From the NCBI GenBank assembly GCA_951799445.1, contig OX637296.1, positions 17,546,001 to 17,610,000 on the forward strand: 64,000 nt of DNA. Direction: 5' to 3'. A program made the position numbers and the translations under genes. Below are positions 1 through 64,000 of this stretch, in pieces. Within the stretch, counting starts at the first letter, position 1; the number at the start of each line of letters is the position of its first letter. The notes under the pieces are model-generated. The model saw only the letters and a program-made list of their open reading frames with translations, was not told the origin of the DNA and ran no database searches. This DNA is from Pseudisothecium myosuroides (taxonomy: Eukaryota; Streptophyta; Bryopsida; Hypnales; Lembophyllaceae).

Positions 1-579
1 CTTGATTTTTTGGTAATTTTTAAAAATAGTCTATTATCCAAAAATAGGCCCAAAATTGATGTTACACTTGCGGTTTTGGAGTTTTTTAGTACTATTGAGT
101 ACGTTTTCTGAAAAGGTACATCAAGAAAATTATATGGAGTTGTTCCTTATATAGAAATATAACTTTTCACCAAAGGATTTTCAAAAATAATTAATTCTAT
201 GTGGTGTGGAAGTCTACAAAGTGAGCTTGCATTTTGAAACATATAAAATATTATTTTCATCGATTTTTTGTTGATTGAACATCTATATAAAGTTTTTAAG
301 AATGGCCAGTTTTTTTTTTGTATTTACTTATTTTTACTATTTTTAAGTAATTTTTGAATCAAAGGTCCTAATTTCTTGAGATTTGGCACTTTTCAAGTTC
401 TCCTACTTAGAGAATTTTTCTATGAATTTCCTTCGGTGAAAACCTTCATTTTAGAGGTATATACATAAGCCATATTTTTTAAATTTTTTAAAAATTAGTT
501 TTCTATTTAAATAGTATTCCTAAAAAATTCATGAGTAATGTAGTAAAACGCAACAAATAGGACAGGTGTTTCTTGCAGT
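1..579 (+). repeat. Dispersed repeat, copy 1 (cut by window edge)
   Basis: This is the first of three copies of one interspersed repeat. The others are at 22929-23649 (reverse orientation) and 46730-47618 (same orientation). Shared landmarks are a stretch reading 'ccaaaaatag' close to the start and an end reading 'gtgtttcttgcag' at 565-578. The full copy at 22929-23649 has inverted ends (ATTGCAAGAAACACCT type), so this is probably a non-autonomous DNA transposon. No ORF is visible. The superfamily is not assigned because I found no clear target duplication. Confidence 0.65.
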
Positions 580-2172
580 CATCCATCATAAGCACCTATA
601 ATATAGATATTTATAACATATATACCATATACTCATAGACAATTTTTATAGTATATACACCTATAACATAGGTGTGTAATATTCTAGGCTCATGGGCTCA
701 CACTCCTATACTCAAATAATAGCAACCCTCATTCAAAAACTATTTAGTTACTATAAAATAGATCACACTAATAGTATCAATCACCCAATTCCGACATTTA
801 TTGGGCCCTCCCATTTTATCAATCATCCATCCATTTTTGTAGAGTGTGTAATGGATAATTTAGGGCTAATAAAAATATGGTTCATTAAATGTTGGTTCAA
901 GTGGGCTTAGTTGCTCATCAGAACAAGTTGTAGCTTGAGGAAATAAAAGAGGTGTTTTTAGAATATTAAACTTGTGCTTTCAAAACACTCAACAAATGGG
1001 ATTACTATTTAATTAATTATGGACAAATCCACAAAGTATGAACATTCTCTGTAATTAAAAATGTATTAGCTAACAACCAATATTTGTCTATTTTAAAATT
1101 TTTATTTGATTCAAAATGATGATTTTGATCCATTTCAACTCAAAAGTCTACATTTGGAGAATATATATTTATATATATATATATATCATATTTTCATCAT
1201 TCATCTCCAAATGCAATATTAATTATGGACTATAGATTTGTCCATAATTAGTTAAATAGAGTGGTAGTTCACTAACCTTGAACCTTTTCAAGATGGTCAT
1301 GACCCCCACCTACTGATTGTTTTATATTTTTATACCAAATGAGATTTAAAAATTCATATCAATTTTAGATCTTATTGATTAATATGATTCCACTTGTATT
1401 TGAGTGCAGTCGACTACTTCTTTTTTTGAAAAATACAAACAACAATAAGCACATTGCACAAGATATCCAAATTGCAAATCAGGGTGGTCATTGGCTATTA
1501 GATGAACTTATGATCAACTTATGATCTCCTAGCCCATGGCACAAAAATAATTCCATTTCTATTATAAATGTGGATGAAGTTGACAAATTTAGATGAAAAA
1601 ATGCATGAATATGATTGAAAAGTGTTTTCTGGTTCAAAAGATGGATGAATGTAGAAATACAATGCTTCACCAAATTTTAAGTGATGGCCATTGTGGCACT
1701 TTTTCAGAAAGTAAAAAAAAAAGGTTGCCTATGACCATCCAAATTATGAAAATACATAGTCTACAAGTCATTCACAATGATTTTTAGAGCCTGATGTGGG
1801 ACTCTAAACAAACAATCTCTCCAAGTATGCCATGTATTTAAACTGGTTGGAGTTATTTCTTTCTACATAAATTTGCTGGCATCTCCTAGGAATGTTATGT
1901 CTGTCAATTGATCATGACATTATGATCCTACCTCTGTCTCAAAATAAATCTAAGGTTTGTAGTGGGAAACTAGTCAAAGTACCACGGATTTATCTAAGAC
2001 AGAGGGAGTATTTGGTTAGCACATTATGATCTTTTCTACAGCAAGGTCATTTTTGACAACATGCAATAAGATGGTCCTTTGACGGCGGAAACATTTTATG
2101 TGACAATTTGGTCACAAACTTATAACAAATTGTATTCTATAAGCTAAGGTCCTACTCTTATGCTCACTTGAC
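580..2172. other. Gene-free AT-rich stretch with one small inverted-repeat element
   Basis: No coding potential is supported. The only structure seen is an inverted repeat with arms near 1005-1031 and 1231-1262 (ctatttaattaattatggac type), about 258 bp overall, consistent with a small MITE. An (AT)n run lies between the arms near 1161-1186. Confidence 0.4.
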
Positions 2173-2390
2173 TTAACCCTTGAACGCTAGGCTGGTGACC
2201 GTGGAATTCATCCGTTTTGGCATCGGATGACATCATCTTCTTTGAAAATACCAAAAAGTGCTCACTGGAGGTCAAACTACTATTCATGATCTTCCCTTTC
2301 CACTCAAAACTTCGAGGATGAATAGTTACATCAGGAGATTCCCTTGCCATTCATTGGCGGCAAAACGTCCGCTTTGGTGTTTGAGGATAA
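2173..2390. mobile_element. TTAA-flanked MITE, family 1, copy 1
   Basis: It starts TTAACCCTTGAACG and ends with a degenerate inverted copy (gtgtttgaggataa). It shares internal text with the other family members: a 'ggatgaatagtt' block, a 'cattcattgg' block, and 'gtcaaactact' or its equivalent. The TTAA target with CCC termini resembles piggyBac-type elements. It carries no ORF. Confidence 0.6.
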
Positions 2391-2410
2391 AATTATATGT
2401 CTGCAATGAC

Positions 2411-2553
2411 TAAGGTGAAAACACCCATTCCCATCCCTGCACCCAGTTCCGTCACAATGTACCAATGGTGCACATTTTCCTAGTAAGAATGTACTCTGTT
2501 GGTACATGGTGACGGAATTGGGTGCAGGGACGGGAATGGGTGTCTTCACCTTA
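2411..2553. mobile_element. Short TA-flanked MITE (TAAGGTGAAAACACCC)
   Basis: This is a 143-bp near-perfect hairpin. Both arms of about 45 bp can be followed, from TAAGGTGAAAACACCCATTC to its complement ending TCTTCACCTTA. The TA at each end fits a Tc1/mariner-type target. Its first bases resemble the TAAGGTAG ends of other elements in the window. Confidence 0.7.
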
Positions 2554-3117
2554 CACTAAGTTACAGAGGGTATTTACTCACTGCACCAAACTGATTTAAA
2601 CAATTCAATATCAAAGAGTACGTGAGCATATATGGCTTCATGGAAACATGGCCGTATGATTGCACATTTGCACGGTAGAAATGAGACAAAGTCTTGCCTT
2701 GCACACTGTTCAGTTGTCTTGCAGGCAGAGTCAGTCTCCAAACAACAGCACTCAACTTTTTGTAGACCAACACAGGGACTTTATGTTGTGAAGTCAAATG
2801 TGGTTGTCATTTGAGGAAGACATAATATTAGAGAGACTGCCTTTTCCTCTCCGGAGTCCTCATCCACCGAATTCATCCATACGTCATTATTATAAGGTTC
2901 AGTACCAGGATAGTGGCAGTACATTTATGGTGTGCTCCATTTTTTTTTGGTAATTTTAGGATTGAACATACAATTCAACAAATAATTGTAAGAAAGAAAT
3001 GGTTTCCAAAATACCCCAAGCTAGGATCCATTGAGTATCTTACCAATGCATCTACTTTGTGGCCTTCAATAACTTATTTTTAATTTTCAAGTGCGAAGAG
3101 AAGCTCTTTGTATATAG
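2554..3117. other. No gene seen
   Basis: Short ORFs on both strands (for example around 2561-2814) lack recognisable domains or splice context. I regard this as non-coding. Confidence 0.4.
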
Positions 3118-3665
3118 TTGGGGTGGTAGAAGGTAGAACAACCCATGTGGGATATAGAAATTAGAATTTGTAGTTTCTTAACCACATAATTTGAATTTGT
3201 TAAGTCAAAAGTAGGAATTGTGTTTGAAATAGAATTTCAGACCTCATTAAGGCATAGTAGAATAAGTTTTTTCAAAAAACTTTGAACTAATAAAAGTTGG
3301 GAAATTAAGTTAAGTTTTATCTCTAAAAATACGTTTGGGGTTTCAATCATTCAATCAAAAGTTATAGACAGTTTTCAGAGGGGATGTTTGAAAATGTCAA
3401 AAACAAATTCCCTTCCAACCCCTCTCTGAAATTTGTCCATAATTTTTGATTGGAGGATTGAAATCCCAAACGGATTTTTGTAAATAAAACTTAACTTAAT
3501 TTTCCAACTTTTGTTAGTTCAAAGTTTTAAAAAAAAAGTCATTATACTATGCCTAAACGAGGTCTAAAATTTTACTTTAAACACAATTCCTACTTTTGAC
3601 TTGAGCTCCTACTAATTCTAATTTAGATATCCCACATGGGTTGTTTTACCTCCTACCACCCAATA
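3118..3665. repeat. Long palindromic (foldback) repeat, copy 1
   Basis: An inverted repeat of about 545 bp with arms of about 250 bp. The left arm holds 'ggtggtagaaggtagaac' and 'cccatgtgggatat'; the right arm holds their complements. A related copy lies inside the CACTA element at 50134-50640. Just outside the right arm both copies continue with a TATAAAG motif followed by 'cttgtct', so the repeat unit is longer than the palindrome and may include a promoter. Confidence 0.75.
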
Positions 3666-4027
3666 TTTATATAAAGAGCTTGTCTCCCCTACTCAGGACA
3701 CAAGAAATGAATAACTTCCAAAGCTGAATGGGTGAGAAGCTAATTCATTGTATGCAAAGAATTTTTTGCTCAATGTTTTATAGTTGTACTTTAAACCTTA
3801 GGAGCTTAGTTATTTACTTTGATAAAATTGGAAGTACTGCAGTGTTGGAGTTGCTAACTGAGCACACTATTGACAAGTCTTGTGTGGATTGACACCTATC
3901 TTTAGCTACTGATGTGGTGTTGAATATACCACACCATTCTATCAGGGAGGAGGCAGTAGTCAGTAAGACTATTGAATGTTATGGATGTGCAGAAATCAAT
4001 ACTATTGTATTTGTGTCACCTTGAACC

Positions 4028-4257
4028 TTAACCCGAGAACACGGGGCAGGTCACCAAGGAAATCATTCTTTTGGGTATTGTGAGAATCATTTGCTTAAAC
4101 TAAACCAAGAGCATTCATTGGAGGTCAAACTATTGTGCAAGAACCTCCCCTTTTCACAGAAAATTTCAAGAGTAAACATTTGCACTTTTGCCTTTGATGG
4201 AAGAATTCTTAGTCATTCAATGGAGAATTTTAGACCGATGCATTGATACGGGGTTAA
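4028..4257. mobile_element. TTAA-flanked MITE, family 1, copy 2
   Basis: Starts TTAACCCGAGAACACG and ends with gggttaa. The interior matches copies 1 and 3-6 ('cattggaggtcaaact', 'gtcattcaatgg'). About 230 bp, no ORF. Confidence 0.6.
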
Positions 4258-4419
4258 AGGTTTAAGAAGCCCAATTTGGGTTGTAGTAGGGTATGTTTTG
4301 TGTATTTGACGTGCAAGGTGTATGAATTGAAGTATATAGTAGCTTCAAAAGTTTGTATTTATATTGAGCCAGATCCTATGACACATAGCACTTCCTATTT
4401 AGATTATTATTGCACCACT

Positions 4420-4835
4420 TAAGGTAGGAGGCTCTAAAAGTGAACATCTAAAGGCTGGTCCCCCTTTTTCATGTGGTTTCTTGGATGGAAAATTTTTTAG
4501 CTCATTTTTCAGACAAAGAGAAATAGATTTTGATTGTAACACAAATTGTTTCGTATTTTTTGAAGCATTTTTGAATTACTTATAAACTTTCAAACAAGAT
4601 GAGTTATAGGTCCCTATTTATGACCCTAGGCCTTCCATAAACCGTTCACATGCAACTTCTAGAGATAAATGGGGAAAGCAAAGAGAATGATTGGCTCTTC
4701 CAATAAGTAATATTTGTTTTATCAATCCATTCAATGACTATAGAAGGTCCATTTAAAGACCACCTCACGTCTATTTTAGAAGAGTCTATATGGGCGATTC
4801 TAAATGCCTGCTTGCTTTCAGAGCCTCCTACCTTA
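4420..4835. mobile_element. TAAGGTAGGAGGCTC MITE, copy 1
   Basis: Terminal inverted repeats TAAGGTAGGAGGCTC / GAGCCTCCTACCTTA flank about 415 bp that aligns end to end with 21173-21586 (shared 'ggctggtcc', 'cagacaaagagaaat', 'aggtccctattt'). The TA ends and the AAGGTAG start match the pogo-like element at 52595-56414. No ORF. Confidence 0.75.
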
Positions 4836-5454
4836 CATGTTTGAGAAGTTGCAAAATGGTCTCATATTCTCTATGTATGGTATACATTATAAGGTTTAGA
4901 TATTAAAATGACCTCCAAATGAAAGATGTTAATTGTTGAATTTTCAATCCACCGGAATATGTCGACATATTTTTGTTCATATTTTGTATTTTAAAAATAA
5001 AATACAAGGCTATATATATGGTGCCCACTAGACCTTTAAAAGGTTAAGTGAATAAACTCTCCATTAACACCAAACCCTTCTCTCTCTGTCACTTTTAACC
5101 CCAAATGCATTTGAAGTTGGAAAGTGGCTCCTAGATGATTTTAGATGCAAAATTCTTGATGAAGGACTGAAATTTTTCATCCACTTTTTTGAGAGGTTTC
5201 TAAATGTCTTTGTAGTGTTGATGTTGGTGGAAATTACCTTATAGAGGTATTATTGACCTCTCAACATAAGAAGATGCTAAAAAAATGAATGACTAAAGAT
5301 GCTCTAACTTTTAATGTATTCTGGCAACTTGTACATCTTTGCTCTTGATTTAAATTAAAGACATTGAGATGATAGTATATGAATTTAAAACCAACTAATA
5401 ATATAAAGCTTCTTTCAACTTTAATTTGAAATATTTTAAAATCCCTAAAATTGA
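4836..5454. other. No gene seen
   Basis: AT-rich sequence without a supported ORF or a repeat that I can delimit. Confidence 0.4.
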
Positions 5455-6368
5455 TACTTTATTGCAATTTGAATTTTAGACCTACAACCACGATCTATTT
5501 ATTTTCTAATTATAGGATGATAAAGTAAAAATTTCTATATTAAGATGTTCTATATTACACACTTATGATGAAATTTTCATATTTTTGAAGAATTTCTTTT
5601 TTGTATTTGATATGGATTGTTTTCACTTATTCTTCATAAATTCATAATAATTTCAAATTTTCATCAAAAAATTTGAAAATTTGAAGAAATGCAAAGACAT
5701 ATGATTTCATCTTTAAAAGAAATAAAAATATTTAAATCATAATTAGAAAAAAATAGAGCATTATAAAAGGTTAAGCATTTTAATCCCTAAAGGATGGGCC
5801 TATGACCACAAAATTGAACATATATTTTTTCGCTTTGCTTGTTGTTGTTTTGTGATTGTTTATGAATAAAAACATTTATATTTATATGTAAAGATGAAAT
5901 CACATGCCTTCTTTACCCTTAAACGACGTGGCGGACGTTTGGCGTCCGATGAATGACAAAGAATCTTTGCATGTGGATAGAAGTACAACTATTCATCCTC
6001 CAAAGTTTGTTGTGAAAAAGGAAGGTCTTCTATACTAGGTTGACTTTCAATGAGTGCTTTTCCATTTTTTTTAAAGCAATGATTCTCACGGTATTCAAAT
6101 GGATGATTTCCACGGTCACCAGTCCATCCTTTAAGGGTTAAATAATAAAATTATAGATTTTCATGAAATTACCTTAAATTTTTTTTAAAGAGTGAAGAAA
6201 ATTTATATTCAAATATTCAATACAATTAAAAAATCCAATTTTTTTCACAATGGGTGTATATAGTGTAGAATATCATGGTGTGAACTAAAATTTTGTATCA
6301 TTTTATAATTAGAAAATCAATAGGTTGTGGATATAGGCCCAATGTTCAAATTGCAATCATAATAAACT
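5455..6368. repeat. Foldback element with a nested MITE
   Basis: Arms at about 5455-5700 and 6145-6368 are inverted copies: left 'ttattgcaatttgaa' and 'attttctaattata', with complements on the right. A TTAA-type MITE (5912-6141) sits in the loop, so the foldback is older than that insertion. No coding sequence. Confidence 0.65.
5912..6141. mobile_element. TTAA-flanked MITE, family 1, copy 3
   Basis: Starts tttaCCCTTAAACGACG and ends CTTTAAGGGTTAA. It has the same interior as the other copies, in the opposite orientation to copies 1 and 2. It is inserted within the foldback at 5455-6368. Confidence 0.7.
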
Positions 6369-7280
6369 CCATTTCACTGGTTGGACTCAATTTCAAAAGA
6401 ATCATTTTCATAGCTAAATTTCAATCAAGGATATAGAGCTAGAAGGCACTAAAGCACATCGCTTGGCGATCCATTTAGAGCTTAAGTCCTCATGTAAAAT
6501 AGAAAAATGGTGTAAATGACGTGATTTTGGTATGATGACGTGGCACATGCATCCTTCAACCATGAATCAAAATAAAGAAAAGATGCATGAAATTCATCCA
6601 ATTTTTATTGCAACCTAAACGTCTTTGTCATCTTTGGACCTGTCCACAAATTGGAAGTTTGGGACCCATAGTGCTTTTGGTAGTTTTGGATTAACATACA
6701 CAAAAGTGTGACTTTGTAAGATTTACTATGGTTTTGAGAGCTCTTTTGATTATTACCATTATCATAATTGAAGGGAAATTTATAGATTTAGAAATGCTCA
6801 AAACGTTATTCACTTATACTTCTTTCCAAATTTGAAGCGGCATTCATATCGCATTTGATATTAACTTGGTGATTTTTACATGTTTTTTACAGTGGTCATG
6901 AAACTAGAGAAAGTAAATATGGTTCTTAGGTGAGCTCAAAGATGTTTAATCCCTTAAATAAGGACAATTTGATTGTTCAATGCCATTTGGAAGTTCAAGT
7001 AATTCCCTACAAAATCAATTTTGAACGGATCTTTCTAGAACTTTAATATAAGATGTGCACATGAAGTACCAATTTGTTGGGGATATAATTTTTCTAATCA
7101 GATGCCCGGATCAAAAGTTATGTTGCCCAAAGCTTTTGGATAAGGCGGGCAACTTCGAGTAGCATAGGCAAAATTCCTCTTCTACCTTTGAAATTTGGTA
7201 GGTATGTAATTAACATAATATAGAAAGCAACTCTCACAGAAAATCTCATATATAGTGCAAAAATCTCACTCTAGGAGGAG
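6369..7280. other. No gene seen
   Basis: No ORF of note and no delimitable repeat. Confidence 0.4.
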
Positions 7281-8213
7281 TTAACCCCTAAAGGACCATT
7301 ATCCCTACGAGGGACAAATGCGTTTTCGGGCAGGTACCTACGGGCTGAAATTTTCTCTTGATTTTTTGAAACTTTTTTTGGAGGTAGAAAAGCTGATTAG
7401 CTTCAAGGGAATATAATTTTTTTCACAATCGGTGCCCGGGAAAAAAAGTTATGACCATTTAAGCTCAAAATAAGGGATGGGGGGCAGCTCGGGCAGCAAA
7501 AAAAAAATGGACAAAATCTGAATTTATTTTTTAATATTTTTTTCTCATAGATTATATTTTTGGCTATCTGGAAAGCTTTGATTCATTTCATTTGGATATG
7601 TTATGAGAAAGTTATGGACATTCTTGTTTTTCGGGCAGTTAAAGCATCTTCTTGAAAAAAATAACTTTAGGATTCATTTCTGAATGCAATTTTTCAAATT
7701 TTTCAAATTTTTTTTCATGGTCTAGTTTACTTGCTAGAACAATCTCACCATTGGGATTAGTGCATTTTAATTCCATCTAAAATATATGAATATTTTAGAT
7801 TTTCCTTCTGTATTGTACCTACATCTACTTAAATTTTTTTTTAATAATGATAATTAAATTTTTTTTGAATTTTTTTTTTCCTAGACTCTCAACTCAATTC
7901 TCCACTATAACAATTAAAACCTCAAAACTTTGTAGTGCAAAAATTTTAAGTTAAAATTGTTTAAAGTCAAAAAATCTAGTCCCGCAATGTGTTGAAAAAC
8001 TTGTTTTTTTCACTTTAAATGCAAATATCTTGCAATTTGTGCAGTCAAAAATTCTAAAAGAAATTCCCCACATTCTTATACTAGTTAGGTGTAAGATCCT
8101 ACGGTTGGATGTGAAAAAAAAACATTTTTTCAAATTTTTTTACTCTTTGCTATAGAAATGGCAGTTTTCAGTGTTTTTTGGTAAAAAAAAGGCCTCGGTC
8201 CTTTAGGGGTTAA
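7281..8213. mobile_element. TTAA-flanked element, family 2, copy 1
   Basis: A 933-bp element starting TTAACCCCTAAAGGACC and ending GGTCCTTTAGGGGTTAA. The interior recurs in copies at 41719, 42864, 45491 and 51658 (shared 'aaagctttgattcattt' and 'tatgagaaagttatgga' blocks; 'cgggcag' motifs). No transposase ORF is present, so it is non-autonomous. TTAA plus CCC ends suggest a piggyBac-like origin. Confidence 0.75.
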
Positions 8214-9640
8214 AGTTTGTTGACCTATCAGGCAAGGTTAGAAAAAGAAATCTTCAAACTTCAAACACTATAATCTTTCAATCCACATGGGCAATTTTTT
8301 TTAGATTTGTTCCATTCATCCCTATAGTAGTCTACTACAAGTTTTTATGGTTGGATTTTTAAAAGTTTTTTATTCATTTTTTAATAACTGCCCTAAAAAG
8401 TGACAATTTTTGACAATTTATATCCCAATGTGCCCCGTCCTTTAGAGGTTAAAGTGATTTTTTTAAAAATATTTCATTTAATCCCAAAATAACCTGATAG
8501 GTTTTATTGGACGTTCAAATTAGCATGATGCCCTTTTCAAGTGCATAATTAGAGCTTAGGAACTTTAGTTACAACAACTTAGAGACTTTTGTAGGCTAAT
8601 TGAATGTCAACTTATCAACTCATGTTTCTTCTATATGTTGGACTTTGTAGAGGAATTTTCACCAACTAACAATGCCTGATAATATTGTTCCTTCTAGAAA
8701 AGAAGTGTTGTAAGACTTCAGATGAACAAATTCTTAATTCACACCAACTCAATAGAGGTTGGAGTTACTCCTTTATCTCTCTCTTTCTACAAGAATTGAT
8801 TGATGGGACCATCCAAAGCTGCTCAATAATCTCTTATTGAATCATTGCAAGAGACACAAGTACTTCATATACGTCATATAGAGAGTGACCTAAGAGTGAT
8901 GGGGCTTTCCTTTGCAATAACCTTTGAAGCATGACTTGCATGAATTTGAAACTTTTATTGGAGATGCATGTCTTAAGTGCAATCATAATCCATATTTTTT
9001 AAAAATTAATAAAATAATTTTATTTTTAAAAATCAATTTTTTCAATATGTCATGTTTCGAGTTTTAAGGGATTCAAAACTATGGAGTACCCAAAATTAAT
9101 GATCTAGAGCTGAAATTTTTGTGGTCTGTTCTTACAATAGGAGGGCATATCCTTAGTTTGAATCATACATTGAAAACTCCAAAGGAATTTGACCAAGCTT
9201 GCCAATGGATGGTTGAATTCTTGAGGATTAATGGATATCTCTAATGTCATCTCCATTTTTCTCTCATTTCTCTAGTGTGAAATAATTAACTAGTGCCGAA
9301 ATCAGGTAAGATTTTCTCAAAAAATTGCCAAAAGTATAAAATATGCATCATTACACTGTTTAAGAAAAATGGCTATTTAATCTATTTTTAATTATGCTAA
9401 AATTTGGCTAAAAACATGTCTTCTGATTGTCATAATTTTCATCCATTTGATTTTTTCCATCCATTTAGAGTGATATTTCATCCAATCCACTACCTTCCAT
9501 CTAACTAATTTCAAGTACAATTTAATATCATCAATTGCAACTATGCTAACCACTCTACCTCTACTAGTGAATTTTTTTTTTTTTTTTCATTTTGGAGAGG
9601 TAGCCAGCTATTTCTTCAATACTTATGTCACATTTGGATG
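8214..9640. other. No gene seen
   Basis: AT-rich. A lone family 2-like end ('cctttagaggttaa') occurs near 8440-8454 without a matching partner. Nothing else can be supported. Confidence 0.4.
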
Positions 9641-10285
9641 GTATTTGATGATATCTATATGAATTTCGGTTATACCATGGTGAATTTGGTCTACTTGTTT
9701 GAAAATACTACAGGATTCTCGCTATTTTATACCCAAGTACCCCCCTCCTTTAATTTCCTGTACAAAAATGGGTCTTTGTGGTTTCTCTGTATCAAAGTGG
9801 CTGACATTGGTTTGTGGAAAAACAAGCAAACTCTTTGCAGGGAAAATCCCTGGCTTTCTTTATTCGCACCAACCATAGAAAAATAGTACCTGGCTCCAGA
9901 AATACCGACAGTCGCAGCCCCTCCGGACGAGGGACCGACGGATGCATCGACAAACAACTGAAGACGGTGACCATGCACTGTACAACTGTAAAAGATTCCT
10001 GTTCCAGAGAACCGGCCGCAGCTTCAGCTTGCAACAAGTCGGAGAAACCTCGTATGACCTGCATTATTCATCCAAGTTCCCAAGGCGGACGGAGTTCTAG
10101 ACTTCTACAGTGGACTACTAGAACCAGAGTACCACCCTTGTGAGATGAGCTCATCTCCGGACCTGCCGCAGTTTTGCAATAAGCCGCAAACCTCCTAGGC
10201 ACTGCATTAACTTAGTTCATAACATTAACTTCTTCAGCACATTCGCTGAACTTTCACGCCATGTTCTTCTATCATGGGCAATTAT
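9640..10285. other. GC-richer stretch, possible relic of a coding sequence
   Basis: Base composition rises compared with the flanks. On the minus strand (9978-9727) one frame reads LFVDASVGPSSGGAA, faintly like the first strand of an RNase H fold in retroelements. The match is short and could be chance. Overlapping ORFs on both strands suggest no clean gene. The phrase 'ggagttctagacttct' near 10091 recurs near 11274, so this region and 11.2 kb share a duplicated piece. Confidence 0.2.
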
Positions 10286-10623
10286 GGGCAATTTCATTGA
10301 AATGGCGGTATTCCAAGTGACACTTTGAAAGTGTGCCATTTTCACCATCTAGGACGGGTATAGATTTTAGGACGGCCATTCTGAACCATCTAGGACAGGT
10401 GTAGAGTTAGAACGTCCTTTTTGAACTGTTTTCATGCCATTTTAAAATAATATCACCATTTTAATGAAATTGCTTTGAAACAATTCGGAATGGCCGTTCT
10501 AAATCTATACCAGTCCTAGATGATTCAGGATGCCGGTTCTAAAATCTATACCTATCCTAGATGGTGAAAATGGCACACCGTCAAAGTAGCACTTGGAATA
10601 CCGCCATTATAATGAAATTGCCC
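10286..10623. mobile_element. Hairpin MITE (GGGCAATTTCATT), copy A
   Basis: A 338-bp element that folds almost completely on itself. The arms begin GGGCAATTTCATTGAAATGG and end with the complement. The flanks 10281-10285 and 10624-10628 both read ATTAT, a likely 5-bp target duplication. Internal short motifs (ctaggac, tatagattt) repeat. Copies B-F lie at 12875, 14038, 21830, 31088 and 34245. Confidence 0.8.
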
Positions 10624-12520
10624 ATTATCACAGTGGCACGTTACATTTTCAATGAGTTCGGGGAGAGGTTTGGGGACGGAATTCAACTTTGACTCCCCCT
10701 ACTGTTTAGCAATGAGGGAGGGGTCCCTTTTGCATCCTTGATAAGCCGCCCCTTCCTGTGAACAAATATGTCCTATATGGCTACTCAGCCAATGAGTCAA
10801 CCACAATTCTTTGAATTAGATAAATTAGCTATTAAGTCCCTCCGAGGTACAGTATCTCCGAGGGATCTAGCACAGCATAATACCTTCAGCATTTTTACTT
10901 TGGACTAACTCCTGTTGACCTTGATCCACAGGTGAATTTTTGGAGGGACGAAAAGGTCAGAATCTGTCAGACTGAACAAAATTTCGCCCAAAATAAAACC
11001 GACAGCCAGTGCTGGCCTGCTGGGTAACTTAGGGCCAGCTTGCATGTGAGCCCAGTGGGCAAAGAAGCAACTAAAAGACAAGAACAGTGCCACCAATGAT
11101 CGGTAAACGTGGAAGTAGGAGAGAGAGTTCCACCCATATCAGTGAAGAATACACTGTAGAAGGAGCATAAAAGTACTTTCTATATTTCGGCATTGTTGAC
11201 TGCTCCCACCCACCGATACACGTAAGGATGCCCTTTACACAATGTTATGTTCATCCAGGCAAGCTCCCATGGCGGAGTTCTAGACTTCTAGTACCCTGGT
11301 ACTGCAGGTACAACTGAAGCTTACCCTTGAGCTCCGCCAGTGACAGCACGCCTGCAACAGTATGCCCCCCGCTGCTCCCCCAGTCCAGCCCAATTGCTGG
11401 GCCTCACAGTCGGGATCCCACAATGCAAATATAGCGAAGGGTTTCACATCACCAGTGTCGCGCAGTTTCGGGCTACAGTAAACTCACCAAGTCGTCTCCC
11501 TTCAGTTCGGGCCTGCCGAAGGGGCCAATCAGTATCTTCCCCTACCGGATTCTTGTGCACGTTTTTAGCGAGTGCAGCGGGGCGGGACGTCACCACGAGA
11601 CTTGTCTGGCCGTAAAGACTTTGCCGGCAAGCTCGCTCCGACTGACGGAAGGGAGATCGATTGGAGAATGTGATTGCTCATCACTTACTGCAATGCTCGT
11701 GTTGTCGCTGTTGCCGTTGTCGTTGCTGTCGTTGTTGTAAATGTTGTTGATTCCAGTTCCTTTCGTTCTTTGTCCCTTCCAATCTCTAGCTTTCTGAAGA
11801 ATGGAGTTCAGATGGGTATGATCTGTCGGTCGGACACAGGGCGATTATATTAATCTCTGGTCCCGGATTGCCAAATGTTCCTAGTTTACAGGGTAGATTT
11901 GTGCCATGGTGTTCCCTGATTCCTCCTGTTCCGACTGCTAAAGCATCCAGGACACACCGTACGAGAAACAAGGATAATCTCGGTGTAGGAGATTAGAGAA
12001 CTGGTGGTAGTTTGGACTGGTCACTTTTGGGGGTAGGGAAGCGTTTTTGGTTAGTCACCAACCGGTTGCAGCGTGTGTGCATGTGTGAGTTTTCGTGGTT
12101 TTCTTGCTTGTGGTGAGACTGGATTATGTTGATGAAGTATTCACTATTTGGTTCTAGTAGAAGGTAACGTTCGGTTCTAGCAGGAATCCGTTAGAAATAC
12201 AAGGGTTGTGGCGCTTGTGGAGATCTAGTTACCGAGATAACCCGACTTCCTTCCATCGTGACCAGCAAAAAACTGGTAATTGCGGACACTGTGTGATTCT
12301 CGAATTCTGTGCGGGGAATGAATCCACTGGTGAAGCACCGTGGCGTGGACAAGAATGAGTGTGCTTGGGGTCTAACTCCAGGTTCTGCGGTTCTCGGATT
12401 CCAGCTATGGCATGTAAGGAGCAGGCTATGAGTTCAGGAGGCTTTGGTTTTCGGATTCGCCGACTATTAGGAGAACGTGGCTGTTGAAATTACTTCCTGA
12501 AGAGGTGTATTTGGCAAGAA
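10624..12520 (+). promoter_or_regulatory. Upstream region of the receptor kinase gene
   Basis: About 1.9 kb with higher GC than the surrounding DNA, ending at the kinase start codon. It probably holds the promoter and 5' leader, but I cannot fix a transcription start. Near 11695-11745 there is a trinucleotide-like run (gttgtcgct, gttgccgttgtcgttgct). An in-frame stop at 12485-12487 precedes the chosen ATG. ORFs of 60-90 codons here show no domain and overlap on both strands, so I do not call them genes. Confidence 0.35.
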
Positions 12521-15500
12521 ATGGTGGACATGGGGGTGAACAGAAGGAATGCAGTGAGTCGGTATTTGCTGCTAGTGGCGGTGCTGGGACTAGTTGCAGA
12601 GCTTTCCCATTCTTGCGTGGCACAGAGTCTCAACGATGCCTCGGCTTACTTGGATAACGTTGAGAGTGAAGTGATGCGAGTTGCTGCAAAAGCCAGTGAA
12701 AATTTTGTCAACACTTGCGGTATAATTCTCGTACTTTGAAATGTATCTTTTGTGTTGTGAATCATGTGCATCCGTGTAGGAGCAGGTTTAGGTCAGTGTT
12801 TTGGGTGTGGGAATACTGCCTACAACTAAGGATCAGTGAGTGACCGTAAAATTTGAAGGATGATAGCTTGAACCAAAATTTCATTAAAATGGCGGTATTC
12901 CACAAACTTGACACTTTTACATTTAGACCGCGCGGTCTGAAATCTATATCAATCCTAGACTTCACTAGGGCTAAAGATGGAAATGAATGAAAAAATGGTG
13001 TATGCAATACTGCCATTTTAACAAAGTTTCCCATCTTACTGGTTGTACTGGCACTTTTTATAGTTTGTATCGCCTTAAATTTAACTTTAGTGGTTTAGGA
13101 CATTGCTTTTCAAGCATTTGTGTCAAGTGTTACCCCTTAGTACCCAAGCTGAAAATACAAACTATCTGGAAGCTGATAGTCAATTATAGTAGCCTCCAAA
13201 CTCTCTCTCTATCATTCAAAAATGTCGAACCTACTTTCACCTTTCTATTTAACAGACATTTTAATACCTTCGTTAAAGATTCCTGAACAGTTATTGTTCA
13301 ACTTCTGTAGATATGGAAGCCACTCTTTGACCAGGAAGGGGTTAAATCAATTTCTATTGAATGATGCATTTTGTTACCTTCCTTGAAGCTTCACGAAGAT
13401 ATCTAACTCCAATATAGAAGCCGCCTTTTGGAGGACTTTGGGGTTAAATCAGACATCAGTGGGATGCTCATTGCAAACCCATTTGAAACGTTTTCAGTGT
13501 TTTTTTGAACTTGCTATTAACTGGTTACGTAACAATCAACGATTAAAATATCATTGTGACAATTGCAGATTTGGTGGAATCGTGTGGAGGGGCATGCTCA
13601 CGACAGTCGTGCCAACCTTTGGAAGGGGACATCCAATTGTTGACGTGCAAGAACGTTGCCCTAAATCCTACGTGCAGTGATGCAAATGGCAACATGGGAT
13701 GTTCACAGCTGCGAGTCATGCTTTCTAGGAGTTTTGTCAGGTCTTGACTCCTGTTGCCAACACTCTTTAATGTTCACTCCACGTGCTTCAGTGGCTGCTA
13801 CCACATCCACATTATAGGAGATGAAAATTAATCATTAGGAAGTTCAAGGAAGGTAACAAAATAAATCAACAGAGAGAAGAATTCAAGCCCTACATTTGGA
13901 ACAATTGAAGTATGTCTTGAAAGTTTCTTTTTTTTATAGATTTAGCTTGGGCAATTAGGTGTTAACCAAGTCTCTTGGGTTCACTAATTGAACAACTACA
14001 CATTGGTGGCTGCTAACTCTTTACATCGCAATTGAGGAACGAAAATTTCGTTAAAATGGTGGTATTCCACAAAATTGGCACTTTTACATTTAGACCTTTG
14101 ACCGTGCTGTCTGAAATCTATACCAGTCGTAGACTTTAGAGCTAAAGAAGGAAATGACTGGAAAAATGGCATATGGAATACCGCCACTTCAACCAAATTT
14201 TCCATGGAGGCTATTCGCACAAGATCGATAGTACGACTGGTTTAGGTTTTTAGTTTGATGGCCTGACTTGTAGTCTTGTTGTTGCAGGCTTCCTACGACA
14301 CCTGATATTAATGTGACAAGTGCAGACAACTACGCAATTTGTAGTCAAAGGATGCTGGATCCCCTGTTTTTGAACATTTCCAAGGTCCACAACAACGCAA
14401 TCAATCTCACTTCATGGTTCTACCTTGGATCAGTGGAGGGGGTGCAACGTTCCTTTCCTGGTCGAGTAAGCTTTGAACTTGAATGTGTTCACCCAAGCAT
14501 TTGTGTGTTATGTTTCCCGACTACAGGGTTTTAGGGCTACTTCTAAATTTTTAGAGTTATTAGAAAATGTCCTGCTCATGGACGTGGAAATTAGAAGAAC
14601 TCATTTGCACTTACATTAAGATATCATTGTCATATTGAATGTCAATTTTGTTATATGGACACAATTCAGAGTGCCCAAACTGTGACACTCAATTGCTCAA
14701 AGGTCTGGAAACTCGGACTGGTATAGATGTAGGTCACAATGCGCCCGCCGTGTAAAGCGCCAATGTTATGAATTTCTGTCAATATTATGAAATTGATGCT
14801 TATCGGTTCGATTGTGATTTTAAACAACTTCAATATGCATCATGATGCAGGATGTATCACCAACAAAATGTACTTTTGAACCAAGGAAGCGTCCCTGGTG
14901 AGTCCACTATACCTCTTGATTTCTTTGTAAAGAAACAAGGGACTCCTCAATTGTTCTTGTTGTTCCTCTTGTGTGGTAAACTACAGATGGTCCAAACCCA
15001 GGCCATCTTCATAATGACGTTGTGTTGAATTCTACGGTAATTTGAGTTTGTGAAATCAGAGAACCTGTAAATTAATGTAAATGGCCTTCCAGGTATATGG
15101 GTGCAACAGCTGTGCGGAAGGACCTAATCATTCTGCTAGATGGTGGAAACTCAATGGGCGATGGATTACCTGGTGACATCTTTATTAATCCAAAAGATTT
15201 CACCAAGTTCACTGCCTCTGTCAACATGATCAAGGAGCTTCTAGACACCCTAAACTACGGTGATCGTGTGTCCATCGTCCTTTACTCAAGTTCCACCTCA
15301 GCCACTTTAGTGATGAATGTAAGCACACTGCAGAGCTGATATATTTTTGCACGCGGATTATTATTTTTTCTTTCCTGCACTGTCATTTTAAGTAGAACAA
15401 GAAGCACATGGGCTGTTACAAAAGCGACACTGATCCAATTGCAACTAAATGAGCAGACTGCTTTCATTGTAGAACACCAATCTTGGACTGTCCAAGATCT

Positions 15501-18500
15501 CTTGTTGCGGGAGTGCTTTGATAGTAAAAGATACTGGGCAGTTCAAGATTGGCATCGTACAATGATACATTTGCAAGAATTAGGTTGGATTGATTTAGTG
15601 TGGCTTTTGCAACCTTGCCAGTAAGAGTTACGAGATGATTATTAAAGGGTGAATTACTGGCTCCGGAATGAAAGAGAGGAGGTCATGAATTGACAAAATT
15701 TACTTCCACAGTGAATGTGAAGTTGGTTGAGTTGGTTGCTTAGAAAGCAAGCCAATGGTACAATGTGCTACCAACGGGAAGGGTATTAAGCAGAGAGTGC
15801 AGACACTAACAAGACCTTGCCCACCTTTAACTTCACCCTCAGTTTAATCTCCACAATCAATTGAAACATTTCTACTTCAAAATTTGTAGCCAGTTGTTGT
15901 AGATGACATGATTTTCACTGGGAGTGCAGATGATATCCACAGGAAACTCCACCGACATTCAACCTTTGAAAACGGCACTTGATGCATTATTGGTGGATAC
16001 CAATCCAGGGACCTCCAATTTGCTGGCAGGGATTCAGAAGGCCAATGCCACTTTTTTATCCCCAGCGGACCCGGCCGTGCTCAAAATCATGGTGCTGATT
16101 ACAGACGGCCAGTTTGCAGACAACAGTACCCTGCCTCCCTTACTCCCATTCCTCGCCAGCTTTCGCTCCCAACAGGTCAGTGAACTCCACCTTTGATTGC
16201 CCTTCATTTTCCATCTTCAACCGCTTTTTTTCTCACAACTGTAGCTACTTCGGTTATCGCCTCTATTCTCACTCTAATCAAAAACATAAATTTAATCCTA
16301 CAGTTTCAATAAATGATCGTTTGTTTATTGATGCATCCATTTTGAATTTTTTTTTCATCAGTTTACAATACCGAAACCAACGGTTCTCTCCAACACAACA
16401 TTAGTAACCCATCAATGCAGATGAGAATATGAGATGTCTTGGTGAACAATATAGTTGAAATATATAGATGTAGCTTATTGGTTTCTGTTTGCTCAAGCTT
16501 GAGAGTTCGACGACTGTAGATTTTAACCTACCTCTAGCCATTTTCTACGAGGAACGTTTTGACTTCCTTAATAATGTTATTTCAATCATTTATGCACTGA
16601 TGCATTTTCATAAATTGATAATATAATCATCGATTCACACCACACTAACCATCTATCCCTACACCAGGTCCTCACCCTGCTCTATAGTTTCGACCGGACA
16701 GACACCGCAAAGACTTCCTTGTCCCAATTCGCGTGCACCGTGAACGGGACTTACGAGCGCATCCTAAAAACCGTGATGAACCCACTGTGGACGATGCGAT
16801 CCTACTTCGGGATCATCGCGTTCTGGCGCCTACAGGCGGTGAACTTCAAGCCGTACTGGAGCAAGCCGTACGTGGACAGCGGGAGCTTGTCGGAGGTTAT
16901 TACGGTGGCTTACCCCGTGTTTGCGCCGGACAATTACACTCTTGTTGGGGTGGTGGGCTCGGATGTGATCATGTCGGAGCTGGGATCTATTGCGAACACT
17001 GACTTCTCGGCGGCGCTGAGCGGAAGGGCGAATGATCAGTCCTACCCTGTCACGTTTGTGCCGCTGCCTTGTAATGTAAGTGCTCAGATCAGTCTTGCCG
17101 TCAAGTTCTGCAGTCGGAATTCATCACTGGTCTTTCTGTCTGTTTCTGCAGTCGGATTCCATCTGTGGTCTTTCCTTCTAGTTCTGCAGTCGGGTTCCAT
17201 TTCTGGTCTTTCCGTCTGTTTCTGCAGTCGAATTCCATCTCTGACCGGTTGGTTGAATTGCCACTCTTCTTTCATATCTTGATGCAGGCATGTGCCGCTG
17301 CTGTTCAATTGCCTTGCGAAATGGGCTACTATAAAGTTGTGCATGAGCTAGTCCATAATACATTATAAACATTGTGACAAGTAAAAGTTACTCCTCGATA
17401 TAAAACACAATGTCAATTCTAGTCGCATTAAAATTGGCAGGGTTTACAGTAGACATTGCCTTAAATGGTGCTAAAGTTGCCACGGTTGCCACAATCTCAG
17501 TTTATGGGTCCTATGATTCCTTTAAGAGGTCCCCTCATTTTACTTTTGGTTTGCGAAACTTGGACAGTCCTGAGTTTACAAAGGCTTGGAGGAAGAGAGA
17601 CTGAGACCCGCGAGAAGAGAGAGTGAGAGAGGCTTTGTAGGACACTGAGAAGAGCAATGGTTTGTCGTCATTTTCTTTTATCGTGCGCTTCAAATTTAAC
17701 GGAGGGACATTCTTGAGGACAGGTTTACTTTAGGAATTGCCTTAAATGGCGTTACAATGGCGTTACAGTTTAACTCAACCAGATTTTCTAGATACCTCTG
17801 GGGGAGCTCTTTTCTACTAGTGAAGGTGGAGGGATCTGATGACCATGCGTGATCCGAAACGTAAATCTATACCGGGCCTAGTTTTTAGAGCTTTGGGTAT
17901 ACGGATGTCACAATTTGTGGCGCCCAGAATTGAACGAAATTGACAGTACCTGTGGATGATGCGCAGGTGCAATTATCAACGAACAACACATGTCCCACCA
18001 TATCAGCCCCAGTGAACCCCCTCTGCGCCGCCAACGACACCAGCAACCTTTCCTTCGCGGACCGCGTGTGCGACTGTCCTCCCCAGTGCAAAGCTCCCCA
18101 GGAGAAGCGTTCAGTCTCCTCCGCTGTGATCGGGGCAGCAGCTGGAGGAGGCGCGCTCGCCCTGCTAATCGTGTCGGTTTCCCTGGTCTATTGCTGCTGG
18201 TGTCGGTCCCGAACCCGGAAGATCGAAAACCAAGGCTCCGTGTATGCGCCCAGTATTATTATTAGCCCCCAAAAGGACTCCATCTCCAAGCCTGCCAGCA
18301 TGTCAATCAAGGGGATGTGCTTTGGACAGAGCTCGGAGGATTCTGGGGACGTCGCCATGCCGAACTCGACTTACACATCCTCGTCTTCTACGCGGTATGA
18401 GCTTCTGAGCACTTGTGTATGTTTTGCCTTGGAAACTTTATTTTCTTACCGGAATTGTAAAAGTAGAGCCTTGTTAATATGAGAAGTAGTAGCACGGCGA

Positions 18501-20225
18501 GCCACAGGAGTAGCGAGGGATTTTATTTGCATAACGAAGCTGTACTTCCACGTTACCGGACTACGTAACCTGAATGGTGGGATCGTGTTCAATCATCTTA
18601 ATCAAGGGTCTGAAATGAAGAACATCATAGCACTAGAAAAGGACAATGTTATGAGAAATAACCATGCTCTCCGTTGAGGTTTTGAATACAACAATACCTT
18701 GCACCAACCCAAGTAGCTAGCTGCACCAATCAATACTAGCCGGTGCTTGTAATGCCTGTTAGCTTCACATTTCTGTGCATTTATTATACGCCACAATTAA
18801 TTATCCTAAAGATCATGAGTAGTATGAGCTTAGAATCTTCATATTGTGAGGATATCTTCAATTTTTGAAAACATTTCAACCTACAGTATAATTGGACTCC
18901 ACTGATTCCTCCCTTAAAAGGAATTGCACAGAATAGTGTAGCTAGAAGTTAACAAATCTCTTATATGCTTGAACTTGCAAGGTAATCAATGGCAAAATAG
19001 AGTTTTCAGTCAGCAAATTGCCTTTAGGTGGTGGTTGCAGACAGGGTTAAGCATTGATATTATTAGCAATCTTTAAAAAGCAACCAAATAAAACTGTCCA
19101 GGATTTGGTGCAACACGATTTGAAATTTCACAATTCTGATAGTCTGACGTGATCTACATGAGCAGAAGGCAAAAAAGCAACAAAGCTCCCGCTTGGCCTA
19201 CGGGCAGCAAGTCCCTCAGCCGCGACGTCGTCTCTTTCACCATGTTCGAGCTGGAGTTCGCCACCCAAAACTGGTCCACCGCCTCTCTCCTCGGCAGGGG
19301 AGCCTGCGGCAGCGTTTACAAAGGCACACTCCTCGGCATCCCCCGCGCCATCAAAAAGCCCCACGACGGCGTCGAAGTCGCCAACTCCACTTTCGACAAA
19401 GAGCTCGACCTCCTCTCAAAACTCAACCACAAGTGCCTGGTCCGCCTCATCGGCTACTGCGTCGACGAGCACGTCCTCGTCTTCGAGTACATGTCCAACG
19501 GTACTTTAGAAGATTGCCTCCACAAGCACCGCCTCCAGCGCTCCCTCACCTGGGAGGAGCGTCTCCGCATCGCCGCGGGTGCCGCAAAAGGCCTCGAGTA
19601 TCTCCACGAGTACGCCACCACGATGATCATCCACGGCGATGTCAAACCAGCCAACATCTTGCTGGACGAGAAGCTTGAGGCTCACATCTCAGATTTCGGA
19701 TTATCGCTCTCCACAGCGGATGCAGACGCTTCCATGATGTGGGCTTCTAAAATGGGTGGGACGCCCGGGTACTTCGACCCCGAGTACGCTTCCTTGGGGA
19801 GCTTGACACCCAAGAGCGATGTGTACAGCTTCGGGATTGTGCTGCTGGAGCTTATGAGTGGGAGGAAAGTGGTCCAGGAGAATCAGAACATTTCCACGTG
19901 GGCAGTGGAGAATTATAAGCGCCATGGAGTCGGGGCGATGTTGGATCCGGAGATGGAGATGCCGCTGGAGTTGGATTGTTTTCATACGGTGATTGAATTG
20001 GCGTTGGAGTGTGTGCATAAGGAGCATCAGTTCAGGCCGAAGATGAAAGATGTGTCGGCGGTGTTGAGCGGCGCGGCGTCGGCGTGGCAGACGTTTGAGA
20101 GGGGGGAGGATGGGAATGGGGAGTGGAGGCCGAGTCGCGGGCAGACGCGGCGGCAGTCGAGAGGGCCGGAAGAAATTGAAGAAGATGGAGAATATGAAAG
20201 CACTGTACAACAATTGCTATTGTGA
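12521..20225 (+). CDS. VWA/Cache-domain receptor-like protein kinase (987 aa, nine exons)
   Basis: Predicted single-pass plasma-membrane receptor kinase. Exons: 12521-12719, 13569-13740, 14288-14465, 14851-14897, 15093-15318, 15930-16175, 16668-17075, 17967-18394, 19166-20225. All borders are GT..AG, phases agree, and they total 2964 nt. Residues 1-35 look like a signal peptide. About 36-200 is a cysteine-rich, first Cache-like part ending RKRPWY (195-200). The VWA domain is about 208-355, with a modified MIDAS (D215-G-G217-N-S219, T302, D333). A second Cache-like part is at about 400-490 (Y424, D455). The membrane helix is about 545-568. The kinase is about 675-950: glycine loop 678-683, K698, E714, HGD 791-793, DFG 811-813, GYFDPEY. 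Ectodomain order matches animal alpha2delta/CACHD1. The start ATG follows an in-frame stop. Main doubt: the last exon could be a separate cytoplasmic kinase starting at 19158. The kinase exon is GC-rich and intronless. Confidence 0.78.
12875..13034. mobile_element. Hairpin MITE, copy B, in intron 1 of the receptor kinase
   Basis: Ends read 'atttcattaaaatggcggt' and, inverted, 'actgccattttaacaaa'. It is shorter than copy A (about 160 bp) and nearest to copy C, so B and C form a sub-family within the same gene. Confidence 0.7.
14038..14204. mobile_element. Hairpin MITE, copy C, in intron 2 of the receptor kinase
   Basis: Ends read 'atttcgttaaaatggtggt' and, inverted, 'ataccgccacttcaacc'. The interior matches copy B ('ttttacatttagacc', 'tctgaaatctata'). 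Confidence 0.7.
17105..17255 (+). repeat. Four-unit minisatellite in intron 7, each unit acceptor-like
   Basis: Four tandem units of about 37-38 bp, each with 'ttctgcagtcg' followed by 'ggtctttc' and a pyrimidine run. Each unit looks like a polypyrimidine tract plus CAG, that is, a decoy 3' splice site. The frame of exon 7 stays open through the array to a stop at 17282, so retention of this intron would give a secreted, kinase-less product. Confidence 0.75.
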
Positions 20226-21172
20226 GACACAACTTTGGCGTCTTGGCACCATTTGAGGCATCTGTCGCAATTTGTCGCAATTGCAAAAGGTGGTGTTGGA
20301 ATGTTCCACAGCAGGCTCATGTCAGGCATGATTCAAAGCTGAAGATTTCAACGTTTGACACACATCAACAGCGAGGAGAGAAAGCCTGCATTCTTGTTGA
20401 CCTGAAAAACTTGCCATGTATTTCAGGCTCATGAGCTTTCCTTCGAGCTGCATCCGCACCCTTTCCCTCAAAGGGCTTGACACTCACCAAACATGGATGA
20501 TAAGTGCTTTGAGCCCCTCAATACAGTCTCTGTGCACTCAATCCTAGTTGATGTCAAGCAATGGCCCTTGAAAGCGAATTTTAGTCAGCTTTATTCTATA
20601 TTCCACTTGGTGGTTGGTCAATTCACTATTCATGGGACACATTTGGTGAGCAAGGGTGGGAGACAAAAAAAAATTGGAGGACTCTTAAAAATAGATGTAA
20701 ACGTTTAGTGTGTCAAATTTCACAAGCAAGGGCATAGCTAGATTCATGATGCTCTTAGAATGTTACATGCTGCTGTGAGGGTACGTAGTGAGCTCTTGAA
20801 TCTCTCCTTGGAAGCAGGGAATTTTTCAAGCAGCAGCGAATTCCTACAGTTGCTGCACTACTACCTGATCATGGATTTCATCTCTGCTGCTGATCATCAT
20901 GCTGATTTCGGCGGTGTTGCTGGAGACTAATTAGACTTCAAGGTCTAGGGTTTACTTGGAGAATTGCAGGGACTTGATTTAGCTTTAGGGATAGGTTGCA
21001 GTTGTACCCGCCTTTGCTCTGATCAGGAGTGGCGTGATCTTTATGGGTCAATGTACTGTACATCAAGTAGGAGAATTCAAATAGGAGAAACTGTATCATC
21101 AGTGTCAACCAACCCCTGACCCTTGTATTTTTATCAAATTTATGTCAATCATGAAGGCAATTCAAAGTGGCA
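20226..21172. other. Downstream of the receptor kinase; no gene seen
   Basis: This presumably includes the 3' untranslated region. No further ORF with a recognisable domain was seen. Confidence 0.35.
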
Positions 21173-21586
21173 TAAGGTAGGAGGCTCAGAAATGGAGCAT
21201 CTAAGGGCTGGTCCGCCTTTTTCATGTATTTTCTTGGACGGGAATATTTATAGAACATTTTCCAGACAAAGAGAAATTGATGAGGAATCTAACCCAAGTG
21301 GTTTCGTATCTTTCCGAGCATTTTTGAATTACTTATGAATTTTCAAACGAGTTGGGTTGTAGGTCCCTATTTGTGACCCTAGGTCTTTCATAAACAGTTC
21401 ACTTGCAATTCTAAGTAAAAATGGGGAAAGCAAAGAGAATGATTGGCTATTGCAATTAATAATGCTTTTTTCCTTGATTCATTTAGTGACTATACTAGTC
21501 AATTTCAGAACCAACTCATGTCCATTTCACAACCATCTATAAGGTCCATTCTTAGTGCCTGCTAGGTTTTACAGCCTCCTACCTTA
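21173..21586. mobile_element. TAAGGTAGGAGGCTC MITE, copy 2
   Basis: Terminal repeats TAAGGTAGGAGGCTC and, inverted, 'gcctcctacctta'. It aligns along its whole length with 4420-4835. Confidence 0.75.
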
Positions 21587-21829
21587 ACATTCAGTAGCAT
21601 GTGTTGATGTTGCCTTGGTTCTACACTGATGGTGTGCCTCTACATCCTCCACCTGTCTAATTCATTAGTAGCTACTGATGAAGCGCTATTGGGGGTGTGG
21701 AATATATCACACCATCACTGTAAAGCTACTGAATGTTATGGACTCTGCTTTCTTTGCTAAGGTAAATTCCCTTGAATTCATCCAAGTAAGCATGTGAGTG
21801 AGGTTCGTTAATTACTAAACAACTGAAAT

Positions 21830-22110
21830 GGGCGATTTCGTTAAAATGGCGGTATTCCATGTGCCATTTTTAGAGCAACTGCAAAAGAGACATCTAAAAC
21901 GGGTATAGATTTCAAAAATCTTGGTCTTATATAGATTTCAGAAATCAAGCATTGTTGTAGATTTTTGATTGCGTAGTTTGAATTTTGAAAGCAACATCTA
22001 TGATACTTGTAGATTTCAGAAATCTAGGATAGTTGAATATTTCAAAGTGTCCGCTTGAACTGTGAAAACTACCAAAGTTACGAAATTTTGCCATTTTAAC
22101 GAAATTGCCC
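21830..22110. mobile_element. Hairpin MITE, copy D
   Basis: Starts GGGCGATTTCGTTAAAATGG and ends 'ttaacgaaattgccc'. The interior carries repeated 'tagatttcagaaatcta' motifs. About 281 bp. Confidence 0.8.
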
Positions 22111-22511
22111 ATCTAAGGTTTTGTTGGGTCTTGGTAGAAGTCAAAAGCAGGGAATCTTAGATTCTATAAGCATGCATTATGTGAAAAGACTTTTGAATTT
22201 TCAAAGTGCAAAAGATGGTTTAGCTGAAAATTGGATCTTGGTTTTCAAAAATGGAAGTTGTACATTTTAGGCAAGAATATGTAGGGATTGGCTTTAAAAA
22301 TCTAGGTTGCAATTAGGTGTAGTTATCCTAATGACTTTGTGATGTGTTCATACTTGTTTATTCACTATGTCTTTGTGTTATTCTAACTTAATGGGTGCTT
22401 GTACTATTTTGGCATCACCCATTGTGTGTTTGATCTCTTCCACCATTTTCTTAGTAGAATTTCATCTTTAGCAAGTCATTTCTAATGGCAAGTCTAAAAT
22501 GTTGATAACAA

Positions 22512-22792
22512 ACATTAGAAGAGATTTGAGGGCTCTAAGAGCCCGCAAGTTATCAGGCAGTTCCGTGCCTGGGAACTCTGCCACACGCGCAGGCTGACGT
22601 GGTCGAGAGAGTGCCACGTCGGATTTTTCGATTTTTTTTTTTTTTCTTATTGTTTTTTTAAAATTTCAGAAGCAATTTTTTTTTTGGGTAATTAGGGTCT
22701 GACAGCAGCCCGACGCTCCCTTCCTGCATCAAGAACAGATCTGGGAACGGGCCTGAAACGGCCCTCCAATGCCCCCAAATCTCTTCTAATGT
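22512..22792. mobile_element. MITE with ACATTAGAAGAGATTTG ends
   Basis: Inverted ends 'acattagaagagatttg' and 'caaatctcttctaatgt' bracket about 280 bp of GC-richer sequence. No ORF. Superfamily not assigned. Confidence 0.7.
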
Positions 22793-22928
22793 CTAATGTT
22801 GAAAAGTTTAGAATGTCTAATTTCACATCTAAGTTTACTTCATTGAAATTTTTTGTTTTTGTGATCTCTATATGGTTGTGAATTGATGAAATTATAGAGT
22901 AATGCTTAGACTATCTAAGTGGATGCGG

Positions 22929-23649
22929 ATTGCAAGAAACACCTACGGATTTTGTTGCCTTTTGAACAATATTCATGTTTTTTTAGAGAATTTTAAAATT
23001 TTAAAAATAATTTAAATTTTTTTTAGAAAATATAACTAATTTATACACCTTTAAAATGAAGATAAACCATGGAAGGAAAATCATAGAAAAATTCTCTAAT
23101 TAGGAGAACTAGAAAAGTGCCAAATCTCAAGAAAATAGATATTTTGATGTTTTAATTATTTAATAATAGAAAAATAGAAAAATAAATAAAATAAAAATTA
23201 GACATTGGTAAGAACTTTATAGAGATGATCATTCACCAAAAGAACCACCAAAATAATATTTTATATGTTTCAAAATGCAAGCAAAAAGAAGCTCACTTTG
23301 TGCACTTCTACACCACATACAATTAACTGTTTTTAAATTTTTTGTGACTGTAGCTACAAGTCTACTAGAAGACCATCCCTTCTGCCAAATTTCAACTTGA
23401 AATTTTTTTATTGGGTACTAAATAGTACTAAAATCCCCCAAATTGGCAAATGTGATATAAAACTAGGGGCTATTTTTGAATAGTAAAGTTTTCTTGAAAA
23501 TTGCAAAAAAATTAGACAAGGTGTATAATAAACGTGAATACCTTATGTATAAATCTTAAGTGATTTGGAGCCAAAACGCAACAGTTGTGACTAAAAAACA
23601 AATCAACACGCAAGGTGTGACGTAAAATAGAATAGATGTCTCTTGCAAT
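22929..23649 (-). mobile_element. Dispersed repeat, copy 2 (complete, 721 bp)
   Basis: Reverse-orientation copy of the repeats at 1-579 and 46730-47618. The inverted ends 'attgcaagaaacacct' and 'gatgtctcttgcaat' delimit it. No ORF, so non-autonomous. Confidence 0.65.
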
Positions 23650-23948
23650 TACCCAAGTGCACTTCCACTTTCTATAATTGCATTGATTGAACTCTATATA
23701 TACACTTTCATGTTTATGTAAAAAACAATGTTTTGTAAATAGGACTTGAAGACCATTTTTTGTAATAATTGTGTCAAATTTAAAAGATTAAAAGGAATCA
23801 ACAAAAATCTAAATCAAGTGTTTAGTTTAAAGGATTTTAACTCCTGTAGGAGTGTTATTCAAATTGGAACAAAATACATTTTACTTTTTTTTTCTACCTA
23901 AAGTGTGGGGTTGGTCTATATGATCTTTCAGTTTGTTTACAATCTGTC

Positions 23949-24377
23949 TAAGGTAGAACCACCCATTCCAGATATCAAGGAGCCATGGCCAACCTATAGG
24001 GTGAACTATTTCAGACCAAGCAGGGTGCTTAAGCTTGGAATGTGTGTATTTCACCTTTTCAAGGTCATGACACATGTCCCAAAATATCCCAACTCCCAAA
24101 GTGTGCAAGAAGTAGTGAGCAAGATAGTAGGAAGTAGTGAGTGGGAAAGTAGTTTGGCTACGAGCCAAATTGAAAGACTCCAGACATTGGCTACGGATTT
24201 GGAACACTTTTTGGCTTCCAAAATTCATAGTAATTTCAATTTTGGCACTAAAATTACAAAAATTCACAATCCCAATATTTCTTATATCTCTACATGAAAA
24301 AAAATTCCATTGCCTCACACTGCTCCTCATCTATTCTGAACTCGCTTAAGTGATCAAACATGGGTGGTTCTACCTTA
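23949..24377. mobile_element. MITE with TAAGGTAGAACCACCC ends
   Basis: 429 bp, starting TAAGGTAGAACCACCCA and ending TGGGTGGTTCTACCTTA with TA at both borders. The 130- and 149-codon ORFs inside (23881-24330, both strands) are symmetry products of the element and not genes. Confidence 0.75.
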
Positions 24378-25105
24378 TAGAGAAGTGAAAAAGAAGTGAG
24401 GAGAACCCTCTAAATGACACATGGGTCAGTGCTTTAGGAACTAGGATCAAATTCTTGAATTCTTGAAAGCATATTTTATATCTTAACTTGGGAAGGACGC
24501 TGAGGCCCAAAAGTGGTTGATGAATGCTACTTTCAAGAATACTATAGAAATGAAGAATGCACCTATAGATTCATAAATCAGATCATTTTTGGCAAATGTA
24601 CCTTGATGATAGATCTTGTCATCTTTCAGGGTTAAGAATCTAAGGTCTCTCGAAAACCTCACATTCTTTCTAATCTAATGATTTTTTTTTCCACCTTTAT
24701 AAGTATCTAACACCAACGTGCCAACCTGCTACCCAAGAACTGCATTGCTTGGCAACATCTGATCACTGCCTTGAGCGGCACAATTCAAGTACTTGATTTT
24801 TACAGACTCATCCTTGCTGATTCAGCTGAGAATTGCATCCTCAAGGGACTTGGGTTCAAGGCCCAATGAAGGCGAACTCCAGGTTCCTTTTGTATGACTC
24901 TATGAGTTGGGTAATCAGCTATTGCCACAACTGTAATAATAAGCAATTCGGAGGCACCTTTTTCTTTAAAAAAAAACATTTTTGTAGTACAAGCAATTGA
25001 AAATCATGAATTTTCCAAAAAAAATCTTTGGACAAGACATGTAATTATTGTGAGATTTCAAAGTGGAACTACCTAGGCCTCTGAAGTACACATCAGCGGG
25101 GGGGG

Positions 25106-25227
25106 TTTTCTAGCGACAAACTCTACAGTAAAGCCCTGCGTGCCCTCACACCAAAGGTGAATTTTGGGAGGGAGCCAGGCGCAATGGCTTACAGGCTTGA
25201 CAACCTAGCGTTTTGTCGCCAGAAAAA
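25106..25227. mobile_element. Small inverted-repeat element (TTTTCTAGCGACAAA)
   Basis: Ends 'ttttctagcgacaaa' and 'ttttgtcgccagaaaa' about 120 bp apart. No ORF. Confidence 0.5.
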
Positions 25228-26545
25228 AAAAACGTTGGTACACATTGGTGCTCAATAATAACAAAATCTTATTAGAGAATCAACAGTCAACCAATAGCAG
25301 ATTTGCAGTTAAGTGTAAAAACAATTTTATTGCACTTTGGGGGACACTTTTAATAGAGATTTACTAGTCAGGAATGGATACACATATGTTTTTGGGTATT
25401 TTCACCTTAATTCCCATACCATGAAGCAAGACATGTAAGATTAGCAACATTTGTTTGTGCTTCACAAAAGGGACTCAGTTTAACTAAATTTAAATATTTT
25501 ATAATATATAAAGGCTTCAAATATCTATGCCTTTCCCTATCTATCTAAGTTTTTGAGTTTATTAATTTCATTTCAATCATAATTGTCTTGTCAACCTAGG
25601 TGTGCTTTAATTAAGAACAAATATTGATTAAAGTACATGACACCATTGTGGATAGAATGTTTAATTGCCTTTCTCCAGTGGATGGCTAAAAAAAATTAAG
25701 TTTAATTTTCTTCATATAGACAAATGTAAGAGAAGACAATTACAATTGAAATAATATTTTATTGACAGAGAATGAATTGGTTGTGAATCTTTAAAGTGTA
25801 CCAATTAGACCCAAATGGGTCATGGGACCCCCCCAAACCAACAGAAATTACATTCACAATGATCACTTAAAAAAATTACAATCTGTTCCTTAAAACAACC
25901 ACGACATTAAGACCCTAGACAACCATTGTCTAGAACAATAGCAGCACATGAAAGGAGAGAAATTCATATTGTAGTCACTAATGCACTCTATTATTATTTT
26001 TCAAAACTTTAATTGTGACCACTATTCATCCCATCATTGTTTATATTTCCATTATTCAAGAATGAAGGCTTTCAGTTGAATGTATGATAAGAATAGGCTC
26101 ATTCCTAATTGCTTAAAACAAACAAAATTTCTAAAATGAATCTTTGTTGTGATTCTTTAATCAAGCTTGCATATAACATATTAGGGTTATCCTAAAGGTC
26201 ATGAAAGTCATCCTCTCTTTCCTAAAAGATTGACATTATTCAAAAAGGAAAAAGGCTCCACATAATATAAAATAGAAGAGGTAAGATATTTATAGTTGTT
26301 AGAGGTTGAAAATTCAACAAATAATTGAATTCAGAGTAGGTACGTTGATGTCGTGCATCAAGGAACATATGAGACAAGTTTCTATAGTAAAATAATATTT
26401 TTAATTTGACACCCGTCCAAACGATCATCTTCATTGAACAAATAAACTACATTTTTGTTCACAAAACCCAAAGACACTCTATTACCATTGCTGGAAAGTG
26501 TTATGGGCTATTACTTGTAGATACACCAAAGTATTTGTTGAAATC
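25228..26545. other. No gene seen
   Basis: AT-rich DNA with no delimitable element. Confidence 0.4.
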
Positions 26546-28200
26546 TAGGAATTGAAACTCACAGGTGTCATGGCTCGACCGTTAACGGTAATCGACCTGC
26601 CGTACGAGACACTTCGACGGCGTCTCCGTCTCTCTTTCGGGAGCGGCAACGGCGAGTCTTCTCGCAGCATTGCATCCGCAATTCCTTGCCGCTACAATTT
26701 CCACAATAGCGTGCTACTCGCGCATCGCAATCCCGTGAAAAAATTCTTTCTGATGGACTCTGTATGATAGTCAATTGCTGCAATAGTGCGGCTTGACGAC
26801 TACTCCTCTTGTTCTTGACGGATTATGTTTATTGTTATTCAAATTTTATTCAATTTTCTTTGACGAGTTATACAATTTCTGCACAGAGGTGATAGTTTGA
26901 TCGAGATTTCTGTCATTTGTGAATGCGAGGATCGTGATCGGGGTGCTGGTGTACGTCAATCAAGAAGCGAGAAAGCTTTTGAACGATTTTCATATTTTCT
27001 TTACTCTCTTGGTTTGACACTCGGTTAGAATTCTCGTGAAGAATTGGAAGCTTAATAATTGTTTACAAGCACTGCGGGGAGAGTGCGGCGTCTGGCACGG
27101 CGGAATCTTACCATTATTTGATAGCGCGGTTCACTACGATCTGATGAGCTAGATCTATGCATTTTCGCTCTTAGAAGGTCGATGCTTTCAATTACTGTTG
27201 CGATCGATGTGCCATTCAGTCGAAATGGATGCTCATATGGATCAGCTCTGAGAGCTCCGAAGTATCTTCACATTCATAATATTACTCGGTGTTAGGTTGG
27301 TGAGATATGATCTATTTTTTGATATCCGATCGCTGATGCTTAATTCATTGTCTGAGAGTCGTCCACAGCCTCATAGTTTACGGCACGTCGGGTGAAAGTG
27401 GAAAGCAATTGAAATAAACATGTTTCAAACAGTTCAAACATTTAAAACGCCCGTTAAAACGTTTCGAAGCTGACGAGCTTCATTGTCGGTGCAGCAGCAG
27501 AAGTAAGCTACACTGATTTATACTATGAGTGAGGGAGCAAAATTAGTGTCGCCTGCAAAACAGAAAAAATTGTGTCAACTCGGACAATACAGTAATATTT
27601 CAGCCTGTCTGAACTAATTTTAAGATATTGTGACTTTGGTACTTCAGTTAGTGTCACGCACTGAGAGGATAAGCTATGTCAGTGTCAATCCAGACACAAT
27701 CTAGCGTTCTTTTAGCCGCAATAGCTGGTCGGTCGTAGAGTGCAAAGCTGTAGCGAAATTCGAACTTTATCACGCATGATATTATTGGCGGCTTGGCATG
27801 GTCCACCGACTTCCAGCTCGATATTTTTTAAGCTATTTTTTAAACGTAACTAATTACTGAATGAAGATCAACAAATACACGTGTACTTCTAGCATCTCCT
27901 GTTGATGGTTTTTGTACACGTGTATTGGTTGATCTTATGAGGTCACGTTATTATTCCATCGCATAGTGTTCTCCAGTTCACAATAAAAAGCATCTCAATG
28001 CTGGTTCCACTGTGAGTGTAGGTCTTGGCAATGCTTGCAATCAGCTGAAATTGAAGTTCACAAAGAAGCTGAGAGATCAATACTTTTTACTCAAGTGGTC
28101 TACTGGAAAGTTGATATTTGAAACTTTCTTGGCGCTCTTTCAGATTTTAGATACTTTTAGCCAGGTTTGTCAAGGTGATCAGCACCCTCTCGATGATACT
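26546..28200 (+). promoter_or_regulatory. Upstream region of the 5-phosphatase gene
   Basis: Composition changes at about 26.55 kb to GC-richer sequence. An ORF at 26552-26767 has an internal start MARPLTVIDL but no known domain; it may be leader or an upstream exon. An inverted repeat at 27842-27953 carries two CACGTG cores. A five-codon upstream ORF (ATG 27998, stop 28013-28015) would sit in the leader if transcription starts before it. Which part is transcribed cannot be told from sequence. Confidence 0.35.
27842..27953. repeat. Inverted repeat carrying two G-box cores
   Basis: Arms 27866-27886 and 27914-27934 (gatcaacaaatacacgtgta and its near complement) each contain CACGTG in the context ACACGTGT. 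It lies about 250 bp upstream of the phosphatase ATG. It could be a small MITE donating light- or ABA-type bZIP/bHLH sites. Confidence 0.6.
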
Positions 28201-31200
28201 ATGGGTAATTCATGTTCCGCAATTGAGTACGACGAGATTGTCGCAGTTACAAACTTGAGGACATGTAGAGAGCACTGTGCTGATGCAGCAATCTTCGTGG
28301 ATGGGCGAACAGCTGAAGAGTCGTCCTCAGACTGGCGGTCCTCCAATCTTCTGAAGCACGAAGAAAGTAATTGCACGGGATTAATTCAACCGTTGAGTGC
28401 TGTAAATGGCTCGATATATGAAGATTTCCTCACTGGATTTCATTTTCCGCATTCCGATTCTTTACAGATGATGAAGCCCCCTCTCATAGGCCTACTTAAT
28501 CAGACAGCTGCAAGGTCACCTTTGCTGGTATCCGACGGCAAAGCCATGTCGCTCACTCATGCAGAGAGAGGCAGATTTGATCAAGAGAACGGGGGTGACT
28601 TTACGAAGAAGGTCGCCTTTGCCGCAGAGCTCCAACTCTATATTGTGACCTGGAACATGAAAGGGCGGGTGAGACTTTGAACGCAAATTTTGCATGCCCC
28701 TTATTGAGCTCTCCTTACTTTACACTGGATAGAAATAAATTACTCGAAATTTTCCGTGTGCTGCGATTGGAGTCGTTTTGACATCTTTATTAGTGCTGAA
28801 TTTCCTGTGACAGCAACTAATTGTGATGTTTAGATGCTTGTTATTGCTTCCAATCACTCTCAAGTGCGGGAAGTACGTCTCACGTCACAGCTAGAAATCT
28901 GATAACAAGGTTATGGTCATTGTGACGGCAGTTGCAGGAGGCAGAAAAGAACCTGTCTCTACTCCTCGACCTAGACGGAGAAAAACACGACTTGTATGTT
29001 ATAGGGCTACAGGAAGCTCCAAATTTTTTTGGTGAAGAGGCCATAGGCAAATTGTTGGGCGACATGTACTGGTACGGTTTCTATTCCCCACATGATAGCT
29101 TAGTAAATGTTATTTAATTATTGGGAGTAACAACCAGTCTCAAGAAGGTCTCTTCACGTTGCGTAGTAGAATTTTCAGGGGTTCCAGAACATCATGTTGA
29201 TTTTCATGAAATCTACCACCATTTCTGAGTTCTTGAAGGCCTTAATCGTGAGTGAGCACGAGCACCTTGCCAATTTGTCGGCGTAAATGTCAGGGCAATG
29301 ACCAGTATGCTCTCACATAGATTTTCATTTAAATTCTTCAATAAGACAATTTTGCGTCTGAAATTAAAGGCTGCATGAGAAGTTAATTCTGGCTACAGTC
29401 AAAAATTTCGGAAAAGGAAAATGAGGGTTGAAATTTCGAAAACAATGAGCAGGCTACGATACACTGTTGGTGGAAAAAGTACTATTGGTTACTAACCAAC
29501 TGGGCGATTTTTGGCATGTGCAGCTGTGTTGGGCTGTCATCGATGATTTCCCTTCAGCTCTACGTATTTGCAAGAAAGTCTCTGCGATCGAATATCACTG
29601 GTAATTTAGTTTCAGTTCGTAACATTATTTACCTACATCAAAATTTTGGGATGAGAGAACTTGAACAATCAAAGTGTACTGATGGCACAGTTAAATTGCA
29701 TGCCGAGCAGGTACTATGGTGGATACGGTTGGGTTAGGAGGCCTCGGCTATATGAATGGTCGTCAGAAAGGAGCAGCGGCTGTTTTGCTAAGATACAACA
29801 ATTTATCTCTGCTCTTCATCACTTCTCATCTTGCTGGTAAGTATTCATACAACGCGACCCACTCCATCCATCAGTAGATTTAGAGCAGTTCAAATTTGTC
29901 GTCTCCAATTTCTAACCATGTCGGTGCATCCTTAATCATGAGCCCTGCAATTCCTGAACCATAGAGCAACAACTTTCGAAGAAATAATAAGTTTTAATCT
30001 TTGGTCAAACTGTCGATTCAATTGAGCGCGAAGCGAAACGGCAGTGAGCATCGACAAAGGAACCAGCATAAAATTCTATTGCGTGGATCCTGCCGGACCC
30101 CTTTTTCAGTGCGAAGATCGTTTAGAGGTTGATCTGCCATTCATACACCGCAGAATTTTTTCGAGGCAATTAGTGGGAAGAGTGTCGATCTTAAAAACTG
30201 CAAGGGTGTCGGGTTCAAGACTACTGAACCATTAGATTGGTGGCGCAATGACTAGTTACCGGGCTAGAAGACCCCAATTAAGATCAGTATGCATGTTACT
30301 GGCATCGGGTATATCCCACAAGGAGATTTTTTCAGTTTACTACTATAATTATTGCAGTAAACTACATACCTTTACCACTTTCAAAGTGGTAAGCACACTA
30401 CCATTACCACTTTCAAAGTGGTAAACTCTGTTACATTTCCATGATGGTAAACTGAAATAATCTCCTTGTGTCCTATTTCTTAGCCACTCAAAGTTATCAT
30501 TTCCTTTCTCATGTCTTGTCTAATGATTCAGCGAGGAAGTCTTAATAGTATTCAGTAGTATATTTCTACAAGAGCGCAAAATAATGAAGAATTATGATCC
30601 AGATCAATCTCTCCATGTTCACTGAAAGTTTAACGTAATTTTTACCGAATCTGGGCTTGAGTACTAATTAAGTGTTGTGCATGTGACTCTCCGGTGCAGC
30701 TCACGAAGGCAAGATGATGGAGCGCAATTACCAGTTTGAGCGAATTTGTCAATCTGTTTTTACTAAGGCCAATGGCCTTTGCTCACATGAAAAGCACTTG
30801 CAGTCAGCAGAGCCTCAGCATAAGGTCAGGCATGCGCACAATTTCGTGGAAGAATCGGATGTTGTCGTATGGCTTGGCGATCTAAATTACCGAGTTGAAA
30901 TGCCTCGGAGCTCCGTCGGATTCCTGATTAGCCAAAACCTTGAAGAGGTAGTTTTACAAACCCTTCTGTCCTTTGCTCTCATGAAGATTATTTTGCAAAC
31001 TGAGAAGATTATCATTTTGATTAGCGTGCCTACGAATAGATGACTTGGGAATGACTCCTGTTCATATAATCCATTTGTATGATGCAATGGTCAATTTCGT
31101 TGATATTGTATATTTTAGAGTGCCAGAATTGTGAAATTCAAGTTCTCAGAGCTCTAAAAGCGGGTATAGATTTAAGTTTTGATTGGGTCAAGTGAAACTT

Positions 31201-32046
31201 TACCAATTTCACTGGAATTCGCCATTTTCTCAAATATATTACTCGGTTTAATAGATTTATCTCGGGGCCTCGAACACGACTAGAATTCTAAGCCATTCTT
31301 AAGAGTTGTAAATAAAGTCTTCCTTCTGCTTAAGATTGCAATATAAATCATCTGGTGTTTAATGAAATCTTTCCCAAGAACAGTTCAAGTTCAAGTTATG
31401 TAAAGTGAATTGAAAAAAGTGAATGGTATTGTGCAGATTTTGTGGACCAAAGACCAACTTCACAGAGCAGTACTGCGAGGTGAAGCCTTCACAGGATTCT
31501 CAGAAGGCCCTCTCCTATTTCCGCCTACATACAAATTCTATGTAGGAACTGATAAGTACTCAAAGGTCGGCTTGTGATCCACTACCTGTTCGTTCTATTG
31601 ATTTTATCTTGCCTTTTTGACAATTGTTTTCCAATAGATGTATATATTGAACTTGCAAAACTATGAAGCCACCACAACTCACCCGACCAATGCGGCGTGC
31701 ACCCTTGATCCTTCTTGGGTTACGAGACTTAGGAGTCGTGAAGCTCGGTGTTCATCTGTTCGCGGATGACCTGAGTCAAAAAAATACATTGTTTTTTTGT
31801 TTTTGTTTTTGATACAAATGAAAAATATAAAATAAAAAATACATTGTTTTTAATGTAGTGTCTGTGCACTCGTTGCAGGAAAGGACACCCTCGTGGACAG
31901 ACAGAATCCTATACAAAGTGAAGTCAACTTGTTCAGTTGAGGCTGACTTGAAGCTGTACAACTCGATCTCTGTCATGAAGACTTCCGACCACAAGCCAGT
32001 GAAAGCACACCTCACCCTAAAGAACCTGCTGCGAACAAGCAGCTGA
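28201..32046 (+). CDS. Inositol polyphosphate 5-phosphatase (449 aa, seven exons)
   Basis: Removes the 5-phosphate from inositol phosphates or phosphoinositides. Predicted exons: 28201-28668, 28938-29071, 29524-29600, 29711-29836, 30700-30947, 31437-31565, 31879-32046 (1350 nt, phases consistent). Family motifs appear in order: VTWNMKGR (about 149-156), GLQEAP (179-184), SLQLYVF, GRQKGA, SHLAAHEGK, WLGDLNYR (326-333), PPTYKF, WTDRI (400-404), SDHKPVKA (430-437). The set is complete, so activity is expected. General layout resembles the plant type IV 5PTase11 group, with a longer N-terminus of about 145 residues. The first in-frame ATG gives MGNSCS, a fit to N-myristoylation with a nearby cysteine for palmitoylation, so membrane attachment is likely. 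The exon 2 donor (TG|GTACGG at 29072) is the least certain; it was chosen because only that phase joins the VGLSSM exon. Two MITEs lie in its introns. Confidence 0.85.
30317..30470. mobile_element. MITE with CACAAGGAGATT ends, in intron 4 of the 5-phosphatase
   Basis: 154 bp. Ends CACAAGGAGATTTTTTCAG and CTGAAATAATCTCCTTGTG are inverted copies. Two internal palindromes of 'taccactttcaaagtggta' follow each other. Confidence 0.75.
31088..31225. mobile_element. Hairpin MITE, copy E, in intron 5 of the 5-phosphatase
   Basis: Degenerate copy starting 'ggtcaatttcgttgatatt' and ending 'tttcactggaattcgcc', with the family's 'gggtatagattt' motif inside. Confidence 0.5.
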
Positions 32047-33141
32047 GCGGCTTTCTGATCGCTTGGTGTGTTGAAGGGCCCTCGCTCACTGAAATTAGTG
32101 CCCAATCCCCCTATTTTGTATACTTACTGACTATTTCTATGGCACCCTACAGTCAACAAGCGCACTTCCAATCAAATTCTACACAAAGCTCGCACTTTCA
32201 GTAGTGAGACTTCATAACATTGGTCATAACCAGGCAATGTTCCTCCCCATGTATTATGATTTGCTACATCCCTGGGAGAGAATTATCAGTTAATTCAAGG
32301 ATTGGGGTTGGCTGAGGAGCCATATAAGACAATTTAGTTCATGGTAGGGGTCCCCTTTTCAAGGATGCAATAGGGGACCCAGCCTCATTTGTAAACAATG
32401 TTAGGTTATCCTGTCAACTTAAGAAACTGTGCTGAAACCTCAATTCTTCCTCAGAGAATAATGTTGTGTAATACAATTTCATGTATTTGCAGTAAGTACA
32501 ATTGTCGGATTGAATAGTTCAGCCAGTACCGTAGTTCAACTCCATATGCTATTCTCCGTACATGACTAGGTAAATTCTACTGTACTGTACATACATAAAT
32601 ATATGCCGTGGATTCGTGTATGAATCATTTGTTAAGTAGAATAACTGTCACTTGCGAATCTTCGCATTAAATTTCAGTGCCGGCAGACAACTTTCGATCA
32701 TTCGAACATGCTTTTCACCGATTCAGTCCGCCGTAGAGGTCCCACAACTTTCAGACGTTGTAGAACAATGTGAATATTGTGATGCTTCTTTATGCAAGGA
32801 CTAGGAATCTAGGATGCAACAGTTCAGTAGCGGTTGATTCTGCATTACACTTTACAGATTCAAAGGATTCTGATTAATTAAGCTCATACTGAAGGACCCT
32901 TAATTTTGACCCTGTCACTAAAACTATCCCATCTAGACTCTTGTTAAAATGTAAAATGAGAGCTAATGGTTGACTTTGGGTACAGTAGCCTATAATCATC
33001 TAAATTATTCATAGTTTGTTGACAGTTGAAATAGGATTCTACATTCTCTGCATGTGCCTATAATTATTTTAATCAGTTAATGTAGAATCCTCTTTCAGCT
33101 GTCAACATTTAGACAATTAAATAAGAACCATGACCACATGC
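32047..33141. other. Downstream of the 5-phosphatase; no gene seen
   Basis: It contains a hairpin with arms near 33013-33055 and 33075-33110 (gttgacagttgaaatagga with its near complement). Otherwise no supported feature. Confidence 0.4.
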
Positions 33142-33144
33142 TTA

Positions 33145-33657
33145 GAGCATCTTCACGCCCGGTGCCTCAAGGAAGGGTGCCAAAGGTGGATTTGATGTGC
33201 GGTTTTACAAAAATCAAATTCTGAGTTTGTCATCTATCCCATGCCTACACGGAATTGTCACTCAGCAACACCTTCATCCACAAGGCCCAAGACTTCATAA
33301 TTACACTGGCAAAATTGGAATTGGATCACGGAGTCCCAATAGCACCTCGTCAAAGATTGTAATTACATCCAAAATTTAAAAAATGCTTTTTCAGGCAAAT
33401 TCCGGCCATGACAATGTATAATACAGGTCCTGATTCCTCGCCTTTTTGCAATCACAAGCCTCAAAAACTACATCAGCAAGAGTCAAACCTCATACCGGGC
33501 CACGGACAAGACGCACCATTTTACCGTGTATACAACAAATTTGGCTGTGCCTAGCCATTTCTGGGCCCTTGCTGTGCCTACCATGGGGTACTACATGCGG
33601 CCGGGCCCGACCATTCCCCAAGTCAGTGTCACTCCCAGAGTTGTTGTGGGGATGCTC
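33145..33657. mobile_element. PIF/Harbinger-like MITE
   Basis: Flanked by TTA on both sides (33142-33144 and 33658-33660), with inverted ends GAGCATCTTCAC and GTGGGGATGCTC. A TTA target with GAGCATC-type ends is the pattern of Tourist/Harbinger elements. About 513 bp, GC-richer than its surroundings. Short ORFs inside are not recognisable. Confidence 0.65.
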
Positions 33658-33660
33658 TTA

Positions 33661-34244
33661 ATTAAATGACAAATTTAGATTTAGTTACTTGATACCACAT
33701 TGAGAATGTTTGAATGAGAGCTTCTCCACCACATTGTAGGAAAGCAATTGACATACGATAAACTCTATATCTAACATTTATCTCACAAAGTTGTCCAAAT
33801 CAACTTCCAAGACTAGACTTAGATAAATGTTTGTAATAGATTACATGTGATTGGCTTCTGTCCTCCCAAATTCTACATGCAATGAGGTTTGTGTTTGGCC
33901 ATTGTAGACTTGTTTGGTACACTTGTGTATTTAGGGAAGTTAGAGATAGAGTTAAAATCTATCACCTAGCTTGCCCACGAGCTAGCCTTGACAAGTCCTC
34001 CATAACAATAGCTTGTCCAAAGCTTATTATACAACTTAAGAATGCTTACGTATTCATTGTCGGTGTGCAAGAACCCACCAAAAGTGTTCATCAACCTATT
34101 GTTACCAAGATTTATTTGTTTTATAAACTAATTGTCTAACCTTCTACAATCTTTGGGCTCTCAGGTTGCTCACACTCTTGTCTAGTGATACTTCACACTT
34201 GAGTGTACATAATCACTCACAACAATGCATAAGACTATGTTTAA
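33661..34244. other. No gene seen
   Basis: No recognisable feature. Confidence 0.4.
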
Positions 34245-34559
34245 TGGCGAATTTCATTAAAATGGGAGTATTCCATGTGCCATTTTCAGACTGTGACATC
34301 GAGAACAAGTTTATATTACTAACATCTAGATCAGTTATAGATTTGAGATATAGAAATCTAGGACTATTATAGCAATCAAACCGTGTGGCCTGAAAAATCT
34401 TGGACTAATGTAGATTTCAAATATCTAGGACAAATGTAGATTTTTGAAATCTAGGATTGGTATACATTCAGGGACAAATAAAATAGTTCAAACTGTGTGA
34501 TTTGAATATTAAAAGTGCCAAAATTATTGAAATAATGCTATTTTAATGAAATTTGCCAT
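34245..34559. mobile_element. Hairpin MITE, copy F
   Basis: Starts 'tggcgaatttcattaaaatg' and ends 'ttttaatgaaatttgcca'. The interior has an array of 'aaatctaggac' and 'tagatttcaaatatctagg' motifs as in copy D. Confidence 0.75.
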
Positions 34560-34741
34560 TTTAATTTTTATGTATCTATGATGTGAGTGATCATATACAT
34601 ATCTATTCTATGTTATATCCATACTAGTGAATACATATGTATTTGTTGTATCTATACATTGAGAGATATATACACATACATTTATATTTTTATGTATTCA
34701 TGCATCCATGTGTTATATATTATAATGCAACCCAAAAAAGT

Positions 34742-34957
34742 TTAACCCATAAACCACGCCTCGGGCATTTTTTGGTCAATGAATGAGAGAGAATCCCCTT
34801 GTATAGGACAAAACTACAACTATTCATCTTCGGATTTTGTGAGGAAAGGGAAGATCATGAACAATAGTTTGATTTTTGTTTTTTTCAAAGTAGATAATGT
34901 CATATAGTGCCAAAAGGGATGATTTCCACAATCCTCAACCTGACGTTCAAGGGTTAA
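34742..34957. mobile_element. TTAA-flanked MITE, family 1, copy 4
   Basis: Starts TTAACCCATAAACCACG and ends GACGTTCAAGGGTTAA. The interior contains 'ctacaactattcatc' and 'ggatgatttcca' as in copy 3. Confidence 0.7.
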
Positions 34958-35044
34958 ACACAGAACACAATCAACATAGATGCAAAAATTGAGGTTTCAT
35001 CCACTTAATTATCGTTAAAAAGTCATACGAGTTGATTGAAACAC

Positions 35045-35257
35045 TTATAGGTACTCATTTTCATGAGTGTTACTGAGAATTTGATCTTTCCTAGGTACAT
35101 GTGCACAATAGCAGAAAAAGATTTGGTGAATTGTTTGTATCCCACAAGCTGGACACAAAGATGAATGAGCAGAGATCTTATTTGCAACGGACCTCCAACT
35201 CTTTTTCATTACTTCGTAGATTTTTTTGCGAACTAGTCCGGGCAATTGCCCTAACAT
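35045..35257 (-). pseudogene. Possible relic of a reverse-transcriptase zinc-binding (zf-RVT) domain
   Basis: A 70-codon minus-strand frame contains CPACG, then HQIFFCYC, then AHV. The spacing is like the C-x2-C ... H-x4-C pattern of zf-RVT domains at the end of plant LINE-type reverse transcriptases. No reverse transcriptase is found next to it. This may be chance. Confidence 0.25.
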
Positions 35258-35417
35258 ACCCCTTGAATATTGTACACATCTCCCTGCCTCTATCTCAAAC
35301 TCTCAATCACCTATTGAACTAAAATGGAGAAATTCTCAAATGTGTTGATGCGCAAAATATGTAGCTGTAAAAGAATTGGAAAACTAGAGAGATCGAGTTC
35401 TAACAACAGAAAACACT

Positions 35418-35543
35418 AGAGCGGAGCTTGTTGCATCGCAACAACACCATTTGAAAGGTTTCATTAAGCTGCAAGGTTCACACTACAGCAGAGCCTCTTG
35501 CATTGCAACACCATTTTAAGGGTTTCATTAAGCTCCAAGGTTA
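35418..35543. repeat. Two-unit tandem duplication
   Basis: Two adjacent copies of about 65 bp sharing 'tttcattaagct' and 'gcaacaccattt' and differing by small changes. Confidence 0.6.
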
Positions 35544-35654
35544 ACGTTTAAATGTGAAGAAGAAATTCATGAGTGAAAAACTCTATGGATGACATGAAAT
35601 TGTGACACAGTTTGCATTTAATATAAGAGACAAAACAATTTGAGGCAGTTTCTG

Positions 35655-36002
35655 TTAAGGTAGTTCCATCTGCCTCAAATTGCGAAAGCTCCTCCTGGTC
35701 GACCAAGCGTGCTGCAGTCCACGAGCTCCCGCTTTGAAATTCAACAGGACTCCGATTGGCAAACTTTCCGAAGCTCTACCATTCGATGATTCATGAGCTT
35801 GCTCATCATCCAGAGCTACGGCGTGCACACGAAAGTTGTGTTGCGTGGACTCGCTGTCGACAACGTAAGGTCGAAGATGGAGACCCATGCCCACAGAGCT
35901 CGATCGCCGGATAGACGCTTTCACTCGAGGAGACTTTCCTATTCGAATTGCACGTATGAATGTCGAAGGATTCACTTGCGCTGCCTCCTCTGTGGTTGTC
36001 AC
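35655..36002 (-). CDS. Hypothetical 115-residue protein
   Basis: A minus-strand ORF starting MTTTEEAAQV with locally raised GC. It is basic and serine/arginine-rich in the middle (ASIRRSSSVG). I do not recognise a family, signal peptide or membrane segment. Overlapping ORFs of similar size exist in other frames, which weakens the case. It could be one exon of a larger gene or non-coding. It lies between the 5-phosphatase and the RING gene. Confidence 0.3.
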   Translation of the reverse strand: MTTTEEAAQVNPSTFIRAIRIGKSPRVKASIRRSSSVGMGLHLRPYVVDSESTQHNFRVHAVALDDEQAHESSNGRASESLPIGVLLNFKAGARGLQHAWSTRRSFRNLRQMELP

Positions 36003-36550
36003 TTCTGTGAATTATGCACACAAGGGATTGGGAAATTCAGCGAAGGTTGGAGGAGGGGTTCTAGGGTTTAGGGTTGCATGCCCACAGCTATGCCCGCACC
36101 AAGATTCCGAAGATGAGTTGATCTGCAGCGCAGAATCCAATTGCAGTTCATGAATCCTTCACGATTCAAGGCGCGATTCGGTGGTACCGACACTATTCAA
36201 TTTATTTTTTGACACAAATTGAAACATGTTCGATTGCCAGAACGAGAGACACAGTACAACCCAAACATCAGTTACGATGAAGGGAAAAACAAAACACTTA
36301 CTCCCCTAATTCGGTGAATCAAGCTTATCCCTGACGCATTTAACCTAGAGACCAAACCTAATGCTACCTACTCAATATCACTAAGATAAAACCAACTCTC
36401 GTATTGGGTTGCAATTGACAGGGTTTAACAAAGTTCGATTTTCTGGGGGAGGGTGGTTTCTACAATTCAGGTAAATATAGGCGAGATTTCAAGAGATTGG
36501 CACCATTCCAGGAGGTTTAGAACCTCAGATGAATACCGGTTACTAGTTTC

Positions 36551-36796
36551 TAAAGCTTTTTTGAGCACTTGAATGTGACAATTTCAGCTCAAATTTTGAG
36601 TAGCAGTCTAAAAATTTGGAAATCCTAGAGATGCTTAATATCTTGCGAAAATCTGACAAGCGGATCGGAACCTCCGATCATTGCTGGTACAAGTATATAA
36701 ACCTTTGAGCACTTGGATGAGACAATTTAGCTCAATTTCGAGTAGCAGTAAAAATTTGAAATGCTAGAGATGCGTAATACCTTGCGAAAATCCGGC
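36551..36796. repeat. Tandem duplication reaching into the 3' end of the RING gene
   Basis: Copies at about 36551-36656 and 36695-36796 share 'gagcacttg', 'gagtagcagt', 'gctagagatgcgtaat' (or gctt) and 'cttgcgaaaatc'. The second copy contains the last codons and stop of the RING-H2 ORF (stop at 36764-36766), so part of the gene's 3' end has been copied downstream. Confidence 0.7.
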
Positions 36797-37495
36797 TGAG
36801 GCATCAGCGGCGCCGGTACTTTCACCTCGAATCACGACCTCTACGACATCAAACTCCGCTGCTCTTCGCGTTCCGCCATCACCTTCCGCATGTTGATCCA
36901 CTGTACGCGCATCCTCCGCTTCCACATTCTTCAGAGAATCGCGACATAGCGGGCAAGTGGAGTGCGATTTGAACCACTCCTCGATACACTCCGAGTGAAA
37001 CGCGTGTGCGCAGTGCGGCAGCAGTCTCAGGCTGTCAGACTCTTCAAACAACGCTAAACAAACAGCGCAATCCTCCGCGTTTTTCCCCTTCTGCACAAAC
37101 TCTGAGAATTTCACCAGCGGCAAGGCGCTCACCACTTCGGGATCGAGTCCAACGTCCCGAGGTTTCGTAGAACGGTTTGGGCGACGTCGTGGAATCTCTG
37201 GGAATTCTGAGGGTTCCCCTGGACGCACAATATAGCGTTTGAAGATACCCGTGGCGAAGCCCACCAGGAAGAAGCAGACAATCACGGAGGACACCGCGAC
37301 TGCTAATGTTGGATTGAAGGTGCTATCGTGCCGCACTGGAGGACTGGTCGTGGCTCGCGTCACGTCGGGCGCGGGCGCCATAGCCCACGTCTCATTCGAA
37401 GCTAATAGGAATCTCCTCGCCATCGTGCACAAATTGGTCTGGGAAGCTTTAGTTGTAAGATGTGACCTGTTGTTGGAGAATTCTCCTGAATTCAA
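36764..37495 (-). CDS. ATL-type RING-H2 E3 ubiquitin ligase (243 aa)
   Basis: Likely a membrane-anchored E3 ligase that passes ubiquitin from an E2 to unknown targets. Residues 63-85 form one hydrophobic helix (AVAVSSVIVCFFLVGFATG), followed by a basic stretch, a GLD motif (116-118), and a complete RING-H2 domain: C143, C146, C162, H164, H167, C170, C181, C184, with the W174 typical of E2 contact. This order and the lack of introns fit the plant ATL family. An alternative start at M25 (MARRFLL) would shorten the luminal part; the sequence does not decide. The last five codons lie in a duplicated stretch, and a GT donor-like site (CAAG|GTATTA) sits there, so a small 3' intron is possible but not needed. 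The family often responds to pathogen elicitors; nothing here shows that for this gene. Confidence 0.85.
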   Translation of the reverse strand: MNSGEFSNNRSHLTTKASQTNLCTMARRFLLASNETWAMAPAPDVTRATTSPPVRHDSTFNPTLAVAVSSVIVCFFLVGFATGIFKRYIVRPGEPSEFPEIPRRRPNRSTKPRDVGLDPEVVSALPLVKFSEFVQKGKNAEDCAVCLALFEESDSLRLLPHCAHAFHSECIEEWFKSHSTCPLCRDSLKNVEAEDARTVDQHAEGDGGTRRAAEFDVVEVVIRGESTGAADASAGFSQGITHL

Positions 37496-38962
37496 CTGGA
37501 ATCACGAAGCTGTTCTAGTCGGTCTCGCTCGTAGCCTGAGATTTTGAAGCAGGGCTTGCGCAACCAGAGAGGCGAATACTCGTGTGAGGATCGGTGAAAA
37601 CGGTATAAGTCTTGTGTGTCGTAAGATGGACGCATCATACCTGCTAGAGTCTCTTCACTTTTCGATTACACCAGACCTTGTCCAGTGTCAATAATCTGCA
37701 ATTCAGTGCAGTGACATGAGATTGAAAAACAGGAGCTACAGTTCCTGTGGGTGCAGATTTCTAGATATCGATCGAGAGTTGAGCCACAATTGATCGACGA
37801 CAAGGTACGATTCTTCCCTTGCAGAGAAACACAATCAAAACTTCACGGTCGCTTCACTGCTAACTTACGAAGCCTCAACGCGTCTCTCGAGATTCCAAGC
37901 AAACAATCGAATTAAGTACGTATCCGAGTATGTATGGCCCCGGCTTCTGTATCTCACTCAAAAGTAGAGTCTCCGCTTTCACGGTCGTTTCACTGCTAGC
38001 TTCACGGTTGTACGAAACCCTAAACTTGCGAAGCTGCAAGTCACAACTAGTCTCTCTATCTTCCAAGCAAAAAATTGAATAAACTCGAGTATGTACGGCC
38101 CCAGTTCCAAAATCTCACTCAAAAATCTCACTCAAAAATTTGATTCTCTTTTTATCCAAAAATAAACTAAAAAATTAAAAATCTGATTCTCTTTCACAAC
38201 TAGTGGCGACAATAACTAACAACAACTAGACTCTCAAGCAGTCAAGCTAACATGCAAAGATTCGACTGAGCATGTACCCAACTGTATAAACGACCCAGCT
38301 CCTAAATCTCGATCCAAATTTAATTCTCCTTCATGGTTGCAAGCTGCGAACTCAGCAACGCACACTTGGAGTTCGAGATTGAGGAATTTGAAAAACTGAG
38401 TCGTTGCAGCGGGGCTTATATATTGACCAGTTCAGTTCAGCAGGTTCCCTCACCTCAAATTCGACGATGGTGCTGACGATGTGCAAATCTTGAAACTTTA
38501 CGAGTGCTGAGTTGTTGACTGATGGATGGTTAATGGGGTTTGGCTTTTGCACCGGCGGGTAAGCATGCGCCGCGGCCAGTTGGATTATGCTCATCACTGC
38601 CAAATCACCCAAATGCATGCCCAATGGGTGTCAAGTGGTGGATAGGGAAATGGATACTGCTGACGATGGACGACAGGACGAGTACCGAACGACGGCAGTG
38701 AAGTTCCTCACAGTGAGTCTCGCACTGTTCATTCAGTTTGTGCCGTCGCCGTCACTCCACGACAGTGAGTGAGTGGTCGGCCGGCTGCTTCGGAAGGAAC
38801 AGTGTTCATCTCTTCACCACAGTAGGGGGCAGCAGGGTCATTGCATGGGTTTGAAGAAAACGCAGGCTTGGCAGTGCTTGCCGGAGAGCCACCAAGTGGA
38901 AAGGCCCCAACTTTAGGGTTTTCTACAAAATAGGAGATTCCAGGAGACTAAATGGGCCCGGT
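37496..38962. other. Upstream region of the RING gene with degenerate tandem repeats
   Basis: Two to three imperfect repeats of about 140 bp (around 37840-37960, 37970-38110 and 38215-38330) share 'cacggtcg.ttcactgcta', 'ttccaagcaaa' and 'gagtatgta.ggcccc'. Located upstream of the minus-strand RING gene, so they may lie in its promoter. Small ORFs here have no support. Confidence 0.5.
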
Positions 38963-39193
38963 TTAACCCTGTAAGGACGCGGGGGGTGACCCTGGAAATC
39001 ATGCATTGTATAACCGTGAGAGTCATTGGAATAAAAAAATCCAAAAGTACTCATTGGAAGTCAAGCTACTGTAGATGTTCTCCTCTTTCCACAAAAAAAC
39101 TCCAAGGATGAATAGTTGTAGTTCTGTCCTACATAGGAGAGTCCCTTGTCATTCATCGGACACTTATGGTCCGCGGCATCTTTACTGGGTTAA
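38963..39193. mobile_element. TTAA-flanked MITE, family 1, copy 5
   Basis: Starts TTAACCCTGTAAGGACG and ends 'tttactgggttaa'. It shares its right TTAA with copy 6. Internal sequence is highly similar to copy 6 (both read 'cactcattggaagtcaagct'). Confidence 0.75.
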
Positions 39194-39418
39194 CCCTTAA
39201 ACGACGGGCTCAAAACCGTGGAAATCATCTGATTTGTCACCGTGTGGATTCTTGGATTAAAATAATGCAAAAGCACTCATTGGAAGTCAAGCTACTGTAG
39301 ATTATCTTCCCTTTCTTCACAAAATTTGGAGGATGAATAGTTGCACTTCTGTCCTACACAGGAGATTCTCTTGTCATTCATCGGCCTCAAAATGTCTACT
39401 GTGTCGTTCAAGGGTTAA
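39190..39418. mobile_element. TTAA-flanked MITE, family 1, copy 6
   Basis: The best-preserved copy: TTAACCCTTAAACGACG at the left and GTCGTTCAAGGGTTAA at the right. Directly abuts copy 5 through one common TTAA. Confidence 0.8.
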
Positions 39419-39710
39419 GGGCCTCCTGCCATGTGAGCCGGGCCGGCAGAAAAAGCACAAAATGACAAGAAATGAACACCAATTGTCTTGCCAGCCTTGG
39501 TGAGCGGAAAAGCAGGATTTCAAGTTTCACCGATCATCGGTGGGCAACCCCATTGGTGAAGATGGAACAATCTTGAAGGAATCAATACGTGGGGGATTCT
39601 TACTCGATCTCTCCCCCATCCACCAGGTCCACATGGCAGGACAATTCCCAACTTTGTCCCTGTAGCTCCCCGGCGAACTTGACCAGCCCAGCTCATATGG
39701 CAGGAGGGCC

Positions 39711-40098
39711 TAAGGTAGCTGACCCATTTTCAATCATTTAAGCAATTACGCATATTTGAAATGCAGGTTTTTTGATTGCCAAATTTTTCCCGTGTACAGA
39801 AATAGATTTTAGAAGGATTGCATATTTTTCCAGAATTTTATTACACAAAACATAATTAGGACTATGAATATTTTAGTGAAAGATTCTCTTTGACCTATAA
39901 TGGTGATATAGACCTTTTTATTTTTGACTATAAGTTGATTGCAAAATCGACCAAAGGTTGGTTGCAATATTGAGAGCCTTGTAGCCAATCATAATTCGCC
40001 AAAACTGCTCCGAGAATCAAGCCACAACTTCATGGAAAGAGAACACTCAGCCTATAGATTGGAAATGGAGGGTTGATCAAAAATGGGTCGGCTACCTT
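39711..40098. mobile_element. MITE with TAAGGTAGCTGACCCATTTT ends
   Basis: Inverted ends 'taaggtagctgacccatttt' and 'aaaatgggtcggctacctt' about 388 bp apart. The first ten bases match the pogo-like element's TAAGGTAGCC end, so it may be a related non-autonomous copy. Confidence 0.7.
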
Positions 40099-40269
40099 CT
40101 AGTTAGACTAGGACGCTAGGTTCAAATGGAAGGCTGGCCAAATTTGCATGAATTCGGGCCTTCAATCTGGCCCTAGTCCAATGCTCTGGTCCAAATTAAT
40201 GGGAAGTGGTAAGGCCCAATTTCCAATCATGTGTTATTGAAATCTTTGAAAGCTCAATTTCAAAAAACA

Positions 40270-40575
40270 TACACCTTTTTTTTCTATTCCTATTTTTTCT
40301 ATTTTGAAAATAAATAAATAAATATTTTTTTGAACCTTTTATTTTCTAATCTAATTTTTTCTATTTTGAAAATAAAAGAGAAGGCGTTCTTTTTGTGAAC
40401 CTTTTATGCTCTCTCTTTTCTTTTCTTTTAAAAATAAAATAAAAGATTATCTTTTTTTGTGAACCTTTTATTTTCTCTTTTTGTTTCTTTTATTTGTTTT
40501 ATTTCTTTTGGAAATAAAAGAGAGGGTGTTCTTTTTTGTGAAACTTTTACTTTTATTTTTTTCTATTTCTTTTAC
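40270..40575. repeat. Degenerate T-rich tandem repeat
   Basis: Repeated blocks of 'tttttgtgaaccttttat', a T-rich run and 'gaaaataaaagaga' occur about four times, with a period of roughly 70-100 bp. No coding sequence. Confidence 0.55.
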
Positions 40576-40849
40576 TTTTCAAAATCATATTTAAATGCAA
40601 TTTGACTTCTTTTATTATTATATACTTTTTGGTTATTTGTTTAATCATAGTTGAAGTTTGGATCGTGTCTTCACCTATGTTCATGAGCTTCCGCGTTGCT
40701 CCATTCCCATGCTTCTTTGAGTTGACCATCTATATACTTGCCGCTCCATCTAATTGGTTGACGTTTATAAGTCAAGGTGCTTCTAATACGAATTGTTGGC
40801 GCATGTGCATCAAACCATGGACCATCTGTGTCAACAATTTGAAGTTAGT

Positions 40850-41450
40850 TTGAAGTTTTCATTGAAAGTGTCAAGCAAAAAGGAGCACGAGTTAAAATGA
40901 TGTTTCAACGCCCTTTAGATGCCAGAAAAGGTTACAACATCAAAATTACTACACAAACAGCAACCATCAACTACTTTCTCTGTTTAAACAATGAATTCTA
41001 GTCATGTGCCTAAGAGGGTTTTAGTGTGTTCATCCCATGTCATGGCTTGCCAAATTGCTAGTAAACTCTGCATTTGGTGCTGTCTAGTGCGTATTATTAA
41101 CATTGTAGTTGACATGTCATGTAAATTTTGTTTGTGTATCACCAATATAACTGCATGGCGTACCTCTGGATAGACTTACATTTTGGCTATTTTCTTGTAA
41201 ATTAAAGTCTATCTATAGGTGTGCCATGTAGTTATATCAATGATACACAAGCCATAACATGGAATGAATGCACTAAAACCTTCTTAAGCACACATCTAGA
41301 GCTCACTGTTCAAACATAGAAAGTAGTTGATGGTCAACGTTTGTGCAGTAATCTTGACGTTTTAACTTTTTTTGGCATCCCTTTTGCATTGGGAAGCCCT
41401 TTTAACTTGCATTCCCTTCCGCTTGACACCTTCATTAAAAACTTTAACGA
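40850..41450. repeat. 600-bp foldback repeat
   Basis: Two arms of about 270 bp, inverted, meet around 41185-41200. Matching landmarks: 'ccatcaactactttct' (left, about 40966) with 'agaaagtagttgatgg' (right, about 41320), and 'atataactgcatgg' with 'ccatgtagttatat'. The arms also match at their outer ends ('gtgtcaagc' with 'gcttgacac'). A transcript would form a long hairpin. The 60-codon ORF in the left arm has no support. Confidence 0.75.
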
Positions 41451-41718
41451 TGCTCTAACTTGCTAATATAATTTTCAATCAATTACAAGTATCCTAGTGT
41501 GAAAATCTAAAAAGAATTTCCGTCATTCATTTGTTATGGCAATGATTTACTTGTAGAAGAGTAAAAAGCTATGTGTGGTGGAATTATCAATGCCAACCAA
41601 AAATACTTTTTTGTTGTACCAAAGAGAATCTTCTTGGAGGCCCAAGTATTAATTGCACACTTTTCATCTCAAAAGGTTGGTACCTAATATTTTGTTATAT
41701 TGTAGGGGACGCTCTCAG

Positions 41719-42305
41719 TTAACTTCAAAAGTCCCAAGGCCATTTTTCTGTCAAAAACCACTCAAAACTGCCATTTCTGCTGCATTCACCAAAAAAAACA
41801 AAAAAAAACATTTTTTTTTAGAATCTCATGATAGAATCTTGTACTTTACTTGTCTGAAATCATGTGGTGAAAATTTCATCAAATTTGACTACACAAATTG
41901 GAAGATTTTAGCATTCAAAGTTGGACAAAAAGTTTTTTTCAAGAACATCCTTAGATTGCCTAAAAAACAAGATTGTCCATAATTTTCTCATCACTAGTCC
42001 AAATAAAATCAATCAAAGTTTTACATGTAAAAATAAATAAAATATTTTAGGAATTTAAAAAATATATATTTTGACTTTTTGTGAAATTTTTGGGGTTGCC
42101 TACTGACCTCCCGCATTTTTAGCCTTTTGTGTCTTAACTTTTGCTTCCGGGCACCGATTGAAATAAAAATTATATTTCCAAAAAGCTTATGTATTTTTTT
42201 AGCTTTACAAAAAGTTTTAAGAAAATTATGATGAATATTGAGACTGTATGAGCCTACCCAGTCACATTTTGGCCCCCGTAGGACCAATGGGACTTTAGGG
42301 ATTAA
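41719..42305. mobile_element. TTAA-flanked element, family 2, copy 2 (internally deleted)
   Basis: TTAA at both ends and a right end 'gggactttagggattaa'. The interior matches the ends of the other family 2 copies ('actcaaaactgccattt', 'ttttgcttccgggcacc'). Only 587 bp against about 930 for full copies. The ORFs inside follow the repeat and are not genes. Confidence 0.65.
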
Positions 42306-42863
42306 ATTGAGTTGTTTCTATGTCTCTTTACAGTTATATCCAATTGCAATTCAATAAAATTGGAACAATAATATTCAACAATTACAATCATGTAACCTTA
42401 ATCCCTTATCCCTAAGCTTTTTGAAAATTTGGGTAGGTTCATAAGAAGTCAATTTTTAGTAGATGAAAGTAAAATTCTTATTCAAGATGGACAATTTTGT
42501 AAGCTTACCAAAAATATTAATTTTTTTCCAATTGAGTGCCCAAGCAAAAGTCATAGGGCTCAAAAGTGTAAAGGCAGCTGGGATAATATACTAATAGAGA
42601 GGTCAAACAATCACGCAAGTTGTAAATTTTTTTCATTAATTGTGAATGCTTAATACATCTCAAAATCTATGAAGCCAAATGAGCTACAACATGTTATATT
42701 GACATTCACATAGTACTATAGAGAATTAATGCGTGGTTGAAAATAGAAAAAAATAATTCTGATTTTCACTCAATGCACTAATAATGGCAAATTAGAACCA
42801 TTAGCACAAACTATAGTGTAAATTCATGAGATTTATTATTGTTATTATTTTTTCTTTACATGA

Positions 42864-43788
42864 TTAATCCCTAAAGTCCCAAAGTCCATGTAGAGGATTC
42901 TTGGGATTTTTGGGAGGCGTGTGTGACCTCACTTTTTTACATGATTTTTACTTTTCTTTTTGAAGGTTAAAAATCAAATTAGGTTTCTAAAAATATAATC
43001 TTTAATTCAATTGGTGCTTGGAAGCAAAAATTTTGCCACTCTAAGTTCAAAAAACAATTCAAAAGGTAGCTCCAAAAAAATCACAAAATATTTAATTTTT
43101 TAAATTTTTTTCAAAAATTGTATTTTTGTCTACATGTGAAGCTTTGATTCATTTTATTTGGGCTAGTGATGAGAGAGTTATGGAAAAATCTTGTTATTTA
43201 GGCAATCTAAGCATCTTGAGTTCTTGAAAAAAAAACCCTATTAGATACATTTTTGAATACAATTTTCACAATTTTAAAAAGAAAAAATTTCACAAGGTTA
43301 AATTTTTTTACTACAACAATCTCACTATTGAGGTAGGTGGGTTTAGAGCTATTAACAATTAAGTTTTTTGTTCAATCTTGTACTTATATCTATTCAACAA
43401 TTTTTTCAGAATAAAAATCAATTGTTTTCTATTCCTATTTTTTTCCCCCGACTCTCAATTCAATTCTTTAACATATAAAAACTTAGAAATTCAAAATCAA
43501 TAGTGCAAAAAGTTTTAAGTCAAAAAGATTCAAAGCCAAAAAATCAAGTCAATTACTCTATCAAGGTACTAAAGAATTTGTTTTCTTCACTTTAAATGCA
43601 AATATCTTGCAATTTGCATTGTCAAAGTTTCTAAAATTTCTTTCACATTCTTACAATAGTTTATTGTAAGATCCTATAGTTGGATATGGAAAAAAAAATA
43701 AGTTTTTGCTTTTTGCAATAGAAATGACAGTTTTGAGTATATGTTATTTAATAAGAGAGACCTTGGCAGTTGGGACTTTAGGAGTTAA
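42864..43788. mobile_element. TTAA-flanked element, family 2, copy 3
   Basis: Starts TTAATCCCTAAAGTCCC and ends GGGACTTTAGGAGTTAA, 925 bp. Shares 'gaagctttgattcatttt' and 'atcttgcaatttgca' blocks with copy 1. Confidence 0.75.
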
Positions 43789-45490
43789 GAGGAAGAAATA
43801 TTATTTTGTATTGACCATTGGGATTTTGATTCTTTCTTTATTCTAAAATGATCTTTTTGTTGACCATAATTTTCTATCCCAAAATGATCTTCCTATTGCA
43901 CTTTGTGATGTTCTGAATTGGTCAAATTTGGCTTTTGATTACTATCCGGGACCAACAATAAAAAAACAGCTTCTCTAAAATTAGCTAATTTTAGCTCTTA
44001 CTCTCTCATGCCATTGTTCAACTAAAATCAAGAATGTTCACTTACGAGATTAGCATTGATCCTGACATTGATACGATTGATTTTCCAATGTTTTTCAATG
44101 ACGATTGAGCAGTTTACACCTCAAGAATACAACATCATGTTCAAAAAAGAACAAACAAAATCTCAAAACAAGTCAACACAAATGAATTTTGTTGAAAAAC
44201 TTGAAACTTGACAGAAGAAAAAAATTCCAACCTAATTTTTGAGGTTGGTATGGAATAAGAGTTTAGTCATCTTGAATCCCAGTCACTTGAAATTCATTTG
44301 AAAGGCACCCAAATGACAAATGATTTCATTAAACAATTTATGATCCTCATTTTAAAATCACCCTATTTAACCAAAGTCACCCTATTTGTAATTGAACACA
44401 TTAAGTACTTTTATTATGATTATCAATTTTTTAGTAGTGATAGAGGATCATGATAACAATATTATTTAATAATGAAATTAGGATATTGTTGAGTCCATGC
44501 AAATCCTAACTACCAATTTGAGGCTAGCCACCCAAATCATCATGAATATTAAAGTTCTAGTTAGTTTCAGAATGCAAAGAAAGGGGTTGCTAGCTATCAC
44601 TGCTAGTTCAATGAATTATTTGTAGAAACAATAGTTTTGTTGGAATTGTCAAACACCAGTAAAATGCATGTTGACTGAGCCAAAGAGGATTTTTTGAATG
44701 GTTCAAGTATTAATTTCAATATGCATTAATTAAAATAAATGTGACTTTAGTAAAATAGTGTATGCATACTAATAGGACAAATCAATGTAGCTATTTTTAT
44801 TCCCAACTAATTGTTAGTCTTTTAGTGTGCAAAAACAAAATGAACCACCATCATTTATTATGCCAATGAATTATTTTTAGAAGAATTAGGAATATTTAAT
44901 AGAGTGCTAAACTTTGCAAAAATATAATTTTTGCGGTGCCATTTGTAGAGAATCTTTTGTAGATCTATGTATTCCTTGCGTACACTTTTCATGCCCTCAA
45001 AGATGGTGTCCATTGTTTTGTTCTATTGTTGAGGATGCTCTCAACTGAGTTTAATTTGTTGTTTCTAAGGCTCCTTATGGACACAGGCAAGAGCATTTAG
45101 TCACTAAAATTGGAATTAAAATATTTTGCAATTGCATGCTAAGCAAATAGAAACTAGTTTTGTATATGGGTGTTTATGTTATAGATACATATGTTATAAA
45201 TACATTAACTAGTTGTAGGCACATACCTACAATTAGGTTCAAGGCTTGTAAACTTATGTCTCAATACTCACACGCTCGCATTGTTGGATTGATGTTAAAG
45301 TGCAACATGTTGAGAAAACAGAAATTAGGAAATTATGCATGTTTTAGCTAGATTGCCCTAAAAAGATATCCCTATGCATGGGTAACAAATTTAATATGGT
45401 GTCGGCATATTCTAACCCCTCTCTAATTGTATGCTTTGTAGACAAAATTAATGGGCTTCTAAATTTATTTTGGCATTTATTAACAATCCG
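43789..45490. other. No gene seen
   Basis: AT-rich. Short ORFs only. No element could be delimited. Confidence 0.4.
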
Positions 45491-46422
45491 TTAGTCAGAG
45501 ACTATGTTTTCACCAAAACCGCTCCAAAACTGCCATTTCTAATACAAGTACCAAATTTTAGATAAAAAAACATTTTTGGAAAAATGTAACCATAGGATCT
45601 TGTAGTACACTAGTTTGAGAAGTTGAAGAAAAAATTTCAAAAATTTTCACCATGTGGATTGCAAGATAATAGCGTTTGAATTGACAAAAATCCTCTTTTT
45701 TTTCCCTGCGAAAATCTGGGCAGCTACATTTCACAAGGTCACATTTGTATGAAAAAATGTCCAAAATGGTAGTTACTCTTTGGATTCATTCTTCAAGGAA
45801 AGTTGTCTACATGCTTGAAAATTTTCAGATCATTTGGAATTGTATAACATATAGGAAAAAAACTAATAAGTAGAAAGAGGTAGAGAATGACTCAAAACAC
45901 TAAATTGTTAAGAATTTAGATATGGAGTTGAAAAATGTCAATCCCAACAGTTGTAATGTTGAAATAAACAATCTACACTTAATGTTTTTATTTTTTTCAA
46001 AAATATTGAAAATTGAGTGAAATAATCGACTTCAAAGTTTATTTTAGAGTAGAGATTCCATAACTACCCTCAAACTAAGACTCTTCTGAACTTTTGCCTC
46101 ATTGATCGGAATAGAATGATTCAAAGTTTTCCGCATATATATATATATATAAAGAACTAGTTTCAATTTTATTTATTTTTAAATAATTTTTAAAGAAGTT
46201 TGTTTTGCTGCCCGGACTGCACGCTAACCAATGAAAATGACATATTATGCAATATCTTTTTAACCACATAGTCAAAGTTATGAAAGTTGTTGGGCCTTAA
46301 AGCTATTCCTAAGGCACATCTTGTGTGAAAATTTCAAAGAAAAAAATAAAAATTCCGTTCGTAGTAAGCTGCCCAAAATTGCTATGTTGTCAAAAATTGG
46401 TATTTGGTCCTTTAGGGGTTAA
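45491..46422. mobile_element. TTAA-flanked element, family 2, copy 4
   Basis: The right end GGTCCTTTAGGGGTTAA is intact. The left end is eroded: it begins at 'gactatgttttcacc', which matches the inverted right end of 51658-52591. The interior aligns with that copy in reverse ('catttttggaaaaatg', 'ccatgtggattgcaag'). Confidence 0.7.
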
Positions 46423-46645
46423 ATGGAAGTAGTCTAACTCTATGTAAATACAACATCCGGATGGAAGCTAGGAAGGCCCTTTTTAGACATTTTGCTCATG
46501 TGAAGGAGCTAGGGTGGATCCATTATAGATGTTAGACTTAAATGATTGATGATGAATAGTGACCACAATGAAGCTCTAGGTGTAGTAGTGTTGTACGTAT
46601 AATGATGTATATATAATGATAATGGAGAAAGTTGGTGACCACAAG

Positions 46646-46762
46646 AGGATTTAATTGGCTAATTCACACCTTGTGAATTGAAACCTACTTTAATTAATAG
46701 CAAAGAGTGAATACAAAATCAACACGTAGGATGTGAATTAGCCAATTAAATCTTTACGTTAC
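46646..46762. repeat. Short hairpin
   Basis: Arms 'ggatttaattggctaattca' and 'tgaattagccaattaaatct' are inverted and about 60 bp apart. It overlaps the left end of the dispersed repeat copy 3. Confidence 0.55.
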
Positions 46763-47618
46763 ACTCTACATGCTGATTTGTTTTTGGCCATAATTTTTGC
46801 ATTTTGTCTCCAAATGACTTAAAACTTATTGATAAGGTACTCATGACTATTATACACTTTGCCTGATTTTTTTGTAATTTTCAAAAATAGTTTATTATCC
46901 AAAAATAGCCCCCAATTTTATGTCACACTTGCCAATTTTGAGCTGAAATTTTGAGAAGTTGGGTCTTCTACACTGAATAGAGTATTAAGCGGGCCAAAAA
47001 ATTAAAGGGACTTACCTCCTAGTGAACGCATGCAAAACGTAATTAGTGAACATGTGTACATGAATAGTGACTAGTGAACCAATGAACATGCATAGCAAGT
47101 GAACATGTGTAAATATTTATATAGTGTGAAATGTCGATTTATTAGTATGGGTCCCCTTAAAATCCCTATTCAGTGTAGTAGACTTGTAGCTATTGTCTAA
47201 ATGAATTCTAAAAATAATTAATTGTATGTAGTGTGGAAGTTCACAAAGTGTGCTTCTTTCTGCTTGCATTTTGTAACATATAAAATATTACTTTGGAGTT
47301 TTTGGGGGTGAACGACCATCTCCGTAGAATTGTTACAAATGGACAATTTTCATTATATGTATTTACTTTTTTTTCCAATTTTAAACTAATTAAAACATCA
47401 AAGTATCCATTTTCTTGAGATTTAGCACTTTTCTAGTTCTTCTGTTTAGAGAATTTTTTTATGCATTTCCTTTGGTGTTTACCTTCATCTTAAAGGTTTA
47501 TGCATTAGCCATATTTTTTTATTTTTAAAAAATTATTTTTCTAATATTAAAATACTTTAGAAAAAAAAGGCATGAGTACTATAAAATGCAACAAAACCGG
47601 CAAGTGTTTCTTACATTC
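46730..47618 (+). mobile_element. Dispersed repeat, copy 3, with a nested MITE
   Basis: Same family as 1-579 and 22929-23649 ('tttattatccaaaaatag', 'aagtgtttctta' end). It is longer because 46968-47178 is inserted in it. Confidence 0.6.
46968..47178. mobile_element. Nested MITE with CTACACTGAATAG ends
   Basis: Inverted ends 'ctacactgaatag' and 'ctattcagtgtag', 211 bp. The alignment of the host repeat with its other copies is interrupted exactly here, supporting a later insertion. Confidence 0.65.
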
Positions 47619-47639
47619 ACCTTGAAATTGAAAAGCAAC

Positions 47640-48700
47640 ACTCAAGAATCAAGTAAGGTTATTTAGTTCATACAAAGACAAAAGCTTAATTTCAAAATAA
47701 TTGATACTAGTGCTCAAAGTTTAGTGTTATGTGTACTCAAGTTTCTAAAGTATAGCTTTGCCTCAGCCAAGAGCAATTTGAATTCAAATTGATGACATTC
47801 TGAAATTCTTCTATAATTGAGAATAATTGATTTTCTTACACCTACCGGAGCTTTGCCTAATATAAACAAATATACTAGTTCTAATTCTTTACATAAATCA
47901 AAGGATTCAACTCTATCCAAAGACAAAGCTTAATTGCAAAATAGTTGACACCAATGCTCAAATTTCAGTATTATATGTATTCTATACCTTAACCAAAAAC
48001 AATTTGAATTGCCAATCTCAAATTTGAACATAAATTAAAAGAATCAACTCTATCCAAAGACAAAACTCAAACTCAAAAGGTACAAACATTGCTACAAATG
48101 CCAACACTACATTGTTCACCAATGTTCTTTACTCTGTTTAACTTGAAGAAAGAGCCAGGTATCCAAGAAAGAATGTTGTGAGGTGGCCAAAGCTCCTTGA
48201 CTCACACTAAGGATAATTCCCTTGCTATGAACAAATATTCTTAGCCATTTACAATTGCTTTGGGAGACCATGCTCACGCCTTACCTAATATGTTATGAAC
48301 ATTGACTCTCTCACACCACTGAGAGCCAAAACCATGACGTCCTAGTACGTTGCCGGCTCTTCCCACATCGAAAACAAACATTCCTCGCATCCTCCAAGAA
48401 CATCGACTCAAATCCAGGCGAATCAACCTCGTGGATTTATCAATGGATTGAATTTCCGGCTTAAGATTTGTAAAATGTAAACCATTCATTCTTAGGATCC
48501 TCCATGTTGAGAATCCCATGTCTCCCAGAGTTTTGCCTACTTTAAACAAATATAATACTTCTAATTCTTCACATAAACTAGAGGAATCAATTCTCTCCTG
48601 GCCAAGCTAGCTCCTCACTCAAAGGCAGGCACAAACACAAGCCTTGGACAGAGTTGATTCAAGTCGATCTCCTCACTCAAAGACATAGACACACAACTAT
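47640..48700 (-). pseudogene. Tandemly duplicated, decayed Methyltransf_FA domain fragments
   Basis: On the minus strand, about 48480-48290 reads IDKSTRLIR and, in a shifted frame, GFESMFLEDARNVCF, matching the better-preserved copy at 48709-48859 (GFESMFLEEVRYVCF). Frameshifts and stops break it. Flanking text is also duplicated: 'ctttgcctaatataaacaaa' near 47852 recurs as 'ttttgcctactttaaacaaa' near 48532, and 'caaagacaaa' blocks recur. This looks like old local duplication of one gene's 3' part. Confidence 0.5.
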
Positions 48701-49344
48701 GAGTGCATTCACGCCATAGCCAACACCACCACATCCTTGTATGTCGCCGGTTCCTCCCAAGCTGAGAAACACACATACCTCACCTCCTCCAAGAACATAC
48801 TCTCAAACCCAAGCTCTCTCCCATACCCCACACAAAGCAGCTTCGTCTTCTTGTCAATCCACTACTAGAAAAGGGGGCCCTAATCAATAGAAAATCAATG
48901 CACTTACGTTGATTACAACAAAATAAAATTGAGCTCTGTTGATTTGGCTGTCCTCCAAACATCAATCAACATGATTTGGTTGATTTGAACAAAAAAAAAA
49001 TTTGCTCAGTTGATTCGGCAATCCTCTCAACATCATTTTCATTTTTCCACATATTGTAATAGTAAGATAGGGTCGGCCAAAAATAATTATTTAAAAGTAT
49101 GCCAAGAAATAAATAAAATGAAAAAAAAAATTGTCAAATTCAGCAAAAAATTTAAATGATCAAAATTTTGTAAAAAATAAAAATGTCCAATATTAGCGGA
49201 AAAGTCCAAAATAAAGTCGAATGACCATCTAAAATCAAGATATTCTATATGGCAAGGTGATGGACTTATGGTGACTTCCAAAAATAATTGGCTATTATAT
49301 AAATTGTTTTAATAAACTAAAAAATTGAAAATATTAAGAGAAAT

Positions 49345-49945
49345 TTTGACATGTTGTATAAAAGGAATTCTACCTTTATATACAATTTCACTTAGAATGG
49401 ATTATATTTAGACTTATTATTATTTGAATGAAATTTTTATGGAAAAGTAATTTTTTTGTGAAAAGTCAAAATGTCTCATTTCTTTTTATAGGAAGAATGT
49501 GCATCTTGACTAGAATCACATACTACAAGATCCACGAATATTGGATTTTTATTGATTGATATCTTATTGATTAAAATTTGACTTTTTAATTTTTCACTCC
49601 ATAAATTGCAAATATGTTTTTGATATATATAGTTATTTGATGTTATTTTGAATTTTTATTGTATTTTTTTGCAATCTATGGAATGAAAAATAAAAAAGTG
49701 AAAACTTTGAGGTCAAATTTTAATCAATAAGATTTCAATCCATAAAATTCAATCAATAAAAATTTAAAATTCATGGAACTTATAATATGTAATTCTAGTC
49801 AAGATGTATATTCATCTTATAAAAAGAAATGAGACATTTTGACTTTTCACAAAAAAATTATTTTTACATAAAAATTTCATTCAAATAATAATAGGTCTAA
49901 GTATAGTCCATTCTAAGTGAAATTGTAGAATCCCTTTTGTGCAAC
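49345..49945. repeat. Foldback inside CACTA element 1
   Basis: Arms share 'ggaattctac' / 'gtagaatccc', 'aatttcacttagaatgga' / 'tccattctaagtgaaatt', and 'gtgaaaagtcaaaatgtctc' with its complement. About 600 bp in total. Confidence 0.75.
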
Positions 49946-50133
49946 AATATGCCCAATTTTCACTTCACAATTGTAGTTTCTCAATTTATGAGAGCAATTT
50001 ATATGGTGGCCCCAACTACTACTAGGAGTCACCAATTTTCATTGACATTTAGAAAAAATGATAATAGAGAGGTTGTTTTTACAATGAAATCCATTGTTCA
50101 TCATAAATTATCAAAGAATATGGGATAATTTGA

Positions 50134-50640
50134 AGATGAGAGCTTGACCGCTCATTGTCAAAATGTAGGAATTGTGTACAAAGTAGAATTTCAAACCTCA
50201 TTTTGGCATAGTAGAATATCTTTTTTCAAAGCACTTTGAACTAAAAAAAGTTGTGAAATCAAGCCAAATTTCATCTCCAAAAAACCGTTTGATGTTTCAA
50301 GCCTCCAATCAAAAGTTATGGACTAATTTCAAAGTGGGTGTTTGAAATTGTCAAAAAAAATGTCCCTTCCAACCCCTCTCTCAAATTTGTCCATAACTTT
50401 TAATTGGAGGCTTGAAATCTGAAACGGATTTTTGGAGATGAAATTTATATTCATTTTCTACAATAACTTAGTTCAAAGTTTTTTGAAAAAATTAATTCTA
50501 CAATGCCTAAATGAGGTCTGAAATTCTACTAAAACTACAATTCCTACTTTTGACTTAAGTATGAGCGGTTGAGCTCCAACTATTCCTCACTCTTTACAAA
50601 TCCCATATGGGTTGTCCTACCTCCTACCACCTCACTTGTA
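50134..50640. repeat. Palindromic repeat, copy 2, inside CACTA element 1
   Basis: Same family as 3118-3665: 'gtaggaattgtgt', 'ggcatagtagaata' and, on the right, complements plus 'cccatatgggttgtccta'. It is followed by 'tataaaggccttgtctt', matching the sequence beyond copy 1. Confidence 0.7.
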
Positions 50641-51361
50641 TAAAGGCCTTGTCTTCTCCTCTCTTCAAACACCAAGGTAAGTTACATTGAAAGTCAAATT
50701 GGAATATATGTTGAATTATTTGGAATGTAGTGGTGATTTTGGCATTCAAAGCTCCACAGTAGTATATATTTATTTAATTATTTTGAATATGATGTTGGAT
50801 TTTTTAAAGTTAAATTTTAAATTTAAGAATTTAATTTGGAAACTTTAATTATTTATTTAATATCAATTTGTTGATTGCTGACGTGGCAATTTAATCCGTT
50901 TGGCCATTCTAATGACGTGGCAGTCTTGCCTGCGTGGCAAGTTCAACGTATGTGGCAGCTTACGTGGCAAATTATTCAATAATAATAATAATTTTTTCAT
51001 TGTGACCGAATCAAGATATAAAATCAACATAGAAGTGTTGATTTTTGTCCGAATCAAAATGTCCTAATCCACTGTCCAAAATAACATATATTTTTTGATT
51101 TTCTTGTTGAATCGAACACTAAATTTTCTAGTAGTGATCGAGATCTAGAACTCATTCTCTGCCTCCACCTCCGGCTTGTTCATCCCCACGAGCACCTTGC
51201 AAAGACTCTCTCCCTGGGACCTCCGTCGCACCACCGAGGCCGTGTCGCCCCACCCTCCAATCACGAACTTGTACATGGGATTCACGGATTGAGGGAAGGG
51301 GGAGATTGCCACATGCACGTCGCTGGAGGAGTCAGAGGTGAAGAGTAGGACGCCGGAGCCT

Positions 51362-51657
51362 GGATGGGGAAGAGAAAAGGGGGAGGACTAGTTGTAGAAG
51401 CCGCCCCTAGAAGGAAGTGCTAGTGGTTTGTCATGGCCATGCTGGTGGTACAGGATTAATTGGCAAGAAGGAGGATGGTTTTGAAAGTCCCTGTATGAAA
51501 ATGGGAAAACATTAGACAAGTTGAAAGAGGGGTAAACTGATCATAGTGTGCGTAAGTCCCAGCATGAAAATCGAAAAGTAGAAGACAAAAGAGATAGTGA
51601 TAAACTGATCTTAGTGTGGGCAATTTCCTATGTGAAAATCATCAGAGAGTAACCAAG
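51362..51657. other. No gene seen
   Basis: Flank of the Methyltransf_FA relic; it may include its intron. A phrase reading 'aaactgatc.tagtgtg' occurs twice (about 51535 and 51604), a small duplication of about 70 bp. Confidence 0.35.
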
Positions 51658-52591
51658 CTAACCCCTAAAGGACCAACATGCCTTTTTTGGCAACATAAAT
51701 TTTTTGGGCAGGTACTTGTGATTGGAGATTTACATATTTTGGGCTAAAAATTTTATAGAAGGTGGGGACAAGGAATATCTTTCATGTGCACTAAATTTCA
51801 TGACATTTGGAAATACGAGTCAAAAGTTATGGCCAAAAATGTTGTTTGTTGGTCAACTCGGGTAGTCCGGGCAGATCTGAAAAAATCACTTTTTTCAAAA
51901 ATAAAAATTTGAAATTGGTTTTCTAGAGTTATATATACGTGGAAAGCTTTAAATCATTCCATTTCGACCAGTGAGTAAAAAATTATGAGGTTTTTTAGTT
52001 TGCGGGCAATTACGGATTCTCTACTCTGAAATAAACTTTGAAGTTGTTTATTTAACTCAATTTTTAATATTTTTTGAAAAAAATAAAATAATAGGATTTA
52101 GGTTGTTTATTACAACATTACAACCATTGGGATTGACATTTTTCAATTCCATAATTAAGTTCTTAACAATTTAGTATTTTGAATCATTCTCTACTTCTTT
52201 CTACTTACTATTTTTTTTGTACATATTGTACAATTCCAAATGATTTGAAATTTTTTAAGCATGTAGCCAACTTGCTTAGGAAAAATAATTCAATGAAGCA
52301 ACACCATTTTGGACATTTTTTCATACAAATGTGACCTTTTGAAGTGCAGCTACCCTGTTTTTCGCAGGAACAAAAAAAGGATTTTTGCCAATTCAAATGC
52401 TAATATCTTCCAATCCACATGGTGGAAAATTCTGAAACTTTTTCCACATCTTCTAAAACTAGTTTACTATAAGATCCTACAGTTACAAGTGTCAAAAAAG
52501 TTTTTTTTTCAAAAATTTGGTACTTGTACTAAAAATGGCAATTTTTGAGTGTTTTTGGTGAAAACATAGTCATGGATTTTTAGGGGCTAAA
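51658..52591. mobile_element. Family 2 element, copy 5, flanked by CTAA
   Basis: 934 bp with ends CCCCTAAAGGACC and, inverted, 'atttttagggg'. The four flanking bases are CTAA on both sides in place of TTAA. The interior is reverse to copy 4. It lies 3 bp from the pogo-like element. Confidence 0.75.
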
Positions 52592-53113
52592 CATAAGGTA
52601 GCCGCATGCATAACCGTTACCGCCCCATGGGCGTGACCTACGTTCTGACCTATAATCGTGATTTAAACTCCCATCTCCAAGAAGTACCAAAAAATTACGG
52701 TAATGGATGAAAATGGTGTCGGATTTAAGTCACAGGGCCTTCGGAAGTAGGTTGGAGAAGTAGTGGATTATGTACACAAAGATTTTCATGAACAGAAATG
52801 AGAAGGATGACGGGGCATTGGTTTAAAATACTGTGCGTGGTGGTTTATGGTGTATTCAAATTAATTAAGCATACCGTCCTTCATGACTGCGGTGTTAATG
52901 GAGACGGGTTTTTTAAGCTCATATTGGCAATATTGTGTGAATTGAAAATGATTGTTGTATACAAAGATTGGCGGCTGTGCAAGAGAAGAGAACAATAGAA
53001 GGTGTAGAGGAGAAGTGTCTCATACAGTTACAAAGAATTATACATCAGTGAACACAATTTGGTGAGAGATTAGCTTAGCAATTTGGTGAGAGATTTGCTG
53101 GGAGAAATTTATC

Positions 53114-55634
53114 ATGGAAGAGCAACAATTTCTGGAAAGCATGCAAGATTTTCTTCAATCATGGGCACCAGAGTTGCAAGGATACAAAATCACAGCAGAT
53201 GGTGCATGGCAGGAGAGTGAAGGTGAGGAAGGGAGCAAAATTGCATCACAGGCTACAGCAGGATTCCAGCGATGGAGGCTAGGCGGAGGAGCCATGGACG
53301 TGCGAGGTGGGGGTGGAGACGGAGCAGCAACCGGGGTCCATGCAGGCGCTGTTCACGCAAGCCCCGGCGCACTGCAGGAGGCGGCTGCCAGCGCCAACCT
53401 CGATGGGCGCAGCAGCTGGCCCAACCTGGGTGGCCACTGCAGCAGCCCTTGCCTGGGCGGGCACCGCAACAGCCCCAACTTGGGTGGGCGCCGCAGCAGC
53501 CCCGGCCTGGGCGGGGTCAACAGCAGCCCCGACCTTGGTGGGCATAGGAGCAGCCCCGACCTCGGCGGGCGTTGTAGCAGCCCCGACCCGATGGAGGTGG
53601 CGGCAGGTGGATGCCCGCCTGCAAGTCAAGCCTCCGACGGCGCCGACGGTGGGAGCTGCGACAGGCCTTGCCGGAGCACAAGAGCAAGGTCCGGCCAAGG
53701 CGGGGAGGCTTCATTGGTGCCACTGCTGCGATCGAATGAGACAACAGAGAATGGAGGTAAGTCTACAAAGCCTCCTCTACCGCAATGAGGTCGCAAGCGC
53801 ACAGGAACTTGGAGTGACGAACAACTAGCATCTGCAATAGCAGCAGTGGAAGGAGGTAATAATGTGGCCACTGCAAGTAGAGCTTTTGGTATTCCTGCTT
53901 CATCCCTGCAAGATCACATTTATGGAAGAACAACACAAAGAAAGAAAGGTAGAGAAGGTGTGGTCACTAAGGAGGAAGAACGTGCACTAGTTCAGTGGAT
54001 GCTACAAATGCAAGATCTAGCACATCCTATATCAGTCATAGAGCTCAAGAGGAAGGTGACTGAGATAACACAGGAGAGATGGACACCCTTCACAGATGGC
54101 ATTCCAGGACGGGGTTGGATGAAGTGGTTCCGCAATCGCCACCCTGAACTAACATTAAGAGCTCCACAGGCATTAGAAAAATTACGGGCAAGGGGTTTGA
54201 ATCCGGCAAGCGTGGCTTCCTTCTACGAGAACCTAAAGAAAGCCTATGACAAGGAACGGTATCCCCCATCTAACATCTGGAACACAGATGAGTCTGGAGC
54301 TCAAGCAGGCAAGAGTGGAGGAGCCACTCTAGTTTTTGCCCGCCGTGGTAGCAGATCTGTCCATTCAACCACACCAAACAACAAGGAGCATTTGACAGTT
54401 CTCACATGTGTAAACGCAGCAGGGGAGTGCATCCCGAACTATTACATATTCAAAGGGAAATGAAAAGTCAGGAACTTTGTTATTAACTGTGAACCTTCAG
54501 CTTGCATGGCAATGCAACACAATGGCTGGATGACATCTTTCCTATTTCTAGCCTGGATCACTCAGACGTTGCCAAAGAAAGGTTTGGACTATCATAAGAA
54601 AATAGGCACCTATTAGTTTTCAATGGTCATGCATCACATGTAACTCTAGAAGTGGTGAAGAAGGCTGCAGAAGACGGTGTAGACATTATAACCCTACCTA
54701 GTTATACAAGCGACAGGTTACAGCCACTAGACGTCAGTATTTTCAAGCCCTTCAAAACTGAATTTCGAAAACGCAGAGATCAATGGACAATAAGAAACAA
54801 AGGGAAGAGTGTGAGGAAGGAGGAACTGGCAGAATGGGTGTCCCTGGGCTTAAGGAAAGCATTGACAGCAGCAAAGATTCAGGAAGGATTTGCTACCTGT
54901 GGAATATGGCCACTTGATCCCTCCGCCATGGACGCCTACATGGGGCCAAGCGCTTGCTATAAAGAACCAGCTGAGGATGATGAAGACGATGAGGATGCAG
55001 AAGAAGTAGATGGACATGAAGCAAGAGGTGCTAGCACCTCTCAAACCCAAGCAGACCAGCACAGTACTTTGTGCCCACCGATGATGATTCCACCCAAGGT
55101 TCAAAAGATAGCAGCAGCTCAGAGGCAGAGGAACCAGAGACATCAACAACAACAAAACTTTTCCCTCTACCACATCTACAACGTCCATCACGTCGGCACT
55201 GCAGCTCCACAGAGCCCCTTCTGGATTACTCAAAATCTATCTTGGTCACCTCCAACGAATACATCACAGCCATGGAAGCTAAAGCTGCAAAAAAAGAAGC
55301 TGTTGCAGTGGAACGAGAGGAACGGAAGAGGCAGGTGGAAGCAAAAAAAGTACAGAAGGCAGAAGAGAAGGAACGCAAGGAGGCTGAAAAGCTCATGAAG
55401 CAGATACAAGCGCATAGAAGAAAGCTGATCAAGAAGAGGAGAAGGCGCGCAAAGCTGCGGAGCGGGCGACCAAGAAACAAAATTTGGCGCAGAGCAAGGG
55501 CCGCGGCAGAGGACGAAGACTCGGCGCCAACGACCTCGACGAGTCTACCTGCCCCGGCCAGGTTCGGCCCCAAGACCAGGGCGGGCTCCCTGGCCTTGGT
55601 GGGGTCGCCGGCTAGGGCGGACTCCCCCGCCTAG
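53114..55634 (+). pseudogene. Pogo-like DDE transposase, broken by stops and frameshifts
   Basis: Segment 53114-53788 begins MEEQQFLESM and runs in frame through GC-rich repeats to a TGA at 53786-53788. The same frame resumes GRKRTGTWSDEQLASAIAAV, then a psq-type helix-turn-helix (ATASRAFGIPASSLQDHI), a CENPB-like middle (GRGWMKWFRNRHPEL), and the DDE part from NTDESG. A TGA at 54461-54463 and a frameshift near 54590-54605 follow. Then FNGHASH (the aspartate usual here is Asn) and LQPLDVSIFKPF with the third aspartate. A further frame change near 55.08 kb leads to a lysine/glutamate-rich coiled tail ending near 55634. The copy cannot encode an active enzyme. Confidence 0.8.
53413..53592 (+). 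repeat. GC-rich 27-bp tandem repeat inside the transposase ORF
   Basis: About six to seven units of 27 bp ('gcagccccgacctgggtggg' core), which in the transposase frame read SSPDLGGHR/SSPNLGGRR. Because the unit is a multiple of three, the frame is kept. Several overlapping long ORFs in other frames are by-products. Confidence 0.8.
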
Positions 55635-55890
55635 GCGGACTCCCTAGTCAAGCGGGAGTCGCCAGCCAGCAGGGGCTCCCCCGTCTGGGCGGACTCCCTG
55701 GTCAACTGGGAGTCGCCGGCCAGTTGGGGCTCCCCAACCAAGGCGGGCTCCCCGACCAACTGGGGCCTGCCGGCCAAGTGGGGCTCCCCGGCCAATTGGG
55801 GCTCCCTTGGCAGGTTGGGCTCCCTGGTTAGGGTGGGCTCGCCAGCCAGGGCGGCCTCACTAGCTTGGGCAGGCTCGCCCTAGTTCAAAC
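55560..55890. repeat. GC-rich 21-bp tandem repeat
   Basis: About 15 imperfect units around 'ggcgggctccccggccaa', following the transposase C-terminus inside the pogo-like element. Confidence 0.75.
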
Positions 55891-56414
55891 GGCCAACGGG
55901 CCCACCCTCTTTCAAACACCTAACGGGCCTCAACCCTTCCTGGCAGGTACTTCTCCATCACGTGGCTGCATATCCAGGACAGATTTGGGCTCTCTTGGAT
56001 TCGGCCATAGTTCCGTTCAAGGAGGGTCCACAATGCATTGAACTCTGACTTCTTTGTACAGCTGCCACGTTCCTGTATTACTCGTCGCTTGGTGTTGTAG
56101 AATACTTTATGACGGTTTTAGGTGCCTCCTTTAACTATTGCAGCCACTATTAATGCCTATTTTGGGATTACCTCAGCACAGTGAATGCTTTTTTTCCACT
56201 CAGTTTTAGCACATGCTACTGACAGGCATAGATTTTCAACAATTTTGCTGTTTCGAAAATTATTTCAAATACATAGTTCTGAGTGGGACTCATAAATTGC
56301 CACTAGTATTTTTGGTTTCCTCTTCCTTATCGAATGATATTTGTTTCAAGCTTTATGGATTTGTTCTGGTCCTTCAAAACCCTTAAAATGACGGTTATGC
56401 ATACGGCTACCTTA

Positions 56415-57569
56415 GCTAAATTGATAGTGTGAGATCTCTGCATGAACATCATGACAAGTGAACAGTGCTACACCAATAGTGCATGCAATTCCCTACATGA
56501 ATATCATCACATTAGCCAAGCTAATATACTGCTGACATTGTGCGTGATTATTCTTTTTTTTGGTTGCTAGCTAGAAAGTGATAGATTTTGACAAGTTTTG
56601 ACAGATTTTTTGGTCTGGAAAAGAAGTCTATAGGAAATTGAAGGATATGCAATTATTATGCCTAATTTTTTGAAAATAGAATTGTCTTATTAGTCATGAC
56701 ATGTTCTTACAACTTCGCATAGCAAAATGGGGTCAAAATTTATTTGTCACTATTTGAGAGGCAAGGATGGACAAAACCCTCAAGATGGGAAGTGGACAAC
56801 TCAATGTGTCTATTAAAATGAGTGCAATCATATATTGTTGTCATTCCAAAAAAATAACAAGTTGAACCAAAACTCAAATGATAAGAATTGGGAAAGGACG
56901 ACACTTAATGACTTATACAATAATTCTTATATGTTGTAAATCTTCAAATACGATGGAATATAGTCAATTTTCTAGTTAAAAAAATGACACTTCAAACGTT
57001 TGGAATAAATAGGTAAAAACAAAATTCCAAAAAACAACAAATCACAACCATAATTGAAAGAGAACAATCAATAGGATAGTACTTAATATTCTAGCTATAC
57101 ATATATTTCCTTCCATATATAAGTATATATGTTTTTAAGTTTGTGAAGTTAAGACTTTTTTATTTTTATAAATTGATAATAACTTTGATATGGAATTGAG
57201 AAATATCAATTCCAATAGTGGAAATGTTTTAATATACCTCATAGAACGTTTCCGTATCCTCTACATCCCATGCGCTTGGGTCAATTCTCTTCTTTTGCTT
57301 TCTATTGCCGAGCACGGGCTGGGGCGGTGGCGAGGGTGGGGGTGGGCTGGTAGGGGCGGGAGTACTCGTAGGGGATCCATTTTGCCTGCAGGAGGACTAA
57401 ACCAAATTGTAGGCTCCGTCACCTGGAAACGAAGGGTAGATTGAACAAGTTAAAAGCCACGTACCGGCATATGAGGCATACTTTGAGGAAGAGTTTGCAC
57501 AGAGTTCTCACTCACATGCATCGTTGTGAAAGATTTTTTCAGAGTGTGGAGATACAATAGTTAAGTCAC
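56415..57569. other. No gene seen; one GC-rich patch
   Basis: A GC-rich patch at about 57290-57400 resembles neither a known domain nor the surrounding repeats. On the minus strand it reads proline-rich residues and soon meets stops. Confidence 0.35.
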
Positions 57570-58284
57570 TTAATCCCTAAGCGTCACAGTGGACGTTTTC
57601 CGGACGTAGAGAATTGAGAAGGATAATTCCACTACTAGAAAAAACCATGTCCGTTTTAGCATAGATTTCGTATAGTTTTGTTGATAGGAAGAGTTGATTA
57701 GGACAACTTGATTCAGACACTTTTTAGCATAGATTTATGTTGATTCGGACAATCCACCCCAAAATTTTAAATTTAATTCAATTATTAATTTTTTTTTCAT
57801 TTAAAAAAAATTAATTAATTTTAAATCCGATGCCCGAAAATTCCGGGTGGCAGAGAATTTTTTTTGCCACGTAGGCAGCAATGGCGGGGTTAGAACTTAG
57901 AACCTCCTTGTTAGTAACCACGGACTCCAACCATTGCACCATGGTTGGAGTCCCATGCTTACAAGGGGGTAGTTACAGTGAAACCTCTCATAATGCAAAT
58001 TCCCTACTTGCATAACTAACTGTAGTTCTATATTTGCATACTCCTTATGTGCATAAAGTCTACTACACATAGCATTAATGGAGGTGATTGTGTCATACAT
58101 CACTAATTTTTTTAGTTGAACAACCAATTTGAACCAATCAAATACAATTTTAGTACTTCATGAGCATGTTTAATTAATTGGATTTGGGCACTTAAGCTTC
58201 TTTATGTGCATATAGCTAAAAATTTCTTCCACCGTTCCCATGCAACAAGGGAGGTTTCATTGTAGTTAACTTTATTCATTTTTC

Positions 58285-58895
58285 AATCTTTTTTGCAAAG
58301 TCAGCAGACTTTGGAGGCCCATATCTCCTTCATAGTAAGTCTTTTTTTCATGAAACTTGTTGGAAAAAATAGATATTGAAGTCTAGTTTTAGTGATAAAA
58401 TTTTCAATTTATTATAGCATGTTTTTAAAATCTGACAATCATTTTCCTAGAGGTGGTTTGACCAAAGTTAGTTGAATTTATTCATGGTTTTTGTGTTTAG
58501 GCAAAGTCAGCCAACTTTGCAAGCGATTTTCTCCTCTATAGTAAGTCCTTTTTTCATGAAACTTGTTGGAAAAAATAGATATTAAAGTCTAGTTTTAGTG
58601 GTAAAATTTTCAATTTATTATAACATGTTTTGAAAATCTGAAAAGCATTTTCCTAGAGGTGGTTTGACCAAAGTTAGTTGAATTTATTCATGGTTTTTGT
58701 GTTTTTGCAAAGTCAGCCAACTTTGCAAGAGATTTTCTCCTTCATAGTAAGTCCTTTTTTCATGAAACTTGTTGGAAAAATTAGATATTAAAGTCTTGTT
58801 TTAGTGGTAAAATTTTCAATTTATTATAAAATGTTTTGAAAATCTGAAAGGCATTTTTCTAGAGGTGGTTTGGCCAAAACTTAGAATTAAATAGT
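58285..58895. repeat. Three tandem units of about 207 bp
   Basis: Units sharing 'gcaaagtcagc', 'cttttttcatgaaacttgtt', 'tggtaaaattttcaattta' and 'cctagaggtggtttg'. The three copies are about 207 bp apart with few differences. Located inside CACTA element 2. Confidence 0.85.
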
Positions 58896-59009
58896 CCCAT
58901 TTTTTAATAGTTCAAATGTAGAAGTTTGAATAGATCAAATTTTGAATTTTGAATAGTTGAAAACCCACACTTTGAATAGTTCAAAGCTTACAATTCATAT
59001 TTTAATCCT

Positions 59010-59700
59010 AACTTACCATTGTCCCCTTGGGGGACAAATTTTTTTCCTTCAAATATTATGTTTTTGTGTACATGTGAAACTTTGATTTGCTCTATTTGTA
59101 CTTGTGATGAAAAAATTATGAAGAGTCTTAATTTTTGTGTAATTTAAGCATCTTGGTGAAAAAGTAACCTATAGAATTCATTTTTTTAGTGCAATTTCCA
59201 AAAAATTCTTAATTTTTTTGAAAGGTTAAGGTTGCTTGCTAGAATAATCTTGCCATTCAGATTATTGTGTTTTAATTCCAATCTAAAGACATAAATGATT
59301 TAGTTTTTGTTCAATCTTGAATCTACGTATCTTTAACAATTTTTTAAAGATTGAAAATGAAGTGGCGTTTTTTTCTTATTTTTTCCTAGAACTTGATTTC
59401 AAATTTTCAATCTCCAATACAAAAAAATTTAAATTCAAAGTCCTTAGTGCAATCTTTTTAAACAAATGGCAGTCAGTCATTTGAAATTACCAACTAGCGT
59501 TCAAAGAGTTTTTCTTTCTAAGTTTGAATGCTAATATTTGTCTTCCAATGTGCACAATTAAACTTCATGAAATTTAGTTTGGCATATGATCTAAGAGAAG
59601 TGAAGTACAAAATCCAATGGATTGATTCCAAGAATGCAACAAACATAGCAATTTTGAGTGTTTTTTGGTAGAAAAATGGCCTTGGCAATTTTAGGGCTTG
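59010..59700. mobile_element. Eroded family 2 element inside CACTA element 2
   Basis: Blocks such as 'tgtgaaactttgatttgc', 'ttaagcatcttg' and, near the end, 'tggccttggcaattttaggg' align with family 2 copies 1 and 3. Its TTAA borders are lost. Confidence 0.5.
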
Positions 59701-61203
59701 TAGTTTGAATAATTGAAAGCCTAGAATAGAATTGTGAATAGCTCAAAATTTGAACTTCTTTGAATTAAAACTTAAAATTCAAATCAAATTAGAATGAAAA
59801 TGAAAATACTTAAAAATATAAGTTGAAAATTCAATCAAATTGTAAATTTGAATTCTAATCAAATTATATTGTATAGAAAATAAAATGAAAATTGCATTAG
59901 AATTTGAATTCTAATCAAATCTAAATTGACCTGAGTTGAATCTAAATTTTAATTCTCATTAACTTATTTGAAACAAAATTTGCATTAGAGTTGAATTGGA
60001 ATTAGAGTTGAATTTGATTAAAATTTTGAACAAATTTCAAGTTAGAATTGTAGTTATTGAATTTCATCTTGAATTTCATTGGAATTAAAATCAAATTCAA
60101 AATCAAATTATATTTGTTAAAAATTTGATTCAAATTCAAAATCTAAATTCGTACTCTATAGAAGATTCCAAATGATTTTAAAAGATTTTTGAAGACTTGA
60201 AAAGGTTTAAAAGATTCCTAAAAGATTTCTAAAAGATTCCAAATAGATTTTGATAAAATTTGACAAAATTCTAATAGTTTTTAAAGATCTTATTAGATTT
60301 TCAAAAGATTTTTAGAAGATTCCAAAAGATTCTTAAATTTCTAAAAAATTACTTGAAATTAGTTGGAGCCTTCATGTTTTGATGATTGTACATTTTGAAT
60401 CAACAGTTTTAAACAAGCTATGTTGATTAGAAATCAACATTTTAGTTGATTAATCATTGTAAATTTTGAATCAACAAAAATCTATGTTGTTCAGGCAATC
60501 TATGTTGATTATCCAAAGAAAATTGACAAATGTGCCATTTTGGCAAAAATATTTGCTGAAATCAACAGAAATCAACACAATCTATGCGAAAATGGGCCCC
60601 CTTTTCTAGTAGTGTTCAATCGCAATTGGCAGCACATTAGAGTCGAACATTGTACGAGTACATGAAGCAAGATTTGCAGTACCCGTCAGAAGTGTATGCG
60701 TGCCACGGATGCGCTTGCATCAATCATAAAATGCCGTAGTTGACTAATTCAGTACGCATGCCTGACAACGAAGAGGATGAAAATACGTTGGTTGCAAACA
60801 GTTGCAATGCTAAATTCTGCAACTTCCAACGTGCATAGTAGTTGGAATTTTACTCCTTTTTACAAAAAAAATTCTTTTGGATTCTTATATTCACAGTGTA
60901 TGTCCTGCTCAAATGTCGTCAGCATGCGATTTGTGCTCTATCCGTTGCAAATATTTCAAGATTCATCATGTTCAAAAAGGTGCCAAATTCTTGGAAGACT
61001 TCGGGGATCAAAGTTTATACTCTCTCTATCCGTACGGTGGATTTTCCAAAAAAAAGGCAGATCTGCACTCTCCGTGAAGTTGGCAATAAATTTCTACGAT
61101 GACTTTCCCAATAAATAATCACTCTTGAAATTATTCCATTTCTTTCATGATGCTCCTCAAAACCCATTTGCACTGCTGCTCCCTTTGTGACGCTTGGGGT
61201 TAA

Positions 61204-61934
61204 GTGCAAGATAGATAACAAGTTGGAAGCGCATTTATTTCAAGACTAGTTTTCTATCGTTTCATTTTACTCCAGTTCAAGATCGCACTTACAAGATTCA
61301 AAAACCAAGAGTAAAAGTACCTTTGGACAACGCATTATCACCTATCAACAAATTATGTAGAACAATTCAAACAACCAAAACATGAACCTCAGCCATAATT
61401 TAGCAAATGAAGATCATGACCGTCTCGATTGTTAGATATCAACTCGTTGGCATTATTATCGCACTAGTCTGCAGATGTGAATTGTACCTCGTAAACACTC
61501 AATTTGAGCAATTTGTGACAATTTCACAGCAGACAAAGTACATCCAATTGATACATTCATATTTGTAAATAATTATGTATCCTTCAAATAGCAGCTACAA
61601 AAACTAAATGAATTGATTAGAAGACGTGTAGAATAATAAGAATCTTACCTGAAATCAAATGGCGAGCATGGCTAAAGCTAATGATCAATGAGTTGGTGAC
61701 AAAAGCTTCCGGAAAGATGTGCAATAGAGCTTTCAAATTGCCGCAGTGAAACTTAGAGGAAGAGTTCCACGCATTGTAGGTGATGAAATTCATCCAATTC
61801 GACATCCTCAGATTTTGGCGGTATCCTGGACATGGATGAATGGTGATGTATCATCCATTTGACATCTCAAGTATCATCATTGTGGCATTTGAATTTAAAA
61901 CTTCTGATTGAGAGATTAAGTTCAATCATCCCCT
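61204..61934. other. No gene seen
   Basis: Short ORFs only, without domains. Confidence 0.4.
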
Positions 61935-62575
61935 TCCTTGGGTCAGATTGGATCGGATTAATTTACCTTGTACACCTCTTCTAGCTAATTTGGGGCCTCT
62001 CATTGCAAATATGAATTCAAAATTTGCAAATTTTATCATGCGTGGAAAATTAAAAAATTCAGGGTTTTCCCAAATGGCCGAGTAAGGGGGTCAATTCACC
62101 CCGGCCAATACTAGGACCAATCAGTGTCTTGTAGCTTCAATTCGGCATCCAACTCTTTGGAACATCAACCCCGGTGAAGTACAATTATAGCAACCACTTT
62201 TTTTTTTGACACAAATAAACAGATTATAGCAACCATTAGGATCAACTCTCGTCACAACTCGCAACCATGGCCAACAATAGACGTTGATCCATTCATGATA
62301 TAGCGTGATGAGCTCCTATTGGTGAAAAATCATGGGGCTCTACCTAAGTTAGCATGGTTTTAAATTATAAATTATCTCCCTAGAAAAAGTAGAGGCTAAG
62401 GACTATAACCCCTAAATGTGGATGGGGTGAACTGACCCCCTCGCTCAGCCCTAAGGGATAAGCTTGAATTTTTATTTATTTTCCACGCATGACAAAATTT
62501 GCAAATTTTGAATTCATATTTGCAATCAGAGGCCCCAAATTAGCTAGGAGAGGTGTGCAAGGTAAATTAATTGAG
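61935..62575. repeat. Foldback repeat
   Basis: Arms at about 61955-62055 and 62485-62570 are inverted copies ('ctagctaatttggggcctct' and 'tttgcaaattttatcatgcg' on the left, complements on the right). Phrases like 'agggggtcaattcacccc' recur near 62085, 62425 (inverted) and 62637. Confidence 0.7.
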
Positions 62576-64000
62576 CACAAAATAGGGGCTTTCTTTTTTA
62601 CTTGCACCCTTGGATTGATTTGGAGCAGCTGAGCAAGGGGGCTAGTTCACCCCGACCTTGGTATTAGTAAGGCAGGACACTAATTTATCAAAGTCAATGT
62701 TTGTAAAACTAATAAAATCATATTGACTTCAAGGAGTTTTTTTCATTTTTTATGAATTGCTAATAAAAGTGGCAACATAAACTGTTACATTGGTGCTCTA
62801 AATTTCATAATTCATCCACATATTGGATAGAAAATATCACATTAGTATATATTGCATATCCGTAATTCTCTTTTCATTCACAATCTGGCAATTTCATCCA
62901 AGTTTTTTCTTAATTTGAAGTTTTTTGGCAAAAAACTTCATGGTTTGTTGTCATTTTGCAACCAACATATTTTTTTTGGTGCAATTTGGCACTGAAAGGA
63001 AAAAAGAAAAACTGATTGATTTATATTCTTATTTTGTGATCAGTGTTTGGGAAGTTTTCCAAGTTGCCCCATAATTTACCTCTTCTTTGTAGAAGGAGCT
63101 AGTTTTCTTTCCAATAGCACAAGTTGCATTCTCTCCTTATCAAAATCTCTTGGTTCAATTCGTCTAATATCAAATTTTTAGCAACCACTTTCTTTTTTCA
63201 AATTTGCAAAGGCTACAACCCTCCTTTTTCAAAGATATGTTGTTTTTGAAGCTAACTCTAAATTTCATTCAGAGCAGACACATTATACCAAATTTGGACT
63301 AGGTAATTGCAAAGCAGGCCAAGTTATAAAAAATAATTGCAGATTTAGGACCTACCGAGCCACGGGCGGCAAGGTTGGTACTAACCTGTGATTATTTTTT
63401 ATGACTTGGCCTACTTTGCAATTACCAGACATAATGTCAATGCAGGAGAGTTGAACCGGTTGACTTCTTTGATTGCCTAACCAATCAAAACATGCCACAA
63501 AGGCGAAAGTCTCCTACATTTAGATTATATTAGGTGAATCTGCACTCACTAAGTTAATACCGGATGATAGTAGCAGAGATTTCTCTAAGATTTCTTTCAC
63601 TCCCAAACCAATGAAATTTCTACTTCATACCGACCCTGTTGAAAATTTGCAAAAGGTCCGCAATGAGCGTTATCAGTCTTATTCTGCCTCTCCTTAACCA
63701 ATCAAAACAAGCCACAACGGCGAAGCTCTCTTGCATTGACATTGTGGTTGAATCAACCAAATTGAGTCACCCAAGCTGGGAAGAATAAGATAAATGAAAA
63801 ATGAAAAAAGTGAAAATAGTGAAGCGAATCGAAAAAGAAAGGGAAACAAAGCTTAAAATTTTTATTTTTTTTAAAATGATTAAAAAAATTAAAAATGGGA
63901 CCTCCTTCGTAGCTCCTGCTAGCATCAGAAAATATAAATTAGCTTACCCCGAGCTAGCAATCCTGTGGCCCTTGTGGCTTGTGTTTGCCGTTGAGAGGCA
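62576..64000. other. AT-rich end with a hairpin and a direct repeat; no gene seen
   Basis: A hairpin has arms at 63322-63358 and 63391-63425 (taattgcaaagcaggccaag with near complement). A direct repeat reading 'accaatcaaaacatgccaca' recurs about 220 bp later (63480 and 63697). No ORF is supported. Confidence 0.45.

Follow-up and report, generated by a model that had tools for sequence, protein, structure and literature searches.

Does the forward strand at positions 12521..20225 of the window (the whole stretch of 64,000 nucleotides that was analysed) encode a single receptor kinase in which an ectodomain of the type found in animal alpha2delta calcium-channel subunits and CACHD1 is joined to a plant kinase, and if so, what might such a receptor sense? 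The initial annotation had proposed a 'Cache-VWA-Cache' ectodomain with a small-molecule-sensing role, fused to a Pelle-type kinase.

A nine-exon receptor kinase gene

The model, based on splice sites, phase and the junctions of relatives, comprises nine exons and predicts a receptor kinase of 987 residues. When it was rebuilt from the DNA, all eight introns proved to be of the GT-AG type, the reading frame was maintained and a stop codon closed exon 9, in agreement with the original proposal that the nine exons join without phase conflict.

Exon 1 (12521..12719, residues 1-67) encodes a signal peptide (approximately residues 1-33, called by eye, with a hydropathy peak from residue 16) and the start of the N-terminal helix of the Cache module, while exon 2 (13569..13740, residues 67-124) encodes a Cys-rich portion of this module, whose cysteines fall in invariant columns of alignment A1. 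Exon 3 (14288..14465, residues 124-183) carries the ICSQR motif and W167, which aligns with W205 of alpha2delta-1; exon 4 (14851..14897, residues 184-199) carries F192 and R197 (codon 14890-14892), the latter aligned with R241. The codon for W199 is interrupted by the intron that follows exon 4. The VWA domain (15121..16745, residues 209-382) lies inside the Cache module and extends over exon 5 (15093-15318), exon 6 (15930-16175) and the beginning of exon 7, being delimited by a Pfam VWA match (E 3e-10) and by alignments. Following the end of the VWA domain, exon 7 (16668..17075, residues 357-492) encodes the second half of the Cache module, including the pocket residues Y424 and D426 (16869-16877) and D455 (16962-16964), which align with Y450, D452 and D491, respectively. 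Exon 8 (17967..18394, residues 493-635) encodes a Cys-rich stalk (CDCPPQC), a membrane helix (18117..18200, approximately residues 543-570, with the top hydropathy window from residue 545) and the juxtamembrane part, and exon 9 (19166..20225, residues 635-987) contains the entire kinase domain, with the catalytic loop HGD at 19632-19640. Hydropathy and position thus define the signal peptide and the single helix that separates ectodomain from kinase, and the proposed order of signal peptide, Cache and VWA, membrane helix and complete kinase is upheld by Pfam, hydropathy and relatives. An Rfam search of the window returned no match above the cut-offs, and an NCBIfam search returned only models far under them.

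The kinase is confined to one exon beyond an intron of 771 bases (intron 8), as would be expected had two adjacent genes been wrongly joined there. Such an artefact is extremely improbable and is rejected because relatives carry both halves in one frame: ectodomain and kinase share a single frame in eight of them (P0001-P0007 and P0009), the kinases of P0003 and P0009 being incomplete. P0001 is laid out identically within a single open frame. Its alignment extends across every one of the eight predicted junctions, 18394/19166 among them; the junction of exons 8 and 9 falls at the corresponding place, and one-residue indels lie close to the fifth and sixth junctions.

The ectodomain is a VWA-interrupted Cache module

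Profile searches returned matches to both parts of the ectodomain, in addition to the kinase. The Cache part was matched in Pfam by MCP-like_PDC_1 only (E 6.7e-5, 23.7 of 27 bits, thus under the cut-off). Two of the profiles initially suggested as checks, dCache_1 (PF02743) and VWA_N, gave no match to the window protein at E up to 1, nor did VGCC_alpha2; VWA_N was seen only in the type III relative P0026 (E 9e-4, under the cut-off). In a comparison with PDB sequences, the single protein yielded a match to alpha2delta-1 at E 1.8e-4 (residues 166-442) and another to the chemoreceptor PctA at E 1.3e-5 (residues 421-471), and a seven-row family profile matched alpha2delta-1 at E 1.9e-20 with CACHD1 as second-best. 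The predicted structure of a relative, 46% identical to the gene product and modelled from an input alignment containing one alpha2delta row, likewise resembles the alpha2delta fold, with CACHD1 as the second-best fold match; no inference was drawn from an earlier prediction for full-length P0001 (11 rows, pLDDT 47.5). The ectodomain is homologous to that of alpha2delta and CACHD1, as had been supposed, and its VWA domain is inserted into the Cache module collinearly with these proteins across the matched stretch.

The 'Cache-VWA-Cache' designation requires revision: Cache and VWA are present as one VWA-interrupted Cache module, and none of the additional Cache modules that alpha2delta and CACHD1 possess was seen. 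The approximately 88 Cys-rich residues between D455 and the membrane helix yielded no second double Cache domain, and the P0008 model shows no extra Cache sheet between the D455 region and the membrane helix.

Comparison with known systems reveals likeness and difference in each case. Alpha2delta proteins (CACNA2D1-4) share with the moss protein the VWA-interrupted Cache module, RPWY(x)7KD at the junction, the residues R241, W243, Y450, D452 and D491, and the fold, but they possess two double Cache domains, a cut between alpha2 and delta and a GPI anchor (PMC9901441), and no kinase. CACHD1 resembles the moss protein in crossing the membrane once, in combining Cache with VWA and in having a disrupted MIDAS (PMC6231325, PMC7615972), yet it has four Cache modules, an unstructured tail and a domain that binds Frizzled, and no kinase (PMC7615972). 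The dCache_1AA receptors of the bacterial PctA type share the pocket pattern aromatic-R-W-Y ... Y ... D (as given in PMC9901441 and PMC10104139), but have a double Cache, lack the VWA insert and bear other output domains.

A moss family with two kinase lineages

The layout is not a one-off, but recurs in a moss family with three forms (types I-III) and kinases of two lineages, with relatives in the model mosses Physcomitrium and Ceratodon. Type II receptor kinases have the same ectodomain as type I and a kinase of another lineage, which is split by introns in both models built (L033 and L034), although one acceptor in the L034 model (before GYMAPE) scores poorly.

The kinase domain of the window protein (Pfam, E 1.5e-42) possesses a complete set of motifs (lysine, glutamate, HGD, DFG and DPEY), and its HGD catalytic loop makes it a non-RD kinase. 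Fifty-nine PDB sequences match it at E up to 1e-30, with FERONIA as the best, SYMRK and CERK1 next and IRAK4 thereafter, and together with Pfam they bear out the assignment as Pelle-type, i.e., RLK/Pelle. The nearest kinase compared is L022 from the same genome (45%), which has weak RCC1-like and TNFR-like matches, followed by L024 and L023 (39-40%), also from this genome; we take these close kinases, by eye, to be of the CRINKLY4 and CrRLK1L types. The ectodomain of the CRINKLY4 family consists of RCC1-like repeats and a TNFR-like domain, neither of which was found by Pfam in the window protein. These nearest kinase domains belong to proteins with unrelated ectodomains and display HRD in place of HGD.

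Several features of the trees bear on how the groupings are to be read. In the ectodomain tree, long branches lead to the animal row and to two of the type III rows, and the grouping of protist-like proteins with the animal row may be false; in the kinase tree, seven reference kinases form long branches, and the program warned that long branches meet on the split between types I and II. The AU test drew its 11 reference kinases solely from this genome and had its groups set by ectodomain, and the bit-score gap between kinases is narrow (160 for the best type II, 162 for the weakest reference). A scan of prokaryote genomes with alignment A1 gave 19 pattern matches, none of which was confirmed; since only two short patterns were used, bacterial relatives may exist.

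A putative amino-acid pocket and a variable MIDAS-like site

Residues were tabulated for 10 type I, 14 type II and 4 type III rows. The conservation of pocket residues of the universal amino-acid sensor lends qualified support to the suggested small-molecule sensing, and narrows it to a putative amino-acid pocket. The arginine, tryptophan and tyrosine of the first half and the tyrosine and aspartate of the second are conserved in 10/10 type I rows, save for Y244, which is F in P0009. The first aromatic of the motif, a position described simply as aromatic in PMC10104139, is F rather than Y in all ten type I rows, and Y in 4/4 type III rows and in 10 of the 13 type II rows that have a residue at this site. 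At the position of alpha2delta-1 A215 (A217 in rabbit numbering, by our own count) type I proteins have Q, H or E, and at that of Y217 they have S, A or N; ligand specificity must therefore differ. Type II rows retain the pocket arginine in 9 of 13 with a letter (it is lost in 4/14) and D491 in 14/14, while two of the four type III rows have lost the last aspartate. Among the 13 type II rows that have a residue at the A215 position, tryptophan occupies it in seven, or in eight with the alternative junction of L034 (EGVWRSYPGR), which alignment A2 uses; the residue tables and trees used the L034 version with the poorer junction, which reads S at this position.

The VWA domain contains the MIDAS-like residues D215, G217, S219, S303 and D333, S303 being the true counterpart of the T331 column. 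Among type I rows, D215 is present in 10/10, S219 is S or T in nine (F in P0003), D333 is kept in nine (Y in P0005) and S303 in nine (A in P0007); the S261 position is G in all ten, and the motif reads DxGxS instead of the intact DxSxS. By contrast, alpha2delta-1 and -2 possess an intact MIDAS, which they require, according to PMC9901441.

Proposed function and rival explanations

The chances appear evenly balanced that this moss receptor kinase binds an amino acid or amino-acid-like molecule through its Cache pocket and signals to its non-RD kinase. The protein would reside in the plasma membrane, and its extracellular pocket, of the type present in bacterial chemoreceptors and alpha2delta-1, would hold the ligand. 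Set within the Cache module that bears the pocket, the VWA domain would form the outer part and a binding site for a putative partner. The ligand signal would then reach the RLK/Pelle kinase by way of the Cys-rich stalk and the single membrane helix, with activation probably achieved by assembly of receptors or co-receptors. With the membrane-proximal Cache missing, signal transfer cannot exactly copy that of alpha2delta or bacterial dCache receptors.

It is unlikely, but worth weighing, that a VWA or Cache surface instead binds a protein, peptide, wall polymer or co-receptor, with the small-molecule pocket merely structural. CACHD1 binds Frizzled and LRP6 via its ectodomain surface (as reported in PMC7615972) and a metal is still possible at four of the five MIDAS positions in most type I rows; against this, none of the six pocket positions shows variation among type I, protist-like and alpha2delta rows, whereas residues of the MIDAS-like site do change. 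Rather improbable is a pocket ligand other than a proteinogenic amino acid, e.g., ACC, GABA, an amine or another metabolite. The Q, H or E at the A215 position and the loss of Y217 alter the pocket, amine-binding dCache_1 pockets reportedly arose from amino-acid-binding ones (PMC10104139), and ACC is a reported ethylene-independent signal in Arabidopsis ovules (PMC7429864). The carboxylate-bonding arginine, which according to PMC10104139 is not conserved in amine receptors, is nevertheless present in 10/10 type I rows. An accessory ion-channel subunit would accord with the likeness to alpha2delta in sequence and fold, but this very improbable reading was rejected, as Cav channels are reported to be absent from land plants (PMC11085791); the membrane helix and kinase in place of a GPI anchor, and DxGxS in place of an intact MIDAS, also argue against it.

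Amino-acid sensing remains the preferred reading. The gene model, the domain order, the homology to alpha2delta/CACHD1, the kinase motifs, the distribution among matches and the conservation of the pocket residues are computational results, and the sequence makes the protein a candidate receptor for amino acids, of a type undescribed in plants within the literature searched: no description of a receptor kinase with a Cache-VWA ectodomain was found in open-licence full texts, which within that scope agrees with the initial annotation. A broader and more tentative proposal, for which the balance is somewhat unfavourable, is that a moss receptor-kinase class senses extracellular free amino acids via the pocket that holds gabapentin in alpha2delta-1, and that an ancient eukaryotic Cache-VWA receptor, kinase-less in protist-like proteins and moss type III, became joined to RLK/Pelle kinases on two occasions.

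The data suggest that the alpha2delta ectodomain predates its calcium-channel role. Moss receptor kinases bear a Cache-VWA ectodomain resembling that of animals, an example of a single ectodomain combined with two kinase lineages, and the ligand class of the putative pocket is testable at once. If the proposal is true, this would be the first plant amino-acid receptor kinase, and gabapentin-like compounds could target moss receptors.

Gene model and domain organization

Splicing of the gene at 12521-20225 (+ strand) according to the initial annotation yields a 987-residue product; the nine exons could be joined without phase conflict, as had been claimed, and all eight introns are of the GT-AG type. 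From N- to C-terminus, the protein comprises a signal peptide, a Cys-rich N-terminal part, the motif RKRPWY, a VWA domain, the second Cache half, a Cys-rich stalk, one membrane helix (about aa 543-570), a juxtamembrane part and a kinase, an architecture which we regard, as modelled, as close to certain. Pfam searches bore out the VWA domain (E 3e-10) and the kinase (1.5e-42), both clearly, while the Cache part of the proposed ectodomain was matched solely through MCP-like_PDC_1, a match (E 6.7e-5) that falls short of the model's cut-off. Intron 7 contains a 38-base tandem repeat in four copies (17092-17243), and introns 1 and 2 have in common a similar stretch (12870-13030 and 14040-14200), found by eye and reading about ttaaaatgg.ggtattccacaaa...cacttttacatttagacc, which is perhaps a short mobile element.

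Elsewhere in the window, a transposase that we take to be pogo/Tigger-like is encoded at 53789-55395 (+ strand), where the open frames contain Tc5 DNA-binding and DDE_1 domains. The open frame at 36767-37501 (- strand), which combines a RING finger with a hydrophobic stretch at the N-terminus, is presumably ATL-like.

Ectodomain and kinase form a single gene

Of the 7,993 candidates scored in a first protein search, nine reached an E of 0.001 or lower. Eight of these (P0001-P0007 and P0009) carry ectodomain and kinase together, the kinase being incomplete in P0003 and P0009 and the part encoded by the first exon being absent from P0002; P0008 is the one relative of the nine without a kinase. 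The open frames of P0001, P0005 and P0007 run to 928-1015 codons, and since their longest contigs measure 4.2-4.8 kb, compared to the 7.7 kb spanned by the window gene with its introns, the contigs of these three probably derive from RNA. The alignment of P0001 with the window protein has residues at each of the eight junctions; single-residue indels occur close to the fifth and the sixth. The single frame in the relatives, together with this alignment, substantiates the claim that ectodomain and kinase belong to one gene.

Second and third searches returned 13 proteins of 7,999 candidates and 19 of 7,994, respectively. Fourteen of the 32 distinct proteins carry an organism name, i.e., Ceratodon purpureus (six), Physcomitrium patens (four), Sphagnum (two) and the copepod Lepeophtheirus salmonis (two). 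Mosses thus account for 12 of 12 named plant matches (18 of the 32 proteins being without an organism name). Absence from non-moss plants is only suggested, because a protein must share 5-residue words with the query to be considered and some 8,000 candidates are scored per search. The nr name of P0017, ‘L-type lectin-domain containing receptor kinase IX.1-like’, is a misnomer, a Pfam lectin match being absent at E up to 0.01. P0029 and P0030, metagenome proteins that we judge to be protist-like, are Cache-VWA proteins without a kinase; their MIDAS (the metal-site motif of the VWA domain) starts DxSxS, the amino-acid motif residues are present, and they possibly picture the ancestral receptor.

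The component parts are already known, and their combination, a receptor kinase with a Cache-VWA ectodomain, was not found in open-licence full texts, in agreement with the initial annotation, to which no class of this layout was known. Plant Cache domains are described as confined to histidine kinases in the part of PMC4822843 available, and the terms ‘VWA’, ‘von Willebrand’ and ‘Cache’ are absent from the main texts of PMC10834447 and PMC3310802.

One ectodomain, two kinase lineages

The 388-Mb genome was searched with the window ectodomain, returning 32 exon matches, from which gene counts are lower bounds: at least one gene of type I, which is the window gene itself, plus diverged clusters. 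Type II genes, in which the same Cache-VWA ectodomain accompanies a different kinase, occur in tandem (L033, L038 and L039, contig C4, 12.40-12.64 Mb) and singly (L034, C6, 5.456 Mb; L035, C2, 3.25 Mb). Type III genes encode the same ectodomain, a membrane helix and a short tail (L036, L041 and L042, C4, 22.51-22.55 Mb; L037 and L040, C8, 15.937-15.950 Mb). Among the seven loci fetched first, a kinase lies downstream of the ectodomain in all five of type II, and no kinase match was obtained at L036 or L037. The two type II models built, L034 (13 exons, 986 aa) and L033 (865 aa, ending before the gene's end), have introns interrupting their kinases. The two type III models (590 and 594 aa) terminate after the membrane helix, with no kinase match downstream in 9.6 kb (L036/L041) or in the 6.8 kb to the next copy (L037/L040).

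The window kinase retains the lysine, glutamate, DFG and DPEY, and is non-RD because its catalytic loop reads HGD, as in all seven type I kinases of the kinase-tree set. Among those compared, the nearest other kinase of the genome is L022 (45%), presumably CRINKLY4-like, with RCC1-like and TNFR-like matches below cut-off; the next are, judged by eye, what we take to be CrRLK1L-like kinases.

Types I, II and III each form one clade with starred support in the ectodomain tree (31 rows), where type I joins type III (90/85) and the window protein adjoins Ceratodon P0002. The kinase tree (32 rows) separates L022-L026, which group with type I, from L027-L032, which group with type II (split 87/86). 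Long-branch warnings attach to both trees. Forcing type I and II kinases together was rejected (p-AU 0.0043), and in comparison with the window kinase the 14 type II kinases reach 78-160 bits, each of them below all of 11 other kinases of the genome (162-182 bits). The split, the topology test and the bit scores therefore indicate that one ectodomain has been coupled to two kinase lineages, which would have required either two gains or a swap.

Conserved residues of a putative amino-acid pocket

In alpha2delta-1, the VWA insert splits the amino-acid motif, with an arginine and aromatics before it and a tyrosine and an aspartate after it, and R241 and D491 are of importance to gabapentin action (PMC9901441, in the part available). 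Profile alignment places this motif opposite W167, R197, W199, Y200, Y424, D426 and D455 of the window protein. In a table of 32 rows, including ten of type I, 14 of type II, four of type III and two protist-like, all type I rows possess the equivalents of W205, R241, W243, Y450, D452 and D491; the Y244 equivalent is present in nine of ten (F in P0009) and that of Y236 is F throughout. Type II retains the D491 equivalent in 14/14 rows, with the R241 position occupied by R in nine, Q in four and a gap in one. Type III has the R241 equivalent in 4/4 and the D491 equivalent in 2/4, the aspartate being lost from both models built, and the protist-like rows retain all pocket residues. As a control for general conservation, 481 positions (aa 60-540) were compared: type I alone has 115 invariant positions, a number that falls to 50 when the protist-like rows are included and to 24 when the alpha2delta row P0032 is also added; the six pocket positions belong to each set.

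The four type II proteins with Q, i.e., P0019, P0020, P0023 and P0024, constitute a sub-branch that has also lost the W205-type tryptophan, and HGD replaces HRD in their kinases: sensor and kinase are altered together. The MIDAS of type I reads DxGxS, with S303 and D333 present in most rows, and its second Ser is lost in all 14 type II rows.

In alpha2delta-3/-4, Phe at the A215 position is said to block bulky ligands (PMC9901441, same part). This position is Q, H or E in type I and W in seven of the 13 type II rows with a letter; the residues predict that type I may prefer a ligand with a polar end and type II a small one. Beside the observed anatomy and conservation, we infer a ligand class and a mode of activation, and give an even chance to a mechanism in which an amino-acid-like ligand would be bound in the Cache pocket and its signal would pass through stalk and helix to the non-RD kinase.
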